From NCBI GenBank assembly GCA_017614315.1, contig JAGACA010000001.1, forward strand, positions 1-64,000: a stretch of DNA of 64,000 nucleotides, written 5' to 3'. The position numbers and the translations under genes were made by a program. The stretch's first letter is position 1; every line of letters starts with the position of its first letter. The notes beneath the pieces were generated by a model. The model had not been told where the DNA came from and made no database searches. It was given only the letters and a program-made list of their open reading frames with translations. Positions 1 to 64,000 of the stretch are shown piece by piece. This DNA comes from Clostridia bacterium (GTDB lineage: Bacteria; Bacillota; Clostridia; Christensenellales; CAG-138).

Positions 1-129
1 ACTGTTCCGTGTTTTTTGTGCAGTTTCTGCGGATATGTCCGCAGGAGCAGCCTTACTTGCTTGGCTTTTCGTGGTCTTGCGGCTATCGCGCCGCGCCCGC
101 GCTGACCCGCGCGGCTCGCTAAGCTCGCA

Positions 130-155
130 GGGGACTTCCTTTTCAGGAAGTCCCC
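130..155. terminator. Hairpin, probable bidirectional terminator
   Basis: An 11-base perfect stem (GGGGACTTCCT with AGGAAGTCCCC) closes a TTTC loop. On the plus strand a T-rich run follows after about 10 bases, so it is a weak canonical terminator. It lies just downstream of the leftward DUF1836 gene. Bases 1-129 hold no gene I recognise, only a small CTGCGGA/TCCGCAG hairpin at 27-44. Confidence 0.55.
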
Positions 156-174
156 TTGCGCCTGTTTTTTTCAT

Positions 175-792
175 TCAGTTCTGTTTTTGGGGCGGTGCGG
201 AGCTTTCCGGCTCCTCTCCCTCCTTGCCTTCGAGCAGAAGGAGCTTCTCCGCGAGCAGTCCCGAAAGGCCGGAGAGTATCGCATATGTGGAGATGAGATC
301 GCTCGTCTCCGAAACGGAGGCGGGAGTCGCAAGCTCCTCGTGATGGAGCATCGGCGACGCGATGACGCGCACCTGCTTTATGAAATACTCCGCGGCGATC
401 CGGTGCCTCGTGCGGTAGGCCGTGTAGATGCTCCTGACCTCCTCCTCGGGGATGTCGTTGGGGATCATCTGCGTCAGCGTCGCGATGGTAAGGCTCTGCT
501 TCAGCGTGCAGATCATCACGAGATACGCGATATGCACCCGGTAGTATTTTTTCTTGCGCGGCTTGGGCATGTAGCGGTTCCTGACGTAATTGTTGATCGT
601 CGCCGCCGTAATGAACTGCTCGTCCTTGAGCTCCGGGGGCAGATAGTCGAGATAGTTCGTGAGCAGCGACAGCACCTGCTCCATGTACAGCCCGAGATCC
701 GGGATGTCCTCCCACGCGGGAAGCTTGTACTCCGCAAGGTATTTTTCCCAGCGGCGAAGCTTTTTTTCGATCAATGAGTTGTCGTAATCCAT
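175..792 (-). CDS. DUF1836 family protein
   Basis: This is a 205-residue soluble protein of the DUF1836 family, found across Firmicutes; its biochemical role is not known to me. The middle carries the family's INNYVRNRYMP-like segment followed by a basic PKPRKKKY stretch, which resembles a MerR-like DNA-binding helix, so a regulatory role is possible but is inference. The C-terminus is acidic and low complexity. I start it at the ATG at 792, preceded by GGAG with a suitable gap. A longer reading frame exists, but its upstream part overlaps a clear promoter (-10 TATAAT at 823-828), so the extra 26 residues cannot be translated from that transcript. It is divergent from degV. Confidence 0.85.
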   Translation of the reverse strand: MDYDNSLIEKKLRRWEKYLAEYKLPAWEDIPDLGLYMEQVLSLLTNYLDYLPPELKDEQFITAATINNYVRNRYMPKPRKKKYYRVHIAYLVMICTLKQSLTIATLTQMIPNDIPEEEVRSIYTAYRTRHRIAAEYFIKQVRVIASPMLHHEELATPASVSETSDLISTYAILSGLSGLLAEKLLLLEGKEGEEPESSAPPQKQN

Positions 793-822
793 GGTTTTTC
801 TCCGAATATATCGATTTATTAC

Positions 823-851
823 ATTATAATACCCCGGCTCGGCTTTTTCAA
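823..851 (-). promoter_or_regulatory. Sigma-A promoter of the DUF1836 gene
   Basis: Reading leftward there is TTGAAA (846-851), a 17-base spacer and a perfect TATAAT (823-828). Transcription would start near 816, giving a short leader that contains the GGAG ribosome binding site for the ATG at 792. Confidence 0.75.
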
Positions 852-870
852 GAATAATTTTGAAAAGCAC

Positions 871-899
871 TTGACATAATACGCTTGGCGTGGTAATTT
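871..899 (+). promoter_or_regulatory. Sigma-A promoter of degV
   Basis: TTGACA (871-876), a 17-base spacer and TAATTT (894-899) form a promoter reading toward degV. It lies back to back with the DUF1836 promoter, so the two genes share a short divergent control region. Confidence 0.7.
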
Positions 900-955
900 A
901 ATATTGAAGATTAGATAGAAAGGATGCTCCGCAATACAGAGCGATTTGTCATATT

Positions 956-1843
956 ATGTCATTCAGGCTTTTCACCGATACCTCCGCGAATCTCGATACC
1001 GCGATAATAAAGGAAAACCGCGTCGAGGTCATCCCGTTCAGCTATGTTTTCGAGGGCAGGGAGCTCGTCTGTACCGACACCGCGGAGTTCGACCAAAAGG
1101 AGGCCGACGGATACTACGCGGCGATCAAGTCCGGCTCGCGCGTAAGGACGAGCCAGATCACTCCGGAGGAATACCGTTCGTATTTCGAGCCCGCGCTTCA
1201 AAACGGCGAGGACGTGCTCTATATCGGCATGAGCTCCGGCATTTCCAATTCGTATAACTCCTCCGCCCTTGCCGTGAGGGAGCTCCGCGCAGAGTATCCC
1301 GAAAGGAAGATCCGTTCGGTGGATACGCTCGCGGCCTCTCTCGGCGAGGGGATAATGGCGCTCCGCGCGATCGCCCTGCGCGACGCCGGGCTCGACGCCG
1401 ATCAAGCCGCGGACGAGATCGAGCGCCGCGTGCAGTCGATGTACCAGGTCGTGCTGATCGAGGATCTGATGCACCTTCACCGCGGCGGAAGGGTATCCGC
1501 CCCGAAGGCGCTGCTCGGCACTGTGCTCGGCATTCGCCCGATACTCAAGGGCGACGAATCCGGACACCTTGTCGTATGCTCAAAGGTGCGCGGCAGGAAA
1601 AAGGGTCTCGCCGCGCTCGCCCGAAAATACGCCGAGCTCGTCGGCAGGGACGAGCCCGGAACGGTCGGCATCGCTTACACCGACTGCGCGGACGACGCTT
1701 ATGCGCTCCGCGATATGCTTCGTGAGATATTTGTCCCGAAGGAGTTCATGACAGTGAGATACGAGCCCGTGACCGGCTCCTACGTCGGCCCCGGCACGGT
1801 GGCGCTTTTCTTCGAGAGCGAGGACGGCGCGAGGCTTAAATGA
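956..1843 (+). CDS. DegV family fatty-acid-binding protein
   Basis: This is a 295-residue DegV-fold protein. Members bind a fatty acid between two domains; in several Firmicutes they serve as FakB-type carriers that present exogenous fatty acids to the kinase FakA. Family marks are all visible: N-terminal TDTSANL, RTSQITPEEY near residue 65, the SSGISNSYNSS head-group loop near 95, LHRGGRVS near 178 and GSYVGPG near the C-terminus. Length is normal. No fakA gene is in the window, so FakB function is an inference. A monocistronic unit is likely, since the next gene converges on it. The ribosome binding site before the ATG is weak. Confidence 0.9.
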   Translation: MSFRLFTDTSANLDTAIIKENRVEVIPFSYVFEGRELVCTDTAEFDQKEADGYYAAIKSGSRVRTSQITPEEYRSYFEPALQNGEDVLYIGMSSGISNSYNSSALAVRELRAEYPERKIRSVDTLAASLGEGIMALRAIALRDAGLDADQAADEIERRVQSMYQVVLIEDLMHLHRGGRVSAPKALLGTVLGIRPILKGDESGHLVVCSKVRGRKKGLAALARKYAELVGRDEPGTVGIAYTDCADDAYALRDMLREIFVPKEFMTVRYEPVTGSYVGPGTVALFFESEDGARLK

Positions 1844-1850
1844 CCCCCCG

Positions 1851-2309
1851 TCAGTCCGTACAGGCGGCGAGCGCCTTTTCCATGACCGCGGCGAACTCCT
1901 CGAGCCCCACGCGGTCTTTTTCATCGAATCTCGCGTACTCGGGGCTGTCTATGTCGAGCACGTACGCGACGCGGCCGTCCACGCGGACGGGCACCACGAT
2001 CTCCGACCTCGACGCCTCGTCGCAGGCGATGTGCCCCGGGAACTCGTGAACGTTCCCGACGACGAGCGTCCTTCCCTCCTTTGCGGCGGTCCCGCATACG
2101 CCCCTGCCCATGGGGATCTCGATGCAGGCGGGAAGCCCCTGGAACGGGCCGAGCACGAGCTTAACGTCACCGACCTCGTAAAAGCCCGCCCAGTTCAGCC
2201 GGTCGAGGGAGCTGTATAAAAGCGCCGAAGCGTTCGCAAGGTTCGCGATCCTGTGCGGGACGCCGCCGACGAGCGCCGAAAGCGCGGAATTCAGTTCAGC
2301 GTAATCCAT
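1851..2309 (-). CDS. Free methionine-R-sulfoxide reductase (GAF domain)
   Basis: This 152-residue single GAF-domain protein matches the fRMsr family (YebR/MsrC type), which reduces free methionine-(R)-sulfoxide in the cytoplasm using thioredoxin. Three cysteines sit at the family's conserved spacing: one in PACIEI, one in GRGVCG and one in HIACDEASRSEIVVP; the last is the usual catalytic position and the others act in the disulfide relay. I start at the ATG at 2309, 6 bases after AGGAGG; a longer frame adds ten residues with no better site. It converges on degV with a 7-base gap, so both 3' ends overlap in transcript terms. Confidence 0.9.
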   Translation of the reverse strand: MDYAELNSALSALVGGVPHRIANLANASALLYSSLDRLNWAGFYEVGDVKLVLGPFQGLPACIEIPMGRGVCGTAAKEGRTLVVGNVHEFPGHIACDEASRSEIVVPVRVDGRVAYVLDIDSPEYARFDEKDRVGLEEFAAVMEKALAACTD

Positions 2310-2351
2310 AACTGCCTCCTTTTTCGGATATTGTATCACAAAATATTATGC

Positions 2352-2380
2352 TTGACAAATACCTTCCCCGGCACTAAAAT
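2352..2380 (+). promoter_or_regulatory. Promoter of tRNA-Gly
   Basis: TTGACA (2352-2357), 17-base spacer, TAAAAT (2375-2380). The start point would fall a few bases before the tRNA at 2392. Confidence 0.8.
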
Positions 2381-2391
2381 ATAACCGTTCC

Positions 2392-2465
2392 GCGGGTGTA
2401 GCTCAGTGGCAGAGCGTCGGCTTCCCAAGCCGATAATGTGGGTTCGATTCCCATCACCCGCTCCA
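2392..2465 (+). tRNA. tRNA-Gly (anticodon CCC)
   Basis: A full cloverleaf can be folded by eye. The acceptor arm GCGGGTG pairs with CACCCGC, the D arm is GCTC..GAGC, the anticodon stem TCGGC/GCCGA holds the loop TTCCCAA with anticodon CCC, and the T arm carries TTCGATT. The CCA end is encoded. It has its own promoter. The 3' half is repeated in inverted orientation immediately downstream (see the repeat at 2442-2518). Confidence 0.95.
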
Positions 2466-2518
2466 TTTTATTTTTGGGCAGAGCCCAAAAAGAAAATGGC
2501 GGGTGATGGGAATCGAAC
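2442..2518. repeat. Long inverted repeat incorporating the tRNA-Gly 3' half (copy A)
   Basis: The left arm (2442-2479) covers the T arm, acceptor 3' strand and CCA of the tRNA plus a T-rich tail ending GGGC. The right arm (2483-2518) is its near-perfect reverse complement, with a 3-base loop between. The core 2460-2498 recurs at 8003-8041 with one mismatch, so this is a dispersed element rather than a chance terminator. It may act as the tRNA terminator, though the U run lies inside the arm. Confidence 0.8.
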
Positions 2519-2572
2519 GGGTACGACGGCCGAAGGCCGGAAAAAGGGCCGCAGTGCGGCGCTTTTTAGTAC
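2516..2572. other. Multi-armed palindromic segment after the tRNA repeat
   Basis: GGGTAC near 2519 pairs with GTACCC near 2569, enclosing two further hairpins: CGGCC-GAA-GGCCG, and a longer one with A-run and T-run flanks around GCCGCAGTGCGGC. The fold looks like a three-way junction. The rest of the stretch to 2696 contains no gene; it ends near 2650 with CTACCCGCTCCA, which resembles a tRNA 3' end. Confidence 0.5.
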
Positions 2573-2696
2573 CCCGGTGATTACTCCGCCCCGATCGAGG
2601 GCATGGATGAGCACGGGACGATCAAGTCCGTTATCGCTACCCGCTCCATAGCGAGCAATAACAACAGATCAAGTCAATACCCGTTCCTAATATATG

Positions 2697-3425
2697 TCAG
2701 CTGTTTTTCATCGGGATATCCTGCTGGTCGATCCTGAGCATACGGTAGCCTACGCCGATATGTGTCTGTATATACGGGGTGCGGTCATCGCCCGATTCGA
2801 TTTTTTTCCTGAGAGTAGCCATAAACACTCGAAGCGAGGCGATATCGCTCTCACGGCTCGAGCCCCATATCTTTTGTGTAATGAACGTATGCGTGAGCAC
2901 CCTGCCCACATTGCCCGCGAGGAGGCCGAGGAGCTTGTATTCGATGGGAGTCAGGTGAAGCTCCTCGCCCGCAAGATACGCGCACCCTTCCGCATAATTG
3001 ATCGTAAGATCTCCGTTGGTAAACAGCGAGCTCTGCGGGCCTGCGTCCGCCTGTGCGGAAGAGATCCTGCGCTGCGCCACGCGTATTCTTGCAAGCAACT
3101 CTCCGACGGAGAAGGGCTTTGTGAGATAATCATCCGCTCCGGCGTCAAGAGCCATGATCTTATCGGTATCCTCGCTGCGCGCGCTGATCACGATTATGGG
3201 CATCGACGACCATGACCGGATGCTTTTTATCACTTCCGTGCCGTCCATATCGGGCAGGCCGAGATCGAGGAGGACAATATCTGGATTGTGCGACGCCGCC
3301 TCCATTACCGCAGCGGCTCCATTCACGGCGTCGATATATCTGTACTCATGAGCCTTCAGCGTTGTATTAATAAGGTTTCTTACGGGTTTGTCGTCCTCCA
3401 CGACAAGTATCAACGGTTTATTCAT
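2697..3425 (-). CDS. kdpE: KdpE-like response regulator
   Basis: This 242-residue OmpR/PhoB-class regulator has an N-terminal receiver domain with the acidic pocket VVEDD, the phospho-accepting Asp in LLDLGLPDMDG and the LTKPF lysine, then a winged-helix DNA-binding domain with LTPIEYKLLGLL and GVGYRM. It is closest in style to KdpE. Its start overlaps the 3' end of the KdpD-like kinase gene by 8 bases, which indicates translational coupling. No kdpFABC is present; the operon instead contains ktrB and ktrA, so the pair most likely controls Ktr-type potassium uptake (inference). Confidence 0.9.
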   Translation of the reverse strand: MNKPLILVVEDDKPVRNLINTTLKAHEYRYIDAVNGAAAVMEAASHNPDIVLLDLGLPDMDGTEVIKSIRSWSSMPIIVISARSEDTDKIMALDAGADDYLTKPFSVGELLARIRVAQRRISSAQADAGPQSSLFTNGDLTINYAEGCAYLAGEELHLTPIEYKLLGLLAGNVGRVLTHTFITQKIWGSSRESDIASLRVFMATLRKKIESGDDRTPYIQTHIGVGYRMLRIDQQDIPMKNS

Positions 3426-5403
3426 TGAGATCCACCTCGCTTATTGGAAGTGCAAAACTGAAAACACATCCGTGAGGAGCATTGTCGGAAAGCTTAAGCT
3501 CGCTGTTATGCGCCTCCGCTATCGAACGGCACAGCGGAAGCCCGAGTCCCAGGCTTCTTCTGCTGTCGCCTATGCTGTTGTCGCCTGTAAAAAACATTTC
3601 GAACACTTTGTCCTTCATTTTTTCCGGTATTCCCGGGCCGTCGTCAGCAACGGATATTATCACGTTTTCCTCTTTTTTCGACGCGGAAACGGTTATGTGT
3701 GAGCCTGCAGGCGTGTATTTGACAGCGTTATTGACAAGGTTTACCATTACCTGGATTATCAACCTCGCATCCATTCTCGCAAGCAGCGGCTCGTTTCCGC
3801 AGTCGAGCCGTATGTTGTGATCCGCGGCTTTTTTGTCGATATGACGCAAAGCCTCCGAGAGCACATCCTCCACCACCTGATCCGAAAAATCGAGCTTGAC
3901 GCTCCCGTCGCCTATCCTTGTTATAGCGAGCAGGTTTTCGACAAGCGCCTCAAGCCACCCGGCGTCGCTGCCGATATCGGCAAGCAGGCTCTTTTTTGTT
4001 TCTTCATCGAGCTGATCGCTGTTTGAAAGAAGCGCTTCCGCGTTGCCGGAGATGGATGTGAGCGGCGTTCTCAGGTCGTGAGAGATCGCCCGAAGCAGAT
4101 TCGCCCTCAGTTTTTCGTTTCTCGCGATGACGGCCGCTTCCTCCCGCCCTTTCGCGTTTCTGTGGTTTTCAAGCGCAAGCGCGCATTCGCCGAGAACGGA
4201 CTGCAGGATGCCGTTCTCCGAAACCCGGCGTTCCCCTTTGGCGGAGCCCATTCCCAATACGCCGTAAACGTACTCGCCGGAGCGTATGGGAATATAGAAG
4301 TATCTGGCCTTCTTAAGAGTCTGCTTGCCCGAGCCGGACTGATTCTTGTTCGTATAGGCCCATTCCGCGGCGGTCTTCTCCGTGCCGGTTTCATCATCAA
4401 GCGGAATACATTCCGCGCTGCCGGTAAGGAACAGAAGCCCGTCGTTCAGGCGCCCGTCCTCTGCCGGGAACACCACTGTGTCGACCTCCAGAAGCTTTGA
4501 GACCTGGGAAGCAGTGACGAGCAGTATCTCCAGGTCGTCGCCCGCCCCCTGCAGCGCGCGGTTGGTATCGAACAGCAGCTTCGTGCGGAAAGCGTCCCTC
4601 GCGGAGAGCTTTGCCTGCGCCTTAAGCTTAGCGGCAAGGGTGCCGGTCAGTACCGAAGCCAGCAGCATTATCGCAAACGTAACGGGATACCCGGAACCGT
4701 ATGCGCGGAGCGTCAGCCGCGGCTCGGTAAGGAAATAGTTAAAAAGGATAACGCTTGATACGGAGCTTAATACTCCGCATATGTATCCCCTGGTCAAAAT
4801 CGAGATCAAAAGCACGGTCAGCAGATAGACGGTAATAATGTTTGCTTCCGTAAATCCCAATCGCTGAAACAGGAAGCCGATCCCGGTCGCTGCGGCAAGG
4901 AGCGCGAATGTGATCGCAAGATCCTTCCAGGAAGGAAGGACGTCCCTGCTGAGCACCTTCTTTTTCTCGTGGTATGAACGATATGTGTCGGTATCGGGAA
5001 TAACGTGTATATCTATTCCGGGAACAAGCTTAAACAGCCGTTCCGTTGTCGAAGGTTTTGAGAACAGCCGCTTTTTCGACCCGCTGTTTATTCCTATAAC
5101 TATTTTCGTTATACCGGAAAGCCTGGCAAACTCTGCGATCTGCTCGGGTATGTCCTCGCCGTGAGATCTGACGATGTTTGCCCCGGCTTCTTCGGCGATC
5201 CTGATATTTGAATTCAGCCGATCCACGTCCTTGTCTGAAAGCTTGATACCGTTTGGAGTCTCAACGTAGAGGGCCGTCAGCTGCGATCCGAAAACAGCCG
5301 CCATATTGACAGCCGTTCGTACGATCCTTTCATTGGACGGAGAGGAAGAAAGACACACGAGTATGTGCTCTCTTCCCTTCCCGGGTTGCTTCTGTGATCT
5401 CAT
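3418..5403 (-). CDS. kdpD: KdpD-like sensor histidine kinase lacking the N-terminal KdpD domain
   Basis: The protein has about 661 residues. It contains a UspA-like domain (about 10-140), four closely spaced membrane segments of the DUF4118 type (about 155-255), a GAF-like region, then HisKA with ISHDLRTPLTS and an ATPase domain with NLVNNAVKYTPAG, DDGPGIPE and GLGLPLCRSI. The roughly 210-residue Walker-containing KdpD domain at the front of E. coli KdpD is absent, and the upstream DNA has no room for it. I start at the ATG at 5403, behind GGAAAGGA. An in-frame TTG at 5442 follows AGGAGG too closely (2 bases) to be convincing. It senses potassium or turgor in relatives; here the partner is KtrAB. 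Confidence 0.87.
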   Translation of the reverse strand: MRSQKQPGKGREHILVCLSSSPSNERIVRTAVNMAAVFGSQLTALYVETPNGIKLSDKDVDRLNSNIRIAEEAGANIVRSHGEDIPEQIAEFARLSGITKIVIGINSGSKKRLFSKPSTTERLFKLVPGIDIHVIPDTDTYRSYHEKKKVLSRDVLPSWKDLAITFALLAAATGIGFLFQRLGFTEANIITVYLLTVLLISILTRGYICGVLSSVSSVILFNYFLTEPRLTLRAYGSGYPVTFAIMLLASVLTGTLAAKLKAQAKLSARDAFRTKLLFDTNRALQGAGDDLEILLVTASQVSKLLEVDTVVFPAEDGRLNDGLLFLTGSAECIPLDDETGTEKTAAEWAYTNKNQSGSGKQTLKKARYFYIPIRSGEYVYGVLGMGSAKGERRVSENGILQSVLGECALALENHRNAKGREEAAVIARNEKLRANLLRAISHDLRTPLTSISGNAEALLSNSDQLDEETKKSLLADIGSDAGWLEALVENLLAITRIGDGSVKLDFSDQVVEDVLSEALRHIDKKAADHNIRLDCGNEPLLARMDARLIIQVMVNLVNNAVKYTPAGSHITVSASKKEENVIISVADDGPGIPEKMKDKVFEMFFTGDNSIGDSRRSLGLGLPLCRSIAEAHNSELKLSDNAPHGCVFSFALPISEVDLNE

Positions 5404-5525
5404 AACGATCCTTTCCGCCGAATCAAACCACGCATCAAGCAAAACCTCCTGCCTGCCGATCCTGAAAATTTCAAAATAACGCTTTTGCGATATTATATCA
5501 CAACAAGCAAGCTGCCGCCAGAAGA

Positions 5526-5750
5526 TTAATCCTGCATCTGATCCGGCATATCAAAATACAGGACTCCGCTTGTATCGAACTCATTTAGTGCATCGTTCGC
5601 GATCTCTTTCTGCCTGTGCTCTCTGCATATATGAGAAACATCAGCTATCCGCTTTCTGTCATAGCAGATCAATCTGGATAAAAGAGCTACCGGGATAAAC
5701 CCCAACCCAAACAATAGCAGAATGATGAATACAATGATCCAGTCCTCCAA
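5526..5750 (-). CDS. Small membrane protein of the potassium operon
   Basis: This encodes 74 residues with one strong N-terminal membrane segment (about 4-27) followed by a charged cytoplasmic tail containing CYDRKR and HICREHRQKE. I do not recognise the family. It lies 17 bases downstream of ktrA and about 120 bases before the kinase start, in the same orientation, so it is probably an operon member. Its size and topology would suit a small regulator of the transporter or kinase, but that is speculation. Confidence 0.6.
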   Translation of the reverse strand: MEDWIIVFIILLLFGLGFIPVALLSRLICYDRKRIADVSHICREHRQKEIANDALNEFDTSGVLYFDMPDQMQD

Positions 5751-5767
5751 CTGAACTCACCTCCGTA

Positions 5768-6415
5768 TCAGATCCTGAAGCATTTTTGAAGCGTTTTATA
5801 ATCGCCAAGAGCAAGCACCGTCATGTCTCTTGTGAGTATCGTATCGGGGGTGATATTGTAGTCCGCGACTCCGGACCGCTTGATCCCAAGAATGTTGATC
5901 CCATGCTTTTTTCGTATGTCGATCATACCGATGCTTTTCCCAATCCAACCTTCGGGGACCTTTACCTCAAATATTGCGTGCTGATCGTCAAGCTCTATAT
6001 AGTCGAGTATATGGCTGCACGTATATCTGGTAGCGGCCCATTTAGCCATATCCCTTTCCGGATAGACGACATGATCCGCGCCGTTCCTTAAAAGAAACTT
6101 TTCCTGAACGTCCCTTTCCGCTCTCGCGATAACGCATTCCGCACCAAGCTCCTTCAGAAGAGACGTCGTTTCCAGAGAGCTTTGGAAGTCCCCGCTTATC
6201 GCGACTATACAGATATCGTAATTGTTTACGCCGAGCGAGCGGAGAAAAGCCTCGTTGGTGCTGTCGCCTATCTGCGCGTCGGTAACGAAGGACATCACCT
6301 CGTTGATCCTTTCCTCGTTTATATCGATCGCCATCACCTGATGCCCAAGCGCCGACAGCTGCATGGCAACGTGCTTTCCGAAGCGTCCGGCTCCGATCAA
6401 TAATACGTTTTTCAT
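5768..6415 (-). CDS. ktrA: KtrA/TrkA-type potassium channel gating subunit
   Basis: This 215-residue cytoplasmic RCK protein has an N-terminal Rossmann nucleotide-binding domain with GAGRFGKH and the acidic AIDIN that selects adenine nucleotides, then a C-terminal RCK_C domain from about residue 135. In KtrAB it forms an octameric ring under the KtrB dimer and gates potassium flux on ATP/ADP or NAD(H) binding. The length is typical of KtrA, not of the doubled TrkA of Proteobacteria. It follows ktrB by 12 bases. Confidence 0.92.
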   Translation of the reverse strand: MKNVLLIGAGRFGKHVAMQLSALGHQVMAIDINEERINEVMSFVTDAQIGDSTNEAFLRSLGVNNYDICIVAISGDFQSSLETTSLLKELGAECVIARAERDVQEKFLLRNGADHVVYPERDMAKWAATRYTCSHILDYIELDDQHAIFEVKVPEGWIGKSIGMIDIRKKHGINILGIKRSGVADYNITPDTILTRDMTVLALGDYKTLQKCFRI

Positions 6416-6427
6416 AATATCCTCCTG

Positions 6428-7765
6428 TTATCCGACCGTTATGCTTTCAAGCGGGTACTTGGAGCTGACCTTTCCGTTGCTCGGAAGGAAAGCATATACG
6501 AGCGTCAAGCCCCCGACTCTTCCGGCAAACATAAGCAGCATCAGTATCAGCTTCGAGATGATCGAGAGCTTTGTCGTTATCCCGAGCGAAAGTCCCACAG
6601 TGCCGATCGCCGATGCAGTCTCGAAGAAACAATCCCCGACGGGCAGCCCTTCGATCATACTGATCGCAGCGCCGCAAAGGATAAAGAGCACAAGATACAT
6701 CGTGAATATAGTTGCGGCGTTCTTGGCCGCGGAACAATCGACGCGCCTTCCGAAGAAGCAGATATCGTTTCTTTTCTTGAATGTCGCGATAACGTTTGCC
6801 GCGATCAGGGCGATCGTTGTGGTCTTCATGCCGCCCGCTGTCGACCCCGGCGAGCCGCCTATCAGCATCAGGCCTGTCATCATAGCTTTCGAGGGACCCG
6901 AGAGCTTCGTCAGGTCCGTCGTATTGAAGCCCGCCGTCCTCGGCGTTACGGACTGGAAGAGCGAGCTTAAAAGCCTTTCTCCGATGGGGAGACCCCTGTA
7001 ATCCCGGAAGAACAGTACGATCGCGGGAATAAGGATCAGTATGCCCGTGACGGAAAGCACCACCTTGCTCTGCATACGGTATTTTGATAAGTGAAAACGA
7101 TTCGTACGAACGTCGTCCCACGTAACAAATCCGATGCCTCCGATCACGATAAGAAGCATTATCGGGACCGTTACAGCGGCATTTCCCGAAAAACCGGTCA
7201 GTGATGAAAAAGCTCCCGTGTTTGCTCCCATAATATCGAAACCGGCGTTGCAGAATGCCGAGACGGAATGGAATACCGCCTTCCAGATCCCCGCCGCACC
7301 GTATTTTGAAACGAAGCCGGGGATCAAGGCAATCGCGCCGATCGTTTCGACGATAAGCGTGCCCCTTATGACAAACTTGGTCAGTTTGACTATACCGCCC
7401 ATCTGCGGAGCGGAGATCGCGCTCTGCATCGTGCTGCGCGTCATGAGCGAGATCTTCCTGCCGGCCGCGAGAGAGAAAGACGCGGCGACCGTAACCACTC
7501 CGAGACCGCCCAATTGGATCAGAACAAGAATGACCGCCTGCCCGAAGTAAGACCAATAGGACGCGGTATCCTTCACAACAAGCCCGGTAACGCATACGGC
7601 CGAAACGGACGTGAACAAAGCGTCCGAAACGCTTGTCATATTTCCCGGCCTTGACGATACAGGCAGCATCAAAAGCAGCGTACCGATAACGACAGCCCCC
7701 AGAAACCCCAAAATGATTATCAGGGACGGTGAAAGCCTGCGTCTCTTTTTTGTCGCCATGTCCAT
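6428..7765 (-). CDS. ktrB: KtrB/TrkH-type potassium transporter, membrane subunit
   Basis: This 445-residue polytopic protein is built from four pseudo-repeats, each with a selectivity-filter glycine: AVCVTGL, AFCNAGFD, TPRTAGFN and AIGTVGLS. It is the ion-conducting subunit, moving K+ (often with Na+) across the cytoplasmic membrane under KtrA control. I start at the ATG at 7765 with AGGAGG nine bases upstream; a second ATG two codons later is less well placed. It is the first gene of the five-gene unit ktrB-ktrA-small protein-kdpD-kdpE, whose promoter region carries four regularly spaced boxes. Confidence 0.93.
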   Translation of the reverse strand: MDMATKKRRRLSPSLIIILGFLGAVVIGTLLLMLPVSSRPGNMTSVSDALFTSVSAVCVTGLVVKDTASYWSYFGQAVILVLIQLGGLGVVTVAASFSLAAGRKISLMTRSTMQSAISAPQMGGIVKLTKFVIRGTLIVETIGAIALIPGFVSKYGAAGIWKAVFHSVSAFCNAGFDIMGANTGAFSSLTGFSGNAAVTVPIMLLIVIGGIGFVTWDDVRTNRFHLSKYRMQSKVVLSVTGILILIPAIVLFFRDYRGLPIGERLLSSLFQSVTPRTAGFNTTDLTKLSGPSKAMMTGLMLIGGSPGSTAGGMKTTTIALIAANVIATFKKRNDICFFGRRVDCSAAKNAATIFTMYLVLFILCGAAISMIEGLPVGDCFFETASAIGTVGLSLGITTKLSIISKLILMLLMFAGRVGGLTLVYAFLPSNGKVSSKYPLESITVG

Positions 7766-7791
7766 GAATATCTGCCTCCTGTTATGCCTTT

Positions 7792-7856
7792 ATTATATAT
7801 CGTCAAGGGTTAAGATGACGTTAAGCCGAAGCGATCGACATTAAGGTTGTATTAAG
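7792..7856 (-). promoter_or_regulatory. ktrB promoter with four CTTAAY boxes, candidate KdpE sites
   Basis: Reading leftward, CTTAAT occurs at 7851-7856 and 7840-7845, and CTTAAC at 7820-7825 and 7809-7814. Starts are 11, 20 and 11 bases apart, so there are two tandem pairs with one helical turn within each pair. A TATAAT -10 lies at 7792-7797, with no good -35, and the nearest box sits just at the -35 region. This is the arrangement expected for activation by an OmpR-family regulator such as the operon's own KdpE-like protein (inference). Confidence 0.6.
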
Positions 7857-8002
7857 ATGAAGGCGGTATTATGAAACGGATACGCCAAGCTGAGGTCTTC
7901 TTTATTATGAAAGCAACGGCAAACCGAATCCGATCTGACGAACGGAAAAATCAAGTTTTATGGGCTATGCGCGCTTATTCTGGAAATCCGTTACGACGAT
8001 TC

Positions 8003-8041
8003 GCTCCATTTTATTTTTGGGCAGAGCCCAAAAATAAAATG
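8003..8041. repeat. Dispersed palindromic repeat (copy B)
   Basis: These 39 bases match 2460-2498 at all but one position, including the TTTTTGGGC/GCCCAAAAA palindrome. As in copy A, ATGGGAATCGAA (a T-arm-like string) and a GTCCG/CGGAC hairpin follow. There is no tRNA on the left side here. The gene-free interval 7857-8246 otherwise holds only the promoter at 8175-8203. Confidence 0.75.
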
Positions 8042-8174
8042 CCGCTTGTTATGGGAATCGAAGGGAACCGGCGTCCGTCCGGCGGACGAATCAGACGACG
8101 GGGATCGAACGCGGCCGGTCTCCGCCCGTCCCATATTTTCATGTATTCTTTTTCCTGTTTTTGGTCAAAAGCTA

Positions 8175-8203
8175 TTGACAAAAATGCTCAAATTTCCGAT
8201 AAT
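8175..8203 (+). promoter_or_regulatory. Promoter of the Cys/His membrane protein and DUF937 gene
   Basis: TTGACA (8175-8180), 17-base spacer and GATAAT (8198-8203); an overlapping TATAAT at 8203-8208 would need a 22-base spacer. It reads into the gene at 8247, whose ATG follows a GGAGAGG site. Confidence 0.65.
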
Positions 8204-8246
8204 ATAATCGGCAGACAGCCGAATCATTTTTTAGGAGAGGAAAAAC

Positions 8247-9056
8247 ATGGCACAGAAAATAATCCGTTCCGACGGGACCGAGGCCAAGGCCGAAGCGCCG
8301 GCAAAGGCCGCCGAGAAAAAGCCCGCAGAAGTCAAGAAAAAGACTCAGAACGTCGTCGAAGCCAAGCCCGTCAAGGGCAGCGCGACCGGTTACCGCGTAG
8401 GCGCATGGGTACTCTGGGTACTCGCCATCGTCTGCGAAGTGTTCGCGATAATGGCTCTTTTGAAGAACTTCGTTATCCGCTTCACGGCAAACGGCAACAC
8501 CAACATGATGATCACGATGATCATATTCATCGTCCTCGACCTTATATTCGCGGTCATCGCGGCGCAGCTGTGGAAGAAGGCCAACCACATCGATCCGCCC
8601 AGCGAGAAGAACAAATTCGTATTCTATCTCGTCAGCGAGCTCGGCGTGATAATGGCGTGCGTGTGCTTCCTTCCCCTTATCATACTGCTTCTCACCAACA
8701 AGAAGATCGACAAGAAATCCAAGCTGATCGTCGCGATCGTGGCCATCGCCGCGCTTCTGATCACCGGCTTTGCCTCCGCGGACTATAACCCCATCTCCGC
8801 CGAGGAAAAGGCCGAGGCCGAGCAGACCTTCACCGGCGACGTCTACTGGACGCCCTTCGGTCACAAGTATCACATCGATCTCGACTGCAACGCGATCGTG
8901 AACTCCAGCACGGTCTATCAGGGCTCCGTCACCGAGGCCATCGAATCCGGCCGCACCTCCATCTGCTCCTTCTGCGCTCACCGTCATGAGGGCGAATTCG
9001 ACTTCGACAAGCTGAACGTCGAGCCCGCGCTCGAGGAGCTCCCGTCCGGAGAATAA
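8247..9056 (+). CDS. Multipass membrane protein with C-terminal Cys/His putative metal site
   Basis: The protein has 269 residues. A lysine/alanine-rich cytoplasmic leader of about 45 residues is followed by four membrane segments (roughly 50-70, 85-110, 130-150, 158-175) and a C-terminal domain of about 70 residues. That domain contains KYHIDLDCNAI and, about 20 residues later, SICSFCAHRH, an H-x4-C...CxxC arrangement like the small Cys-rich tails of secreted nucleases and other Firmicutes surface proteins, which probably binds metal. Function is unknown. The DUF937 gene starts 10 bases downstream and is probably cotranscribed. Confidence 0.7.
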   Translation: MAQKIIRSDGTEAKAEAPAKAAEKKPAEVKKKTQNVVEAKPVKGSATGYRVGAWVLWVLAIVCEVFAIMALLKNFVIRFTANGNTNMMITMIIFIVLDLIFAVIAAQLWKKANHIDPPSEKNKFVFYLVSELGVIMACVCFLPLIILLLTNKKIDKKSKLIVAIVAIAALLITGFASADYNPISAEEKAEAEQTFTGDVYWTPFGHKYHIDLDCNAIVNSSTVYQGSVTEAIESGRTSICSFCAHRHEGEFDFDKLNVEPALEELPSGE

Positions 9057-9066
9057 GGAGGCTCGC

Positions 9067-9651
9067 ATGGCTTTTGATATGAACTCCATCGGCGAGCTTC
9101 TCGCCCAGGGCGGCACTTCCGCCATCGGCAAGCGCGTCAAGCTCAAGCAGAGCGACGTTGCGCAGGTGCTCTCCGCAGGCGTTCCCGCTATGATCGCCGG
9201 CATGAAGAAAAACGCCTCCACGTCGGGCGGAGCGGCCTCCCTTAGCCGCGCGCTCACCGATCACAGCAAGGACAGCACGAAGGACGTCGGCGCGTTCCTC
9301 AAGAACGCCGACCTGAGCGACGGCAAGAAGATACTCGGTCACGTGTTCGGAGACAATCTGGACGGCGTACTGAAGTCTATCTCCGCCAATACCGGCGTGA
9401 CCAAGGGCAAGACGACCAGCATCCTCGCGCTCGTCGCCCCCCTCCTTCTCTCCTGCCTCGGCAGTCAGCAGCAGACCCAGCAGCAGAACGCCGGCTTCAG
9501 CCTCACCGGGCTTCTCGGCGGACTTCTCGGCGGCGGTCAGCAGCAGAGCACGAGCCTTCTGGGAGGACTTCTCGGCGGCGCCGCAGCATCCGAGCCCGAG
9601 GACTCCAACGAGGGCGGACTGCTCGACAGCATACTGAATATTTTCAGGTAA
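9067..9651 (+). CDS. DUF937 domain protein
   Basis: This 194-residue protein has a DUF937 body. The N-terminal part (1-60) has an SIGELLAQGG-type helix and VPAMIAGMKKNA; the middle carries DGKKILGHVFGDN, a family hallmark; the C-terminal third is low complexity, with repeated LLGGLLGG and glutamine runs. DUF937 proteins have no settled biochemical function that I can state. It is preceded by GGAGG and follows the membrane protein by 10 bases, so the two form an operon closed by the hairpin at 9672-9710. Confidence 0.85.
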   Translation: MAFDMNSIGELLAQGGTSAIGKRVKLKQSDVAQVLSAGVPAMIAGMKKNASTSGGAASLSRALTDHSKDSTKDVGAFLKNADLSDGKKILGHVFGDNLDGVLKSISANTGVTKGKTTSILALVAPLLLSCLGSQQQTQQQNAGFSLTGLLGGLLGGGQQQSTSLLGGLLGGAAASEPEDSNEGGLLDSILNIFR

Positions 9652-9671
9652 AAAGACAGACGATAAAACGC

Positions 9672-9710
9672 AAACAAGACTCCCCGTTTTCCGGCGGGGA
9701 GTCTTGTTTT
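9672..9710. terminator. Bidirectional intrinsic terminator
   Basis: AAACAAGACTCCCCG pairs with CGGGGAGTCTTGTTT across an 8-base loop, giving a 15-base stem flanked by A and T runs. It separates the rightward DUF937 gene from the leftward zinc-ribbon gene. Confidence 0.88.
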
Positions 9711-9730
9711 CAAGAATTCGGTATCTCCGA

Positions 9731-10006
9731 TCAGCTGTTCCTTCTCTTTTCGAAGCAGGCGCTGCAATATACGGGACGGTCGTTCCTGGGCTCAAAGGGG
9801 ATCTTGGTGGGCGCGCCGCACTCTGCGCATACGGCGTCGTACATCACGCGTTCGCCGCGGGCGGCGTTCTTGCGATTCTGTCTGCAGGCTTTGCAGCGGG
9901 TCGGCTCGTTCCTGAAGCCCTTCTCGGCGTAGAATTCCTGTTCACCGGCGGTGAATACGAACTCAGCGCCGCAGTCCTTGCAAACAAGTACCTTGTCTTC
10001 AAACAT
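9731..10006 (-). CDS. Zinc-ribbon protein
   Basis: This encodes 91 residues with four CxxC pairs: CKDCGAEF, CKACRQNR, CAECGAPT and CSACFEKR. They should form two zinc ribbons joined by a basic linker. It matches the small Firmicutes zinc-ribbon family (probable zf-trcl plus a CxxC-CxxC tail). Its role is not known; RNA or protein binding is a reasonable guess. The ATG at 10006 follows an AGAGG/TTTTTTAGAG leader. The striking feature is upstream: a highly structured RNA of about 230 nt driven by its own strong promoter appears to form the 5' leader of this gene. Confidence 0.82.
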   Translation of the reverse strand: MFEDKVLVCKDCGAEFVFTAGEQEFYAEKGFRNEPTRCKACRQNRKNAARGERVMYDAVCAECGAPTKIPFEPRNDRPVYCSACFEKRRNS

Positions 10007-10033
10007 CTCTAAAAAACCTCTTGCTTATTTTTT

Positions 10034-10262
10034 CGGCATGCCGGAACGGCTGACCTGGTCTTTGACCCCACACTCGCCTGTTGACGCTGTCGCTACCCGG
10101 GGATGCCCCTCTCACTACACACGTTCTCCGCCTGCGGTCGCCCGCGCGGACAGGACTTACTTCTAAACCGCACCATGCTCACGGAGGCTTTGCCCCGCTT
10201 ACGTGGATCGCTTCGCCTGCGACTGGCATCGACTTTCAACCACAGACCCGCTCCTATGCCGG
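10034..10262 (-). ncRNA. Structured RNA leader or small RNA of unknown family
   Basis: The leftward transcript predicted from the promoter at 10268-10296 folds into many local hairpins. There are GGTC-AAA-GACC (10057-10067), a GGGG/CCCC stem (10099-10109), and GCGG-GCGA-CCGC with a GNRA loop (10134-10145) inside an outer TCCGC/GCGGA stem (10127-10150). The ends close with CGGCAT/ATGCCG (10256-10261 with 10034-10039). I see no start codon with a ribosome site, and no signature of 6S, SRP, RNase P or tmRNA. There is no U-tract terminator, so it probably reads into the zinc-ribbon gene 28 bases on. It may belong to a known Clostridia RNA family such as raiA; I cannot test that. Confidence 0.65.
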
Positions 10263-10267
10263 TATCC

Positions 10268-10296
10268 ATTATAAACCAGCTGCAAATCTTTTTCAA
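10268..10296 (-). promoter_or_regulatory. Strong promoter of the structured RNA
   Basis: Reading leftward: TTGAAA (10291-10296), exactly 17 bases, TATAAT (10268-10273). The start point near 10261 coincides with the closing helix of the RNA. Confidence 0.8.
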
Positions 10297-10338
10297 GTCT
10301 TTTTTGCCGACGCAGAAAATATAATACTTACTTTTTGT

Positions 10339-10620
10339 CTATCTTAAAAACGCGATCCAAACGGCGATCAGCGCGCCGTCCAGTATCATCAGAACGGGAA
10401 GCCCCAGCATGAATTTCGCGTGCTTCGTCTTATGCCTTATTATGAGCATCGTCGCGAACATGGCGAAGCTGCCGAAGCACGCGCCGATCAGCATAAGCGT
10501 CCGTTCGGGTATGCGCCTGTCCCCCGCCTTCGCCGCGAGCTTGTCCCTTACGGTCAGCGCGGAGGCGACGAGGCTCATGAACAGTATGAAAGCTGCTGCT
10601 ATCCAGTCTCCGGTCTTCAT
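10339..10620 (-). CDS. DUF1294 family small membrane protein
   Basis: This encodes about 93 residues with three predicted membrane segments (about 7-25, 43-60, 70-90). The conserved DUF1294 core RRIPERTLMLIG followed by RHKTKHAKFMLGLP is clear. The family's function is unknown. I use the ATG at 10620; a TTG at 10656 would add 12 residues without hydrophobic or conserved character. No strong ribosome binding site is visible for either. It is the last host gene before the phage-derived locus and points away from it. Confidence 0.8.
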   Translation of the reverse strand: MKTGDWIAAAFILFMSLVASALTVRDKLAAKAGDRRIPERTLMLIGACFGSFAMFATMLIIRHKTKHAKFMLGLPVLMILDGALIAVWIAFLR

Positions 10621-10710
10621 ATCGAGTATTTTAACCGCATTCGCGGGCGATGTCAATCCCGCAAAACCGTCACTTGTTGAGAGAATTTTTTGAAATCGTT
10701 CTCTTATCCG

Positions 10711-10739
10711 TTGACTTATTCGAACACATGTGCTATAAT
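10711..10739 (+). promoter_or_regulatory. Promoter of the phage-derived locus with SOS-box-like operator
   Basis: TTGACT (10711-10716), 17-base spacer and TATAAT (10734-10739) form a strong promoter. The string CGAACACATGTGCT at 10721-10734 fits the Gram-positive LexA consensus CGAACRNRYGTTYC at 12 of 14 positions and lies between -35 and -10, where LexA would block polymerase. DNA-damage induction is therefore plausible but is inferred from one site. Confidence 0.6.
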
Positions 10740-10749
10740 AGTAATAGAG

Positions 10750-10813
10750 ACAAGCGTTGACGATGCCGTTTTTCCCGATCCCCCCGCGGGATGGGAAAGC
10801 GGCAGGCGCTTGT
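10750..10813 (+). promoter_or_regulatory. Long 5' leader hairpin with terminator-like tail
   Basis: ACAAGCG at 10750 pairs with CGCTTGT at 10807-10813. Inside it, GCCG-TTTTTCCCGATCCC pairs with GGGAT-GGGAAA-GCGGC. A U-rich tract (TTCTTTTATTATTTT) follows directly. It begins a few bases after the predicted start point and ends about 30 bases before the first phage gene. It could attenuate transcription or, like some phage leader elements, act in antitermination or mRNA protection. Confidence 0.55.
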
Positions 10814-10843
10814 TTCTTTTATTATTTTCAGAAGGAGAGAAAG

Positions 10844-11221
10844 ATGTCAAAAAACAGTTTCAACGAGTTGCTTGCGGGGCTTGAGGCAGAGCTCAAGCCC
10901 GGAGCGGACGGCGAAGAGCGCGTCTCCGTTTCCCCCGCCGAGAGGCTGGGAAGAGCTATGCTCGACCGTTTCGGGACGGCAGAAGGCATGAGCGAAAGCG
11001 AGCTCGTCGACGCGATCCTCGGCGAGTGGAACGCGCGGAAAGAGCCCTCCGGCATGCCGGCGGAGCCGTTCGAGCCCGTTCCCAAGCTTCCCGTACCCAT
11101 GAAAGCCGGCGTTAACACGCCGCAGCCCGCCGACTACGCGGATATGCCCGCGAAACAGTTCAACGAGCTCAAGAAGCTCCTCAAAAAGGCCGCCCTTGAC
11201 GGCAAAAGAATGAAGATCTGA
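10844..11221 (+). CDS. Putative scaffold-like protein upstream of the capsid gene
   Basis: This 125-residue hydrophilic protein has no recognisable enzymatic motif. It is acidic and helix-prone in the first two thirds, has a proline-rich middle, and ends in a basic amphipathic stretch (FNELKKLLKKAALDGKRMK). It lies 16 bases before the major capsid gene. Position, size and a basic C-terminal helix resemble head scaffolding proteins, whose tails bind coat protein; this is inference only. I start at the ATG at 10844, seven bases after AAGGAG; a longer frame runs back into the leader hairpin. Confidence 0.6.
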   Translation: MSKNSFNELLAGLEAELKPGADGEERVSVSPAERLGRAMLDRFGTAEGMSESELVDAILGEWNARKEPSGMPAEPFEPVPKLPVPMKAGVNTPQPADYADMPAKQFNELKKLLKKAALDGKRMKI

Positions 11222-11237
11222 AGAAAGGAAAAAACAC

Positions 11238-12443
11238 ATGCCCAACAACACAAACACCATAAGCTCGCTCACTTCCGGGCGATTCAATCCCACCTATTAC
11301 GACCGCCAGCTCCTCGAGAGCGCAAAGACGAAGCTCGTTCACGCCGAGTTCGGCCAGAAGCGTTCCGTCCCGAGGAACAACGGCAACAAGGTCAATTTCA
11401 GGCGCTGGAACCTCTTTGATCCCAACGCCGCGCTCTCCGGCCTTACCGAGGGCGAGACCCCGACCGGCCAGATGCTCTCCCAGACCGATATCGAAGCGAC
11501 GGTAAAGCAGTACGGCGCGTACGTCGAGGTGACCGACCTTCTCGACCTCACCGCCTACGACAGCGTCATAAACGATTCCGCGGAGCTCTTGGGCGAGCAG
11601 ATCGGCACCGTGCTCGAGTGGGTCACCAGGGACGCCATGTGCGCCACGACCAACGTGCAGTATGCCGGCGGAGCCATTGACCGCAAGTCGCTCGATCCGA
11701 CCAAGAAGCTGACCGTGGAAGAGATCAGGAAGGCCGTCCGCACCCTTAAGAAGAACAAGGCTCGCCCCTTTGCGGAGGACGGACGCGCGCCGCATTTCGT
11801 GTGTATCTGCTCCCCCGAGGCGACCTACGACCTGCAGAACGACGAGAACTGGAAGAACGTTTCCGCGTATTCCAACGCCGAAGCGATCTATTCCGGCGAG
11901 ATCGGCCGCCTTTACGGCGTCGTGTTCGTCGAGAGCACCGAGGCGAAGGTATATGAGCAGAGCGTTCACAACGCGGTCAAAGCCGACACCTCGAGCTCCG
12001 CGAGCTTCGTTCTGAAGAACGCTCCGACCGCGGCGGAGAAGGCGTATCTTTCCGCCGGCGGCGGCAAGATCAGGATCGGCTCGACCGAGTACACGCTCGC
12101 CTCCTCTGGCTCATTCGATCCCGACACGAACACCGTCACCCTGTCCGCAGCCGCTTCCCTTTCCGCGAACGCGGCCGTCTATTCCGAGGACGCCGGCGCG
12201 GTGGACGCTTCCACCAAGAAGGCGCTCCCCGTGCACGCGACGCTCGTTTTCGGCAGGGACGCCTACGGCGTCATCGACGTTGACGGCAAGGGCGCCGTTC
12301 AGCTCATCATCAAGCCCCACGGCTCCGGCGGCACCGCGGATCCCCTCGATCAGCGCGCGACCGTCGGCGCGAAGGCCTGCGCCTACGCCGCCGTGATACT
12401 GAACGACCTCTGGCTCGTCAAGATCGAGCACACCGTCTCCTGA
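11238..12443 (+). CDS. Phage major capsid protein, N4-gp56 family
   Basis: This 401-residue protein is the shell-forming coat protein. It matches the N4-gp56 family from end to end: an N-terminal arm with TYYDRQLLESAK, RSVPRNNGNKVNFRRW, TEGETPTG, QYGAYVEVTDLLDLTAYD, the ELLGEQIG helix, GEIGRLYGVVFVE, and the C-terminal FGRDAYGVIDVDGKG with GTADPLDQRATVG. Residues about 255-335 are a serine/alanine-rich insertion between the last two conserved blocks. The reading frame is intact with AAGGAAA before the ATG. This is the firmest evidence that the locus descends from a tailed phage. Confidence 0.95.
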   Translation: MPNNTNTISSLTSGRFNPTYYDRQLLESAKTKLVHAEFGQKRSVPRNNGNKVNFRRWNLFDPNAALSGLTEGETPTGQMLSQTDIEATVKQYGAYVEVTDLLDLTAYDSVINDSAELLGEQIGTVLEWVTRDAMCATTNVQYAGGAIDRKSLDPTKKLTVEEIRKAVRTLKKNKARPFAEDGRAPHFVCICSPEATYDLQNDENWKNVSAYSNAEAIYSGEIGRLYGVVFVESTEAKVYEQSVHNAVKADTSSSASFVLKNAPTAAEKAYLSAGGGKIRIGSTEYTLASSGSFDPDTNTVTLSAAASLSANAAVYSEDAGAVDASTKKALPVHATLVFGRDAYGVIDVDGKGAVQLIIKPHGSGGTADPLDQRATVGAKACAYAAVILNDLWLVKIEHTVS

Positions 12444-12463
12444 AAGAGGGAGGCGGACAGCTG

Positions 12464-13477
12464 ATGAAACGATTCAAGGATATAGTCCGCTCCGCCTTAA
12501 AGCCGCGCGAAACGAGCATTGACGTTCCCAAGGACGAACGCCCGGGAGACCCCCTCCCGGGCGCGGAAGCCCCGAGCGAGGACCGCGCGGAGAGCGCTTC
12601 CGACACGGGCAGCGCGTCCGCGGCGGAAGCCGCGAAGCCTGCCGCCGAAGTCCCTGCCGAAAACAACGGCTCCGGATCGGCGGGAGCCGCGGACAGCGGA
12701 TATGATCTCGACAGCGGCTTTTCGGAGTTCTATGACAGGCTCATTAAAAAGCTCGGCTCCTACGGGATCACGGGGATTCCGGGCTTTGACGAGCTTTACG
12801 GCCTGATCGAGAGCTTTCTGCGCCCCGCGATCGACGCCGCTGTCGCCGAAAGGAACCGCGCGGGCAGAGAAAACCTTGCTGAGCTCGACGCGGACGCTTA
12901 CGCGCGCGGTATGGGCGGTTCGAGCTATCTTTCGTCCGTCAAGTCGCGCGAGCTCGACGCCGCCGCGAGCGACGTCATGGCGCTTGAGGGCAAGTATACC
13001 CGGGCGGTCGGCGAGTATCTTTACAAGGCGCTGTCCGAGATGCAGAAGCTCGAGGCGGATATGTCAAAGCTCAGGCTGACGCTCTCCTCCTCCGGCCGCG
13101 GAGGCTCCGGGAGCGGAAGCTCCTCCTCCGGAGCCGACGCCCGCGTCAACGCGGAGCTCGGCTACGTCCCCTACGGACACGACAAGCACGGGGCGTATTT
13201 CGACGGAGTGTGGTACGAGGGCGATTTCAGCTATTTCGAAAAGAGCTACACCTATTCGGACTACGCTAAATACCTCGAAGGGCTTTCCCCTTCCGAGCGG
13301 TATCTTTTCTTTACGGGCAGCTCTGAAGAGTGGCGCAGGAAACGCTGGCAGGTGCAGTATAACCTGCCGCAGGTGGATTATCTCGAGCTCATGGCGCGGT
13401 TCATGCGCACCGGGGTCCCGGGAGGCGACTCCAATAACGGGAGCGGAGGTATGAGATGGTCGAAAACACTCAACTGA
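12464..13477 (+). CDS. Uncharacterised virion-like protein
   Basis: The protein has 337 residues and I do not recognise a family. Residues 1-85 are disordered, rich in Ala, Glu, Ser and Pro. Residues 90-210 are helical, with coiled-coil potential around EYLYKALSEMQKLEADMSKL. A Ser/Gly linker follows near 210-225, then an aromatic C-terminal domain with GYVPYGHDKHGAYFDGVWYEG and many Tyr and Trp. Its place between the capsid and the fibre genes suggests a head-tail connector, neck or tail-assembly role. It overlaps the next gene by 22 bases, so translation is coupled. Confidence 0.6.
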   Translation: MKRFKDIVRSALKPRETSIDVPKDERPGDPLPGAEAPSEDRAESASDTGSASAAEAAKPAAEVPAENNGSGSAGAADSGYDLDSGFSEFYDRLIKKLGSYGITGIPGFDELYGLIESFLRPAIDAAVAERNRAGRENLAELDADAYARGMGGSSYLSSVKSRELDAAASDVMALEGKYTRAVGEYLYKALSEMQKLEADMSKLRLTLSSSGRGGSGSGSSSSGADARVNAELGYVPYGHDKHGAYFDGVWYEGDFSYFEKSYTYSDYAKYLEGLSPSERYLFFTGSSEEWRRKRWQVQYNLPQVDYLELMARFMRTGVPGGDSNNGSGGMRWSKTLN

Positions 13478-14448
13478 AGAGGTTCGAAGCGAATATAGAC
13501 GTTAAAAAGACCGTCGCCATCCGTCCGTTCAGCGTGACCGACGGCGATACCGGAAACCTGCTGGTCCTGAACGTATATGACGGTCAGACGTCCGTCGACC
13601 TGTCCGGCTGTTTCGTGAACATGGTGTTCATACACAAGCGCGGGATCTCCGCGCAGGATTCGGACGACGGAAGCATTTCCGTGCTGGGGAACTCGGTCAC
13701 GGCAAGGCTCGATCCCGCCTCGTTCTCCCCCGGTCTTGTCGAGTGCGAGCTCCAGATCTATTCTGGAGCGGCGAATGAAACTCTGATAACCTCGGCAAGA
13801 TTCAGCTTCATATGCCGGAACGCCATTCTGAACGGCGACTCGATCGTTTCGCTCACGCAGTTTCCCGTACTGACAAGGCTCATAGGCTCCGTCGCCTCGG
13901 CAGAGGAGGCGCGATTGAGCGCGGAGACCGCGAGAGCGGCGGCCGAAGCCTTAAGGGCGGCCGCGGAGACGTCAAGAGCCTCGGCCGAGGCCGCAAGATC
14001 GGCCGCAGAGACCTCGAGAGCTTTCGCGGAAGCGGACAGATCGACCGCCGAAACGGCAAGGACGGCTGCCGAAGCTTTTCGAGCGTCCGCCGAGACCTCA
14101 AGAGCAGACGCGGAGAGCGCGAGATCGTCCGCCGAGACGGCAAGGGTCTCCGCCGAAGCTTTACGAGCGTCCGCCGAGACATTAAGAGCGAGCGCCGAGG
14201 TCTCAAGAGCGAACGCCGAGACTTTAAGAGCGGGCGCGGAGACCGCAAGAGCTGCCGCATCGTCTGCCGCCGTTTCTTCCGCAAACGCCGCCGCAGCTTC
14301 CGCAAACGCCGCCGCCGCGCTTATCGGCGAAGGCATGGACGGGATCGTCTGGAAGGACACGGATGAATCAAAGCGGTATCTTGTAAAGCTCCGTGTCGTG
14401 AACGGAAAGCCCGTCATGCTGTACACAGAAATGGAGGATAACACATGA
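13456..14448 (+). CDS. BppU-like baseplate/fibre protein with long heptad coiled coil
   Basis: This 330-residue protein has an N-terminal beta domain (about 1-130) resembling the BppU/DUF2479 attachment domain, with FEANIDVKKTVAIRPF and a later VECELQIYSG. Residues about 150-275 are roughly 16 consecutive seven-residue units of the form AETxRAS/AEAxRAA, a trimeric coiled-coil fibre shaft. A short C-terminal head (about 295-330) contains KDTDESKRYLVKLRVVNGKP, as in many phage fibre tips. GGAGG lies six bases before the ATG. It would join the particle to a distal receptor-binding protein. Its stop overlaps the next start by 4 bases. Confidence 0.8.
   Translation: MVENTQLKRFEANIDVKKTVAIRPFSVTDGDTGNLLVLNVYDGQTSVDLSGCFVNMVFIHKRGISAQDSDDGSISVLGNSVTARLDPASFSPGLVECELQIYSGAANETLITSARFSFICRNAILNGDSIVSLTQFPVLTRLIGSVASAEEARLSAETARAAAEALRAAAETSRASAEAARSAAETSRAFAEADRSTAETARTAAEAFRASAETSRADAESARSSAETARVSAEALRASAETLRASAEVSRANAETLRAGAETARAAASSAAVSSANAAAASANAAAALIGEGMDGIVWKDTDESKRYLVKLRVVNGKPVMLYTEMEDNT
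13905..14265 (+). repeat. 21-base tandem repeat region encoding heptads
   Basis: About 16 degenerate 21-base units encode the coiled-coil shaft of the fibre. The repeats also keep other reading frames open on both strands, which explains long but spurious antisense ORFs. Unit gain or loss by recombination would stay in frame and change shaft length. Confidence 0.8.
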
Positions 14449-15911
14449 GTACATCAAACCCTTTTAACATACCTTCCGAAGAAACGCAGAAGGAAAGAAA
14501 CGACATACTTTACCTGATCGCGTCCAAGATGGGCGCGGCCGACGCCTTGACCGCACGCGACCTTCAGGCGCTCGTGAGGCTTAACCTTCACAAGCGCGTT
14601 CCCGTCGGCGAGGAGTACGTTTCGGAACGCGAAACGGCGCTTACGATCAGCATCGGAGACAGCGCCGGGATAACCGCCGCCTCGGTCGACGAAGAAGCCT
14701 TCCTCGCCGCCGTCGGCGAAGCCCGCGAGGGCGTGTACGAGGCGACGTATGACGGCGCGGCGTGGCACAGGGAGGACGGAACGCCTATACTCCTTGCGGA
14801 CTACGGAATATCCGTTACAGGTACCCCCGCAGAGGGGGATCATATCGTCGTAACGGAGACCGCCGCGAAGATCGTGTGGCAGCTTGCCGATCACGACAAA
14901 TGCTGCGCTTCCGATGAGCGCTCCGTCGTGCTGACTTCAAGGGACGCGGTGACGGCCGGCTCGATCCCGTTCTCCGTGCCTCAGCTCCTGTTCTGTTTTC
15001 CGAACGGGCTTGAAGCGGGACGTTACCGCTTTGCCCTCTATCACGGCGCATACGGCGGCGGCACGGGACAGGACGGGATATATGAGTTTGTGATCACGCA
15101 GGCGATACCCGCGGGCGGCGGCTTAAGGCATTCTACCGCCGGAGTGTACGGCGGCAGTACGAGAGAGCAGATCGCAGGCGGCACGATAACGACCTACGGC
15201 GCGGCGCCCGAACGCGCGGTGATCGAATCGGGCGTTCGGACCACTTATCAAAGCTCGCTCCCGTCGACGGATATCGGCACGGTATCGGCGCATTCTGCGG
15301 CCGATATCCGCAGTATCCCCAATCTCTCGCAGGCAAACTTCACCGAGCGTAACGCTTACGGCGACAGCTATTATCCCCGCTCCTGCCACAGACAGTGGCT
15401 CAACTCGGACGGGAAAGCGGTAAAAGCCGGAGACAGCGCGTTCTCGTACTGGTGGACGCCGCAGTCGGTATTCGATATGCCGCCCGCCGAAAGCGTCCGC
15501 AAGCTTGCGGGCTTCCTGCACGGATTGGACCCCGAGCTCCGCGCCGTTATGGGCAAGGCGACCGTCAAAGTCGCAAAACCGGCCTGCGACTGCGCCGATC
15601 CGTCCGTTCCGGAGTACGAGACGCTGAACGATCCTGTGTTCGCGCTTTCGTTGACCGAAGTTTACGGCGAAAGCAACAACACGATAGCGGAAGGCTCCCA
15701 GCTCGCGCTTTGGTCGGGGACTACGGACGCTGCCAAGATCAAAGCGGCAAGCTCCGGGACCGCCGTGGCGTGGCATCTGCGTTCGTGCGTGCCGACCGTC
15801 GCGTATGCCGCACGTTTAGTGCTCGCCACCGGCGCGCCGAGCTACGGCATGGCGAACGGTACCAGCGGCGTCGTGCCCGGTCTGATCATCAAATCGAAAG
15901 ATGAGCCGTAA
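14445..15911 (+). CDS. Putative tail-fibre/receptor-binding protein with DUF6273-like C-terminal domain
   Basis: This encodes 488 residues. The first 60 residues are helical (RNDILYLIASKMGAADALTARDLQALVRLN), a middle beta region follows (about 70-300), and a C-terminal domain (about 305-488) has RQWLNSDG, WWTPQSVFDMPP, AGFLHGLDPELRAVMG, SLTEVYGESN and WHLRSC. These blocks match the DUF6273 domain, a C-type-lectin-like fold common in gut Firmicutes proteins and phage fibres. It probably recognises the host surface. No reverse transcriptase or template repeat is nearby, so there is no sign of a diversity-generating retroelement. It is translationally coupled to the upstream fibre gene. Confidence 0.75.
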   Translation: MSTSNPFNIPSEETQKERNDILYLIASKMGAADALTARDLQALVRLNLHKRVPVGEEYVSERETALTISIGDSAGITAASVDEEAFLAAVGEAREGVYEATYDGAAWHREDGTPILLADYGISVTGTPAEGDHIVVTETAAKIVWQLADHDKCCASDERSVVLTSRDAVTAGSIPFSVPQLLFCFPNGLEAGRYRFALYHGAYGGGTGQDGIYEFVITQAIPAGGGLRHSTAGVYGGSTREQIAGGTITTYGAAPERAVIESGVRTTYQSSLPSTDIGTVSAHSAADIRSIPNLSQANFTERNAYGDSYYPRSCHRQWLNSDGKAVKAGDSAFSYWWTPQSVFDMPPAESVRKLAGFLHGLDPELRAVMGKATVKVAKPACDCADPSVPEYETLNDPVFALSLTEVYGESNNTIAEGSQLALWSGTTDAAKIKAASSGTAVAWHLRSCVPTVAYAARLVLATGAPSYGMANGTSGVVPGLIIKSKDEP

Positions 15912-15921
15912 GGAGGACAAT

Positions 15922-16086
15922 ATGAAAAAACGAAACTCTATCGACCGTCTCCGCGAGCTTGAGGCGGAGAACATAAGGCTGAAAGCCCAAAACGCAAAGC
16001 TGACCGCCGACCTCGACTACGTCGCGATGATGACCGACGTCGAGATCGGAGACGAGGAGGAAGAAGATGCACAGCCCGAAGTTTAA
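15922..16086 (+). CDS. Small coiled-coil protein
   Basis: This encodes 54 residues, almost entirely one leucine-zipper-like helix (IDRLRELEAENIRLKAQNAKL) with an acidic tail. I use the ATG at 15922, preceded by a perfect AGGAGG. An upstream ATG at 15901 overlaps the fibre gene and lacks a site. Small coiled-coil genes at this place in Firmicutes phages precede xkdX; its function is unknown. Confidence 0.7.
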   Translation: MKKRNSIDRLRELEAENIRLKAQNAKLTADLDYVAMMTDVEIGDEEEEDAQPEV

Positions 16087-16210
16087 CAAGGTAAAAAGCT
16101 ATTACGACCGCGGCCTTTGGTCGAAAAAGCAGGTCGCCGACGCCGTCATAAAGGAATGGATCACGGCCGAGGAATACGCCGAGATAACGGGAGCGGAAAC
16201 GAACGAATGA
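16067..16210 (+). CDS. XkdX family protein
   Basis: This is a 47-residue gene overlapping its neighbours at both ends. The product contains KVKSYYDRGLWSKKQV and WITAEEYAEITG, the signature of the XkdX family found after the tail-fibre genes of Firmicutes phages and PBSX-like elements. The ATG at 16067 follows GAGGAGG and lies inside the coiled-coil gene in another frame; its TGA overlaps the endolysin ATG. The role of XkdX is not established. Confidence 0.85.
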   Translation: MHSPKFNKVKSYYDRGLWSKKQVADAVIKEWITAEEYAEITGAETNE

Positions 16211-17001
16211 AAAACGCCGTTGATTTTATAACCTTTGCGCTGTCCCACGCGAAAGCCGAAAGCGTGCCCGACGGCGCGAAGCTCCCCATCTCCGCCGACG
16301 AGTGCGGCGTCGAGCCCTGGGAGTATCTTTACGGCACCACGGGCTGTACCGTGACCGGGAGCCTGCTCGACGAGCGCTATAAAAACTTTTACAGGAAGAA
16401 GGGCTGGTCGCGCGAAGCGTTCGATATCGCGACCGAGAACTGGGCGGCGCTTAAAAGAAAGGCGACCGACTGTCAGGGACTTCTGGACGCGTTCCTCGGC
16501 ACGGACGTGACCGCGAACTACTGTTACGCCGCATGGTGCACCGAGCGCGGCCCCGTGAGCGAGATCGCAAGGCCGTATGAGCTCGGCGAGGCGCTGTTTT
16601 ACATGAATTCAGAGGGGCGCATGTCGCACGTCGGGTTCGTATGCGGCTTCCTTGCGGGCGAGCCGCTCGCCGTCGAAGCGCGCGGCATACGCTTCGGCGT
16701 AGTCGTTACCCGTTTTTCGGAGCGTCCCTGGACGCACAGGGGGCTCGTGACGCAAAAGCTCTCCTATGATCCCGAATACCGCGACGAGCAGGTGATACTG
16801 TCCGTCAAAAGACCCATGATACAGGGCGAGAGCATACTGCATCTGCAGAAGGCGCTGAACGCGCTGGGATATTACTGCGGAGCTCCCGACGGAAAATGCG
16901 GGAGGCTGACCATGAGCGGAGTAAACGCGTTCGTAAGAGCGCATGAAATAAAAAGCGCGCTGCCGGATACCGATCCGGAACGCGGGAAGGACGCCGTATG
17001 A
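16207..17001 (+). CDS. Endolysin: NlpC/P60-like amidase/peptidase with peptidoglycan-binding domain
   Basis: The protein has 264 residues. The N-terminal domain (about 1-190) has the NlpC/P60-like catalytic pattern: Cys in ATDCQGLLDAF, His in SHVGFVCG and an acidic/aromatic patch at LAVEARG. The C-terminal domain (about 200-245) is a PG_binding_1 repeat with ESILHLQKALNALGYY and DGKCG. It would cleave peptidoglycan peptides to release particles. The start overlaps the xkdX stop (ATGA), and the stop overlaps the holin start in the same way, so lysis genes are co-translated. A longer upstream frame is only the xkdX shadow. Confidence 0.88.
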   Translation: MKNAVDFITFALSHAKAESVPDGAKLPISADECGVEPWEYLYGTTGCTVTGSLLDERYKNFYRKKGWSREAFDIATENWAALKRKATDCQGLLDAFLGTDVTANYCYAAWCTERGPVSEIARPYELGEALFYMNSEGRMSHVGFVCGFLAGEPLAVEARGIRFGVVVTRFSERPWTHRGLVTQKLSYDPEYRDEQVILSVKRPMIQGESILHLQKALNALGYYCGAPDGKCGRLTMSGVNAFVRAHEIKSALPDTDPERGKDAV

Positions 17002-17285
17002 CGAGTTTGTTTACGTGGCAGGGGCTCGTGACGTATTCCGACGCTGTCCTCGCGACGGCGATAATCACGCAGTTCGTAAAGGATATCAAGCCGATAAGCC
17101 GTATCCCCGCGAGGCTTTTGAGCTATCTTGCGGCGCTGACCGTGCTCACCGCGGCGACGGCGGTCACGTTGGGATTCGACTTGAAAGCGCTGATACTTAA
17201 CGTGATCAATTCCGTTCTGGTCGCCCTCGCGGCGAACGGAGCGTTCGACGCGGTCAACGAGGCCGGAATAAAAAGGGCAAAATGA
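16998..17285 (+). CDS. Phage holin
   Basis: This encodes 95 residues with two to three membrane segments (about 18-30, 40-60 and 65-85) and a short charged tail ending AGIKRAK. The size, topology and 4-base overlap with the endolysin fit a holin that permeabilises the membrane and lets the endolysin out. It is the last gene of the rightward cluster and ends one base before the 3' end of the convergent transporter gene. Confidence 0.83.
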   Translation: MTSLFTWQGLVTYSDAVLATAIITQFVKDIKPISRIPARLLSYLAALTVLTAATAVTLGFDLKALILNVINSVLVALAANGAFDAVNEAGIKRAK

Positions 17286-18257
17286 TCAGGCGGGGCTTTT
17301 CCTCCCGATCGAAAGTATCGAGATGAGCGCGCCGGCAAGCACGAGCGCGATCCCGGCGGCCTTGAATACGGTCATGAGCTCGCCGAAAACGAGCATGCTC
17401 GTCAACGAAGCGAATACCGGCTCGAGCGTGTTGAGGGCGGAAGCGGGCACCGAGCCCAATATGCGGATGCCCGCAAGCAGCAGCCTGAGCCCGACTATAT
17501 AGCCGAGAACGCCGCTTGACAGCAATACGGCGAGTATGAACCACGAGGGCGGGAGCCGGAACCTTCCCGCCGCGAGCGCGATGATAAAGCAGATGACGGC
17601 GGCGGAGCCCGTGATATAGACGTTGGATACCGAGCCGTCGAGCTTTGAGTACGAGGCATGCCGCCCGGCAAGGAAATACACGGCGTACGCAAGCCCCGAG
17701 AGGAGCGCGAGCGTGACGCCGAGCGCGGGGCGGCTGCCCGAGCCCGCCGAGCCGGGAAGCGAAATGAGAGCGACGCCGCCTATCGCGAACACGAGAGCGA
17801 CGATCGCCGCAGGCCGCAGCTTTTCCCCGAAGATCATCGCGGAAAAAAACGCGACGAGTATCGGATATGTGAAATTGAGGACTATCGTCATGCCCGCGGG
17901 TATCGAAAGATACGCGTAGGAAATGAGCAGCATGGTCGCGGTGAAGCCGCCTCCGCCGAATACGGAGAGCTCCGCCGCCTGTCTCGGCGTGACCTTAAGG
18001 CTCTTCCTGCCGACGAGGCAGATGACGAGCGAGAGCGCGCAGGCGATCGCCATGCCGAAGCCGACGACCGATTCGTTGGGCATGGCTTTCGCCGGATCGA
18101 GCGCCATGAACGAGGGGGCTTCCCCGAACGCCCTTATAAGGAATTCCCCGGGAAGGCCGCCCTTCAGCGCGGTATTCGAAAGTATCGGCGTTATGCCGTA
18201 GCATACCGACGCGAGTATCACGCACAGCACGCCCCATGCTTTTTTCGAGCTTTTCAT
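17286..18257 (-). CDS. EamA/DMT-family transporter inserted in the phage-derived locus
   Basis: This 323-residue protein has about ten membrane helices in two EamA halves. Typical elements are VCYGITPILSN in helix 1, NFTYPILVAFFSAMIFGE closing the first half, and LEPVFASLTSMLVFGE closing the second. It exports or imports a small metabolite across the cytoplasmic membrane; the substrate cannot be predicted. It lies antisense between holin and terminase, an odd place for a metabolic transporter. I start at the ATG at 18257 because in-frame upstream ATGs fall inside its promoter; the predicted start point is the A of that ATG, so the mRNA may be leaderless. Confidence 0.88.
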   Translation of the reverse strand: MKSSKKAWGVLCVILASVCYGITPILSNTALKGGLPGEFLIRAFGEAPSFMALDPAKAMPNESVVGFGMAIACALSLVICLVGRKSLKVTPRQAAELSVFGGGGFTATMLLISYAYLSIPAGMTIVLNFTYPILVAFFSAMIFGEKLRPAAIVALVFAIGGVALISLPGSAGSGSRPALGVTLALLSGLAYAVYFLAGRHASYSKLDGSVSNVYITGSAAVICFIIALAAGRFRLPPSWFILAVLLSSGVLGYIVGLRLLLAGIRILGSVPASALNTLEPVFASLTSMLVFGELMTVFKAAGIALVLAGALISILSIGRKSPA

Positions 18258-18263
18258 ACGCTG

Positions 18264-18292
18264 ATAATACAATATTTCCATCCGGATTTCAA
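18264..18292 (-). promoter_or_regulatory. Promoter of the EamA transporter, leaderless-type
   Basis: Reading leftward: TTGAAA (18287-18292), 17-base spacer, TATTAT (18264-18269). Seven bases below the -10 is 18257, the A of the start codon. No SD precedes that ATG, which fits a leaderless message. Confidence 0.6.
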
Positions 18293-18366
18293 CAGTAAAA
18301 AGGAGGTGATGCGCGATAAAACTCATACTTAGCGGCGAGCCCAATCCCCGTCAGAGGGAGTTCTTT

Positions 18367-19659
18367 ATGTCAAGGGCCCGCCATACGGCCTACGGCGGAG
18401 CGAGGGGCGGCGGCAAGAGCTGGGCGATGCGAAGAAAGCTCGTCCTGCTCGCGGTCAATTATCCCGAGCTGAACATACTTTTGCTCAGGCGCACGCTGCC
18501 CGAGCTCCGCGAGAACCACATACTGCCCCTTTTGAAGGAGCTTTACGGCTTCGCGCAGTACTCCGCGACGGACAGGGTATTCAGTTTCCCGAACGGTTCG
18601 AGGATCAAGCTCGGATACTGCGATACGCTTACCGACGTTTTTCAGTATCAGGGTCAGGAGTACGCCGTCATCGGCATGGAGGAGGCCACGCATTTCACCG
18701 AGGAGCAGCAGCAGTTCCTGACGACCTGCAACCGCACCGCGAGGGAGGGCTTTTCGCCGAGGATGTATTATACCTGCAACCCCGGCAACGTCGGGCATGC
18801 GTGGGTGAAGCGGCTTTTCATCGACAGGGACTACCGCGACGGCGAGCGCGCGGAGGATTACGCCTTTATCCCCGCGAGGATATGGGACAACCGCGTGCTC
18901 CTCGACGCCGATCCCGGCTATGTGAAGCAGCTCATGTCGCTTCCCGAGGATCTGAAAAAAGCGCATCTCGACGGCGACTGGGACGTTCACGCGGGACAGT
19001 ATTTCCGCGAGTTTTCAAGGAGCGTGCACGTTGCGGAGCCGCATGAGATCCCACGCTGGTACAAGCGGTTCCGCTCCATGGACTGGGGCTATAACGATCC
19101 CTGCTGCGTGCTGTGGCACGCGGTCGATCCCGAGGGCAGGGTCATCACCTACCGCGAGCTTTACGTCCGCGAGATGCGCGCAGAGGAGGTGGCGGAGAGG
19201 GCGGTCGCTCTGTCACGCGGCGAGGAGATCGCCTATACTGCGGCGTCTCCCGACCTTTGGCAGCGCCGCGGACAGAGCCTTGCGACGAAGGCCGGCACCG
19301 CGGGCATGAGCCTTGCCGACGTGTTCAACAAATGCGGCATGCCCGTCATTCCCGCCGACAACGCCCGCGTGGCGGGCTGGCAGACGGTGCGAAGGTTCCT
19401 CGCCGCGGCGCCGGACGGGCGGCCTAACTGGCAGTGCTTTTCGGACTGCGCGAACCTCATCCGCACTCTGCCCGCACTCATATACGACAGCTTTGACCGC
19501 GAGGACGCGTCGGGCGGAGAGGATCACGCGCCCGAGGCGCTCCGTTACGGACTTATGAGCTGTCCGGGCGCGAGCGTGCTGCCCAGACCGAAGAAAAAGC
19601 CCGTGTTCGACCCTCTCGACCTCGGAAAGAGGCCCGGAGGAAGCTATCTTACGACTTAA
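18367..19659 (+). CDS. Phage terminase large subunit
   Basis: This is the ATP-driven DNA packaging motor and nuclease. The ATPase half has Walker A GGARGGGKS, an arginine-rich LLLRRTLPELRE and Walker B YAVIGMEEATH. The RNase H-like nuclease half has RSMDWGY, SPDLW and the final DHAPEALRYGL. I give the first ATG, which has GGGAG before it, but coding clearly extends upstream: the same frame from about 18310 encodes ILSGEPNPRQREFF, including the Q-type adenine motif, and has no standard start codon. A near-perfect SD (AAAGGAGGTGAT, 18298-18310) lies upstream. Removing one A from the AAAA near 18317 would join an ATG at 18309 to this frame. Confidence 0.92.
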   Translation: MSRARHTAYGGARGGGKSWAMRRKLVLLAVNYPELNILLLRRTLPELRENHILPLLKELYGFAQYSATDRVFSFPNGSRIKLGYCDTLTDVFQYQGQEYAVIGMEEATHFTEEQQQFLTTCNRTAREGFSPRMYYTCNPGNVGHAWVKRLFIDRDYRDGERAEDYAFIPARIWDNRVLLDADPGYVKQLMSLPEDLKKAHLDGDWDVHAGQYFREFSRSVHVAEPHEIPRWYKRFRSMDWGYNDPCCVLWHAVDPEGRVITYRELYVREMRAEEVAERAVALSRGEEIAYTAASPDLWQRRGQSLATKAGTAGMSLADVFNKCGMPVIPADNARVAGWQTVRRFLAAAPDGRPNWQCFSDCANLIRTLPALIYDSFDREDASGGEDHAPEALRYGLMSCPGASVLPRPKKKPVFDPLDLGKRPGGSYLTT

Positions 19660-19673
19660 AAGAAAGGAAAACA

Positions 19674-21224
19674 ATGAAAAACAACAATTCGGAATCCGAT
19701 AAATACTATTCCCTGTTCCGCGAGTTCTACGACGCTTACGCCGGCGAGAGGGCGAGGATCGAGAAATGCGAGCATCTGTACCGCGGCGATCATTGGTTCG
19801 ACGTGCCTGCGGACGATCCCAGAGAGCCGCGTCCCGTCACGCCCATAATCCACTCGTCGATCGAGAATGTGAGAGCCGACCTTGAGGACTACATACCCGA
19901 GGCCGTCATCACCGCAGACTCGAACGCTTACAGCGAGCTTGCGGAGACGCTTACGCGCGTAATAAAGGAGGATCACATGAACTGCTCGTACGACGAGGAG
20001 TTCAGAAAGCTCACGCACGACCTGCTCGTCGTGGGCTACGCCGTGCAGGAGATCGGCTACGATCCGGAGGCGCTTTCCGGCATGGGCTCCGCGTTCATCC
20101 GCCGCGTCGACGTATCCGGCGTGATGTTCGATCCGCTCGTGACCGACGTTCAGGACGGCAGGGCGGTATTCAAGTTCGCAAGGAGGACGCGCGGCTGGTT
20201 CCGCGATCATTATCCCGACAAGGCGGACAGGCTGAAGGACGACGGCGTCTTCATGGACGTTGACGGCGACGGCGTGCTCGCGCCGCGCTGCGATAAGAGC
20301 ATAATGCTGATCGAGTGCTGGGAAAGGGAATATGACGCGAAGACGGGTAAAAACTCCGTGCACATGCTTAAGCTGGCGGGCGGCGAGATACTGGAGAGCT
20401 CCCGCGAAGCCTTCCCGAACGGCGTTTACGCGCACGGCAGGTATCCGTTCGTCATAACGGCGCTGTTCCCCCGCAGGGGCTCGTGTCTGGGAAGCGGCTT
20501 CGTCGACATGTTCGAAACGAGCCAGCGATACTCCGACAAGCTCGACCAGATCGTGATGAAAAACGCCATGCTCGCCTCGCACAACAAGCTGCTGGTGACG
20601 GGCGCGTCCGGCTTCGACGAGGAGGATCTTCGCGACTGGTCGAAGGACGTGCACAAGGGCGACAACTTAAGCGGCGTGTCCTGGTTCCAGACCGCGCCTC
20701 TCCCCTCCTACCTCATATCCTATATCGCGGATATGCGAAACTCCATCAAGGAGGAGTCCGGCTCCAACGAGTGGTCGCGCGGCATGACCAATTACGGCGT
20801 GACGAGCGGCACCGCGATATCCGCCCTGCAGGAGATGAGCTCGAAGCGTGCGAGGATGGCGGCGAAGAGCCTGCATTCCGCGTTCCGTCAGGCCGTCGAG
20901 CAGGAGCTGGAGCTCGAGCGCCAATTCGCTCTGGGGCTCCGCTGCATAAAGACGTACCTCGACCGTTCCGATCCCGAGGGCGCAAAGAGAGCCGAGGGCG
21001 CGGCGCGCGAGATCATGAGCGCGGAGGAAATGCCCATTTCCGTCCGCGTGACGGTAAAGGTGCAGAAGGAGACCGGCTTCTCCGCCATAGCCCACAACGA
21101 CACCGTTTTCCGCCTTGTCGAGACGGGCATGATAACCCCCGAGGTCGGCCTCGAGCTGATCGTGTTCGAGGGCAAGGAACAGGCGAAGGCGCTGATGAAA
21201 AAAGCTCCGGAAGAGAGCGCCTGA
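19674..21224 (+). CDS. Phage portal protein
   Basis: This 516-residue protein forms the dodecameric vertex ring through which DNA enters the head. It resembles the portals of short-tailed (P22-like and N4-like) phages: an N-terminal helical region with CEHLYRGDHWF, PVTPIIHSSIENVRADL, then the DPLVTDVQDGRAVFKFARRT block, and a C-terminal stem/crown with TSGTAISALQEMSSKR. The reading frame is intact. It starts 14 bases after the terminase stop behind AAAGGAAA and is the last phage gene, followed by a terminator. Confidence 0.9.
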   Translation: MKNNNSESDKYYSLFREFYDAYAGERARIEKCEHLYRGDHWFDVPADDPREPRPVTPIIHSSIENVRADLEDYIPEAVITADSNAYSELAETLTRVIKEDHMNCSYDEEFRKLTHDLLVVGYAVQEIGYDPEALSGMGSAFIRRVDVSGVMFDPLVTDVQDGRAVFKFARRTRGWFRDHYPDKADRLKDDGVFMDVDGDGVLAPRCDKSIMLIECWEREYDAKTGKNSVHMLKLAGGEILESSREAFPNGVYAHGRYPFVITALFPRRGSCLGSGFVDMFETSQRYSDKLDQIVMKNAMLASHNKLLVTGASGFDEEDLRDWSKDVHKGDNLSGVSWFQTAPLPSYLISYIADMRNSIKEESGSNEWSRGMTNYGVTSGTAISALQEMSSKRARMAAKSLHSAFRQAVEQELELERQFALGLRCIKTYLDRSDPEGAKRAEGAAREIMSAEEMPISVRVTVKVQKETGFSAIAHNDTVFRLVETGMITPEVGLELIVFEGKEQAKALMKKAPEESA

Positions 21225-21232
21225 CCGCGCAA

Positions 21233-21264
21233 AAAAACTCCGTTCCGAAAGGAACGGAGTTTTT
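21233..21264. terminator. Bidirectional intrinsic terminator
   Basis: AAAAACTCCGTTCC pairs with GGAACGGAGTTTTT across GAAA. It ends both the rightward portal gene and the leftward aspS, and marks the right edge of the phage-derived locus. Confidence 0.9.
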
Positions 21265-21272
21265 AATGCCTG

Positions 21273-22559
21273 TTACGGATTGAGCCTTATGGGGCTCCTG
21301 AAAATGAACTCGGCTTCCTTGATGCCGATGTCGAGGAGCAGCATCGTCATGCGGTCCACGCCGAGGCCGAATCCGCCGTGGGGCGGGCAGCCGTAGCGGA
21401 AGAACTCCATGTAGAACTTTACGTCCTCGCCGAGACCCTTTTCGGCGGCCTGCTGCTTGAGTATCTCATAGCGGTGCTCGCGCTGCGCGCCGGTGGTGAT
21501 CTCCGTGCCGCGCCAGATAAGGTCGTAGCCCTGGGGGACGCCGTCCCTGCGCATGTGGTAGAACGCGCGCTTGTCCTTCGGATAATCGGTGACGAACAGG
21601 AATTCGTGACCGTATTCCTCCATCGAGAACTTATAGGAAAGCTTCTCCGCGTCGGTGGAGAGGTCGATCTTCTCCTCCTCGGGAACGGTATAGCCGTAGC
21701 GCTTTTCGAGCTCGTCGTAAAGATCGCGGAGCTTTATCCTCGGGAACGGGAGCGTCGGAACGACGGTCTTTAAGCCGAAGAGCCTCTCGATCTCGTCGCC
21801 GTACTTCTCGGCGATGTTCTTCAGGGAATAGGCGAGCATCTCCTCCTCGATGTGCATGACGTCCTCATACGAATCGATATACGCGAACTCGAGGTCGAAG
21901 CCGGTGAACTCGGTCGCGTGGCGGCTGGTGAAGCTCTTTTCCGCGCGGAACACGGGGCCCACCTCGAAAATGCGCTCGAGGCCGGAGGCCATCGCCATCT
22001 GCTTGTAGAACTGCGGCGACTGGGCGAGATACGCCTTGCGGTCGAAGTAGGTGAGCTCGAACACGTCCGCGCCGGATTCGGACGCCGCGCCGATTATCTT
22101 CGGGGTGTGGATCTCGACGAAATCGCGCTCGAGAAGGAAATCGCGCATGGACTTCACGAACTCCGTCTGAGCAAGTATCATCAGCTTGTTCTTTTCGGAG
22201 CGAAGGTCTATCCAGCGGTAATCGAGCCTTGCGTCGATCGAGGAATCCGCCATGAGGGGCATTGCCTCCGCCACGGATTCGACGACGAGCTTTTCGACGA
22301 TCATCTCCCTGCCGCCCATCTTGACGGCGGGATTCTCGACGACCTTGCCGTAAGCGGTGACGACGGACTCGATGGTGAGCTTGTCGACCTCTTCCGCGAC
22401 GTCGGGATATGCGCCCTTGTCGACGGTAAGCTGCAGCTTGCCGGATCTGTCGCGAAGGACTATGAACGCCATATAGCGCTTGTTGCGAAGGTTTTCAACG
22501 AAGCCGCCTACGCGGACGTATTCGCCGTCAGGCGCGTTCTTGACCGGGATCCTGTCCAT
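21273..22559 (-). CDS. aspS: Aspartyl-tRNA synthetase, archaeal/eukaryal type
   Basis: This 428-residue class II synthetase charges tRNA with aspartate in the cytoplasm. An N-terminal OB-fold anticodon domain (about 1-100) leads into the catalytic core with motif 2 FRAEKSFTSRHATEFTGFDLEF-like residues and motif 3 GGFGLGVDRMTM. It lacks the roughly 130-residue GAD insertion of the usual 590-residue bacterial AspRS, so it belongs to the short archaeal-type group. Many such enzymes are non-discriminating and also charge tRNA-Asn for GatCAB, but no gat genes are in view. The TEFTGFDLE residues favour aspartate over asparagine. AAGGAG lies seven bases before the ATG. Confidence 0.92.
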   Translation of the reverse strand: MDRIPVKNAPDGEYVRVGGFVENLRNKRYMAFIVLRDRSGKLQLTVDKGAYPDVAEEVDKLTIESVVTAYGKVVENPAVKMGGREMIVEKLVVESVAEAMPLMADSSIDARLDYRWIDLRSEKNKLMILAQTEFVKSMRDFLLERDFVEIHTPKIIGAASESGADVFELTYFDRKAYLAQSPQFYKQMAMASGLERIFEVGPVFRAEKSFTSRHATEFTGFDLEFAYIDSYEDVMHIEEEMLAYSLKNIAEKYGDEIERLFGLKTVVPTLPFPRIKLRDLYDELEKRYGYTVPEEEKIDLSTDAEKLSYKFSMEEYGHEFLFVTDYPKDKRAFYHMRRDGVPQGYDLIWRGTEITTGAQREHRYEILKQQAAEKGLGEDVKFYMEFFRYGCPPHGGFGLGVDRMTMLLLDIGIKEAEFIFRSPIRLNP

Positions 22560-22590
22560 ATTGTAACTCCTTAAAGATTTTTTCCGCGAT

Positions 22591-22619
22591 ATTTTAACAC
22601 AATCGGGACGGATTTACAA
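22591..22619 (-). promoter_or_regulatory. Promoter of aspS
   Basis: Reading leftward: TTGTAA (22614-22619), 17-base spacer, TAAAAT (22591-22596). Confidence 0.65.
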
Positions 22620-22639
22620 TATTTTTGTTCCTTAAAGGC

Positions 22640-23269
22640 TCAATTTCTTTTTTCGATGCTCTTTTTCCATTCGGCTGTGAGCTTTTTCCCCGCGCGCACG
22701 GAGCTTATGGCCTCGTCCATAACGGCGTAATTGAGCCGCGTGCCGGCGCTGTCCGAGCGGTATGTCACGGCGCGGTCCTCCGCGATGCCGAAGTGCTTCG
22801 CCGTCTCGACGGCGTCGATGTTCGCGCCCATGAATATGAATTCCCAGCCCTTCTCCTTCCTGTCCTCGATCATCCTTTTGACCTCGTTCGAGGAGTACCT
22901 TTTGCTCGCGTTCTCCATGCCGTCGGTGGTAATGATGAACATCGTGTGCTCGGGAACGTCCTCGTCCCTTATGTACCTGTGGACGTTCGAAACGTGCTTT
23001 ATCGCTCCGCCTATCGCGTCGATCAGCGCCGTACAGCCGCGGACGCAATACTCGTTCCGGGTGATGGGCGCGATCCTTTCGATCGGCACGCGGTCGTGCA
23101 GCACCTCCGTTTCGTGATCGAACAGCACCGTGGAGACGAGCGCCTCGCCCTCCGCCTTTTTCTGCTTGTCGATCATGGCGTTGAAGCCGCCGACGGTGTC
23201 GTCCTCGAGCCCGCCCATCGAGCCCGAACGGTCGAGTATGAATACGATCTCGGTAAGTCCTTTTTTCAT
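22640..23269 (-). CDS. von Willebrand factor A domain protein
   Basis: This 209-residue cytoplasmic protein is essentially one vWA domain. The MIDAS metal site is visible as DRSGSMGG near residue 13, with a later threonine in GCTALIDAIGG and TTDGMENASK. It probably binds a protein partner in a metal-dependent way; proteins of this kind often act with AAA ATPases, but none is adjacent. I start at the ATG at 23269, nine bases after GGGAGG; the upstream in-frame ATG lacks a site. It is a single gene between aspS and the nfn operon. Confidence 0.88.
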   Translation of the reverse strand: MKKGLTEIVFILDRSGSMGGLEDDTVGGFNAMIDKQKKAEGEALVSTVLFDHETEVLHDRVPIERIAPITRNEYCVRGCTALIDAIGGAIKHVSNVHRYIRDEDVPEHTMFIITTDGMENASKRYSSNEVKRMIEDRKEKGWEFIFMGANIDAVETAKHFGIAEDRAVTYRSDSAGTRLNYAVMDEAISSVRAGKKLTAEWKKSIEKRN

Positions 23270-23305
23270 GGTTTTGTACCTCCCTTTGTTGGTTTTCGGG
23301 CTCAT

Positions 23306-23540
23306 TATAGACCGACTGCGGGAGGAGTTGGTCGCCTGCGGGGCGACATTTAAGTATAGTTAGGAATGAGGAGTGAGGAGTTAAAGTTCGGAGCCGGTCG
23401 CGTCAGCGATCCCGCGCGTCCGGCGGACGGTCGGGAAGGCGCAGAACGGGCGGCGATCCGAACGCAGTGAAGGAAGTCCGCCCCGGATGGGATCATGAGT
23501 TGGGAGTTACGGGTCGTTTGTCGGCTGCCGACGTTTTTCT
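23306..23540. other. Gene-free interval with short direct repeats
   Basis: No gene is visible from 23270 to 23585. The stretch holds a TATAAT reading toward the vWA gene (23304-23309), a GTCGCC/GGCGAC hairpin (23331-23347), and a purine-rich string with tandem GGAGTGAGGAGTT-like units near 23363-23385, plus a related GAGTTGGGAGTTA near 23500. The pattern resembles a degenerate dispersed element, but I see only this copy. Confidence 0.35.
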
Positions 23541-23542
23541 GT

Positions 23543-23567
23543 AAAAAAAAGGAGAGCAAAGCTCTCC
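23543..23567 (-). terminator. Terminator of the nfn operon
   Basis: Reading leftward: GGAGAG, loop, CTCTCC, then eight Ts (23543-23550). It lies 19 bases past the nfnB stop. Confidence 0.85.
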
Positions 23568-23585
23568 GATCGTCGGTCGTATACG

Positions 23586-24992
23586 TTATTTCAAAAGCTT
23601 TTCCATTATCGCCTTTGCGGCGCGCTTTCCCGCGCCCATGGCGGAGATCACCGTCGCCGCGCCGGTCACGGCGTCGCCGCCCGCGTACACGTTCTCGCGC
23701 GAGGAAAGCCCGTCCTCGCCGACGATTATGCCGCCCTTGCGGTTGACCTCGAGCCCCGCGGTGGTCGATTTGATGAGCGGGTTCGGGCTGGTGCCTATCG
23801 CCATTATGACTGTGTCCGCGTCAAGCACATATTCCGAGCCCTCGATCGGGACGGGACTGCGCCTGCCCGAGGCGTCGGGCTCTCCGAGCTGCATTTTTAT
23901 GATCCTGACGCCCTTTACGAAGCCGTTCTTGGGATCGCGCGGATCGTCGGGGTTCGTATAGCCCAATATCTCCACGGGATTGTTCAGGAGCCTGAAATCG
24001 ACGCCCTCCTCTATCGCGTGCTCGACCTCCTCGCGGCGAGCGGGAAGCTCCTCCATCGAGCGGCGGTAGACGATAAAGACCTTGTCCGCGCCGAGCCTTA
24101 AGGCAGTCCTCGCAGCGTCCATCGCGACGTTGCCGCCGCCCACGACGCAGACCGCGCCGCCCTTCATTATGGGCGTTGCGGAATGATCGAGATACGCCTT
24201 CATGAGGTTCGACCTTGTTAAAAACTCGTTGGCGGAATACACGCCCTTCAAGCCCTCGCCGGGTATGTTCATAAAGTTGGGAAGTCCCGCGCCGGAGCCG
24301 ATGAACACCGCTTCATAGCCCATTTCGAAGAGCTCGTCCACGGTGAGCGTCCTGCCGATGACGACGTTCGTTTCGATATCGACGCCGAGCTCCTTAAGCG
24401 TTTCGACCTCGCGCGCGACGATGGATTTCGGGAGCCTGAACTCCGGTATGCCGTAAACGAGCACGCCGCCCGCAAGGTGGAGCGCCTCAAAGACGGTGAC
24501 CTTGAAGCCGTGCCTTGCGAGATCGCCCGCGCAGGTGAGCCCCGAGGGGCCGGAGCCGACTATCGCGACGCGGCGGCCGTTGAAGTCGGGCGGGTTGAAC
24601 CTTTCGGATACCCTGGAGTTGTGATGATCGGCGGCGAACCTTTCGAGGCGGCCTATGCCGACCGGCTCGAACCTTATGCCGAGAGTGCATTTCGATTCGC
24701 ACTGCGTTTCCTGCGGGCAGACCCTGCCGCAGACGGCGGGCAGGGACGAGGTCTTGCGTATGACCGCGTAAGCCGCCTCGAAATCGCCCTCCTTCATCTT
24801 TGCGATGAAGCCGGGGATATCGACGTTTACGGGACAGCCCGAAACGCAGGGGCTGTTTTTGCAGGCGAGGCACCTTTTTGCCTCCTCGACCGCTACCTCG
24901 GCGGTATAGCCGAGCGCGACCTCGCTGAAATTATGCGCGCGGACGGACGGATCCTGCGTCGGCATCTCGTGTTTTTTCGGATCTATCGGCAT
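23586..24992 (-). CDS. nfnB: NADPH-binding subunit of NfnAB-type transhydrogenase / glutamate synthase small-subunit-like
   Basis: This 468-residue flavoprotein has an N-terminal Fe-S region with cysteines in RCLACKNSPCVSGCP and CGRVCPQETQCESKC (two 4Fe-4S sites), then two Rossmann domains: VGSGPSGLTCAGDLA for FAD and VVGGGNVAMDAARTALR for NADPH. With NfnA it should form the electron-bifurcating NADH-dependent ferredoxin:NADP+ oxidoreductase of anaerobes. The isolated sequence cannot be told from GltD by eye; the partner gene decides. I start at 24992, where its ATG nearly touches the nfnA stop with GGAGG upstream. Confidence 0.88.
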   Translation of the reverse strand: MPIDPKKHEMPTQDPSVRAHNFSEVALGYTAEVAVEEAKRCLACKNSPCVSGCPVNVDIPGFIAKMKEGDFEAAYAVIRKTSSLPAVCGRVCPQETQCESKCTLGIRFEPVGIGRLERFAADHHNSRVSERFNPPDFNGRRVAIVGSGPSGLTCAGDLARHGFKVTVFEALHLAGGVLVYGIPEFRLPKSIVAREVETLKELGVDIETNVVIGRTLTVDELFEMGYEAVFIGSGAGLPNFMNIPGEGLKGVYSANEFLTRSNLMKAYLDHSATPIMKGGAVCVVGGGNVAMDAARTALRLGADKVFIVYRRSMEELPARREEVEHAIEEGVDFRLLNNPVEILGYTNPDDPRDPKNGFVKGVRIIKMQLGEPDASGRRSPVPIEGSEYVLDADTVIMAIGTSPNPLIKSTTAGLEVNRKGGIIVGEDGLSSRENVYAGGDAVTGAATVISAMGAGKRAAKAIMEKLLK

Positions 24993-24993
24993 G

Positions 24994-25848
24994 TCACACC
25001 TCCGCCTTCTTAAGGAGATTGCAGGTCTCCTCGTGCGCTCTGCGCTCAAAGTCCCGGTACATCCTCCCGCGGGAGATCGCCTCGTCGAAGTCGATCTCGT
25101 ACCCGTCGAAGTCGGGGCCGTCGACGCAGGCGAACTTCGTAACGCGCTTTCCGTCCTTAACGAGCGTCACGCGGCAGCCGCCGCACATGCCCGTGCCGTC
25201 GATCATTATGGGGTTCATGGAGACGGTGACGGGCACGCCGTATGGCTTTGCCGCGAGCACGACGAATTTCATCATCACGAGCGGGCCGATCGCTATTATC
25301 CGGTCGAACCTCTCCCCCGCCTCCAGCATCTCCTTAAGTGGAACGGTGACGTTGCCGTGCCTTCCGTAAGAGCCGTCGTCGGTCATCACGGCGAGCCTGT
25401 CGGAGCACGCCCTGAACTCGTCCTCGAGTATCAGGAGCTCCTTCGAGCGGAAGCCGATGACGCTCGTGACCTCGGCGCCGAGCCTTTTGAACTCCTCCGC
25501 GACGGGAAGAGCGATGGCGCAGCCGACGCCGCCGCCGACGATCAGGACCTTATTAATGCCCTCGGTATGCGTGGGGATGCCGAGCGGTCCGACGAAATCG
25601 GGGATGAGATCGCCCTCGCGCTTTCGGTTCAAAAGCTCCGTCGTCGCGCCGACGACCTGGAATATGATCTTGACCGAGCCCTCGTCACGGTCGACGCCCG
25701 CGACGGTAAGGGGGATCCTCTCCCCCTCCTCGTTTACGCGGAGTATTATGAACTGTCCGGGCTTCGCCTTTCTCGCGACGAGAGGCGCGTGTATCGAAAG
25801 CTCGGTCACGGTATCGTTTAGTTCTCTGCGGTGAAGGATCCTGAACAT
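24994..25848 (-). CDS. nfnA: NfnA-type ferredoxin-NADP+ reductase subunit
   Basis: This 284-residue protein has an N-terminal FAD-binding beta barrel (about 1-95, with PGQFIILRV and RIPLTVAG), a nucleotide-binding domain with LIVGGGVGCAIALPVAEE, and a C-terminal 2Fe-2S ligand set GTGMCGGCRVT and KFACVDGPDF. This is the dihydroorotate-dehydrogenase electron-transfer-like fold of NfnA, which holds the bifurcating pathway's NADH-side flavin. It is directly upstream of nfnB with almost no gap, so the two are translated together. Confidence 0.88.
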   Translation of the reverse strand: MFRILHRRELNDTVTELSIHAPLVARKAKPGQFIILRVNEEGERIPLTVAGVDRDEGSVKIIFQVVGATTELLNRKREGDLIPDFVGPLGIPTHTEGINKVLIVGGGVGCAIALPVAEEFKRLGAEVTSVIGFRSKELLILEDEFRACSDRLAVMTDDGSYGRHGNVTVPLKEMLEAGERFDRIIAIGPLVMMKFVVLAAKPYGVPVTVSMNPIMIDGTGMCGGCRVTLVKDGKRVTKFACVDGPDFDGYEIDFDEAISRGRMYRDFERRAHEETCNLLKKAEV

Positions 25849-25868
25849 CGTTTATTCCTCTTGTACCG

Positions 25869-26276
25869 TTATTTCTGCTTTTCGAGCACGAAATCGGCCT
25901 GTCCGACCTTGCCCGAAAGCCTGTTGCCGTTCAATGTGAATTCATAGGTCTCGCTCCCCGCGATGACCGTCACGGTGCTGCCGCTTTTCGTCCACGTGCC
26001 CGTGCCGCCCATGCCGAGTATCGATTCGATCCTGACGGTGCCGTCCGTGAAGAGCTCGGCGACGAAGAGGCGTGTGTTGAAGTCTTCCTCGGTGAGCCCC
26101 ATCGCCTCCAGCAGCAGGAGCGCGTCCGCCGCGTCGCCCTTGCCCTTTAAGTAATCGAAAGGGCTCGAGCCGTTTACGGAAACGGTGACGTATCTGCCCG
26201 CGGGATCCGCCCTGCAGGCGGAAAGCGCGAGCGCGAGCAGGACAAGAACGATAACGAGGGAAACTGCCTTTTTCAT
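25869..26276 (-). CDS. Small lipoprotein
   Basis: This 135-residue precursor has a lipoprotein signal (hydrophobic core, then lipobox LSAC near residue 21). The mature part is a small beta-rich domain with DGTVRIESI, GTGTWTKSGSTVTV and ADFVLEKQ at the end. It is paralogous to the C-terminal half of the neighbouring gene at 26304-27005: both share a dissected GTWT-x-SGST and final VLEK. Function is unknown; it would be anchored outside the cytoplasmic membrane. Confidence 0.75.
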   Translation of the reverse strand: MKKAVSLVIVLVLLALALSACRADPAGRYVTVSVNGSSPFDYLKGKGDAADALLLLEAMGLTEEDFNTRLFVAELFTDGTVRIESILGMGGTGTWTKSGSTVTVIAGSETYEFTLNGNRLSGKVGQADFVLEKQK

Positions 26277-26303
26277 ATTCGCTCCTTAAATATGTTTTTT
26301 CGA

Positions 26304-27005
26304 TCAGCCGACCTTCTCGAGCACGACGAAATAGATCCCGTAATCGAACGACAGGAGGCCGTCCCCGAAAACGCAGTCGAACGCATCGCCGCCGATAACG
26401 AAGATCACCCGATCCGTGCTGCCCGGACGCGTCCAGGTGCCGGTCAGCGCGTTGAGATCCGGGAAATAGCTGGTCGTGAGCGCCGTGCCGTCGGGACGCA
26501 GCTCCAGCGTGAAGGCCGCGCGCCGCACCTCCTCGTCGCTCATGCCGGTCATCAGTATCAGCGCGTCGATGTTTATGCCGTTCTCCGCTGCGTAATCGCG
26601 GAGGAAATCCATGAACGGACGGCCGTCCACGGTCTTTACGAGGTAAACGCCGTCCGCAGCCTCAAGCACCGGAGTGGGCGTCGGAACGGGCGTCGGCGTC
26701 GGCGTGGGGGTCGGAGTGGGCGTCGGCGTCGGAGTGGGGGTCGGCGTCGGAGTGGGCGTCGGGGTCGGCGTCGGAGTCGGCGTCGGGGTCGGCGTCGGGG
26801 TCGGCGCAGGCGTCGGGGTGGGCGTCGGCGTGGGGATAATGAGCGGAAGGACGAAGCTCAACTCGGCAGGCTTCAGGTTGTCGGGAGCGGTATCCTGATC
26901 TCCCGCTTCGCCGAAAGAGCCGAAGCAGCCCTCGCCGCCTTTGCAGCCGGCAAGAATCGATACCAAAAGTATCGCCGCTGTCAGGATGACCGTGATCCTT
27001 TTCAT
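26304..27005 (-). CDS. Lipoprotein with long Thr-Pro repeat stalk
   Basis: This 233-residue precursor has a signal peptide with lipobox LAGC near residue 21, a short linker, about 55 residues of alternating Thr-Pro (about 58-112), then a beta-rich C-terminal domain with [15 protein letters not shown]. The Thr-Pro stretch should be an extended, possibly glycosylated stalk that carries the domain through the cell wall. The domain is paralogous to the next lipoprotein downstream. The start codon overlaps the folD stop by 4 bases, placing both lipoproteins at the end of the purine/folate transcript. Confidence 0.78.
26665..26840. repeat. Hexanucleotide-type repeat encoding Thr-Pro
   Basis: The plus strand reads as GTCGGC/GTCGGG/GTGGGC-like units repeated about 28 times. 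It encodes the Thr-Pro stalk on the minus strand. Such a repeat is prone to replication slippage in multiples of six bases, which would keep the frame. Confidence 0.85.
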
Positions 27006-27862
27006 TCCTTCGCTTTCTTCGATTCGCAGTAAAGCTCGGCGAGCCTTAAGCAGTTCTTTAACAGATACGCCCTCGTCATGGGGCCTACGCCGCCGGGAAC
27101 GGGGGTGATGAAGGACGTCTTCGGCGCGACGCTTTCGTAATCGACGTCGCCGACGGGCTTCCCGCCGACGTAGTTCATGCCGACGTCGATGACGACCGCG
27201 CCTTCCTTGACCATGTCGGCCGTGATGAGGCGCGGCCTGCCGACGGCGACGATCAAAACGTCGGCCTGTTTGGTGAATACGCTTACGTCCTCCGTCTTGG
27301 AATGGCAGACGGTGACGGTCGCGTCGTTCAGAAGCAGCTGTATCGCCATGGGCTTGCCGACGATGTTGCTCCTGCCGACCACGACGCAGTGCCTGCCGGA
27401 AACGGAGATCCCCGTCTCCTTAAGCATGCGCATTACGGCGGCGGGAGTGCAGGCGGCGATGTCGTAATCGTCGCAGTCGATCCTTGCGGAGAAGCCGTCG
27501 ACGTCCTTTTCGGGAGCGATGGCGGCGAGTATCTTCTTCGTCGAGATCTGATCGGGCACCGGGAGCTGACAGAGTATCGCCCTTACGTCGTCGTCGCGGT
27601 TGAGCCTGTCGATGAGCCTTAAAAGCTTGCCCTCGGAGGTATTGGCGGAAAGCGCGATGACCGTCGGCGTGATGCCCGCGGCCTCGCAGTCCCTCGCCTT
27701 CATGGAGACGAGCTTTTTCGAGATCGGATCGTCGCCGACCACTATGAGCGTCATGTTGGGACGCGCGTCCTCGCCGTATTTTCCGACAAGGCGCTGCGAG
27801 CCCTCGCGCACCTCGTCCGAGACCTTTTCGGCGATCGCTTTGCCGTCGATTATCGAAGTCAT
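27002..27862 (-). CDS. folD: FolD methylene-THF dehydrogenase/cyclohydrolase
   Basis: This 286-residue bifunctional enzyme interconverts 5,10-methylene-, methenyl- and 10-formyl-tetrahydrofolate using NADP+. 10-formyl-THF feeds PurN and the AICAR transformylase of the operon just upstream. Visible marks are the catalytic lysine in [16 protein letters not shown], the PEKDVDGF loop, GRSNIVGKP and [10 protein letters not shown]. The tyrosine that normally precedes the lysine by four residues (YVxxK) reads as leucine here (SKKLVSMK). AGGAGG lies seven bases before the ATG. It follows purL by 18 bases. Confidence 0.92.
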
Positions 27863-27880
27863 AAGTCCGCCTCCTTTTTG

Positions 27881-30800
27881 TTAATTGAAGAAATCGTACG
27901 CCGAGCGGAAGAGACCCATGTCATAGATCCCGCCGACGTTCCTGTACAGCCCGCGGCCTATCCTCTCCGCGTGACCCATCTTGCCGAATATGCGTCCGTC
28001 CGGGCTCATTACGCCCTCTATCGCGGCTGCGGAGCCGTTGGGATTGACGCTCATATCCATATCGGGAACGCCCGAAGCGCGGACGTACCTCGTGATTATC
28101 TGGCCGTTTTCCGCGAGCGTCCTTATCACCTCGGGGCTTGCGGCGAAGCGTCCTTCGCCGTGTGATATCGGCACGCAGTAGACCTCGCCGCGGCGTACGT
28201 TCCTGAGCCACGGGCTCGCGTTCGTTTCGACGCGGACGCGGACGATCCTCGACATATGCCTGCCGATAAGGTTATGTGTCAGCGCGGGCATGTCGGGCGA
28301 CATTGAACAGAACTCGCCGAAGGGCAGGAGCCCGGTCCTCAGGAGCGCCTGGAAGCCGTTGCAGATGCCTCCCGCGAGGCCGCCGCGGGCGAGCATGCCC
28401 TCGACGGAGCGCCTGACCTCGGGATTCATCAGGAACGCGGCGATGAACTTGCCGGAGCCGTCGGGCTCGTCGCCGTTCGAGAAGCCGCCGGGCAGGAACA
28501 GAAGCTCGGAGGAATCGAGAGCGCCGGCAAGATCGGCTACCGACGCGCTGAGGTCGGCGTCGCTGCCCGTGCGTATTACGGCGATCCTCGTGTCGAAGCC
28601 CGCCTCCCTGAAGGCGCGCTCGGTCTCGTATTCGCAGTTGGTGCCGGGGAACACGGGTATGACCGCTTTGGGATGCGCGGTCTTTACGCCGAAGGGCTTC
28701 GCGTAGGGCTTGTCTGTGCACTCGATCCCGAGCATCTCGCCGCCGTCGGCGCTTACGGGGTAAACGCCGTCGAGCCTCGCCTCGTAATCCGCGAGCACCT
28801 TATCGAGCTCGACCGTTTCGCCGAGCACGGTGATGACGCTCTTCGGGAGCGTCTCGCCTATAAGCTCTGTCTCGAACATGCCGAAATCGGGTTCCCCGGT
28901 GCATTCGAGAACGAAGGTGCCGAACTCTGGTCTGAAGATCCTGTCGGTGTCGAGCCTTGCGCCGATGCCGTTGCCCATGGCCATCTTGACGACCGCCTCG
29001 GCCGTGCCGAAGCGTCCCGTGACATACGCGGAAACGACCGTGCCGTTTTCGATCGCGCCCGAAACGAGCTTCGAAAGCTCCTTTACGTATCTGCCGTTCG
29101 GCAGACCGTTGGCCTTCTTGGGAGCCGAGACGCGGTAGATGCGGTGCCCCGCCGCCTTGAATTCGGGGGAGATAACGTTTTCGAGCCTGCCGGTCGCCGC
29201 CGCGAACGAAATGAGCGTGGGCGGGACGTGTATATCCTCGAAGCTGCCGCTCATGGAGTCCTTGCCGCCTATCGCCGCCGTCTCGAGATCGAGCTGGGCT
29301 TCAAGCGCGCCGAGGAGCGCCGAGAGGGGCTTGCCCCAGGAGCCCTCGTCCTTCATGCGCTCGAAGTATTCCTGGAAGCTGAACCAGCATTCGCCGAGAT
29401 CGGCGCCCGCCGCGGCAAGCTTCATGTATGAATCCAAAACGGCGAGATACGAGCCGTAATAGGGAGATCTTTCGGAGACGAGGGGATCGAAGCCCCAGCT
29501 CATGAACGAGCAGGTGTCAGTGTCGCCCTCCATTAAGGGGAGCTTCGCGGCCATCGCCTGGGTGGGCGTGAGCTGACGCTTGCCGCCGAAGGGCATGAGC
29601 ACCGTGTTCGCGCCTACGGTCGAGTCGAACATCTCGGCAAGGCCGCGCTTCGAGCAGACGTTGAGGTCGGATACGACGGAGCGGAGCTTTGAGTAAAGGT
29701 CGCCGTCGGGCTCGCCGCCCTCGTAGAGGAACTGCCTTTCGACGTACGCCTCGGTGTTTTTCGGCGCGCCGTTGGAATCGATGAACTCACGCGAAAGGTC
29801 GACCGCCTTTTTGCCCTTGAAGTACATGGTCAGCCTGCCGCTGTCGGTGACGCGGGCGACCTCGACCGCCCTGACGCCCTCGGCGGAGCAGAGAGAGATG
29901 AACCTTTCCGCGTCTTTTTTTTCCACGACGACCGCCATGCGCTCCTGCGATTCGGAGATCGCAAGCTCGGTGGAGTCGAGACCCATGTATTTCTTCGGGA
30001 CCCTGTCGAGATCGATCTCGAGGCCGTCGGCGAGCTCGCCTATCGCGACGGATACGCCGCCCGCGCCGAAGTCATTGCACCTTTTTATCATGCGGGACGC
30101 CTCGGGGTTCCTGAACAGCCTCTGGAGCTTCCTTTCCTCGGGAGCGTTGCCCTTCTGCACCTCCGCGCCGCAGAGGTCGATGGACGATACGGTATGCGCT
30201 TTCGACGCGCCCGTCGCGCCGCCGCAGCCGTCGCGCCCGGTCTTGCCGCCCATGAGTATCACGGCGTCGCCGGGAGCGGGCTCCTCGCGCCTTACGTTGC
30301 CCGCGGGAACGGCGGCGATGACCGCGCCGACCTCCATGCGCTTCGCGGCATAGCCCTCGTGATAGACCTCGGACACCATGCCCGTCGCAAGGCCTATCTG
30401 GTTGCCGTACGACGAGAAGCCCGACGCCGCCTCGCGCACTATGCGCCTCTGCGGGAGCTTGCCCCTGATCGTTTCGGAAACAGGCCTTGTGGGATCGGCC
30501 GCGCCGGTCACGCGCATGGACTGATATACGTAGCCCCTGCCGGAGAGCGGATCGCGGATCGCGCCGCCGATGCAGGTCGCCGCGCCGCCGAAGGGCTCTA
30601 TCTCGGTGGGATGATTATGCGTTTCGTTTTTGAAGAGGAGGAGCCACGGCTCCTTTTCCCCGTTGACGTCGGCGTCGATCCTGACCGTGCAGGCGTTGAT
30701 CTCCTTGGACTCGTCGAGCCTCGTGAGCTTTCCTTCGCGCTTTAAGTATTTCGCGCCGATCGTCGCAAGATCCATAAGGCATACGGGCTTTTTGTCGCCG

Positions 30801-31576
30801 ATCTCCCCGCGGAGCTTCAAATACCTTTCCCACGCCGCCCTGACCGCGTGATCGGATATCTCAACATTGTCGAGCCTCGTGTTGAAGGTGGTGTGGCGGC
30901 AGTGATCCGACCAGTAGGTGTCGAGCACCTTTATCTCCGTCACGGAGGGATCGCGTCCCTCGTTCCTGAAGTAGTCGCGGCAGAGCCTCAGGTCGGCGAG
31001 ATCCATCGCGAGACCCATGCGCTTTATCATGTCGGCGAGACCTTCGTCCGAAAGGTTCGTAAAGCCGTGTACGAACTCGACCTCCTCGGGCTCGTCGTAA
31101 GTCTGTATAAGGCTCTCGTACTCCCCGAGCGCGCCCTCGCGGCTGTCGACGGGATTGATGAGACCGGCCTTGATCTTTTTGATCTCGTCCCCGGTGAGAT
31201 CGCCGTAGACGAGATAGACCTTTGCCGTGCGGACGACGGGATCCGCCCCGCCCTCGCTTCCGAGGTCGGCAAGGCGTATGCTCATCTGCGCGGCGTCGGC
31301 GCACTGGTCGAACTGACCGGGAAGATACTCGACGGCAAAAGCGGCGTCTGCGTCGTCGGGGAGGGACGTGAAGCTCTCCTCCGTGCGCGGATCCGAGAAG
31401 ACGCTGCCGATCGAGCTTAAAAACGTCTCCTCCTTGATGTTCTCTGCGTCGTAGCGGCGCAGTATGCGGATCCTTTCAAGACCCGTGATCCCGTGGAGCG
31501 TCTTAAGATCGTTGAGCAGCGCTTCCGCCTCGTGTGAAAACTCCGGTTTTCTTTCAGAATAGATCCTGTAAACCAT
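27881..31576 (-). CDS. purL: Phosphoribosylformylglycinamidine synthase, single-chain
   Basis: This 1231-residue enzyme makes FGAM from FGAR, glutamine and ATP, the fourth step of purine synthesis. The N-terminal PurS-like part is followed by the two ATPase half-domains (SDHCRHTTF, ETHNHPTEIEPFGGAATCIGG, and CSKRGLAEMFDSTVG later), then a C-terminal glutaminase with the nucleophile in GGICNGFQALL and the catalytic His in ISHGEGRF. So the small-protein PurS/PurQ arrangement of Bacillus is replaced by one fused chain, as in many Clostridia. Its ATG directly follows the purD stop; GAGGAG serves as ribosome site. Confidence 0.95.
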   Translation of the reverse strand: MVYRIYSERKPEFSHEAEALLNDLKTLHGITGLERIRILRRYDAENIKEETFLSSIGSVFSDPRTEESFTSLPDDADAAFAVEYLPGQFDQCADAAQMSIRLADLGSEGGADPVVRTAKVYLVYGDLTGDEIKKIKAGLINPVDSREGALGEYESLIQTYDEPEEVEFVHGFTNLSDEGLADMIKRMGLAMDLADLRLCRDYFRNEGRDPSVTEIKVLDTYWSDHCRHTTFNTRLDNVEISDHAVRAAWERYLKLRGEIGDKKPVCLMDLATIGAKYLKREGKLTRLDESKEINACTVRIDADVNGEKEPWLLLFKNETHNHPTEIEPFGGAATCIGGAIRDPLSGRGYVYQSMRVTGAADPTRPVSETIRGKLPQRRIVREAASGFSSYGNQIGLATGMVSEVYHEGYAAKRMEVGAVIAAVPAGNVRREEPAPGDAVILMGGKTGRDGCGGATGASKAHTVSSIDLCGAEVQKGNAPEERKLQRLFRNPEASRMIKRCNDFGAGGVSVAIGELADGLEIDLDRVPKKYMGLDSTELAISESQERMAVVVEKKDAERFISLCSAEGVRAVEVARVTDSGRLTMYFKGKKAVDLSREFIDSNGAPKNTEAYVERQFLYEGGEPDGDLYSKLRSVVSDLNVCSKRGLAEMFDSTVGANTVLMPFGGKRQLTPTQAMAAKLPLMEGDTDTCSFMSWGFDPLVSERSPYYGSYLAVLDSYMKLAAAGADLGECWFSFQEYFERMKDEGSWGKPLSALLGALEAQLDLETAAIGGKDSMSGSFEDIHVPPTLISFAAATGRLENVISPEFKAAGHRIYRVSAPKKANGLPNGRYVKELSKLVSGAIENGTVVSAYVTGRFGTAEAVVKMAMGNGIGARLDTDRIFRPEFGTFVLECTGEPDFGMFETELIGETLPKSVITVLGETVELDKVLADYEARLDGVYPVSADGGEMLGIECTDKPYAKPFGVKTAHPKAVIPVFPGTNCEYETERAFREAGFDTRIAVIRTGSDADLSASVADLAGALDSSELLFLPGGFSNGDEPDGSGKFIAAFLMNPEVRRSVEGMLARGGLAGGICNGFQALLRTGLLPFGEFCSMSPDMPALTHNLIGRHMSRIVRVRVETNASPWLRNVRRGEVYCVPISHGEGRFAASPEVIRTLAENGQIITRYVRASGVPDMDMSVNPNGSAAAIEGVMSPDGRIFGKMGHAERIGRGLYRNVGGIYDMGLFRSAYDFFN

Positions 31577-32878
31577 TCAACTTCTCCTCAAAAGGTCATA
31601 TGCCTTCTTTTCATCAAGATAATCGAGAGCGGCCCTTCCGATGTCGCGCCTTACGTACATGCCGTCGAAGCCGACTTTTAAGACCCCTTCGTAAGCCGCG
31701 GCGACGGCCTCCTTAAGGCTGTCGGCTGCGGCGATCACGTTCAGTACCCTGCCGCCCGCGGTGACGAAGCCGTCCTCGGTCTTTTTGGTTCCCGCGTGGA
31801 CTATATGCACCCCTTCGCCGAGCTTTCCGATCGTGATCGGCTTGCCCTTTTCGTATTTTCCGGGATAACCGCCCGAGGCGAGCACCACGCAGCACGCCGC
31901 CCTGTTCGATAACACGACGGGCGTCCTGTCGAGGGTGCCCTCCTCCGTCGCGAGCATGGCGTCGAGCAGGTTCGACTCAAGAAGCGGCAGTACCGTCTGC
32001 GCCTCGGGATCGCCGAAGCGGCAGTTGTATTCGATGACCTTGGGGCCGTCCTTGGTCAGCATCAGTCCGAAATACAGGCAGCCGGTGAACGGACAGCCCT
32101 CCTCCTCCATCGCGCGGATGGTCGGCAGGAATATCTTTTCCATGCACTCCGCGGCGGCCTCCTCCGTATAGAATGGGTTCGGCGCGATGACGCCCATGCC
32201 GCCGGTGTTCGGGCCGGTGCCGCCCTCGCCCGCGGTCTTGTGATCCATGGAGGCGACCATGGGCTTTATCGTCCTTCCGTCGGTGAACGCGAGCACGGTC
32301 ACCTCGGGACCCTCGAGGAACTCCTCGACGAGCACCCTTTCGCCGCTCGCGCCGAAAAGCCTGTCCTCCATCAGCTCGCGGAGCGCGTTCACAGCCTCGT
32401 GATGATTGCGGCAGATGAACACGCCCTTGCCGAGCGCGAGCCCGTCCGCCTTTACGACGACGGGGTATTTCGCCATGGCGATGTACAAAGATGCGGCAGC
32501 GAAGGAATCGAAGCTTTCCGCCTTTGCGGTCGGGATCGAGTATTTCATCATCAGGTTTTTCGAGAAGATCTTGCTCGCCTCGATCCTCGCCGCGGCCTTC
32601 GACGGGCCGAAGCAGGGAACGCCCATGCCGCGCAAAAGATCCGCCATGCCGAGTGCGAGCGGATCGTCGGGGGTGACGACTGCGAAGTCGACGGGATGCT
32701 CGCGGACGAAGTCGCGCACGCCGTCAAGATCCGTCGCCTTTACGTCGAAGCATTCGGCGAACTCCGAAATGCCGCCGTTGCCCGGAAGGACGTAAAGCTT
32801 ATCGACCCTCGGATCCTCCGAAAGTCTCTTTGCGATGCCGTATTCGCGGCCGCCGCCGCCGATGACGAGTATTTTCAT
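31577..32878 (-). CDS. purD: Phosphoribosylamine-glycine ligase
   Basis: This 433-residue ATP-grasp enzyme joins phosphoribosylamine and glycine to GAR (second purine step). It has the N-terminal VIGGGGREYGIAKRL motif, ATP-grasp residues such as VVKADGLALGKGVF, and GGMGVIAPNPFY and CRFGDPEAQTVLP near the centre. I start at the ATG at 32878 behind AAAGGAAA; the longer frame's first 17 residues do not resemble PurD. It lies 101 bases after the AICAR transformylase gene, with no terminator seen between, so it is probably still in the purE-purL operon. Confidence 0.94.
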   Translation of the reverse strand: MKILVIGGGGREYGIAKRLSEDPRVDKLYVLPGNGGISEFAECFDVKATDLDGVRDFVREHPVDFAVVTPDDPLALGMADLLRGMGVPCFGPSKAAARIEASKIFSKNLMMKYSIPTAKAESFDSFAAASLYIAMAKYPVVVKADGLALGKGVFICRNHHEAVNALRELMEDRLFGASGERVLVEEFLEGPEVTVLAFTDGRTIKPMVASMDHKTAGEGGTGPNTGGMGVIAPNPFYTEEAAAECMEKIFLPTIRAMEEEGCPFTGCLYFGLMLTKDGPKVIEYNCRFGDPEAQTVLPLLESNLLDAMLATEEGTLDRTPVVLSNRAACCVVLASGGYPGKYEKGKPITIGKLGEGVHIVHAGTKKTEDGFVTAGGRVLNVIAAADSLKEAVAAAYEGVLKVGFDGMYVRRDIGRAALDYLDEKKAYDLLRRS

Positions 32879-32979
32879 ATTGGTTTCCTTTCGATCCCGG
32901 TCAGGCCGCGCATTAAATGCGCAGTTCAAAAAAACATCTCAAACGCGGTACGCAGGCACCGTGCTTGACGCGGAGTCCC

Positions 32980-34164
32980 TTAATGATGGAACAGGCGGAT
33001 GCCGTTCATTATCATGGTCACGCCGAGCCTGTCGCACTCCGCGATGACGTCGCCGTCGCGCTTGGAGCCGCCCGCCTGGACGATGTATTTTACGCCGGAG
33101 CGGCATGCGCGGGTGATGTTGTCCGAAAAGGGGAAGAATGCGTCGCTCGCGAGCGCGAGGCCGGTGCGCGTCTTTAAGAATTCGCGTTTTTCCTCCTTGG
33201 TGAGCTCCGGGGGCTTTTCCGTAAAGAATCGCTGCCACTCGCCCTCGCGGAGGACGTCTTCGGCGTGGTCGGAGATGTAGCAGTCGATGCAGTTGTCCCT
33301 GTCGGGTCTTGCGATCCCTTCCTTAAACGGCAGAGCGAGCACTTTGTCATGCTCCCTTAAAAGCCAGTTGTCCGCCTTGTCGCCCGCGAGCCTCGTGCAG
33401 TGTATGCGCGACTGCTGCCCCGCGCCGACGCCGATCGCCTGACCGTCGACGGCGTAGCACACGGAATTGGACTGGGTGTATTTGAGCGTGATCATCGCGA
33501 CGATGAGGTCGCGCTTGGCGGACTCGGGAAGCTCTTTGTTCACGGTGACTGTATTTGTGAGCGCCGAAGCGTCGAGCACAACGTCGTTTCGCCTCTGGGT
33601 GAAGCTTACGCCGAAGACCTCCTTGGTCTCGTACTCGGGCGCCTCGTACATGGGATCAATCTTTATTATGCAGTATTTGCCGCCCTTTTTTGTCTTAAGC
33701 AGCTCGAGCGCGTCGGGATCGTAGCCGGGGGCTATGACGCCGTCGGAGACCTCGGGCTTGATCACCTTGGCGGTGGTGATATCGCATACGTCGGAGAGCG
33801 CAATGAAGTCGCCGAAGCTGGACATGCGGTCGGCGCCCCTCGCCCTCGCATAGGCGCAGGCGAGCGGGGAGCCGTTTATATCGGGGATGTTTTCAACGAA
33901 GAGCTTTTTCTTCATCACGTCGGAGAGCGCCACGCCGACCGCCGCTCCCGCGGGGCTGACGTGCTTGAACGACGCCGCGGCGGGCATGCCGAGAGCCTTT
34001 TTTAGCTCCCTTACGAGCTGCCACGAATTGAACGCGTCGAGGAAATTGATATAGCCGGGGTTGCCGTTCAGTATCTCGAACGGAAGATCCCTGCCGTCCT
34101 TCATGTTGAGGTACGCGGGGGTCTGGTTGGGGTTGCAGCCGTATTTCAAAAGCAGTTCCTTCAT
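32980..34164 (-). CDS. purH: AICAR transformylase (PurH C-terminal half only)
   Basis: This 394-residue protein corresponds to the formyltransferase half of PurH and lacks the N-terminal IMP-cyclohydrolase domain. It transfers the formyl group of 10-formyl-THF to AICAR, giving FAICAR. Conserved blocks include LKYGCNPNQTPAYL, SFKHVSPAGAAVG, the YTQSNSVCY motif, GAGQQSRIHC and ASDAFFPFSDN. The missing cyclohydrolase step is supplied by the next upstream gene, a PurO-type enzyme. Both are close neighbours on the same transcript. Confidence 0.92.
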   Translation of the reverse strand: MKELLLKYGCNPNQTPAYLNMKDGRDLPFEILNGNPGYINFLDAFNSWQLVRELKKALGMPAAASFKHVSPAGAAVGVALSDVMKKKLFVENIPDINGSPLACAYARARGADRMSSFGDFIALSDVCDITTAKVIKPEVSDGVIAPGYDPDALELLKTKKGGKYCIIKIDPMYEAPEYETKEVFGVSFTQRRNDVVLDASALTNTVTVNKELPESAKRDLIVAMITLKYTQSNSVCYAVDGQAIGVGAGQQSRIHCTRLAGDKADNWLLREHDKVLALPFKEGIARPDRDNCIDCYISDHAEDVLREGEWQRFFTEKPPELTKEEKREFLKTRTGLALASDAFFPFSDNITRACRSGVKYIVQAGGSKRDGDVIAECDRLGVTMIMNGIRLFHH

Positions 34165-34179
34165 AGCGCTGTCCTTTTC

Positions 34180-34881
34180 TTATTCGTATTTGTTGATGAG
34201 CCTGTCCTCATATCCGCCTGTCGCGGGATCGGTGAACCTCGTGTAGAGGGCGACCTTGTTGTCCTCGTCCAGACCGTTCCAGACGGCGTTCGTGAGATCG
34301 TCTATCCCGTCGGGGATCGCGACCTCCCACGGCTCGCCCCCGAAGGTCTTGAGCTTTTCCGCGCCGCCCATGTAGGTGTGGATGTAATGCCCGACGCCCT
34401 CCCTGTTTTCATACATGAAGAAGCTGCGGACGCAGGTCTTTCCCTCGTCGTCGCCGGCCTTCAGCACAGAAAGCTCGAAGGACGGGACGCCGTTTTCGAC
34501 CGTGACGATGCCGCTGATCCTCGCGGTGAAATGGGGCGGATCGGGCTCGAAGCAGCGCGTCCTCAAGGCGCTCTCGAAGCTTCCGCCGAGGCGGAGGGCT
34601 TCCCTGACCGTGTCGGTCTGGTCGCCGTTCGTGACGATGACGCTGTTCCCTATCTCGCGGATGGGGGAATAGATTATGAGCTCCGCGTGCTCGGGATCCT
34701 TATCGGCGGTGTACTTGATCGCAAGCTCCCTGCCGTTCCTTATAAAGCGCCTTGCGCGGCTCGACGCGGATCTGCCCATTATGAAATAGGCGATCGCGAT
34801 CTTTCCGGAGGGCGTCGTGCCGAGCACGATCCCCCTTCCGGAGTATTTCTGCGTGCGGAGAAGCGGGTAAAGATCGGTCAT
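34180..34881 (-). CDS. purO: IMP cyclohydrolase, PurO type
   Basis: This 233-residue protein matches the PurO-like IMP cyclohydrolase family first known from Archaea (for example YSGRGIVLGTTPSGK and AYFIMGRSASSRARRF at the front, NGDQTDTV and SFFMYENREGVGHYIHTY later). It closes FAICAR to IMP, the last step of purine synthesis, which PurH does in most bacteria. The ATG at 34881 lies just after the purN stop with AAAGGA eight bases upstream, so translation is coupled; an ATG at 34890 is too close to that site. It complements the PurH half next door. Confidence 0.9.
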   Translation of the reverse strand: MTDLYPLLRTQKYSGRGIVLGTTPSGKIAIAYFIMGRSASSRARRFIRNGRELAIKYTADKDPEHAELIIYSPIREIGNSVIVTNGDQTDTVREALRLGGSFESALRTRCFEPDPPHFTARISGIVTVENGVPSFELSVLKAGDDEGKTCVRSFFMYENREGVGHYIHTYMGGAEKLKTFGGEPWEVAIPDGIDDLTNAVWNGLDEDNKVALYTRFTDPATGGYEDRLINKYE

Positions 34882-34886
34882 ATCGG

Positions 34887-35474
34887 TCATCCTTTCAGTT
34901 TTTCGGCAAGCTTTTCGAGAGCCGCGGGGAGTATCACCCATTCGGCCTCCTTCATGACGCGCTTCTGGAGGATCTCGGGCGTGTCGCCCTCCTTCACCTC
35001 GACCGCCTTCTGCATAAGTATGGGGCCTGCGTCTGCCTCCGCCGTGACGATATGCACCGTCGCGCCGGTCAGCTTTACGCCGCGGGAAAGCGCGGCCTCA
35101 TGCACCTTTAAGCCGTAAAAGCCCATGCCGCAGAAGGACGGGATAAGCGATGGATGGACGTTTATTATCCTGCCCTCGTACCTTTTGATGAGATCGGCGC
35201 TCAGTATCCTCAAAAAACCCGCGAGGACGATGAGCTCTGTCCCCTCCTCCTCAAGGAGGGTGAGGAGCCCCGCTTCGAAGGCGGCGTCGTTCTTTAGGTA
35301 CTCCGCCCTGATCCCGGCGTCCTCCGCCCTTTTGAGGGCGTAGGCGGACTCCTTGTTGGACACGACGAGCTTTATCTCCGCGTGCGGGAGCTCGCCTCGG
35401 CCTTCGGCGTCGATGAGCGCCTGAAGATTGGTGCCGCCGCCCGACACGAGCACTGCCGTTTTCGCCTTCAGCAT
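34887..35474 (-). CDS. purN: Phosphoribosylglycinamide formyltransferase
   Basis: This 195-residue enzyme formylates GAR with 10-formyl-THF (third step). Clear marks are [13 protein letters not shown], the catalytic HPSLIPSF with its histidine, and [18 protein letters not shown] with the catalytic Asp. The start overlaps the purM 3' end by 7 bases. Confidence 0.94.
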
Positions 35475-36496
35475 ACGATGACTCCCTCGTCGGAGGCGAT
35501 CACCTCGCCGACGGCGTAAGCGTCGACGCCCGCCTCTTTAAGCGCGGCGACCGCGGCGTCCAGATCCTTTGCGGGGACGGTGGCGATCATGCCGACGCCC
35601 ATGTTGAACGTGTTGAACATATCCCTTTCGGGGATGTTCCCGCGCTTCGCGATATAATCGAATATGGGGAGCACGCGCACGCTGCCGCGGCAGACCTTCG
35701 CGGTGAGCCCTTCGGGGATGGCGCGGGGAATGTTTTCGTAAAAGCCGCCGCCGGTGATATGCGCGAGGGAATGTACCTCCGCGGCCTTACGGAGCGCCAT
35801 GACGGGCTTTACGTAAAGCCTTGTCGGGACGAGGAGCGCCTCGCCGAGCTTCATGTTGAGCTCGGGAACGAACTCGTCGAGCTCGCCGCCGTCGACGTCG
35901 AATATCTTCCTTACGAGCGAGAAGCCGTTCGAATGCACGCCGGAAGAGGGCATGGCGATAATGACGTCGCCCTCCTTCACGTTGTCGTTCGACATCATTT
36001 TGCTCTTTTCGACGACGCCGACCGCAAAGCCCGCGAGGTCGTATTCGTTTTCGGGATAGAAGCCGGGCATCTCGGCGGTCTCGCCGCCGATGAGCGCGCA
36101 GCCGGACTCGACGCAGCCGTCAGCGACGCCCTTGACGATCTGTTCGATCCTTTCGGGGATCAGCTTGCCCGTGGCGATATAGTCGAGGAAGAATATGGGC
36201 GCGGCGCCGGAGCAGACGACGTCGTTCACGCACATGGCGACGCAGTCGACGCCGATGGTGTCGTGCTTGTCCATGCGGAAGGCGAGCTTGAGCTTCGTGC
36301 CCACGCCGTCCGTGCCGGAGACGAGAACGGGCTCCTTATAGCCCATCAGCTCGAACGCGCCGCCGAAGCCGCCGAGCTCCGAAGCCGTGCCGGGGATGTT
36401 GGTCCTCTTGACGTGCTCCTTTATCCTTTTGACCGCCTCATAACCCGCGGTGATGTCGACGCCGGCCTCGGCGTAGCTTTTGCTTGAGCTCTTCAT
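35468..36496 (-). CDS. purM: Phosphoribosylformylglycinamidine cyclo-ligase
   Basis: This 342-residue AIR synthetase converts FGAM to AIR with ATP (fifth step). It contains [29 protein letters not shown], the [11 protein letters not shown] loop and [13 protein letters not shown]. Length is normal. It lies 12 bases after purE and overlaps purN, inside the purine operon. Confidence 0.95.
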
Positions 36497-36508
36497 ATTC
36501 CGATCCTT

Positions 36509-36994
36509 TCAGTTAAGGTTGAGTTTTCTGTCCTTCTCCATGACCTCTTCCGTCATGCGCTCCCTTTCGAGGCGGAGCCTTTCGGAAAGCTCCGGCTCGG
36601 TGAGGGCAAGTATCCTCGCGGCGAGCCATGCGGCGTTCGCGCCGCCGTCGATCGCGACGGTCGCGACCGGTATGCCGGACGGCATCTGCACGGTGGACAA
36701 CAGCGCGTCCATCCCGCCGAGGTCGGAGCCCTTTATGGGCACGCCGATCACCGGCAGGAGCGTATTCGCCGCGATAATGCCCGCGAGGTGTGCCGCCTTG
36801 CCGGCGAACGCGACGATCACGCCGAAGCCGTTATCCGCGGCGTTCTTCGCAAAGGCCGCCGTGACTTCGGGCGTGCGGTGAGCGCTCATAATATGCGTTT
36901 CATAGGGCATCCCGAGCTTTTTCAGTATCCCGACCGCCTTTTCCGCGATGGGGAGATCGGAGTCCGAGCCGAGTATCAGAGCCGTTTTTTTCAT
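36509..36994 (-). CDS. purE: N5-carboxyaminoimidazole ribonucleotide mutase
   Basis: This 161-residue class I PurE converts N5-CAIR to CAIR. It has GSDSDLPIAEKA, SAHRTPEVTAAFA with the catalytic His, and VPIKGSDLGGMDALLSTVQMP. It is the first gene of the purine operon. The ATG at 36994 follows GGACGGA; a much longer frame reaching 37813 runs through the promoter and antisense to maf and is not real. No purK is in the window. Confidence 0.95.
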   Translation of the reverse strand: MKKTALILGSDSDLPIAEKAVGILKKLGMPYETHIMSAHRTPEVTAAFAKNAADNGFGVIVAFAGKAAHLAGIIAANTLLPVIGVPIKGSDLGGMDALLSTVQMPSGIPVATVAIDGGANAAWLAARILALTEPELSERLRLERERMTEEVMEKDRKLNLN

Positions 36995-37067
36995 TTGCTT
37001 CCGTCCTGTCCTTTTTTCTTGGATCATAAGGGTTTTTACGCTAATGGTAATACCTTTCCGACATAAA

Positions 37068-37096
37068 ATGATAACATATAAATCGGCTTGTGTAAA
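37068..37096 (-). promoter_or_regulatory. Promoter of the purine operon
   Basis: Reading leftward: TTTACA (37091-37096), 17-base spacer, TATCAT (37068-37073). The leader is about 65 bases. I see no purine riboswitch and no PurR-box pair in it. Confidence 0.65.
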
Positions 37097-37154
37097 TAGC
37101 TTCCGGGTCAAAATGAGGTGTATATTTGTTTGGACATTTCTCACCCCCGTCCGC

Positions 37155-37183
37155 TTGAAAAAAAGCTTCGCCGATGGTAGAAT
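37155..37183 (+). promoter_or_regulatory. Promoter of maf
   Basis: TTGAAA (37155-37160), 17-base spacer, TAGAAT (37178-37183), divergent from the purine operon promoter. Confidence 0.6.
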
Positions 37184-37219
37184 GAGGTGTAGAAAAAACT
37201 TTTCGGAAGGGAAGGACCG

Positions 37220-37819
37220 ATGGAACTGATACTCGCGAGCGGATCCGAGAGGCGGCGCGCCATAATGTCGTCCTGCGGATACGATTTTACCGTGATAAAG
37301 CCCGACGCCGACGAGAGCTCGATCGTGGAAACGGACCCCGCGCGGCTCGTGGAGCGGCTTTCGCTCCTTAAGGCCTCGGCCGTCCGGGACGCGCTGCCGC
37401 CCGAAAGGCGGGAAAGCGCCGTCGTGCTCGGCTCGGATACGGTCGTGACGCTCGGGGAGAAGATACTCGGCAAGCCGCGGGACGCTAAGGACGCCGTCCG
37501 CATGCTCCGCATGGAGAGCGGGAATACCAACGTCGTCGTTACCGGCGTCGCATTGCTCGTCCCCGACGGACGGGGCGGCGTGACCGAATATGCCGCTTCC
37601 GACCGCACCGCGGTCAGGTTCGCCGGGCTTGACGACGACGAGATCGAGACATATGTTTCGTCGGGCGATCCGCTCGATAAGGCCGGCGCTTACGGGATAC
37701 AGGGCCCGTTCTCCGTGTTCATCGAGCGCGTCGAGGGAAGCTTTTCCACCGTGGTCGGCCTGCCCGTGCATCTCGTTTACCGTATGCTGAAAGCTGTCGG
37801 TATCACACCGCATTTTTGA
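37220..37819 (+). CDS. maf: Maf-family nucleotide pyrophosphatase
   Basis: This 199-residue protein hydrolyses non-canonical or excess nucleoside triphosphates (dTTP/UTP type or m7GTP type) to monophosphates. The family motif LASGSERRRAIM starts the protein, and GSDTVV, LGKPRD and DKAGAYGIQG follow; the DKAGAYGIQ form fits the YhdE/dTTPase subgroup. It starts 37 bases past its promoter behind GGAAGGGAAGG. In other Firmicutes maf often accompanies mreBCD, and here an MreB-like gene lies directly downstream. Confidence 0.9.
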   Translation: MELILASGSERRRAIMSSCGYDFTVIKPDADESSIVETDPARLVERLSLLKASAVRDALPPERRESAVVLGSDTVVTLGEKILGKPRDAKDAVRMLRMESGNTNVVVTGVALLVPDGRGGVTEYAASDRTAVRFAGLDDDEIETYVSSGDPLDKAGAYGIQGPFSVFIERVEGSFSTVVGLPVHLVYRMLKAVGITPHF

Positions 37820-37840
37820 TTTTTTGACAACAGCGTAAAT

Positions 37841-37893
37841 ATCCTCCGCTTTCGGGAATAATAATCATTATCAACACCCGATGAGCGGAGGAT
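37841..37893 (+). promoter_or_regulatory. Inverted repeat sequestering the ribosome binding site of the MreB-like gene
   Basis: ATCCTCCGCT (37841-37850) is perfectly complementary to AGCGGAGGAT (37884-37893), which contains the GGAGG six bases before the ATG at 37898. The 33-base loop has an inner AATAATGATTATT-like pairing potential. In RNA the hairpin would hide the ribosome site; at DNA level it could be an operator. Confidence 0.6.
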
Positions 37894-37897
37894 AATT

Positions 37898-38902
37898 ATG
37901 TTCGGATTCACTGTTGCGGCCGATATCGGCTCGTCCGAAACGCGGCTCGCGTCGAGGACGGGATTCGTTCGGGACGAAACGCGCGTCGCCCTCGATCCCG
38001 ACGATTCGAACCGCGTGCTCGCGGTCGGCGCGGAGGCCGGAAGGCTTTTGAGCGCGAACAGCATATATCCCGTGCGCGGCTCGATAGCCAACGTGACGCT
38101 TACGGCCGTGCTTTTGAGAAGATTCGCGCTTTCGATGCTGAAAAGGCGTTCGCTCGCGGGGGTATCGTTGAGGCTGGCTTTGCCCCCGGAAGCGAGCTCC
38201 ACCGAGATCTCCGCCGCGCTCGGCGTCGGGCGCGAGGCGGGCTTCGCGGATACCGGGCTTATGGACGGCGCGCTCGCGGGAGCTGTCGGCGCGGGCGTCG
38301 ACGTGTCCTCCCCCGAGGCGAATCTGACCGTGAACATTGGCCGCGACCGCACCTCCGCCGTCGTTACGGCGAACGGCGGGGTCGTTTCGAGGGCGTGCGC
38401 CCCGTTCGGGAGCTCCGCCTTCGACAGCCGCATTCAGGCGCATTTCGCCGTGGAGCGCGGCATGCTCGTGAGCTTTTACGCCGCCGAGAAGGTCAAAAAA
38501 GAGCTGAGAAGCCCCCTCGTAAGGGTGCACGGCAGGGACTCCTCGACGGGTCAGCCGCTGATGCGGGCGGTAAAGTCCCGCGAGCTTTCCGAGGCCGCGG
38601 AGCCCGTCATGAAAAGGCTCGCCGCGTTCATTACGGGCGTGATAGGCGAGCTTCATCCCGACGCCGCCGCGGATCTTCTCGATACCGGGATAACGCTTAT
38701 AGGCGGAGGCGCGAACATGTACCTTCTGCCAGAGAGTCTCGAAAGGCTGCTCGGTATAGGCGTGAGGCGTTCGGGCTGCGCGGAGAGCGCCGTGATACTC
38801 GGTCTGCGCCGTATGATGAGCCCGTCTTTCGATCCCGATAAAAAACCGGAGATCGGTTTTTTCCGATCTCCGAGAGGGATGATAAACGGTCAGTCGATAT
38901 AG
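37898..38902 (+). CDS. Divergent MreB-like actin-family protein
   Basis: This 334-residue protein keeps the actin/MreB ATPase plan: phosphate-1 loop AADIGSSETRLA, phosphate-2 loop NIGRDRTSAVV and adenosine motif TLIGGGANMYLLP. It differs from true MreB in replacing DLGTANT with DIGSSET and in the loose central region, so it is probably a paralogue involved in cell shape or envelope synthesis, or a specialised filament. No mreC or mreD follows. The last codons contain the terminator of the convergent nitroreductase gene, and the two ORFs overlap by 13 bases. A strong SD is buried in an inverted repeat. Confidence 0.78.
   Translation: MFGFTVAADIGSSETRLASRTGFVRDETRVALDPDDSNRVLAVGAEAGRLLSANSIYPVRGSIANVTLTAVLLRRFALSMLKRRSLAGVSLRLALPPEASSTEISAALGVGREAGFADTGLMDGALAGAVGAGVDVSSPEANLTVNIGRDRTSAVVTANGGVVSRACAPFGSSAFDSRIQAHFAVERGMLVSFYAAEKVKKELRSPLVRVHGRDSSTGQPLMRAVKSRELSEAAEPVMKRLAAFITGVIGELHPDAAADLLDTGITLIGGGANMYLLPESLERLLGIGVRRSGCAESAVILGLRRMMSPSFDPDKKPEIGFFRSPRGMINGQSI
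38840..38872 (-). terminator. Terminator of the nitroreductase gene, inside the MreB-like coding end
   Basis: Reading leftward: CGGAGATCGG, AAAAAA loop, CCGATCTCCG, then a T run. It follows the nitroreductase stop by about 18 bases, yet lies within codons of the opposite-strand gene. Confidence 0.8.
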
Positions 38903-39447
38903 ATGACGTGCTCGCGGTTCCACTCGTGCTGGATCTTCTCCGTCGCCCTGTGGCCAATGCCTATCGCTATGGAGAACTCGAAGCCCTCGGGGAAGCGGAA
39001 CTCCTCCCTCAGAGCGGCGCCGTATTCGCCCGCGAAGGCGCCCTCCGGCATGCCCAGTATGACGCTGTCGAGGCCGAGGCTCTTCGCCGCGAGGGCGAGG
39101 TTCTCGACCGCGATGCCCGCGTCGACCCTTGAGAAATGCGAGGGCTTGTTGACGATTATGACGATGAGCCTCGCGTTATAGGTGGTCTTGCCGCCGCGGC
39201 TCTTGATCCTCTCGGCGAAATCCGTGTTGCCCGAGTCGATTATGCTTTGCATGATGGCCTGCTCGAGCCTTTGGAGCATGGCGTCGTTGGTGACGAATAT
39301 GAACCTCTGATCCTGACGGTTCATCGCCGTGGGGGACGAAAGCGCCGCCTCCTCGAGCGCATGCAGCTCCGCGTAGGTGAGCTTCTCGTCGGAGTACGCC
39401 CTTATCGAGCTTCTTTCGAGCATCGTTTTTATTACGCTGTTTTCCAT
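38890..39447 (-). CDS. Nitroreductase family protein
   Basis: This 185-residue FMN-dependent oxidoreductase carries the N-terminal MLERSSIRAYSDEKLT phosphate-binding motif, SSPTAMNRQDQRF, and late GLDSVILGMPEGAF. Members reduce nitro groups, quinones or flavins with NAD(P)H; the substrate is not predictable. It is a stand-alone gene with a TATAAT-type -10 upstream near 39480-39490 (weak -35) and its own terminator. Confidence 0.87.
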   Translation of the reverse strand: MENSVIKTMLERSSIRAYSDEKLTYAELHALEEAALSSPTAMNRQDQRFIFVTNDAMLQRLEQAIMQSIIDSGNTDFAERIKSRGGKTTYNARLIVIIVNKPSHFSRVDAGIAVENLALAAKSLGLDSVILGMPEGAFAGEYGAALREEFRFPEGFEFSIAIGIGHRATEKIQHEWNREHVIYID

Positions 39448-39581
39448 TTTTTGTGATCCTTTCCGTTTATTTACCCTTCGATTATACCATGTCCGGACGG
39501 TTTTTTCCAGCTTTTTCAGCTTATTTTCCGTGCTCTTGGGGCAAATACTGATAATGAATAAACAGAAGGGGGTATTGGATC

Positions 39582-39725
39582 ATGAAGCTTTGGGGCTTTG
39601 CCGCCGGAATGGCGCTCGGCATGACTGCCGCGACGGTCGCGGTGACCGCCATGTATCCCGTCGTCGGAAAAAAGATGAAGCGCGACGGGAAGAAGCTGTG
39701 GAAGGGGATCACTTCCATGGTGTAA
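39582..39725 (+). CDS. Small single-span membrane protein
   Basis: This is a 47-residue gene. The product has one glycine/alanine-rich membrane segment (about 3-25, with FAAGMALGMTAATVAV) followed by a basic tail GKKMKRDGKKLWKG. AAGGGGG lies ahead of the ATG. Similar tiny YtxH-like proteins are common in Clostridia, but I cannot assign a role. It is followed 4 bases later by a strong terminator, which supports it as a real transcription unit. Confidence 0.65.
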   Translation: MKLWGFAAGMALGMTAATVAVTAMYPVVGKKMKRDGKKLWKGITSMV

Positions 39726-39729
39726 CCGA

Positions 39730-39765
39730 AAAAGCGCTCCGCGTTTTGTTCCGCGGAGCGCTTTT
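39730..39765. terminator. Bidirectional intrinsic terminator
   Basis: AAAAGCGCTCCGCG pairs with CGCGGAGCGCTTTT around an 8-base loop. It serves the small membrane protein gene and the convergent gene ending at 39778. Confidence 0.9.
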
Positions 39766-39777
39766 ATTATGCTTCGA

Positions 39778-40842
39778 TCATTCGGGATCGGGCTCTTCCG
39801 TCGTCCATCTCGGCGTGAACGATACGTGGGTCGACACCTCGCCGTTTTCGTCGACGACCGTGAACGTTCTGTATTCGCCGTTGTCGCTCCCCTCGACGAG
39901 CTGCATCGTGCCGCCGGTCATGTCGATCGGCATAAGGAAGTACAGCGCCTTGTAGAGGGTGGTATAGCACACCTCTATCGTGCTCGCGCCGTAGATATCC
40001 ACCGTGGCGTCGCCGCCGATCATCAGACAGCTTTCCGAGTCTTCGGCGTTAAGGAGTATCGCCGGCGCCGAGGATCCGCCCAATACCGTGAGCTTGCCGG
40101 GGCCGACAATGGTCAGACTGCCGCCGTACATGGCTCCCCAGACGCATATGGTGTTGATCCGATTCTCGCCCTCAAGACGGATGGTAAAGCCGTTGCCCAT
40201 GAGGTTCACTTCGAGATGATCGCAGGTGAAATCCGTCAGCGTTAGCGTGTTGGTCTCCTTGTCGTATGAGGCGCCCTCGACCGTCTTGACGACGTTCGGA
40301 TTGCCCTCGCTGTCCGTCATCTCTCCCCATACGGAGCCCATCACCAAATAGGTCGGATCCGAATCGCCGGGCATTGTGACGGTCAGGTATTCCTCGGAGC
40401 CCATGCCGCTCCACGCCCACTCGCCCGCGAAGTCGGGAAAGAGATTGCCGAGCTCGGGGAAGGCGTCGTCCCATTCGCCGATGGGAACGGGCGTAGGCAC
40501 GGGGGTCATGCCCGGCTCGGTGGTCGGGAAGGGCGCCTCGGTCGGCTCGGGAGTGAGTTCGGGCTCGGCCGTGGGCTCGGGCGCCTTCGCCTCGAGGAAG
40601 TCCGTACCGAGCGGATCGTAGCCTATCGAGGCGAAAAGCAGGGATACCGCGCCGACGGTCGCCGCAACGGGGATGAGTATCATCCTGAGCAAGCGGCGGC
40701 GCTTTCTGTCGTCCTCGTCGGCCTTCCCGACCGGCTTCTGGCCGTAATATTCGTTATCCGGGAGCGCGTGATGCTCCTCCGGCGGTTTATTGTACTCCTC
40801 CGGAGGCATGGCGTACTCTTCCGGCGGTTTCAGGTATTCCAT
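39778..40842 (-). CDS. Single-pass membrane protein with Pro-rich stalk and beta-repeat domain
   Basis: The protein has 354 residues. The N-terminus has three near repeats of PPEEY, a charged segment ending RKRRRLLR, one membrane helix (about 53-72), then a Pro/Thr/Glu stalk (about 85-120). The outer domain contains SYDKETNTLTLTDF and GGSLTIVGPGKLTV, the pattern of carbohydrate-binding-like beta-helix domains seen in gut Firmicutes surface proteins. It is probably displayed outside the cell; ligand unknown. It follows mscS by about 25 bases in the same direction. Confidence 0.7.
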   Translation of the reverse strand: MEYLKPPEEYAMPPEEYNKPPEEHHALPDNEYYGQKPVGKADEDDRKRRRLLRMILIPVAATVGAVSLLFASIGYDPLGTDFLEAKAPEPTAEPELTPEPTEAPFPTTEPGMTPVPTPVPIGEWDDAFPELGNLFPDFAGEWAWSGMGSEEYLTVTMPGDSDPTYLVMGSVWGEMTDSEGNPNVVKTVEGASYDKETNTLTLTDFTCDHLEVNLMGNGFTIRLEGENRINTICVWGAMYGGSLTIVGPGKLTVLGGSSAPAILLNAEDSESCLMIGGDATVDIYGASTIEVCYTTLYKALYFLMPIDMTGGTMQLVEGSDNGEYRTFTVVDENGEVSTHVSFTPRWTTEEPDPE

Positions 40843-40866
40843 GCGTGAACCTCCTTAAAGGAGCTC

Positions 40867-41754
40867 TTATTTGTCGGTATGGACGTCGATCTGCGGGAAC
40901 GGGCACTCCACGCCGAGCTTTCTGAAGCCGAGGAGCAGGTCGTGGTTCAAAAGCCTCATGCCGGAATAGATATCCTTCTCATCCACGTTCACGACGAAGC
41001 GCAGCACGACTGCGCTGTCCGCGAGCTTCTGTACGCCGAGATACCTGGGCGGAGCCTTCATCACGTCGGGATTCGCCGCGGCGATGTCCAGCATGAGCTG
41101 CGGTATGCCCTCCTCGAGCTTGGCGAGGTCGGTGCCGTAGGGGATCGCGATCTCGCTTACGGCGAGGGATACCCTGTCGGAACGGTTGAGGATGTTCTTC
41201 ATGGCCGAGTTGTTGACTATCTTTACGTTGTCGCCGGGATCGGTTATGCAGGTGGTGCGGATGCCGATGCTGGTGACCGTGCCGCGGAAGCCGTCGACCT
41301 CGACGATGTCGCCGACGTTATACTGATTCTCGAATATCATGAACGCGCCGGTCACGACGTCCGCGATGAGGCTCTCCGCGCTGAAGCCGACGATCAATGC
41401 GACTATCCCGACGCTGGCGACGATGGTCGACACGTTTACGCCGATGATGGTGAGACCCCAGCAGAGTATCACGATCACCGCGACGTATTTGAGAAGGCTC
41501 TGGATGATGGAGAGCACCGAGCGTGCACGGTGATTGTCGGGTTTCGGGAGCCCGAGTATGACTACGAGCAGGGTCTCCACCGCTATCACGCCGATTATCA
41601 TGAGCGCAAGACGCCAGATGACGGCGCCGTCGATCTTGATCTCGCCCAGCTTTTCGGGGGTGATGACCTTTGTGATGAACCCGAGAGGGATGAGCACGGC
41701 GAGCACCGCCGCGCACACGATCAGCCTTATGATCGCGCTTTTGTTTTTCTTCAT
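40867..41754 (-). CDS. mscS: Small-conductance mechanosensitive channel (MscS)
   Basis: This 295-residue channel opens on membrane tension to release solutes after hypo-osmotic shock. Three N-terminal helices precede the pore helix VGIVALIVGFSAESLIADVVTGAF and the beta domain start NQYNVGDIVEV, followed by the cytoplasmic vestibule. Size matches E. coli MscS. AGGAG lies ahead of the ATG. Confidence 0.92.
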   Translation of the reverse strand: MKKNKSAIIRLIVCAAVLAVLIPLGFITKVITPEKLGEIKIDGAVIWRLALMIIGVIAVETLLVVILGLPKPDNHRARSVLSIIQSLLKYVAVIVILCWGLTIIGVNVSTIVASVGIVALIVGFSAESLIADVVTGAFMIFENQYNVGDIVEVDGFRGTVTSIGIRTTCITDPGDNVKIVNNSAMKNILNRSDRVSLAVSEIAIPYGTDLAKLEEGIPQLMLDIAAANPDVMKAPPRYLGVQKLADSAVVLRFVVNVDEKDIYSGMRLLNHDLLLGFRKLGVECPFPQIDVHTDK

Positions 41755-41805
41755 ATAACACGCTCCTTCTCCTGCACAATTACAGGAAATAATCGTTTGC
41801 AGTTA

Positions 41806-41834
41806 AGTATAGCACAAGTCGGGTCGCGATTCAA
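41806..41834 (-). promoter_or_regulatory. Promoter of mscS
   Basis: Reading leftward: TTGAAT (41829-41834), 17-base spacer, TATACT (41806-41811). Confidence 0.7.
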
Positions 41835-41888
41835 CAATCCCGCTCGGGAAAAAAAGGTAAATATATCATCAAAAAAACAAAAAGGGGC

Positions 41889-41917
41889 TTGTGTATTGAT
41901 TTTCCATGTGTTACAAT
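41889..41917 (+). promoter_or_regulatory. Promoter of rpsB-tsf
   Basis: TTGTGT (41889-41894), 17-base spacer, TACAAT (41912-41917), giving a leader of about 107 bases before rpsB. Confidence 0.6.
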
Positions 41918-41941
41918 AGCGTTCGGCATAAAACTCACCCG

Positions 41942-41994
41942 CGCGGACCCGGGGGCCCGTCCGCGAAAAACGCGGTACCTTCATGGGGATGAAG
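41942..41994 (+). promoter_or_regulatory. rpsB mRNA leader hairpins
   Basis: Two stems are visible: CGCGGAC/GTCCGCG (41942-41965) and CTTCAT-GGGG-ATGAAG (41979-41994). Ribosomal protein leaders of this kind are often bound by the protein they encode; autogenous control by S2 is a reasonable inference here. Confidence 0.5.
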
Positions 41995-42030
41995 CGCGGG
42001 GAGGAATCAATTAACGGGAGGTTATTTTTT

Positions 42031-42777
42031 ATGTCAGTCATTTCTATGAAGCAGCTCCTCGAGGCGGGCGTCCATTTCGGTCACCAGACCCGCCGCTGGA
42101 ACCCCAAGATGCGCGAGTACATCTTCACCGAGCGCAACGGGATCTACATCATCGACCTTCAGAAGACCGTCAAAAAGATCGACGAGGCTTACGCCTTCGT
42201 TCGTGACGTCGTCATGGACAACGGCACCGTTCTTTTCGTCGGCACCAAGAAGCAGGCTCAGGAGTCCATCGAGCAGGAAGCCAAGCGCTGTGAGATGTTC
42301 TTCGTGAACCAGCGCTGGTTGGGCGGCCTCCTCACCAACTTCAAGACCATCCAGAGCCGCATCGCGAAGCTCCGCGAGATCGAGAAGATGGAAGAGGACG
42401 GCAGCTTCGATCTCCTTCCCAAGAAGGAAGTCGTCAAGCTCAAGTACATCCAGGAAAAGCTCGAGAAGAACCTCGGCGGCATCAAGGAGATGAAAAAGCT
42501 CCCCAGCTGCATGTTCGTAGTCGATCCGAGGAAGGAACACATCGCCGTTCAGGAAGCTCGCTGCCTCAATATCCCCATCGTTGCCATCGTCGACACCAAC
42601 TGCGATCCCGATGACGTCGATTACGTCATCCCCGGCAACGACGACGCCATCCGCGCCGTCAAGCTGATCGCCGCCAAGATCGCCGACGCCGTCATCGAGG
42701 GCAAGCAGGGCGAGCAGATGACCGATCAGGCCGTCGATGCCGAAGCCGAGAAGGCCGAAGAAGAGGACAACTTCTGA
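42031..42777 (+). CDS. rpsB: 30S ribosomal protein S2
   Basis: This 248-residue protein of the small ribosomal subunit has [22 protein letters not shown] at the start, [23 protein letters not shown] and the C-terminal [14 protein letters not shown] use the ATG at 42031 behind GGGAGG; upstream in-frame codons belong to the leader hairpins. It is followed 18 bases on by tsf, the standard pair. Confidence 0.98.
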
Positions 42778-42795
42778 TCCAGGAGGAAAGAAAAA

Positions 42796-43683
42796 ATGGA
42801 ATTCACCGCTAAAGACGTTATGACCCTGCGCGAGCGCTCCGGCGCCGGCATGATGGACTGCAAGAAGGCTCTTAAGGAGTGCGACGGCGATATGGAAAAG
42901 GCGATGGACTATCTTCGTGAGAAGAGCCTTGCCGCTTCCGCAAAGAAGGCCCTGCGCATTGCCGCCGAGGGCGTGGTCGACTGCTACGTCTGCGACAAGT
43001 GCGGCGTCGGCGTTATCGTCGAACTGAACTGCGAGACCGACTTCGTCGCCAAGACCGACGCTTTCAAGGAGCTTGCCCGCAACGTTGCCAAGCACATCGC
43101 GAAGATGGCTCCCGCCACGGTCGAAGAGCTCATGGCACAGACCTATTCCTTTGACGAGACCATGACGGTCGAGAATCTCATCAACACCTCCGTCGCCAAG
43201 ATCGGCGAGAAGATCACCATCCGCCGCTTCGAGCGCATCGAGGGCGTATGCGATTCTTACATCCACATGGGCGGCAAGATCGGCGTTCTCCTCCAGGTCT
43301 CCGACAAGACCGAAGGCGCCGCCGTCCACGACGTCGCCATGCAGATCGCGGCTGCGAAGCCCACCTGCGTCGACAGGAACGACTGCGACCAGGCCGAGCT
43401 CGATCATGAGCGCGAGGTCCTCCGTGCCCAGGCTATGAACGAGCCGAAGCCCAAGCCCGCCGCCATCATCGAGAAGATGGTCGAAGGCCGTATCGAGAAG
43501 TACTACAAGGAGGTCTGCCTCCTCGAGCAGCCCTTCGTCAAGAACCAGGATCAGTCAGTGCGCGCCATGATCAACGGCCGCTTCGACGTCATAAGGTTCG
43601 TCCGTTACGAGATGGGCGAAGGCCTCCAGAAGCGCGAAGAGAACTTCGCCGAGGAAGTCGCCGCTCAGACCGCGAGGAAATAA
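42796..43683 (+). CDS. tsf: Elongation factor Ts
   Basis: This 295-residue guanine-nucleotide exchange factor for EF-Tu has the N-terminal UBA-like domain with [19 protein letters not shown], the NCETDFVAK loop that opens the nucleotide site, and a dimerisation region. AGGAGG precedes the ATG. It ends the rpsB-tsf operon at a strong terminator. Confidence 0.97.
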
Positions 43684-43697
43684 TTCCCGATCAAGTG

Positions 43698-43729
43698 AAA
43701 AACGCTTTCCGTCAGGAAAGCGTTTTTTT
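43698..43729. terminator. Terminator of rpsB-tsf
   Basis: AAAAACGCTTTCC pairs with GGAAAGCGTTTTT around GTCA, followed by further Ts. It also serves the convergent gene ending at 43750. Confidence 0.92.
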
Positions 43730-43749
43730 ATTTGTCAACTGCAGTCGGC

Positions 43750-44448
43750 CTATCTTTTTTTCTTGACGATAATGCTGCCGACTATGCCTATTACCGCCGC
43801 GCCGATCGTCACGCCCATAATAATATAAGGGGCGGCTTTGCCGTTCTTTTTCTTTTCGGCCGCGCGCAGGCCGAGCTTTTCGCGGATGAGCTCGTCGTAC
43901 GTGTCGTCGGAGATCATATAGCTTTTGCTCTCGGTGAACTCCCTCGGAAGGCTGTCGCCCTCCAGGCTTTCTGCGGCGAAACTCGTCCTGTTTTCGACGT
44001 CGTAGAAATAGACCGTCGAGGTCTCGCGCGTCAGCGTCTTTTTGCCGCTCTTGTTCCCGTTCACGTACACGCTGTAAGTCGCGGAAGTGTAGAGCGAGTC
44101 TATGAATACGACGACCTTGACGCCGTCAAGATCCTCCGCCGTCCATTTCTTGTCGGCGTTGAGGCCGGCCGTTAAGCCGGACAGCTTCCAGCCGTTCTCG
44201 GTATTGTGCAGTACGATATAGGCCGAAACGTCCTCCGGGACGGAGCCCTCCCTGACTCTTTCGAAATCACGGTCCCACGGATCCGAAATTTTTTCGGATA
44301 CGAGCTTTATGTTTTCCTTTCTCGCCTTTTCGTTGAACGTGAGCGCGCCGGACGAAACGAAGCCGTATATCATGACGCCGGCGAGCGTCAGCACGACGAG
44401 GAGTATGAGTATTATCTTTACGCCTTCCCAGCCGGACGCGATCTTCAC
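43750..44448 (-). CDS. Membrane-anchored protein of unknown function
   Basis: This encodes 232 residues. A membrane helix lies at about 10-32 and a second at about 205-225, followed by KKKR; between them is a soluble, probably extracellular beta-rich domain with YSVYVNGNKSGKKTLTRET. I do not recognise the family. I start at the GTG at 44448, which overlaps the stop of the upstream phosphoesterase by 4 bases (GTGA) behind an AGGGGG-like site; a much longer frame is only antisense shadow. The coupling suggests joint expression with the phosphoesterase. Confidence 0.65.
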   Translation of the reverse strand: MKIASGWEGVKIILILLVVLTLAGVMIYGFVSSGALTFNEKARKENIKLVSEKISDPWDRDFERVREGSVPEDVSAYIVLHNTENGWKLSGLTAGLNADKKWTAEDLDGVKVVVFIDSLYTSATYSVYVNGNKSGKKTLTRETSTVYFYDVENRTSFAAESLEGDSLPREFTESKSYMISDDTYDELIREKLGLRAAEKKKNGKAAPYIIMGVTIGAAVIGIVGSIIVKKKR

Positions 44449-45167
44449 AGGATCGATCCCCCTTCGCCGAACTCCGTAAGGAGCAGGGGCTTGAAGCCGA
44501 TGCTGTCGGCCGAGCAGAGCTCGTATCGTACCCCGTTCGAAACGCCCTTGAAACCTACGTTCCACGCCTGCGCGCCGTGGAGGTGTCCGTAGGCGCAGAG
44601 GCTTACGCCGTGCTTTTCGAGAAGCTCCGTAAAGCCGGTCGGCTTTCCGTCCGAAAGCATCGGCGGGAAATGCATCATCGCGGCGACGGGTCTGCCGTCC
44701 GCGAGCCTGTCTGCGGCGTTTAGCGACAGCTCGAGCCTTTTGAGCTCGCGCTCGTAGATCCTCCTGTCGTCCGCGGAGAAGGCTTCGTCTGTCGGCAGTA
44801 TCCAGCCCCTTGAGCCGCACACGATAACGGGGCCTAAGTCGGCGGCGTCGTTCTGTATGATGCTCACGCTTTCGGGAAGCGCGGCGCGCATGCGCGTGGG
44901 CGAGCTCCACCAGAAATCGTGATTGCCCTTCAAAAGCACCTTCCTGCCGGGAAGCTCCCCTATCGCTTCAATGTCGGGAAGGGCTTCAAAAAAATGCATC
45001 GCCCAGCTTATGTCGCCGGGGATCAGCACCGTGTCTTCCTCCAAAACGCAGCTTTGCCATGCGCCGAATATGCGTTCGCAGTGGCCGGCCCAGTTCGGTC
45101 CGAAGACGTCCATGGGTTTGCCGGCGCCGCCGTCCATATGCAAATCGGCTATGGCAAAGAGTTTCAT
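44445..45167 (-). CDS. Metallophosphoesterase
   Basis: This 240-residue calcineurin-like hydrolase has the full metal-binding set: DLHMD at the N-terminus, PGDISWA, KGNHDFWW, a mid HFPP and the final GHLHG. It should cleave a phosphate ester or cyclic nucleotide in the cytoplasm with two metal ions; the substrate is unknown. It begins 17 bases after a zinc-ribbon gene. Confidence 0.88.
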   Translation of the reverse strand: MKLFAIADLHMDGGAGKPMDVFGPNWAGHCERIFGAWQSCVLEEDTVLIPGDISWAMHFFEALPDIEAIGELPGRKVLLKGNHDFWWSSPTRMRAALPESVSIIQNDAADLGPVIVCGSRGWILPTDEAFSADDRRIYERELKRLELSLNAADRLADGRPVAAMMHFPPMLSDGKPTGFTELLEKHGVSLCAYGHLHGAQAWNVGFKGVSNGVRYELCSADSIGFKPLLLTEFGEGGSIL

Positions 45168-45183
45168 ATGATTGATTATCGGT

Positions 45184-45681
45184 TTATTTGCGCTTCATCC
45201 TCGCGGGGGTGACGCCGTCGTCGACGTCGTCGTACGAATCGGCGGGCTCGTCGGCCTCGTCCTCCTCAAGCGCTTCGAGCGAAAGCCCCTTCGAGAACTC
45301 GATCTCGCCCTCCTCGGGCTCGGTCTGCTTCTCGTCCCCGTCCTCATCGTCGAATTCGTCGGCGAGCTCTTCGGGCATGCCTCCGGTCGGTATCTCCTCG
45401 TCGGGGAGGCTCACGTCGCTGACGTCGTCCACGTCCTCGAAATCCATGCCGTCGATCGATTCGGAGCGCTGCTTCTGCAGCTTCTGCTGACGCAGGCTTT
45501 CCTTATAGCACTCGGCGCAGAGCTCCTTGCCCTTCATGGCGGGATGCTCGCCGCACTCGATGCACATGAGCTCCTCTTCGGGCTCCTCCTCGTGCTTCGA
45601 GGAGCGTCTGCATACGTAGCAGAGCTTCTCGTCATCCCTGATATAGTTGAGTTCACATCTCGGACATTTCTTTAAGCCCAT
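45184..45681 (-). CDS. Zinc-ribbon protein with acidic tail
   Basis: This encodes 165 residues. The first 65 residues hold CPRCELNY, CYVCRRSS, CIECGEHP and CAECYKES, four CxxC pairs for two zinc ions. The rest is a very acidic, disordered region rich in Asp and Glu, ending in a basic ARMKRK. It resembles small Firmicutes proteins of unknown role. I start at the ATG at 45681 behind GAGGAA; an alternative start five codons upstream is possible. Confidence 0.72.
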   Translation of the reverse strand: MGLKKCPRCELNYIRDDEKLCYVCRRSSKHEEEPEEELMCIECGEHPAMKGKELCAECYKESLRQQKLQKQRSESIDGMDFEDVDDVSDVSLPDEEIPTGGMPEELADEFDDEDGDEKQTEPEEGEIEFSKGLSLEALEEDEADEPADSYDDVDDGVTPARMKRK

Positions 45682-45784
45682 GGTCTGTTCCTCCATAAAG
45701 CATCCCGCGGTCCTCATCCGCAGTTATCTTATTAAGCTATTATGCTCATCCGATATCCATATGTCAATAGGTTTTATCAAAAAA

Positions 45785-46396
45785 TTATTCGCCGTTCGTA
45801 TCGCCGCAGTCGGGCGGACAAACGATCGCCCCTATCCTTTCGAGGAGCTCCGCCCTGCCGTCGCCGGTCTCGGACGAATACGCCGTCGCGTAGGGCGGCG
45901 CGCCGAGCTTTTTCGCCAGCGCGTTCGCCGCCTGTTTCCGCTTTGACTTGGCGAGCTTGTCGGCCTTCGTCGCGACGAGGGTATAGGGTATGCCGTAATA
46001 GAGCATATACCCGAACATCTGCCTGTCGAGCTCGGTGGGATCGTGCCTTATGTCGATCAGCATTATGAGGTGGCTCACCCTGCCGGACGAGAGGTACTTC
46101 TCCATCAGCTCGCCCCATTTCTTCTGCTCCTCCTTCGGAGCCTTGGCGAAGCCGTAGCCGGGGAGGTCGACGAGGTAGAACTCGCCGTTAAGAAGGAAGT
46201 AATTGATAAGCTTCGTCTTGCCGGGAGTGGCGGAGATCTTCGCGAGCTTGTTCCTGCCGGTAAGCGAATTGATGAGCGAGGATTTGCCGACGTTCGATTT
46301 GCCGACGACGGCTATCTCCGCGCGCGCGGGCGGCGGGAGCTCCAGCGTGAGCCCCGCGCTCGTAATGAATTCCGCTGTTTTGACGGTAAATGCCAT
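45785..46396 (-). CDS. engB: Ribosome-biogenesis GTPase EngB/YsxC
   Basis: This 203-residue GTPase acts late in 50S subunit assembly. It has G1 GKSNVGKSSL, the EngB-typical TPGKTKLINYF G2 region, G3 DLPGYGFA and G4 ATKADKLA. Length is normal. It follows a PTS IIC gene by 3 bases, so expression is probably shared. Confidence 0.94.
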   Translation of the reverse strand: MAFTVKTAEFITSAGLTLELPPPARAEIAVVGKSNVGKSSLINSLTGRNKLAKISATPGKTKLINYFLLNGEFYLVDLPGYGFAKAPKEEQKKWGELMEKYLSSGRVSHLIMLIDIRHDPTELDRQMFGYMLYYGIPYTLVATKADKLAKSKRKQAANALAKKLGAPPYATAYSSETGDGRAELLERIGAIVCPPDCGDTNGE

Positions 46397-46399
46397 CGT

Positions 46400-47509
46400 T
46401 CACTCCAGGAGCATGTCGTTTTCTTTGATCCAGCCGAGCTTCCGCATGAGCTCGGACGCGCCGAGCGCGATCGCCGCGGGGAGGATGATGTGGAGGAGCA
46501 GCACCTTTATGAGCACCGACCACCAGCTTTCGCCCATGCCGAGCATCGTGATGAAGGTGCCTATCTGCCCGACGAAGCCGCATGTGCCCATGCCGGCGTT
46601 GATGCCCTGGTTGAACATTGGCAGCACCGTCGTCGCGAGGGGGCCGAGTATCGCCGCGGCAAGCGTTGGCGGAACGAGTATCGCGGGACGCCTGACGATG
46701 TTCGGCACCTGGAGCATGGACGTGCCGAGCCCCTGCGAGAGGAGCCCGCCCCATCTGTTCTCACGGAAGGAGGACGCGGCAAAGCCTACCATCTGGCAGG
46801 AGCAGCCGACGGTCGCGGCGCCCGCGGCGAGCATGAGCCCGTATGCGGTGTTCGCGTCCATCTCGGGCGTTATCACGAATATCATGGAGCAGATCGCCGC
46901 GCTCGAAATGGGCGCGGTGAGAACGAGGCCGATCACCACGGATATGACTATGCCCATGGGGATCGGGCTCATATATGTGGCAAGGCCGATGACTCCGCCG
47001 AGCCAGCGCATGAAAGCGCCGAGAGGCGCGCCGAGAAGATATCCGACGAGGCCGCCCGTGAGGATCGATACGAGGGGCACGACGAGTATGTCGACCTTCG
47101 TCCTGCCCGCAACGAGGCTGCCGAGCTCCGCGCCGACTATCGCCGCGACGTAAGCGCCGACGGGACCCGCCCCGCCCGCGCCGCTGGTATAGCCGATCGC
47201 GCCGGTGACGGCGGCGGAGAACATGGCGAGAGGCGGGGCCTTCATGCCGTGGGCGATGGCGACGCCTATCGCCGCGCCGACCACATAGCCGTTCTGCGCG
47301 ACGGCGACGACGGTCTTTATGAACTCGATCATCGCCGCGACGAACGCCGGGGGCTCTTCACCCGCCGCGAGACCGATCAGCGTCGCGACGGCGCCGAGTA
47401 TCGTTCCCGTGAGGAGCGTCGCGAAAAGGCCCTTCGCCATCGAGCCGAGGGCGTCGACGAAGTACCTCTTCGCGTAACGCTTAACCCAGTTGTCCTTTTT
47501 GTTTTCCAT
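46400..47509 (-). CDS. PTS IIC-like permease (PTS_EIIC_2 family)
   Basis: This 369-residue protein has about ten hydrophobic segments and matches the PTS_EIIC_2 family with the glycine-rich GYTSGAGGAGPVGAYVAAI, LGAPLGAFMRWLGGVI and MFNQGINAGMGTCGFVG blocks. Members are annotated as sugar-specific IIC components, but this gene has no IIA or IIB partner in the window, so coupling to the phosphotransferase system is uncertain. It may work with subunits encoded elsewhere or as a facilitator. Confidence 0.82.
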   Translation of the reverse strand: MENKKDNWVKRYAKRYFVDALGSMAKGLFATLLTGTILGAVATLIGLAAGEEPPAFVAAMIEFIKTVVAVAQNGYVVGAAIGVAIAHGMKAPPLAMFSAAVTGAIGYTSGAGGAGPVGAYVAAIVGAELGSLVAGRTKVDILVVPLVSILTGGLVGYLLGAPLGAFMRWLGGVIGLATYMSPIPMGIVISVVIGLVLTAPISSAAICSMIFVITPEMDANTAYGLMLAAGAATVGCSCQMVGFAASSFRENRWGGLLSQGLGTSMLQVPNIVRRPAILVPPTLAAAILGPLATTVLPMFNQGINAGMGTCGFVGQIGTFITMLGMGESWWSVLIKVLLLHIILPAAIALGASELMRKLGWIKENDMLLE

Positions 47510-47521
47510 CTCGTTCGGGGA

Positions 47522-48484
47522 TCAGTTTTCCTCGCCTGAGTTTTCTTTTTCTTTTTTCATGTTCTCGAGCACTTCGTCGAGGGTCGGCTCGGTGCCGTCG
47601 AACTCGAAAGCGGCGCTCGAGGCGCTGCCGCCGCCGGTGCGCGCGGTCTGCTGCGCCTTGTCGCGCTTTTCCTTATCGGTCATGAGGCTGTTGACGACGA
47701 ACATGCCGATGATGAGCACGGCGCCGAGACCCATGACTATGTATCTTGCGATCTTCGTCCAGTCAAGATAGCTGAAGCATATGCCGAGCACCGCGCCGCC
47801 GATGAGCACTATGCCCGCGGCGATGGCGAGGGCGATCATTATCTTCCTGTAAAGGGGCTTCTTTTCTTCCTTGATGAACTCCTCGGTGAAGAGATTGCTG
47901 TTCTTCCTGAACACGTTGACGATCACGTACACCGCGATCGCGGCGATGAGCAGATCGCTTACCTCGAGCTTGAAGCGCTTGACGGATATCGGATAATTCG
48001 TCTCGCCGCCCTCGGCGGAGGGATCGAGTATCCTGAGCGCGAATGAATATGGCGCATCGGACGCGCGCATTATGACGCGGTTATGCTCGAGTGTGACGTT
48101 GCCGCTCTCGTCGGTGACGCCGAGTATGAGCTCCGTATCCGGCTCGAGGTACTCGTTCTTGGAATTATAGAGCTTGGCGACGATCTGATAGTCGTGCTTG
48201 ATGAAAAGATCCACGCTGCCGCCCGTGATGCAGGAAAGCAGGCCGCCGCTGGCGGAAACGGTGTTGCCCTCTCCGTCGAGCACGTACAGGCCGATCTTGT
48301 ACCCGTCGGGTATGACGGGCTCGGCGGCGGTGTCCGAGGCGCCGGTCGTGAGCGTATCGCCCGGATCGGCGGGATCGTCGGTGCCCTTGGGAGCGTCCGT
48401 CTCGGAGGCAAAGGCTATCGCGGCAAACGCGAAGAAGAGCATTACCGCGATGATCAAAGCTGAAAGCTTGCGCAGGTTTTTCAT
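47522..48484 (-). CDS. Exported/membrane protein of unknown family
   Basis: The protein has 320 residues. It has an N-terminal signal peptide (cleavage near AFASETD, residue 27), an acidic Thr/Asp linker, a beta-rich outer domain (about 60-175), then three membrane helices (about 178-195, 212-235 and 243-262) and an acidic cytoplasmic tail with TLDEVLENMKKEKE. I do not recognise the family. It follows cysS by 23 bases and precedes the IIC gene by 12, within a leftward run. Confidence 0.65.
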   Translation of the reverse strand: MKNLRKLSALIIAVMLFFAFAAIAFASETDAPKGTDDPADPGDTLTTGASDTAAEPVIPDGYKIGLYVLDGEGNTVSASGGLLSCITGGSVDLFIKHDYQIVAKLYNSKNEYLEPDTELILGVTDESGNVTLEHNRVIMRASDAPYSFALRILDPSAEGGETNYPISVKRFKLEVSDLLIAAIAVYVIVNVFRKNSNLFTEEFIKEEKKPLYRKIMIALAIAAGIVLIGGAVLGICFSYLDWTKIARYIVMGLGAVLIIGMFVVNSLMTDKEKRDKAQQTARTGGGSASSAAFEFDGTEPTLDEVLENMKKEKENSGEEN

Positions 48485-48507
48485 ATCGTTTCTCCTTGAA
48501 TAGTGAT

Positions 48508-49914
48508 TCAGATTTTTTTGAGTTTGGCCCCTTCGGGGGTGTCGACTATCATATAGCCCGCCGCCTTGACCTCGTCGCGGATCCTGTCGGCGGCCGCCCA
48601 GTCGCGGTTCTTTTTCGCCTCGGCGCGGAGCTTCAAAAGCTCCTCAAGGCGCGGATCGATCTCCTCCGTCTCCTCCGCTTTGCCGGAAAGGAGGCCGAGC
48701 GAAAGCACCCTGTCGAACTCGGCGGCTGTGGCGATCTTCGTCGCGTCGTCGATATCCGCCTTCAATACCTCGTAGAGCAGCGTCAGCCCCATGGAGGTGT
48801 TGAGGTCGTCGCCGACGGTCTCGATGAACTTATCCGTATACTCCCTTACCTTTGCGGCGTCGGGAGCGCCGGCCGCCCTCGCCTTTAAGGAGGCGATCCT
48901 CGCGGTGAGCTTATCGTAAGCCTGCTGGGCGTTGTCGAGCGATTCCCAGCTGAAGACGAGGGGCTTCAGATAATGGCTCTGCAGGCAGAAATACCTGTAC
49001 GCGAGCGGCTTGTAGCCCTTTTCCTCGAGCACGGAAACGGTAAGTATCCCGCCCTTTGATTTGGACATCTTGCCCGACTTGTCGTTCAGGTGCCTCGGGT
49101 GGAACCAGTGCGTGCACCAGGGGTGCCCGACAGCCGCCTCGGACTGCGCGATCTCGTTGGTGTGGTGCGGGAAGATATTGTCGACGCCGCCCGCGTGGAG
49201 ATCGAGGTGTTCGCCGAGATATTTCAGGCTGATCGCCGAGCATTCTATATGCCAGCCGGGATAGCCGTAGCCCCAGGGGGAATCCCAGCGGAGCTCCTGC
49301 TCGCCGAACTTCGAAACGGTGAACCAGAGCACGAAGTCGGTCTTGTTCCTCTTGTTGACGTCCTCGGTGACGTCGTCGCGCACGCCTACCATCAGGTCGT
49401 CGGCGGAGTGTCCCGTAAGGCAGTAGTAATCCTTGACCTTCGATGTGTCGAAATAGACGTTGCCGCCCGCCTGATAAGCGCAGCCGTTATCGAAGAGCTT
49501 CTGTATCAGCGCGATGAAATCCGGTATGCAGTCCGTCGCGGGGACGACTATTTCGGGCTTTTTGATATTGAGCTTTTCGCAGTCTTTGAAGAACGCATCG
49601 GTATAGAACCTCGCGATCTCCATCGCGGTCTTGCCCTCGCGCTTCGCGCCCTCGAGCATCTTGTCCTCGCCCGTGTCCGCGTCGGATGTGAGATGTCCTA
49701 CGTCGGTGATGTTCATTGCCCTCTTCACCTTGCAGCCGTCAAGCTCGAAGAGCTTTTCGAGCACGTCCTCCATAATATAGGTGCGGAGATTGCCGATATG
49801 CGCGTAGTGGTAGACGGTAGGCCCGCAGGTGTACATCGTGAGCCTGCCCGGCTCGTGCATTTTGACCGGCTCGACCTCGCGCGAAAGCGTGTTGTACAGC
49901 TTTATGGTATGCAT
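48508..49914 (-). CDS. cysS: Cysteinyl-tRNA synthetase
   Basis: This 468-residue class I synthetase charges tRNA-Cys. It carries [20 protein letters not shown] with the HIGH-like HIGN and a zinc-binding cysteine, [21 protein letters not shown] (zinc ligands), and KMSKSKGG. The C-terminal DALR-type helical region is normal. It follows the kamC-like gene by 13 bases. Confidence 0.97.
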
Positions 49915-49927
49915 GTTTCCTCCATTA

Positions 49928-51352
49928 TCAGATATCTATAAGATCGGTGAACTCCCTGCTGACGCCGAGCGCCTTGATTATCTTTACCGCGTCCCGCGGC
50001 GGTTCCTCGTCCGGCGGAACGGGGTAAAGCCCGTAATCCATCAGCTTCGAGAGGTCGTCCGCTCCGCAGGCGAGCCGCGTTTTGAGCGTTTCGGGATCGT
50101 TTCCCTTGAGCCCCGCCACCCTGTAATGGATCTTCGCGAGGCGCGATACGCCGTCGAAATGCGTCGCTATGACGGCGAAAGTGTTCTTCCTTTCGTTGAA
50201 GAGCCGCGCCGCCGCCTTTACGAGCTTCGTGCCCTCGTGCGGGTTGGTGCCGCGGGCGAATTCGTCAAGGAGCACCAGCGCGTTTTCCATTTCGGCGGTG
50301 TCCTTCAGCATCTCGTCGAAAGCCTTCATCTCGCCGCCGAACGTTGAGAGCCCGCTTTCGGCGTCCTCCCTGTCCTCGCTCAAAAGACATACTCCGTCAA
50401 GGTAGGGAAGCTCGGCCGAGTCCGCGAATACGAAATATCCGCACATGGCGAGCATGACGTTAAGTGCGAGCGTCTTTATCGCGACGGATTTGCCGCCCAT
50501 GTTCGCGCCGGTTATGACGACCGAGCCGCGCTCGAGCTTAAGCGAAACGGGCATGAACGAAAGCCCCTTCTCCGCAAGTATCGCCGCGTACCTCGGGTTG
50601 GTCATGCCCGAGAGCCCGAAGCCGTCCGAGCCGACCTTCGGCATGACGGCGCCCGTCTTTTCGGCGAGTCTCGCCTTGCCGAGCGCGAAGTCGAGCCTCG
50701 CTATCGAGGCGGTGTTCGCAAGAAGCTTTTCCTTATATGGGACGAGCTTATCCGTTATTTCGCCGCGCACGCGCGCGTTCTCGTCCTCCTCCATCGCGGC
50801 GAGCCGGGTGCGCTTTATGACAAGCTCCTCCGAAGCGCCGTTTTTCTTTATCTCCTCGTCGACCAGCTTTCTCTCTCGGCGGATGCCGCAAAGCTTTTCG
50901 GAGAGCCTGTCGGATACGTAAAACGAGGGCGACCTCGTCCCGTCGGGATCTATTACGCCTAGAGCGCCGGGGATGGGCTCGATCGAGACGCCGTCGAGCC
51001 CGCGCGAGACGTCCTCCGTCACGGGGGCAATGAGCTCGAGCTGGAGAAGGAAGCGCTTTATCTCGAAGAGCTCGACCTCGGAGAGCGTCTTTGCGCCTAT
51101 CGCGCCGATAGACCTTCTGATATCCTTGACGGGCATAAGGAGCCTCAGTATCGCGTTGACCTTTGCGGGCTCTTCCCTTACGAGCCCGACGAGGCGCGCA
51201 ACGTTTTTCTGCTCCGCCTTTAGCTCGTTCTCTTCACCCCTGCCGTAAAAACGGGCGCGCCTTTTAAGCTCCTCACCGTAAGGGGTCATGAGCTCCACGC
51301 TGTCCGTGACGAAACGGAACCCGATCTTATAAAGCTGTTCGCTGTCAAGCAT
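49928..51352 (-). CDS. kamC: KamC-like MutS-family reactivase ATPase
   Basis: This 474-residue protein has the MutS core/ATPase region without mismatch-binding domains: Walker A TGANMGGKSVAIKT, Walker B LVLLDEFARGTNPHEG and a following ATHFDG. Such short MutS homologues paired with KamB accompany lysine 5,6-aminomutase in lysine-fermenting Clostridia and Fusobacteria and are annotated as reactivases of that B12 enzyme. No kamD or kamE is in the window, so here the target may be elsewhere or different. The ATG at 51352 overlaps the kamB stop by 8 bases. Confidence 0.82.
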   Translation of the reverse strand: MLDSEQLYKIGFRFVTDSVELMTPYGEELKRRARFYGRGEENELKAEQKNVARLVGLVREEPAKVNAILRLLMPVKDIRRSIGAIGAKTLSEVELFEIKRFLLQLELIAPVTEDVSRGLDGVSIEPIPGALGVIDPDGTRSPSFYVSDRLSEKLCGIRRERKLVDEEIKKNGASEELVIKRTRLAAMEEDENARVRGEITDKLVPYKEKLLANTASIARLDFALGKARLAEKTGAVMPKVGSDGFGLSGMTNPRYAAILAEKGLSFMPVSLKLERGSVVITGANMGGKSVAIKTLALNVMLAMCGYFVFADSAELPYLDGVCLLSEDREDAESGLSTFGGEMKAFDEMLKDTAEMENALVLLDEFARGTNPHEGTKLVKAAARLFNERKNTFAVIATHFDGVSRLAKIHYRVAGLKGNDPETLKTRLACGADDLSKLMDYGLYPVPPDEEPPRDAVKIIKALGVSREFTDLIDI

Positions 51353-52334
51353 TTTTAACGTCCAGTACCCTCGCGCCGACGCCCAGATCGTTGAGCTTCG
51401 ACCGTACCCTTTCGATGAATCTTTCCGCGTCGTAGTGCATGCCGTACGCGGAGAACGCGTTGACCGTGACGGCAAGGAGCCTCGTGCCCTTCAAAACGGC
51501 GAATCCGCGCGTGAACCTTTCGAGCTTGTCGAAGCTCTCCTTTTTGAGGAGCAGCCTCGACGCGTCGACGGCAATGAGCCGCGTGTTTTTGAGAAGCTTT
51601 GCGTGAGCGAGTATCTCCCTTGCGGTCAGGTCGGTCACGGCGCCGTTCAGAACGAGCATCTCCGCGCCCTCCTTAAGCTTATCCGCGAGCTTTGTCAGCT
51701 CATCCGCGCGGTAAGTCCCGCTTTCCGTAACGGCCTCGAACCTTGCCCCGCCTTCCGTCTTGACGTCCGCCTCGCCGAGGCTGAACAGCGACGCTATATA
51801 GGCGGTGTCTGCCGCGGTCTTTTCCATATCGGGATCGTACGACGCGCCGGACGAGAGTATCACGCCGTCGGCAAGAGCGGGATTCCCGAGGGATTTGCGG
51901 CTGATCGCGCCGTCGATCAGCACACGGTCGCAGCCGAAGCCGAGAAGCGCGTCGCGGAGAAGCTTCTGCTGCTCCGTGGTGGACGCGCCGCCGAGCTGTA
52001 CGAAGCCCGACGACCTCGCCCTGAATATTATTATTTCGCCCATGGGCGTCGGGATACCGGTCTTGTCGAGGATCTCGCGCGACACGTCGCCCATGGGAAC
52101 GAGCCCCTCGGCGGTCGCGATGACCGCGCCCTCGCGGACGAATATCTCGGGCTTCTTCGTGTTGGTGACGAGGTCGCTCCTCTCGCCGTCGCGGCCTATG
52201 GACGTCAGCCCCAGCGTCTCGCCCCGATCCTCGCATTCGGCGATCACGGAATTGAGAACGGTGGTCTTGCCGGCGTTCTTGCACATGCCTATTACGGAAA
52301 GCGTCCTTGTCCCTTCGATCAGTTCGTAAAGCAC
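51345..52334 (-). CDS. kamB: KamB-like reactivase subunit (P-loop protein)
   Basis: This 329-residue protein starts with a P-loop (IGMCKNAGKTTVLN) close to the N-terminus, followed by GLTSIGRDGE, a VREGAVIATAEG segment, the TPMGEIIIFRARSSGFVQLGG-type block and LIDGAISRKSLG. These match the KamB family that partners KamC. I start at the GTG at 52334 behind GAAGGGG; a TTG further upstream gives a basic, unconserved tail. The pair is probably one operon with cysS downstream. Its biochemical activity (reactivation or chaperoning of a radical or B12 enzyme) is inferred from the family's context elsewhere. Confidence 0.78.
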   Translation of the reverse strand: MLYELIEGTRTLSVIGMCKNAGKTTVLNSVIAECEDRGETLGLTSIGRDGERSDLVTNTKKPEIFVREGAVIATAEGLVPMGDVSREILDKTGIPTPMGEIIIFRARSSGFVQLGGASTTEQQKLLRDALLGFGCDRVLIDGAISRKSLGNPALADGVILSSGASYDPDMEKTAADTAYIASLFSLGEADVKTEGGARFEAVTESGTYRADELTKLADKLKEGAEMLVLNGAVTDLTAREILAHAKLLKNTRLIAVDASRLLLKKESFDKLERFTRGFAVLKGTRLLAVTVNAFSAYGMHYDAERFIERVRSKLNDLGVGARVLDVKNA

Positions 52335-52390
52335 GGAGCGGCCCCTTCGATCGCGGCGCGGCAAAAGCCTGCCATATTTTTCCGATTATA

Positions 52391-52419
52391 ATTATAGCAT
52401 AGCGACAGGGCAAATGTAA
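52391..52419 (-). promoter_or_regulatory. Promoter of kamB-kamC
   Basis: Reading leftward: TTACAT (52414-52419), 17-base spacer, TATAAT (52391-52396). Confidence 0.65.
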
Positions 52420-52479
52420 ACTCTTATTATGAATATAAAACTTTGCCGAAGCGGTACGGGATCGGAACCTGCGGCGGTC

Positions 52480-52493
52480 TATACGTTCGTATA
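52480..52493. promoter_or_regulatory. 14-base perfect palindrome between kamB and the XRE-S24 gene
   Basis: TATACGTTCGTATA reads TATACG-TT-CGTATA, with perfect 6-base arms around TT. It lies between two divergent promoters (52391-52419 and 52571-52599) and could be an operator for the adjacent repressor. The surrounding 52420-52570 holds no gene. Confidence 0.35.
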
Positions 52494-52570
52494 AATCGCG
52501 CTGTTGTGTCTGCGGCGTGCGGTTTTTCTTCACCATGAGGAGAAAATGCTGATAAATAATCTCTCAACTA

Positions 52571-52599
52571 TTGATTTTTGCGTACTGTGCTGATATAAT
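52571..52599 (+). promoter_or_regulatory. Promoter of the XRE-S24 repressor gene
   Basis: TTGATT (52571-52576), 17-base spacer, TATAAT (52594-52599). It overlaps an in-frame ATG, which rules that ATG out as the start. Confidence 0.75.
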
Positions 52600-52621
52600 A
52601 GCCCAAACGGAGGTGAAAACC

Positions 52622-53308
52622 ATGGAAATAGGCAAAAGGCTGACCGAGCTCCGCAAGGCCGCGGGCATGTCGCAGCAGGACGTCGCGGACGTCATATCGA
52701 GGCATCTTGCGCCGATCACCAACAGGGCGGTATCAAAATGGGAAAAGGGCGCGTCCCTTCCCGACGCCTGCCAGTTCATATGGCTGTGCGAGATATACGG
52801 CGTGACGGACGTCGCGTCCGAGTTCCTGGGCATCGGCGGCTCGAGCCCCTACGCCGGCCTCAACCGCGACGGCATACTGATGGCGAACGAGATGATAGCG
52901 CTCCTCCGCCTCTCCGAGCTTTACGCCGCAAAAAAGCCCAAGTTCACCGCGAAGCGCGTGGTGCCGCTTTACGATCTTCCCGTTTCCGCCGGCACGGGGA
53001 TATTTCTCGACAGCGACAATTACGAGTCGATCGAATCCGACGAGATCCCGCCCGACGCAAATTTCGCGGTCAGGATAAGCGGCGATTCCATGGAGCCCGA
53101 ACTTCATGACGGGCAGGTGGTGTTCGTGAAGAGCACGACGGAGGTCAATACGGGCGATATCGGGATATTCGTGTATAACGGCGACTCCTACTGTAAGAAG
53201 CTCGACCGCTCGGACGGCATACGCCTCGTGTCGCTGAACGAGAAATACAAGCCCATCAACATCAAATATGCCTACGAGCTGCGCGTCGTAGGCAAGGTGG
53301 TTGGCTGA
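52622..53308 (+). CDS. XRE-family repressor with S24 (LexA-like) peptidase domain
   Basis: This encodes 228 residues. An N-terminal helix-turn-helix (about 5-60, with LTELRKAAGMSQQDVADVI) is joined to a C-terminal S24 domain (about 115-228) that has the nucleophile in ISGDSMEPEL and the lysine in SYCKKLD. An Ala-Gly pair in PVSAGTG lies where LexA and CI cleave themselves, so RecA-stimulated self-cleavage is plausible. It resembles prophage repressors but stands alone among host genes, 31 kb from the phage-derived locus. The ATG at 52622 follows GGAGG. Confidence 0.85.
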   Translation: MEIGKRLTELRKAAGMSQQDVADVISRHLAPITNRAVSKWEKGASLPDACQFIWLCEIYGVTDVASEFLGIGGSSPYAGLNRDGILMANEMIALLRLSELYAAKKPKFTAKRVVPLYDLPVSAGTGIFLDSDNYESIESDEIPPDANFAVRISGDSMEPELHDGQVVFVKSTTEVNTGDIGIFVYNGDSYCKKLDRSDGIRLVSLNEKYKPINIKYAYELRVVGKVVG

Positions 53309-53395
53309 ACAAGTAATGATCCGCCCGGGATCCCGGGCTCATTTACATAAGGATATAAAGCTTTATAAGGGATCTTTCCGCTGTTTTCGACGGAA

Positions 53396-53430
53396 AAAGA
53401 CCGCCCGCACATCGATCGCGGGCGGTCTTT
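53396..53430. terminator. Bidirectional intrinsic terminator
   Basis: AAAGACCGCCCGC pairs with GCGGGCGGTCTTT around a CGATCG-containing loop, between the XRE-S24 gene and the convergent uraA. Confidence 0.9.
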
Positions 53431-53440
53431 CATAGACAGC

Positions 53441-54859
53441 TTACTTGATGATCTGCTGGGGCTCGTCCTTGCCCTCTTCCTTCTTCTTGCCGGAGAGGAT
53501 GAGGTTGGTGATGATGCCGAGGATCAGCGCGCAGGCGACCTCGGTGATGGTGATGGTCTGGCCGTTCTTCAGTACGAAGTCGAGGCTCATGAGGCCGACG
53601 CCCGCGATGAGGATAACGGAAGCAACGAAGAGGTTGCGGTTCTCGTTAAGGTCGACCGGCTGGAGCATCTTAAGACCGGATACCGCGATGAAGCCGTAGA
53701 GCGTCATGCAGACGCCGCCCATTACGCACGCGGGGATCGAATCGAGGAAGGCCACGAACGGAGCGATGAACGAGGAGAGCATCGCGAGTATCGCAGCGGC
53801 GGTTATGGTGATGACGGAAGCGTTGCCGGTGATGGCTACGCAGCCGATGGACTCGCCGTAGGTGGTGTTGGGGCAGCCGCCGAAGAACGCGCCCGCCAGG
53901 GAGCCGATACCGTCGCCGAGGAGGGTCCTGGAGAGGCCGGGATCGGTGGTAAGATCCTTGCCGACGATGGTCGAAAGGTTCTTATGATCGGCAAGATGCT
54001 CCGCAAATACGACGAACGCGACGGGGATATAGCCTACCGCGATGGTGCCTATATAAGCGGGAGTGAGCACCTTGAGGCCGTTCCATGCCTTGAGGAACGC
54101 GAACTCGGGCAGGGAGATGAATGTAGAGAACCTTACGCCGTCGGCGACAAGAGCCTTGAAGGGCGTGAAGTCGATTATCTTGAGCGCGTCGATGTCGTTC
54201 GCGTTGCCGATGAGGGTGAACACGAGCGCGACGGCATAGCCGGCGAGGATACCGATTATGAACGGTACGAGCCTAATGGTCTTAGTGCCGTAGGTGGAGC
54301 AGATGATGACCACGAACAGGGTGACGAGCGCGCAGACGAGCGCGATATAGGGAGAAGCGATGCCCTGGACAGCGCCGTTGACGATGGGTCCGACGTCGCC
54401 GTTCATCATGTCGCCGACGGCGTTCTTCGCGAGGCAGAGACCTATTATCGCGACGGTCGGTCCGATAACGACGGCGGGCATGAGCTTGGTGATCCACTTA
54501 ACGCCCGCAAGCTTTACGACGATCGCGATCACGACGTAAACGAGAGCGGCAAAAGCTGCGCCGATGATGAGTCCGAGATAACCCATCTCCATGGAAGCGG
54601 CGCCCGCGAAGGCGGCGAACATGGAGCCGAGGAACGCGAACGAGGAACCGAGGAAGACGGGGCTCCTGAACTTGGTGAAGAGCTGGTAGACGATGGTGCC
54701 TACGCCCGCTCCGAAGAGCGCGGCGGAAGCGGTCATGCCGTTTCCGACGATGGCGGGCACGGCGATGGTCGCCGCCATGATCGCCAAGAGCTGCTGGAAC
54801 GCGAACATGACGAGCTGCCCGAATTTGGGACGGTCTTTGACGTTGTAGATAAGATTCAT
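53441..54859 (-). CDS. uraA: Uracil permease (NCS2/UraA family)
   Basis: This 472-residue transporter has about 14 helices. Family marks are QQLLAIMAATIAVPAIVGNG near the start, the substrate-site helix with AEHLADHKNLSTIVGKDL, GDGIGSLAGAFFGGCPNTTYGESIG, and AIFLxSI-like ACVMGGVCMTLYGF later. It takes up uracil with protons. The gene follows pyrR by 43 bases, the classic pairing of PyrR with a pyrimidine permease, and ends at a strong terminator. Confidence 0.93.
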   Translation of the reverse strand: MNLIYNVKDRPKFGQLVMFAFQQLLAIMAATIAVPAIVGNGMTASAALFGAGVGTIVYQLFTKFRSPVFLGSSFAFLGSMFAAFAGAASMEMGYLGLIIGAAFAALVYVVIAIVVKLAGVKWITKLMPAVVIGPTVAIIGLCLAKNAVGDMMNGDVGPIVNGAVQGIASPYIALVCALVTLFVVIICSTYGTKTIRLVPFIIGILAGYAVALVFTLIGNANDIDALKIIDFTPFKALVADGVRFSTFISLPEFAFLKAWNGLKVLTPAYIGTIAVGYIPVAFVVFAEHLADHKNLSTIVGKDLTTDPGLSRTLLGDGIGSLAGAFFGGCPNTTYGESIGCVAITGNASVITITAAAILAMLSSFIAPFVAFLDSIPACVMGGVCMTLYGFIAVSGLKMLQPVDLNENRNLFVASVILIAGVGLMSLDFVLKNGQTITITEVACALILGIITNLILSGKKKEEGKDEPQQIIK

Positions 54860-54902
54860 GATTCCCTCCGTATTATTCTGCAGACCGGTTAAGGCCTGCC
54901 AT

Positions 54903-55442
54903 TTAACGTTCGTAAAGCTTTACCGCAAGCGGCTCGCCGTCCGTTTCGGGCACGGTAACCGCCACGAGCTCGCTCCTTGCCGTCGGTATGTTCTTGCCGA
55001 CGAAGTCCGGCCGGATCGGAAGCTCCCTGTGACCCCTGTCCACCAGCACGAGAAGCTGTATCATAGAAGGACGTCCGCGGCTGAATACCGCCTCGATCGC
55101 CGCCCTTGCGGTGCGGCCCGTGAATATCACGTCGTCGACGAGTATCACGCATTTGCCGTCCACTTCGCAGGGGAAGTACGTCTCCCCCGCGTCCGGCATA
55201 TCGGAAAGCCTGGTCAGATCGTCGCGGTAAAGCGTTATGTCGAGATGACCGACCGGGACGTCCTCGCCGCCGAACCTTTTGAGGTTCGCGGCGATGAGGT
55301 GCGCGAGCGGCAGTCCCCTGCGCCGTATGCCGAGAAGCACCACGTTGTGTATATCGCCCGAACGCTCGATTATCTCATGCGTGAGCCTTGCGAGCGTGCG
55401 TACGACGTCGGCTTCGGTCATTATTTCGGACTTGAGCTTCAT
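54903..55442 (-). CDS. pyrR: PyrR pyrimidine regulator / uracil phosphoribosyltransferase
   Basis: This 179-residue protein has the PRPP-binding motif VILVDDVIFTGRTARAA and the PyrR-typical GIRRRGLPLAHLIA and VGHLDITLYRDDL. In Firmicutes it binds pyr mRNA leaders to cause attenuation and also makes UMP from uracil. I looked for a binding loop (ARUCCNGNGAGGYU-like) in the 43 bases before uraA and did not see a clear one. It follows the DHHW gene by 9 bases, so it may be read from the upstream cassette promoter. Confidence 0.94.
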   Translation of the reverse strand: MKLKSEIMTEADVVRTLARLTHEIIERSGDIHNVVLLGIRRRGLPLAHLIAANLKRFGGEDVPVGHLDITLYRDDLTRLSDMPDAGETYFPCEVDGKCVILVDDVIFTGRTARAAIEAVFSRGRPSMIQLLVLVDRGHRELPIRPDFVGKNIPTARSELVAVTVPETDGEPLAVKLYER

Positions 55443-55451
55443 ATCCCTTCC

Positions 55452-56630
55452 TTACCGCAGGAATGCGATCATTATGTCGCTGACGGCGGAATCCGCGCCG
55501 ATAACGACTATCAGTTCGCTTATGCCGTACTCCTCGACGAGCTCCGACGGGAGCGGAAGATCCGGACTCATATAATACCTGGTGTCGATCATCACGACGC
55601 GCGAATAGGTGAGCGCGAGGAGCGGGGCGATGGAGTTCCCGAAGCTGTCCTTGACGAGCATCACCGTGCGCCCGTTGCCCTCGGGATTCTCGATCACGGT
55701 AATGCCGTTGTTCGACCAGAGGTACGCCGCGTACTTGTCGACATTGCCCTCCTTAAGCTGCTCCCTGTCGTATACGCCCTCGTATCTGACCGTTCTTTCC
55801 CCCCAGCCGATCCCGGTCGTAAGGCCGTTCATCGCTCTGCTCGTCCACACCTCGAGCGTATCGGGCTTCGTGAGCCACATGCCGGCCTTGCGGTAGTAGC
55901 TTCCGAAGAACTCGTATTTCTCGACGCCGAAGGCGCTTTTGTCGACGGCGGCCTCGCCGTAATGCTCCATCACGTCCTTATAGATCTCGTACGCGCCGTT
56001 CATCGTCCAGTGATGATCCGTCCTGTACATGAGGTAATCCTCCGCGCTTTCGTCGAATATCGCGGCGATATCGGGGACGTAGGCGTTCGCCCTCTCGCGC
56101 ACGGAGGCGATTATGACGTCGTCGTAATAGAGAAGGTGGACGGCGGGAAGCTCGTCCGCGTTAGTGATCGCGGCTGACGGCACAACGGCGATGACCGTAT
56201 CGAGGCCGTTCGCCGAGGCGAATTCGTTGATCTTTTTGACGTTCTTGTCGAGGTATTCGCTCGCGGGATCGAGCGGCGCGTCGAAGAGACGCCCGTTTTT
56301 GCCCATAACGACGGCCTGATTGGCGTTCCTGCCGGTGTACCTCAGGTAATAGGAATTGAGGGCTATGAAGAAGTTCCTCGCGGGATAGTGATCCTCGAGG
56401 AACTTATCGACGTTCTTTGACATGTAGCCGCGCACGAGCTCGGTCATGAGAGCCGAGGCCGATTTGCCCTTGAAGGGGTCGTCGGCGAGCTTACGGAACT
56501 CAAGGGAGCTCATCTCGCCGGCGTGCTTCGGGAGCGCGAACAGCAGGACGGAAAGAAAGCCCAGAGCCGCCATGAATATTATGACGGTCATGAGCTCGCT
56601 TGTTTTGAATTTTGCCTTTTCTTTTTTCAA
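55452..56630 (-). CDS. DHHW-motif protein (AlgJ/AlgX-like O-acetylation partner)
   Basis: This 392-residue membrane-anchored protein has one N-terminal helix (about 12-33) and an outer SGNH-like domain resembling AlgJ/DltD-type factors. The name-giving motif RTDHHWTMNGAY lies near residue 200, and VMLVKDSFGNSIAP near 330 supplies the serine-containing SFGNS motif. Such proteins move acyl groups onto extracellular polysaccharides together with an MBOAT membrane acyltransferase. No MBOAT gene is present here, which is unusual. It is the third gene of the SGNH-DUF4358-DHHW set. Confidence 0.82.
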   Translation of the reverse strand: MKKEKAKFKTSELMTVIIFMAALGFLSVLLFALPKHAGEMSSLEFRKLADDPFKGKSASALMTELVRGYMSKNVDKFLEDHYPARNFFIALNSYYLRYTGRNANQAVVMGKNGRLFDAPLDPASEYLDKNVKKINEFASANGLDTVIAVVPSAAITNADELPAVHLLYYDDVIIASVRERANAYVPDIAAIFDESAEDYLMYRTDHHWTMNGAYEIYKDVMEHYGEAAVDKSAFGVEKYEFFGSYYRKAGMWLTKPDTLEVWTSRAMNGLTTGIGWGERTVRYEGVYDREQLKEGNVDKYAAYLWSNNGITVIENPEGNGRTVMLVKDSFGNSIAPLLALTYSRVVMIDTRYYMSPDLPLPSELVEEYGISELIVVIGADSAVSDIMIAFLR

Positions 56631-56638
56631 TTTTCAGA

Positions 56639-57139
56639 TCAGAGCACCGAGTCTATGTATTTGGCGGCCGCGGCGTTGTCGTTCGTTACGGCGACTACCG
56701 CGTATTTGCCGGAGACCCTCTTTACCGCGGAGTTGAGCTTGACGACCTGTTCGGGACCGTACTCCGTATAGTCCTTTATGAGGCGGTCGATGACCGCTTC
56801 GAGCTTCTCCATCACCTGCTCGGCCGCGGCCTCGTCGACCGCTTCGACGCAGATTATGAGCTCGGGATACGCCGCGGAGGAGTAATAGGCGATCTGCTTT
56901 ACCCCGTCCTTCTCGGCGACGAGATCGGATTCGATGCGGGTCAAGGTGAGCGCGAACGCCCTTTCCTCTATCTCCGCAAGATATTCGTCCTCGAACGAGC
57001 AGTTCGAAAGGATATCCGCCGCGAGAGCTATGACGTCGTGCTCCTTCGCGGGCTTACCGTTGTTATTGCAGGCGGCGAACGCGTATGCGGTCAGCGCCGC
57101 CAAAAGTATTACGGCTATTGCCTTCACTGTCTTTTTCAT
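56639..57139 (-). CDS. DUF4358 lipoprotein
   Basis: This 166-residue precursor has a signal peptide with a lipobox-like AFAAC near residue 24. The mature domain (about 35-166) fits DUF4358, a small alpha/beta domain usually encoded beside DHHW and MBOAT genes; ILSNCSFEDEY and VAVTNDNAAAAKYIDS are visible landmarks. It would be lipid-anchored on the outer face, probably an accessory of surface acylation. It is coupled to DHHW by an 8-base gap. Confidence 0.78.
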   Translation of the reverse strand: MKKTVKAIAVILLAALTAYAFAACNNNGKPAKEHDVIALAADILSNCSFEDEYLAEIEERAFALTLTRIESDLVAEKDGVKQIAYYSSAAYPELIICVEAVDEAAAEQVMEKLEAVIDRLIKDYTEYGPEQVVKLNSAVKRVSGKYAVVAVTNDNAAAAKYIDSVL

Positions 57140-57151
57140 TCGTTTTCTCCT

Positions 57152-57952
57152 TTACTGTCTTACGCCCATTATCCAAAGGCAGATGTGCTCCGCCCAGACG
57201 CGGTAATAATCGAGCTTGGGATGCACGCCGTCGCTCGACGCGTCCGCGGGAAGATAGCCCTCGGAGTCGTAGAAGGATTCGGGGACCTTAATGAGCGTTA
57301 CGTCCTTCGCCTCGCAGAGCACCCTGATGACCTCGTTTATGCGCTTGACGTTTTCGAGGGTGACGCCGTTCTCGTTCTTGTCGCTCTTCGCCTTGCTGAC
57401 GGGGAGCACCTCGAGTATGTAGATCTTGCAGCCGGGCTGACGCTGACGGATGGCGTCGATCAGCTTTTCGTATTTTTCGCTGAACACGGAAAGGCTCGGC
57501 CAGCCGAGCTCGTTCGTGCCGAAGCAGAGTATGACCTTGCCGTAGCGGCCGCTGTTGAGCTCGTCTATGACCGGCACGGAGCTGCCGTCGATATACGAGG
57601 TGAACACCGAGTTCACGTTGAGCGAGGTCTTGGTCAAAAACTTGCCGTGTGTGATTATTCCGTAGGAGAACAGCCCGTGAAGAATGGAGTTCCCTATGAA
57701 CACCGCGTCGTCGAATACCGTGGGATCGGCCTGATAAGGCGTTGCCGTGGGATCGGGTGTATCCGTCGCGGGAGGCTCGCTCGTCGGAGAGACGGGCATC
57801 GTGAGCTCGGGAGTCGGGACGGGAGTTGCATAAGGAACGGGGGTGTATATATCCACGATCGGCGGATCGTCCGGCTCGACCGGCTTCTGACAGCCGGACG
57901 CGAGGCTTACCGCCGAAAGCAGTATCAGGAATATTGCAATAAACCTTTTCAT
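57152..57952 (-). CDS. SGNH/GDSL-hydrolase lipoprotein
   Basis: This 266-residue precursor has a lipobox ASGC near residue 21, a Pro/Thr-rich stalk (about 25-75) and an SGNH hydrolase domain. Block I is FIGNSILHG with the nucleophile serine, block III is CFGTNELG, and the His-containing block V is SDGVHPKLD. It should remove or transfer acetyl/acyl groups outside the cell. I start at the ATG at 57952 behind AAGGA; the frame continues upstream into its promoter. It is first in the cassette leading to DUF4358, DHHW, pyrR and uraA. Confidence 0.85.
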   Translation of the reverse strand: MKRFIAIFLILLSAVSLASGCQKPVEPDDPPIVDIYTPVPYATPVPTPELTMPVSPTSEPPATDTPDPTATPYQADPTVFDDAVFIGNSILHGLFSYGIITHGKFLTKTSLNVNSVFTSYIDGSSVPVIDELNSGRYGKVILCFGTNELGWPSLSVFSEKYEKLIDAIRQRQPGCKIYILEVLPVSKAKSDKNENGVTLENVKRINEVIRVLCEAKDVTLIKVPESFYDSEGYLPADASSDGVHPKLDYYRVWAEHICLWIMGVRQ

Positions 57953-58013
57953 CAGATCTTGTCCTTGTTTATCGAATGACCGCGCAGGGATGACTTCCCG
58001 CACAGTTCCAGTT

Positions 58014-58042
58014 ATTATACCAGATATCGGATCAAATTGCAA
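58014..58042 (-). promoter_or_regulatory. Promoter of the SGNH-DUF4358-DHHW cassette
   Basis: Reading leftward: TTGCAA (58037-58042), 17-base spacer, TATAAT (58014-58019). Confidence 0.7.
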
Positions 58043-58072
58043 TATCATATGAACATATTGTGATAAAATATA

Positions 58073-58097
58073 GGAACGCGGCTTTTCGCCGCGTTCC
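58073..58097 (-). terminator. Terminator of the XRE-DUF4097 gene
   Basis: Reading leftward: GGAACGCGGC, loop, GCCGCGTTCC, then TATATTTTAT. It lies 17 bases after the stop. Confidence 0.75.
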
Positions 58098-58114
58098 CGT
58101 CGCGTTAACGCGCC

Positions 58115-59194
58115 TTATTTGAGCGAGAGGCTGACGCTGCCGCCGCCCGAAGACGCGCGTACCTTTGTCCTGCCCGTGCCGACCGAGGCGGAAACGGACT
58201 TGCCGCTCATCACCTCGTTGCCGTCGACGGAGAGCCTTGCCCTGCCGCCGCCGGTCTTGAGCTCCGCGGACGCGCCGTCGGTCTCTGTAAGCTCTATCGC
58301 GACGCCGCCGCCGCCCGTCTCGGCCTTGATCTGATCGGCGTCCCTGACGAAGAGCCTCACGTCGCCGCCGCCGGAGCCCGCCTCGACCTCGCGCATGAGG
58401 CCGGAGAGCATGACGCTGCCGCCGCCCGTCTTGGCCTCTACCCTGCCGCGGAAGGAGATGTTCTCCGCTTTGATGGAGCCGCCGCCCGTCTTGAGCTCGG
58501 CGGAGGCGCCGCTCACGTTCTTTACGATGATGCTGCCGCCGCCCGTCTTCAGTACGAACTTGTCCATGCTGCCGTCGCCGACGGACGCCCTGCCGCCGCC
58601 GAGCCTTGCGCTGAAAACGCCCGCGCTGAGCTCCGAGGAGCTCAGACTGCCGCCTTTAAGGGCAGCGTCGACCTCCGTCATCCTGCGGGGAAGCCTTACC
58701 GTCACACAGAGATTGTCCCTGTTGAAATTGAACATGCGCCCGAAGAAGCCCTCGTCCTGATCCTCCTGTTCGATAACGAACGTGTCGCCGTCCCTCGATA
58801 TGTGGACCTTCTCCTTCTCGGCGTCGGCTCCCGTGAGCACAACGGAGCACGCGTCGTCGTCGGTGCCGAGAAGATCGACGCTGCCGCGCACGTTTATCCT
58901 CAGGCGCATAATGCCGTCGGCCGTGCCGACCGCGGGCTCCCCTGCGGGCCTTTTGTCCGTTTCGAGCTCGGCCTCGTCCATGCTCGAAGCGTTCTCGTTG
59001 AGGAGGAGCTCGTCGACGCTTATGCCGTAGAGCTTCGAAAGCATCATTATATTGTCGATGTCGGGGGACGATTCCGCCCTCTCCCACTTGGATACCGCCT
59101 GGCGGGAGATCCCGAGCCTGTCGGCCAGCTCTTCCTGCGATAATCCCTTGTTCTTTCTTAACTCGATGAGTTTGTTTGCGATCTCGATGGTCAT
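58115..59194 (-). CDS. XRE helix-turn-helix protein with DUF4097-like glycine-repeat beta domain
   Basis: This encodes 359 residues. Residues 1-62 are an XRE helix-turn-helix (ELRKNKGLSQEELADRLG, SRQAVSKWERAES). After a linker the C-terminal 240 residues form repeats of about 18-20 residues, each with TGGGS, SGGGD or GGG at the same register (LKTGGGSII, LKTGGGSIKA, AKTGGGSVML, AGSGGGDVR, AETGGGGVA, LKTGGGRAR), a beta-solenoid typical of DUF4097. There is no signal peptide or membrane helix, so it should be a cytoplasmic DNA-binding protein with a solenoid sensor or assembly surface. A palindrome overlaps its -35. Confidence 0.82.
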   Translation of the reverse strand: MTIEIANKLIELRKNKGLSQEELADRLGISRQAVSKWERAESSPDIDNIMMLSKLYGISVDELLLNENASSMDEAELETDKRPAGEPAVGTADGIMRLRINVRGSVDLLGTDDDACSVVLTGADAEKEKVHISRDGDTFVIEQEDQDEGFFGRMFNFNRDNLCVTVRLPRRMTEVDAALKGGSLSSSELSAGVFSARLGGGRASVGDGSMDKFVLKTGGGSIIVKNVSGASAELKTGGGSIKAENISFRGRVEAKTGGGSVMLSGLMREVEAGSGGGDVRLFVRDADQIKAETGGGGVAIELTETDGASAELKTGGGRARLSVDGNEVMSGKSVSASVGTGRTKVRASSGGGSVSLSLK

Positions 59195-59225
59195 GATTTT
59201 TCACTCCTTTCGGTTCTTCGTCCGC

Positions 59226-59258
59226 ATGATACACCGTACCGACAGTTGCTTCAAGCAA
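59226..59258 (-). promoter_or_regulatory. Promoter and candidate operator of the XRE-DUF4097 gene
   Basis: Reading leftward: TTGAAG (59249-59254), 17-base spacer, TATCAT (59226-59231). The perfect inverted repeat TTGCTTcAAGCAA (59246-59258) covers the -35 element and is a natural site for autorepression by the XRE protein. Confidence 0.65.
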
Positions 59259-59273
59259 TTTTGCTTTACATCA

Positions 59274-59306
59274 TAAAAAAAGTCTGTCAACCGGCGGTTG
59301 ACAGAC
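59274..59306 (-). terminator. Terminator of lspA-rluD
   Basis: GTCTGTCAACC pairs perfectly with GGTTGACAGAC (59282-59306) and reading leftward is followed by seven Ts. On the plus strand a GGCGATCGCC palindrome and a T run follow. Confidence 0.85.
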
Positions 59307-59350
59307 GGCGATCGCCTGCTTTTTTTTCAACAAATTATGTATACGGCAAC

Positions 59351-59422
59351 TGTGGAAAACCCGAATTTTTGGCTTAAATCAAGCATATTTATTGTGGAAA
59401 AGCCTGTGGAAACTGTGGATAA
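59351..59422. other. Cluster of four DnaA-box-like 9-mers
   Basis: TGTGGAAAA (59351-59359 and 59393-59401), TGTGGAAAC (59405-59413) and TGTGGATAA (59414-59422) share orientation; the last is the perfect DnaA box (TTATCCACA on the minus strand) and abuts the third. The spacer 59361-59392 is AT-rich. There is no dnaA or dnaN nearby. It may be a secondary DnaA-binding or titration site. Confidence 0.6.
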
Positions 59423-59458
59423 AGCGGCATTTTCGGTACCGATCGACACGAAAAATGC

Positions 59459-60388
59459 TCATTCGCCCTTTGTCCTGCGGAGTTTTTCAAGCGCGGCGGA
59501 AAAGTCCCCGGGCAGCGGGGCCGTGAAATGCATCCTCTCCCCCGTCCGCGGGTGCGTGAACGTGAGCTCGCCCGCGTGGAGCGCCTGCCCCGTTATCCCG
59601 AGCCTGTTCTTCGCGCGGCCGTAGACCTCGTCCCCGACGATCGGATGCTTGATATATGCCATATGCACCCTTATCTGGTGCGTGCGTCCCGTTTCGAGCT
59701 CGACGCGGAGGAACGTGATATCCCCGAACCTTTCGAGTACGCGCCAATGCGTGACGGCGTTCCTGCCGTCGGGCGTGACCGCCATCTTTTTCCTGTCGGT
59801 ACGGCTCCTGCCGATCGGCGCGTCGACCGTGCCCTCATCCTCGCGGATATTGCCCTCGACGAGGCAGTAATAGACGCGCGAAACGGAATGCGTCTTGAGC
59901 TCGTCCGAAAGGAAATTGTGCGCGGCGTCGTTCTTTGCGACGACGAGGAGCCCGCTCGTCATGCGGTCTATTCGGTGGACTATGCCCGGGCGTATCTCGC
60001 CGCCTATGCCGGAGAGATCGCCGATATGGTACATTATGGCGTTCACGAGCGTGCCGTCGGGATTCCCCGCGGCGGGGTGCACGACCATGCCCTTCGCCTT
60101 GTTGATGACGGCGACGTCCTTATCCTGATAGACGATATCGATGGGGATATCCTGCGGGATAAGATCCGCCGCGGCGGGAGGAGGCGGAGCGACCGTGACG
60201 CCGTCGCCCGCCTTCAGCTTTGCGCCGGCCTTGGGTATGGCGCCGTTGAGCAAAACGAAGCCGCCGTCCGTCAGCCTCTGGACGGCGTTCCTCGTAAGTC
60301 CCGTTTCACGGGCGATATAGGCGTCGAGCCTGTACCCGGCGTCGTCGGCTCCGACGGACAGTATTATGAGATCATCTTCTTCGATCAT
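59459..60388 (-). CDS. rluD: RluD-type 23S rRNA pseudouridine synthase
   Basis: This 309-residue enzyme has an N-terminal S4 RNA-binding domain (about 15-75, with YRLDAYIARETGLTRNAVQRL) and a pseudouridine synthase domain with the catalytic Asp in VHRIDRMTSGLLVVAKN and LETGRTHQIRVHM. Its target is probably uridines of 23S rRNA (RluA/RluD family). I start at the ATG at 60388, overlapping the lspA stop by 4 bases; the longer frame is antisense noise. Confidence 0.92.
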   Translation of the reverse strand: MIEEDDLIILSVGADDAGYRLDAYIARETGLTRNAVQRLTDGGFVLLNGAIPKAGAKLKAGDGVTVAPPPPAAADLIPQDIPIDIVYQDKDVAVINKAKGMVVHPAAGNPDGTLVNAIMYHIGDLSGIGGEIRPGIVHRIDRMTSGLLVVAKNDAAHNFLSDELKTHSVSRVYYCLVEGNIREDEGTVDAPIGRSRTDRKKMAVTPDGRNAVTHWRVLERFGDITFLRVELETGRTHQIRVHMAYIKHPIVGDEVYGRAKNRLGITGQALHAGELTFTHPRTGERMHFTAPLPGDFSAALEKLRRTKGE

Positions 60389-60879
60389 TCCTGTTTTTTC
60401 TTTTCTTCGGGGAATACGGCCTTGACGAGCTCCTTTCCGGGCTTCGTGAACAGGAGCACCGCGGCAAGGGCTATGCCTCCGACCGTCACGAAGCAGTCGG
60501 CGACATTGAACACGGGGAACGATATGAACTCCGTGCATATAAAGTCGCGGACATATCCGAAAAACACGCGGTCGATGAGGTTGCCTATCGCGCCGCCTAT
60601 GACGCAGGCAAGGGGGATCGCTGCGGCGGGATGCAGGTTTTTCCTGTACCTGATCGCCGCGAAGATGAGGAGCGCGATCGCTAAAGCCGTGAATACGGTT
60701 ATGAATATGAGCGCGCCGTCAGTGCCGTTCAGAAAGCCCCATGCGACGCCGCGGTTCTCCGCCGAGGCGAAGCGTATGAAGCCCTTTATGAATTCCGAAT
60801 CGTGTCCGTAGATGAAATATTTGGTCAGCTGATCGGCGCATACGGCGGCGACGGCTGTAACGAGCATTATAACGAGCAT
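60385..60879 (-). CDS. lspA: Lipoprotein signal peptidase II
   Basis: This 164-residue membrane protease cleaves prolipoprotein signal peptides after lipidation; the window encodes several substrates. Four helices are visible, with CADQLTKYFI near the start, ENRGVAWGFL, GGAIGNLIDRVFFGYVRDF with one catalytic Asp and FNVADCFVTVGG with the other. I start at the ATG at 60879 (AAAGG about 15 bases upstream); an internal ATG at 60867 is possible. It is followed directly by rluD, the usual pair. Confidence 0.93.
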   Translation of the reverse strand: MLVIMLVTAVAAVCADQLTKYFIYGHDSEFIKGFIRFASAENRGVAWGFLNGTDGALIFITVFTALAIALLIFAAIRYRKNLHPAAAIPLACVIGGAIGNLIDRVFFGYVRDFICTEFISFPVFNVADCFVTVGGIALAAVLLFTKPGKELVKAVFPEEKKKQE

Positions 60880-60911
60880 CTTTACCCGACCTTTCGTTTT
60901 CGATGATACAT

Positions 60912-60941
60912 ATTTTATCATGTCCTGCATATTGCCTGCAA
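60912..60941 (-). promoter_or_regulatory. Promoter of lspA-rluD
   Basis: Reading leftward: TTGCAG (60936-60941), 18-base spacer, TAAAAT (60912-60917). It overlaps the divergent addA promoter. Confidence 0.6.
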
Positions 60942-60960
60942 GTCCCCAAAATGGTAAAAT
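60932..60960 (+). promoter_or_regulatory. Promoter of addA
   Basis: TTGCCT (60932-60937), 17-base spacer, TAAAAT (60955-60960). Its -35 is interleaved with that of lspA, so the two probably compete. Confidence 0.6.
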
Positions 60961-60991
60961 ACCGTATATAAGACCTGTCAAGGAGTACATG

Positions 60992-63900
60992 ATGCCGCGC
61001 ACATTCACCGACGAACAGTTAAGCGCCATTACGCTTGAGGGCGATCTCCTCGTTTCCGCCGCCGCAGGAGCGGGCAAGACCGCAGTTTTGACCGAGCGCA
61101 TCGCAAGGCTCATATACGAGGGCGCGCCGGTCGAATCGTTCCTCGTGGTCACGTTCACCAACGCCGCCGCCGCGGAGATGAGGGAACGCATCGAGGAAAG
61201 GCTCAAGGAGCTTTCGAAGCTCGAGCCCGATTTGGACGGCGCGGCAAGGCTGACGCGCGCCGCGGCAGCCTGCGACAGGGCGAACATTTCCACCCTGCAC
61301 AGCTTCTGCGTAAGCGTCCTGAAGCGCAATTTCAGCGCCGCGGGCGTCGATCCCGCATTCCGCGCCGCAGAGCCCGCAGACGCGGACATACTGTTCAACA
61401 AGGCGATGGACGCCGCGCTGGAGGAAAAATTCCGTGAGACCGAGACGTCGCCCGATCCCGCCTTCGACGCGCTCCTCACCGCCGCAGGTTCTGACGAAAA
61501 GCTTGCGGAGCTTATAAAGAAGCTGTTCGATTTTGCGGAGAGCCGTCCCGATCCCGACGGGTGGCTCGATCTTTGTGTGAGCCGCATGACCGACGGCGCG
61601 GAAGAGACGCTCCGCATGCTTGAAAAGAGGCTCGTCGAGGATTCGCGGAACGAGCTCGAGCATTTCGCCGCCCGGGCGAGGGCGCTCCGCGTGGAGCTTC
61701 CCGAGGATCAGCGCGGCATAGCGAAGGCCTTGGACTCCGACCTCGGCATAATGCTGTCCTTAAGCCTTGCGGAGGATTACGAAAGCTGGGTAAGGGGACT
61801 TCCCGAAGCATCGTTTGAAAGGCTCAACTGGAATCGCGGCACGGATCCCGCCGAAAAGGAGGAAGTTGCGGGTTACCGCAAGCGGTTCAAGGACTGCATC
61901 GATCGGCTCAGGAGCCTTTTCGCGCACAGCTCCGCCGAGGAAGAGACCTTCATAAGGCTGCTCGCTCCGCCGGTCGTCGAGCTGGTCTCGCTCGTGCGCC
62001 GCTTCAAGGAAAAATATGCCGGGCTCAAGGAGGACGCGGGCGTCATCGACTTCCGAGATATGGAACAGCTGACGCTGAAGGTCCTTAAGGATCCCGGCGT
62101 CGCCGAGGAATACAGGCGGCGCTTCAGATACATTTTCGTCGACGAGTATCAGGACGTCAATCCTGCGCAGGAGGCGATACTCAGCGCCGTTTCGCACGGG
62201 AACCGCTTCCTCGTCGGCGACGTGAAGCAGTCCATATACCGCTTTCGTCAGGCGGATCCCACGATATTCATTGACAAATACAGAAGCTACGACGGCTCCT
62301 TAGGCCGGATACGCATAGATCTCAACCGCAATTTCAGAAGCTCGCCCGTTGTGCTCGACGCGGTAAACGCGGTGTTCTCGGAGCTCATGCGGGGCGAGAA
62401 GGTCGGCGAGATAGATTATTCCGACAACGCCGCCCTCGTTTCCGGAAAGCCCGAGGTCTTCCGCGGCGCGGGCGAGGTCAGCATAACGCTGATCGATCCG
62501 AAGGCCGGCGGCCCCGAAGCTTTCACCGAGCCCGGGGAGCCCCCGTTCTTCGATCCCGAGGGCGGATCGCAGGAGACCGGCGCGTCCCTCGAGGCAGCTT
62601 ACGCGGCGAAGAAGATCCTTCACATAATGGAAAACTGCACCGTGCCCGAGGCGGACGGCGCAAGGAAGTACCGCTATTCGGACTTTGCGATCCTCCTCCG
62701 TTCGGCAAAGGGCGTCGTCCGCGACTGGATGAGCACACTTGCGCTGTACGGTATCCCCTGCGTGACCGCCGCAGGCGAGGGCTTTTACGAATCGATCGAG
62801 GTAAGGCTGTTTATGAGCCTGCTCCGCGTGATAGACAACAGGCGTCAGGACATACCCCTGCTCGCCGTGATGCGTTCGCCGATATTCATGTTCACGGACG
62901 AGGATCTCGTCCACATCCGCGCCGATCACCGCGAGAAGGACATTCTCTCGTCCGTGGTCTCCGCCGCGAAGGATCCCGCCTCTCCTCCATGGGGCGTGAA
63001 GTGCCGCGGGATGCTCGAAGCTCTCGACAGGTGGCGCATGAAGCAGCGGATCATGGAGCTTTCGGACTTCGTCGCATGCGTGCTCGACGAAACGCGGCTC
63101 CGCGCATATGTCTCGTCGCTTTACGGCGGCACGGCGCGCGCCGAGAACCTCGAAACGCTCGTCGCGCTCGCGGGGAGCTTCTCGGCTTCGGGCGGCAGTC
63201 TTTCGGGTTTTATCGCTTACATGGACGATTCGAAGAAGACGTCGAAGCTTCCTGCGGCGCTCCAGCCGGTCTGCGACGCCGTGAAGCTCATGACCATACA
63301 CTCGTCGAAGGGGCTCGAGTTCGACACGGTAATACTCGGCGGGATCACGAGAGCCTTCCGCCGCACGTATAATTCCGACGTGGGCATATTCGATTCCGAG
63401 CTCGGCATAGGGCTCTGCTCCGTTTCGGGGGACAGGAAACTCAAGTCCATACTCCAGCGCGCCATCGCAATGCGCGAAGCGACGCGCCTCAACGCCGAGG
63501 AGATGCGGCTTTTATACGTCGCCATGACCCGCGCGAAAACGCGCCTCATAATGACCGGCGTGAAGGACAAGGCCGAAGAGAAGGCGGCCTCACTTGCAAA
63601 GCCGCTCGACGCGGTGCGCATAATGCGCGCAAACAATTACGCCGATTGGCTTTTCGGCGCGCTGTTCCCCGCCGGTATCGACGACCCGCCCGTGTTCCCG
63701 TCGGGCGGCACGGTCTCGTTCGCCGTGACCGGCTCCGCCGTTTCCGGCGCTTCCCGCGGCATGACGCCGACCGTGTTCGCCGAGTGGCTCCAGAAAGCGG
63801 CTTTTACCGACGCTTCGCGGCTTCGCGAGCGCTTCGCCTTGTCGGTAAACGACGGCTCGGCGGACATACCCTCGAAGCTGTCCGTCACTGCGCTTTCCAA

Positions 63901-64000
63901 GGAGCCGGTAAGGATCGAGTCCCTGCCGCGCTTCATGACCGACAGGAACGAATTCACCGCCGCTGAGAGGGGCACCCTTACGCACAGGCTGATGCAGCTT
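60992..64000 (+). CDS. addA: AddA helicase-nuclease subunit, 3' end beyond the window
   Basis: The first 1003 codons are present and open to the window edge. AddA is the ATP-dependent helicase and 3'-strand nuclease of the AddAB (RecBCD-like) double-strand-break resection complex. UvrD-type motifs occur in order: Walker A SAAAGAGKTAVLTERI near residue 25, VVTFTNAAAAEMRERI, YIFVDEYQDVNPAQ with Walker B, GDVKQSIYRFRQADP, LMTIHSSKGLEFDTV and LLYVAMTRAK. The final ERGTLTHRLMQL begins the nuclease domain, whose catalytic residues lie off the end. The second of two adjacent ATGs (60992) is better spaced from AAGGAG. No addB is seen upstream. Confidence 0.95.
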   Translation, partial: MPRTFTDEQLSAITLEGDLLVSAAAGAGKTAVLTERIARLIYEGAPVESFLVVTFTNAAAAEMRERIEERLKELSKLEPDLDGAARLTRAAAACDRANISTLHSFCVSVLKRNFSAAGVDPAFRAAEPADADILFNKAMDAALEEKFRETETSPDPAFDALLTAAGSDEKLAELIKKLFDFAESRPDPDGWLDLCVSRMTDGAEETLRMLEKRLVEDSRNELEHFAARARALRVELPEDQRGIAKALDSDLGIMLSLSLAEDYESWVRGLPEASFERLNWNRGTDPAEKEEVAGYRKRFKDCIDRLRSLFAHSSAEEETFIRLLAPPVVELVSLVRRFKEKYAGLKEDAGVIDFRDMEQLTLKVLKDPGVAEEYRRRFRYIFVDEYQDVNPAQEAILSAVSHGNRFLVGDVKQSIYRFRQADPTIFIDKYRSYDGSLGRIRIDLNRNFRSSPVVLDAVNAVFSELMRGEKVGEIDYSDNAALVSGKPEVFRGAGEVSITLIDPKAGGPEAFTEPGEPPFFDPEGGSQETGASLEAAYAAKKILHIMENCTVPEADGARKYRYSDFAILLRSAKGVVRDWMSTLALYGIPCVTAAGEGFYESIEVRLFMSLLRVIDNRRQDIPLLAVMRSPIFMFTDEDLVHIRADHREKDILSSVVSAAKDPASPPWGVKCRGMLEALDRWRMKQRIMELSDFVACVLDETRLRAYVSSLYGGTARAENLETLVALAGSFSASGGSLSGFIAYMDDSKKTSKLPAALQPVCDAVKLMTIHSSKGLEFDTVILGGITRAFRRTYNSDVGIFDSELGIGLCSVSGDRKLKSILQRAIAMREATRLNAEEMRLLYVAMTRAKTRLIMTGVKDKAEEKAASLAKPLDAVRIMRANNYADWLFGALFPAGIDDPPVFPSGGTVSFAVTGSAVSGASRGMTPTVFAEWLQKAAFTDASRLRERFALSVNDGSADIPSKLSVTALSKEPVRIESLPRFMTDRNEFTAAERGTLTHRLMQL

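Follow-up and report, generated by a model that had tools for sequence, protein, structure and literature searches.

Within a window of 64,000 nucleotides, the whole stretch analysed here, from a Clostridia bacterium (genome G000), a preliminary description noted genes for a capsid, portal, terminase, fibres, endolysin and holin, accompanied by no integrase, recombinase, repressor or replication gene, and suggested a domesticated, possibly short-tailed, DNA-packaging particle. This locus raises the question of whether the bacterium harbors a phage, the remnant of one, or a particle that the host has made its own. Not remarked at that stage were a minus-strand EamA gene embedded in the cluster, a terminase N-terminus lacking an ATG, a second locus, an operator common to both loci, and the presence of the genes throughout the family.

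Gene content of the capsid locus

The genes named above are present with open frames at 10844-21224 (locus 1, 10.5 kb); features lie on the plus strand unless stated otherwise. The first gene (10844..11221) encodes a 125-aa protein without an HMM match, a scaffold candidate by its position 5' of the capsid gene; a homologue precedes the capsid gene in the genus loci, and its dN/dS is 0.29. The major capsid protein (MCP, 401 aa; 11238..12443) belongs to the N4-gp56 family, scoring 247.8 bits against TIGR04387 (cut-off 60 bits) and matching phrog_1357 with an E of 6.6e-68. It is followed by a 337-aa virion protein candidate (g337; 12464..13477) with cluster homologues in many genera and a dN/dS of 0.19, for which HMMs matched no named family and a sequence search of solved structures (PDB) returned weak matches only. 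A baseplate/fibre protein with a coiled repeat (13456..14448) is BppU_N-like by phrog_21457 (E 3e-13) and by a PF10651 score of 20.5 bits, below the cut-off of 23.1. The next gene encodes a DUF6273 fibre or adhesin-type protein (14445..15911; PF19789, 62.4 bits; phrog_19280), which varies between species and has no homologue in the other genus loci fetched. A 61-aa small coiled protein (15901..16086), whose weak matches are all to families of unknown function, and a 47-aa small phage protein of the XkdX family (16067..16210; PF09693, 68.3 bits; TIGR01669, 35.4 bits) precede the lysis genes: an endolysin (16207..17001; phrog_1493; dN/dS 0.13) with a C-terminal peptidoglycan-binding domain (PF01471, 25.4 bits), and a 95-aa holin-like membrane protein (16998..17285) with a weak match to the phrog_1299 holin (E 0.0034).

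The cluster is then broken up by a minus-strand, host-type gene for an EamA transporter (17286..18257; PF00892, 97.7 bits), identical in position and strand in 10/10 other genus loci covering it and found 3' of the lysis genes in sister genera as well. Beyond it lies the gene for the terminase large subunit (TerL; 18316..19659; PF03237; phrog_979), whose profile matches the solved terminases 5oe8 and 4dkw. Its conserved N-terminus has an ATA codon after AGGAGG and no ATG, the first in-frame ATG being at 18367. The elements GGAxGGGKS, Asp257 and EDxxxxDH are invariant or nearly so among 12 aligned rows. The portal protein (19674..21224) is of the P22/SU10 type (PF16510 P22_portal, 76.5 bits, cut-off 26.1; PF23899 SU10_portal, 34.9 bits, cut-off 30; phrog_156), and a terminator-like hairpin and T-run, read by eye, lies 3' of it (21233..21264). 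In agreement with the preliminary description, the ten locus-1 proteins scanned matched no family of integrases, recombinases, repressors or replication proteins; eight proteins scanned from the flanks, of which one had no match, are host-type and include no integrase, repressor or replication gene. The integrase, repressor and replication functions that an intact temperate prophage would hold in one contiguous element are missing from these proteins.

A second locus and a common operator

In G000 the particle genes lie at two loci, on contigs C8 and C18, the second encoding a TerS-like protein, a ribbon-helix-helix protein, an SU10-type adaptor (PF24175) and a tail protein. The locus had been described as minimal, with no tail tube; the adaptor and tail protein on the other contig overturn that account, and a tailless reading was rejected. 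In 13/13 genus genomes the tail protein occurs once, and its contig is never that of the capsid. A sequence search of solved structures returned nothing for it, and it is presumably the nozzle. The TerS-like gene lies at locus 2 in 10/13 genus genomes; its product matched no named family, evolves fast (dN/dS 0.51) and may act as the small terminase subunit.

Such dispersal extends beyond the genus. Terminase and capsid lie on different contigs in G023, G019, G026 and G033, and the order TerL-portal-scaffold-MCP-F9-adaptor-tail-g337, which related phage contigs share with other genera, is split stepwise across the family; in this genus TerL-portal has been placed after the lysis genes. Spread over separate loci, the particle genes would presumably not be packaged as one genome.

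The locus-1 promoter (10711..10739) comprises TTGACT (10711-10716), a 17-bp spacer and TATAAT (10734-10739), and contains a LexA-like operator, GAACACATGTGC (10722-10733). Across the 12 genus loci aligned (the G004 contig stops short of the promoter), TTGAC, GAAC and GTGCTATAAT (one mismatch allowed) are present in all 12. A pattern search for the operator gave an exact match in G000, and a control pattern was absent from 9/9 genomes. At locus 2 the same operator and promoter precede the left operon and, in a number of species, also the right one; the dyad of the right-hand promoter is degenerate in G000. A LexA-like operator also stands 5' of terL in the sister genus G023, and the same box lies upstream of a Y-family polymerase gene in G011 (HMM match) and of a similar gene in G012. 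In G000 and G003 the promoter of lexA itself contains no box at up to 3 mismatches; in G010 a 2-mismatch site lies ~110 bp before a LexA-domain match. Assignment of the operator to LexA is thus partly supported.

Folding of the leader predicts a hairpin followed by a T-run (10747..10822); the structure resembles a terminator, and a GTTGACG block at its internal loop is constant. The hairpin forms in 12/12 genus leaders (−26.8 to −43.2 kcal/mol). Since RNAalifold on the 12 leaders gave two-sided change in 0/10 outer-stem pairs, with the stem itself kept, no covariation is claimed for the outer stem.

Distribution, selection and inheritance

The capsid gene was found with an open frame in 92 of the 103 family genomes, in 23 of 26 genera; the tail protein was found in 92 and the terminase in 89 (G000 included in each count), and all three together in 82. 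Copy number is usually one, with extra or split matches in a minority (terminase: 8 genomes), and just three matches are interrupted by internal stops, in the terminase of G024 and of G064 and in the tail protein of G121. Almost every genome is a draft, and going by the titles most were metagenome-assembled. G016, scored as capsid-negative, has its g337-bppU end at a contig edge, perhaps an assembly gap, and four genomes that are at least 90% complete carry no capsid, tail protein or portal.

Restriction to a single strain, with empty sites in close relatives, had been named as fatal to the domestication reading; the capsid gene occurs in 12/12 other genomes of the genus searched, in G004 as a contig-end fragment only (the capsids of G004 and G005 are truncated by contig ends). 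Synteny of both flanks, suggested as a check, held on the left, where 10/10 genus loci with contigs reaching that far retain DUF1294 and/or a treble-clef protein; on the right, aspS was seen in G003 only among the stretches fetched. Comparison of G000 with G003 gave dN/dS values of 0.105 for MCP, 0.127 for terL, 0.127 for portal, 0.130 for the lysin and 0.125 for the tail protein, against 0.110, 0.075 and 0.194 for the host references aspS, clpB and trxB. These values, not near 1, indicate purifying selection on capsid, terminase, portal and lysin; together with the presence of the capsid in the genus and in 92/103 family genomes, the range of 0.10-0.13 for capsid, portal and terminase supports the proposal of a domesticated, possibly short-tailed particle.

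Inheritance was assessed by comparison with rpoB. Mantel correlations were 0.952 for the portal tree (18 genomes), 0.777 for the tail tree (26) and 0.627 for the MCP tree (28 genomes with both genes), and in each case 0/999 permutations were as high, although the MCP tree agrees with rpoB in 7/25 splits only. A second family (f42) forms a separate capsid clade among the matches listed.

Free podophages bearing this module, their capsids 34-65% identical, are the IMG/VR contigs L113, L119 and L126, the Bacillus phages Pascal and Page, and the Paenibacillus phage API480. L113 and L119 (38.5 and 39.5 kb) have the gene order of the family's joined genera but extend into a giant protein of at least 1649 aa, and in L113 genes of the ERCC4 nuclease and Cch-type HTH kinds precede the terminase. 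Same-type phage contigs of 38-40 kb thus exist, and their capsid gene differs in codon use: correlation with the host pool is 0.58-0.59 for two such genes and 0.78-0.88 for the measured locus-1 genes, bppU excepted (0.62). Host-like codon use, as first described, therefore holds on average only, since the 27 host genes (mean 0.85) reach a minimum of 0.58 that overlaps the phage capsids.

A probable gene transfer agent and its alternatives

In the accessible part of PMC9662315, gene transfer agents (GTAs) are defined by particles of caudoviricete-derived proteins that encapsidate mostly random host DNA and deliver it to other cells, by genes fully endogenised, often at several loci, by a particle genome that is not fully packageable, and by mostly vertical inheritance with co-diversification with the host. 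Here the HMM matches of capsid, portal, terminase and adaptor point to caudoviricete descent; the genes lie at several loci in G000 and in the four genomes with separated terminase and capsid; and the portal, tail and MCP trees follow rpoB, MCP only in part, with some discordance and with nested phage contigs. We therefore consider it probable that locus 1 belongs, with at least one other chromosomal locus, to a GTA of podovirus type that is domesticated and inherited vertically, and whose particle would most likely package bacterial rather than viral DNA.

In the mechanism that we propose, DNA damage or a similar stress would cause a LexA-type repressor to leave the operators common to both loci, which would then fire together. 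Locus 1 would supply capsid, candidate scaffold, fibres, lysis genes, terminase and portal, and locus 2 the TerS-like protein, the ribbon-helix-helix protein, the SU10-type adaptor and the putative nozzle. After assembly of short-tailed heads, the terminase would load fragments of the host chromosome into them, presumably at random, and holin and endolysin would lyse the producer, releasing DNA for delivery to other cells. Several observations weigh against a GTA: the fast-evolving TerS-like protein without a named family, the degenerate right-hand dyad at locus 2 in G000, the boxless lexA promoters, the partial agreement of MCP with rpoB, the nested phage contigs, the four near-complete genomes lacking capsid, tail and portal, the terminase without a normal start codon, and the draft state of the genomes.

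The closest precedent in the literature available to us is FpGTA of Faecalibacterium, by the account in PMC12946183 (2026) the first podovirus-like member of a class of which very few have been described. The text accessible to us describes two separated operons holding TerL, portal, scaffold and capsid, and baseplate, fibre, holin and endolysin, without replication genes, as most likely podovirus-like; particles and 9-kb DNA were seen, and accessions RCH50849.1 and RCH50851.1 are named. The likeness, one of description, lies in the two separated operons, the shared gene classes and the lack of replication genes. The modules are cut at different points, however: here adaptor, tail protein and TerS-like gene (10/13) stand apart while fibres and lysis genes stay with the capsid, and the system is known from genes alone, family-wide (92/103). 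An operon joining TerS, TerL, portal, scaffold and MCP, as in FpGTA operon I, was not encountered in this genus, where the TerS-like gene sits at locus 2 in 10/13 genomes and TerL-portal follows the lysis genes; a joined TerL-portal-scaffold-MCP order is present in other genera of the family. The same source, as far as accessible, reports Christensenellaceae DNA packaged in human faecal particles (HGM11616, QANA01; 3/25 events) with no genes named; those bins may belong to the family studied here. RcGTA and CcGTA of Alphaproteobacteria likewise combine genes beyond one region, vertical inheritance and coordinated regulation, CcGTA with a terminator in the cluster and an anti-terminator (PMC9662315, PMC11150451, accessible parts), but differ in host phylum, in phage ancestor (here with an N4-gp56-type capsid and SU10-type adaptor) and in control, by GafYZ/IHF there and a LexA-like operator here.

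The best-surviving alternative, though an unlikely one, is a domesticated particle made and released without gene transfer, a killing or lysis particle of the PBSX kind in which packaged DNA is incidental. PBSX of Bacillus subtilis is a chromosomal phage-derived particle that packages host DNA, and an XkdX family protein is present here too; PBSX is long-tailed, whereas this system has a short-tail adaptor, an N4-gp56 capsid and dispersed loci. The retained fibre and lysis genes would suit killing, as might the DUF6273 fibre, seen at no other genus locus fetched, were it an antagonistic receptor-binder, and the accessible part of PMC12946183 leaves this option open for FpGTA. Against it, purifying selection acts on terminase and portal, and motifs are conserved, so that packaging itself seems selected, and the PF24175 adaptor is of short-tail type, unlike a tailocin with a contractile or long tail.

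It is improbable that different lineages captured related podophage structural modules repeatedly and independently, in place of one ancestral domestication. The limited split agreement of MCP, the nesting of L113, L119, L123, L126 and L130 within the family's capsid clade and the separate clade of f42 speak for it, while the better rpoB agreement of portal and tail, the usual single copy per genome, the left flank conserved in 10/10 and the intermediate architectures of sister genera speak against it. Still harder to sustain is a living phage or helper-dependent satellite with replication genes elsewhere in the genome: same-type phage contigs exist, L113 with its nuclease and HTH genes among them, and G020 has a second, phage-like copy, but genes at separate loci in this and other genera, presumably not packageable as one genome, a fixed left flank and host-like codon use argue otherwise. 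A capsid-forming satellite (cf-PICI) has an integrase and its own replication and moves between strains; locus 1 gave no integrase or replication match, and its left flank is fixed in 10/10. A decaying prophage persisting by chance is the least credible and strongly disfavored for the family as a whole: the lack of mobility matches, the missing terminase start codon and a genuinely decayed copy in G117, where an N-terminal piece of terminase adjoins a C-terminal piece of tail protein, are set against the main genes' dN/dS near 0.1 and a capsid frame that is open in 92/103 genomes and 23/26 genera.

Building on the GTA interpretation, we tentatively suggest, at somewhat less than even chances, that the family's ancestor fixed a podophage as a host organ, since broken into two to three chromosomal loci differently in each genus and still run as one machine through the shared LexA-type operator, perhaps also through direct pairing of the locus-1 leader RNA (AAGCGUUGAC) with the locus-2 leader (GUCAACGCUU), f42, with a capsid clade of its own, representing dispersal of the same kind. 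Were this true, gene exchange among gut Clostridia would have a recurrent and widespread route in dispersed podoviral GTAs.

Comparison of genomes thus indicates that a mostly uncultured family of gut and rumen Clostridia has the components of a small, short-tailed phage particle as fixed chromosomal genes at separate places. The genomes form a natural series of steps in the break-up of one phage operon whose parts remain conserved, and they define a concrete gene set, present family-wide, in a group with Christensenella and Christensenellaceae entries among its records. With DNA damage as the predicted inducer, gene exchange in these bacteria would become directly testable.

Particle genes at two loci

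The window lies on contig C8 of G000, a 21-contig draft genome of 1.71 Mb, and the particle genes named in the preliminary description are all found there between a DUF1294 gene (10339-10656, minus strand) on the left and aspS (21273-22559, minus strand) on the right. This cluster, locus 1, opens with a strong promoter and a structured leader, followed by a scaffold-like small gene, the N4-gp56 capsid (MCP) and a 337-aa protein of unnamed family (g337). It continues with a BppU_N-like fibre, a DUF6273 fibre, a 61-aa protein, an XkdX protein, endolysin and holin, and ends with an oppositely oriented EamA transporter gene (17286-18257), the terminase large subunit (terL) and a P22/SU10-type portal. 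In profile searches, the capsid passed the NCBI N4-gp56 model (247.8 bits, cut-off 60), the portal scored above threshold for P22_portal, and the terminase profile found matches among solved terminases. The embedded EamA gene occupies an identical position in all ten other genus loci covering that spot, and it also lies behind the lysis genes in sister genera. The conserved terminase N-terminus (18316-18367) is encoded without an ATG, AGGAGG being followed by an ATA codon; the sister species G003 has this ATA too, so translation may start here at a rare codon.

Other genera have the modules in the order TerL-portal-scaffold-MCP-F9-F7-F5-F12-g337, and some of them add bppU, lysin and holin behind g337. 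Of these protein families, F7 is the SU10 adaptor (PF24175, 33.7 bits, cut-off 27) and F5 a 475-aa phage structural protein (phrog_3287), presumed to be the tail nozzle because it is encoded after the adaptor. The tail block F9-F7-F5-F12 is missing from locus 1 in the window's genus. Tail parts had earlier been thought lacking, but the adaptor and the tail protein are encoded on a separate contig, at locus 2 (stretch L091), where F5 (C18:58825-60255 in G000) shares its strand with F9, the adaptor and F12. F5 is single-copy in all 13 genus genomes, and none of them has it on the contig that carries the capsid. Locus 2 is bounded by clpB and a macro-domain gene (Macro by HMM), and its divergent arm encodes a TerS-like 91-aa protein (10/13 genus genomes) and a ribbon-helix-helix protein (RHH_1; 9/13). 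An HMM search matched the TerS-like family to no named family; its provisional name reflects gene neighbourhood, since the gene adjoins terL in G021 and G023 and follows the portal in G028 and G033.

The cluster is divided differently in different genomes. The tail block lies behind EamA in G023 and G021, terL-portal is inverted and upstream in G021, and terL-portal and capsid are on different contigs in G023, G033, G019 and G026; in the window's genus terL-portal lies behind EamA and the tail block at a separate place. The synteny expected on both flanks held for the left side, conserved in all ten loci whose contig extends that far, but failed on the right, where G003 alone among the other stretches read has aspS next to the locus. 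In G117 (L334) a decayed copy joins an N-terminal piece of the terminase to a C-terminal piece of the tail protein, and portal, capsid and adaptor were not found at this remnant, an arrangement that points to a deletion.

Selection, inheritance and distribution

Between G000 and G003, dN/dS was 0.105 for the capsid and 0.127 for both terL and portal, near the 0.110 of the host gene aspS (clpB, 0.075; trxB, 0.194). Lysin (0.130), tail (0.125) and adaptor (0.142) gave similar values, and g337 (0.19), scaffold (0.29) and the TerS-like gene (0.51) had higher ones. Trees were compared with that of rpoB: the portal gave r 0.952 (n=18; 8/15 shared splits, shuffled maximum 2), the tail protein r 0.777 (n=26; 12/23, maximum 3) and MCP r 0.627 (n=28; 7/25, maximum 4), and for each, 0 of 999 permutations reached the observed r. 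Since agreement was weakest for MCP, and the family's MCP clade contains some phage-like contigs, some gene exchange between the family and phages is likely.

The capsid was found once per genome in all 12 other members of the genus that were searched (a fragment at a contig end in G004) and in 92 of the 103 family genomes covered, the window's own included, across 23 of 26 genera. The tail protein is likewise found in 92/103 and the terminase in 89/103, a count that takes in weak or other-phage-like matches (e.g. G065, G101); all three occur together in 82, capsid or tail protein in 95, and none of the three in 5. Four genomes at least 90% complete (G017, G027, G032, G065) lack capsid, tail protein and portal. 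Across the order, in 395 genomes all at least 90% complete, the capsid was present in 39 of the 45 from the window's family as against only 20 of about 350 others. Ten of these 20 had a match split into at least two pieces around a missing middle, marking a phage-type capsid. Among relatives, record titles give uncultured Clostridia, Christensenella sp. and Christensenellaceae, with rumen and gut as frequent sources.

Low dN/dS, rpoB-like trees and the breadth of capsid occurrence bear out the earlier reading of a domesticated particle, and domestication of phage particle genes is well supported. The host-like codon use also proposed is true of locus-1 genes on average, and two related phage capsids are not host-like, but the contrast is not sharp, as those two capsids are no more distant than the least typical host gene.

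Promoters, operator and leaders

The scaffold promoter carries TTGAC, GAAC and GTGCTATAAT in constant order in all 12 aligned genus loci, and the left operon of locus 2 shares this promoter in every locus that could be aligned there (10 of 13). In several species AGAACA-N2-TGTTCT, or a close variant of it, lies between the −35 and −10 elements of the right operon of locus 2; this dyad is degenerate in G000. With up to two mismatches, this operator pattern gave 5 to 10 sites per genome and a control pattern 0 (nine genomes). Genes behind the sites include both particle loci and, in G011, a Y-family polymerase gene (HMM), with a similar gene in G012. The box TTGACAACAGAACATATGTTCTGTTATAAT precedes terL in G023, and weaker look-alikes lie upstream of terL in G033, G019 and G026. 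Because the box resembles the Gram-positive LexA box, GAAC-N4-GTTC, SOS control of the particle loci is likely; no clear box was found at lexA itself in G000 and G003. Two small protein families also lie behind the operator in several genus genomes, one of HTH_36 type, like phage replication initiators, the other with no Pfam or PHROG match (L211, L231, L232, L234 and L218, L220, L222, L233, L235).

Downstream of the locus-1 promoter, the leader (10747-10822) forms, in all 12 aligned genus loci, a hairpin resembling a terminator, with an invariant GTTGACG block at the internal loop. All 12 locus-1 leaders contain AAGCGTTGAC, and all 13 genus loci have its exact complement, GTCAACGCTT, in the locus-2 leader (right leader, L091 7980-8027 in G000); this complementarity could reflect an RNA contact between the loci or a shared protein site. 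The locus-2 right leader (L091-L103) also has a short 5' hairpin with a G-rich arm, the loop ATAAAAA and a C-rich arm, whose arms, judged by eye, co-vary in some species (GCGGG/CCCGC, GAGGG/CCCTC) and not in all. A published parallel to this leader arrangement is the Caulobacter agent, which uses anti-termination according to the available text of PMC11150451.

Related phages and known agents

Two IMG/VR phage contigs of 38.5 and 39.5 kb (L113, L119) carry the same module, with capsids 64-65% identical. Upstream of it both have further phage genes, which in L113 include an ERCC4 nuclease and a Cch-type HTH protein, and downstream of it lies a gene for a giant protein; L126 may be a further such contig. 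More distant capsids occur in named Bacillus and Paenibacillus phages (34-36%) and in faecal phage records (up to 45%). Besides its normal locus, G020 has a second, phage-like capsid-portal-terminase set in a different gene order (L050, C28). Other IMG/VR 'viral' contigs (L111, L112, L117, L118, L120, L121, L122, L124, L125, L127, L128) have a GC of 0.51-0.65 and family-type genes, L125 being equal in length to the MAG contig L194. They look like pieces of chromosomal loci, and virus catalogues may therefore list such loci as phages.

A second bacterial family, f42, has a full-length capsid that forms a separate clade. In all 13 f42 genomes tested, picked for having the capsid, the portal lies apart from it, about 275 kb away in the one-contig assembly G584 (L316), and the five capsid clusters read (L316, L317, L318, L320, L321) contain no recognised terminase or portal. 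The f42 capsid-tail cluster is of the same type and, with its portal elsewhere, appears to be a second dispersed particle system.

Of six gene transfer agent features given in the available text of PMC9662315, the particle genes agree with three: caudoviricete proteins, endogenised at several loci and inherited mostly vertically. A fourth, that the agent cannot package its own genes whole, would follow from their dispersal, and the other two, random host DNA in the particle and its delivery, are predictions for this system. The closest described system is FpGTA, whose heads and DNA have been observed, whereas the system described here is known from its genes. In the portions of PMC12946183 available, FpGTA has two operons, is most likely podovirus-like and is presented as the first agent of that morphology, with heads of about 40 nm and DNA of about 9 kb. 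The same paper reports packaged Christensenellaceae DNA (bins HGM11616 and QANA01) in 3 of 25 events, and its search for the genes took in four MAGs, Christensenellaceae not among them. In the literature searched, we found no paper naming such particle genes in Christensenellales. The main rival explanation is a particle that does not transfer DNA; a DNA-packaging gene transfer agent explains the findings best and is, in our judgement, probable. Gene transfer agents as such are already known; this one would be a new form, family-wide and dispersed.
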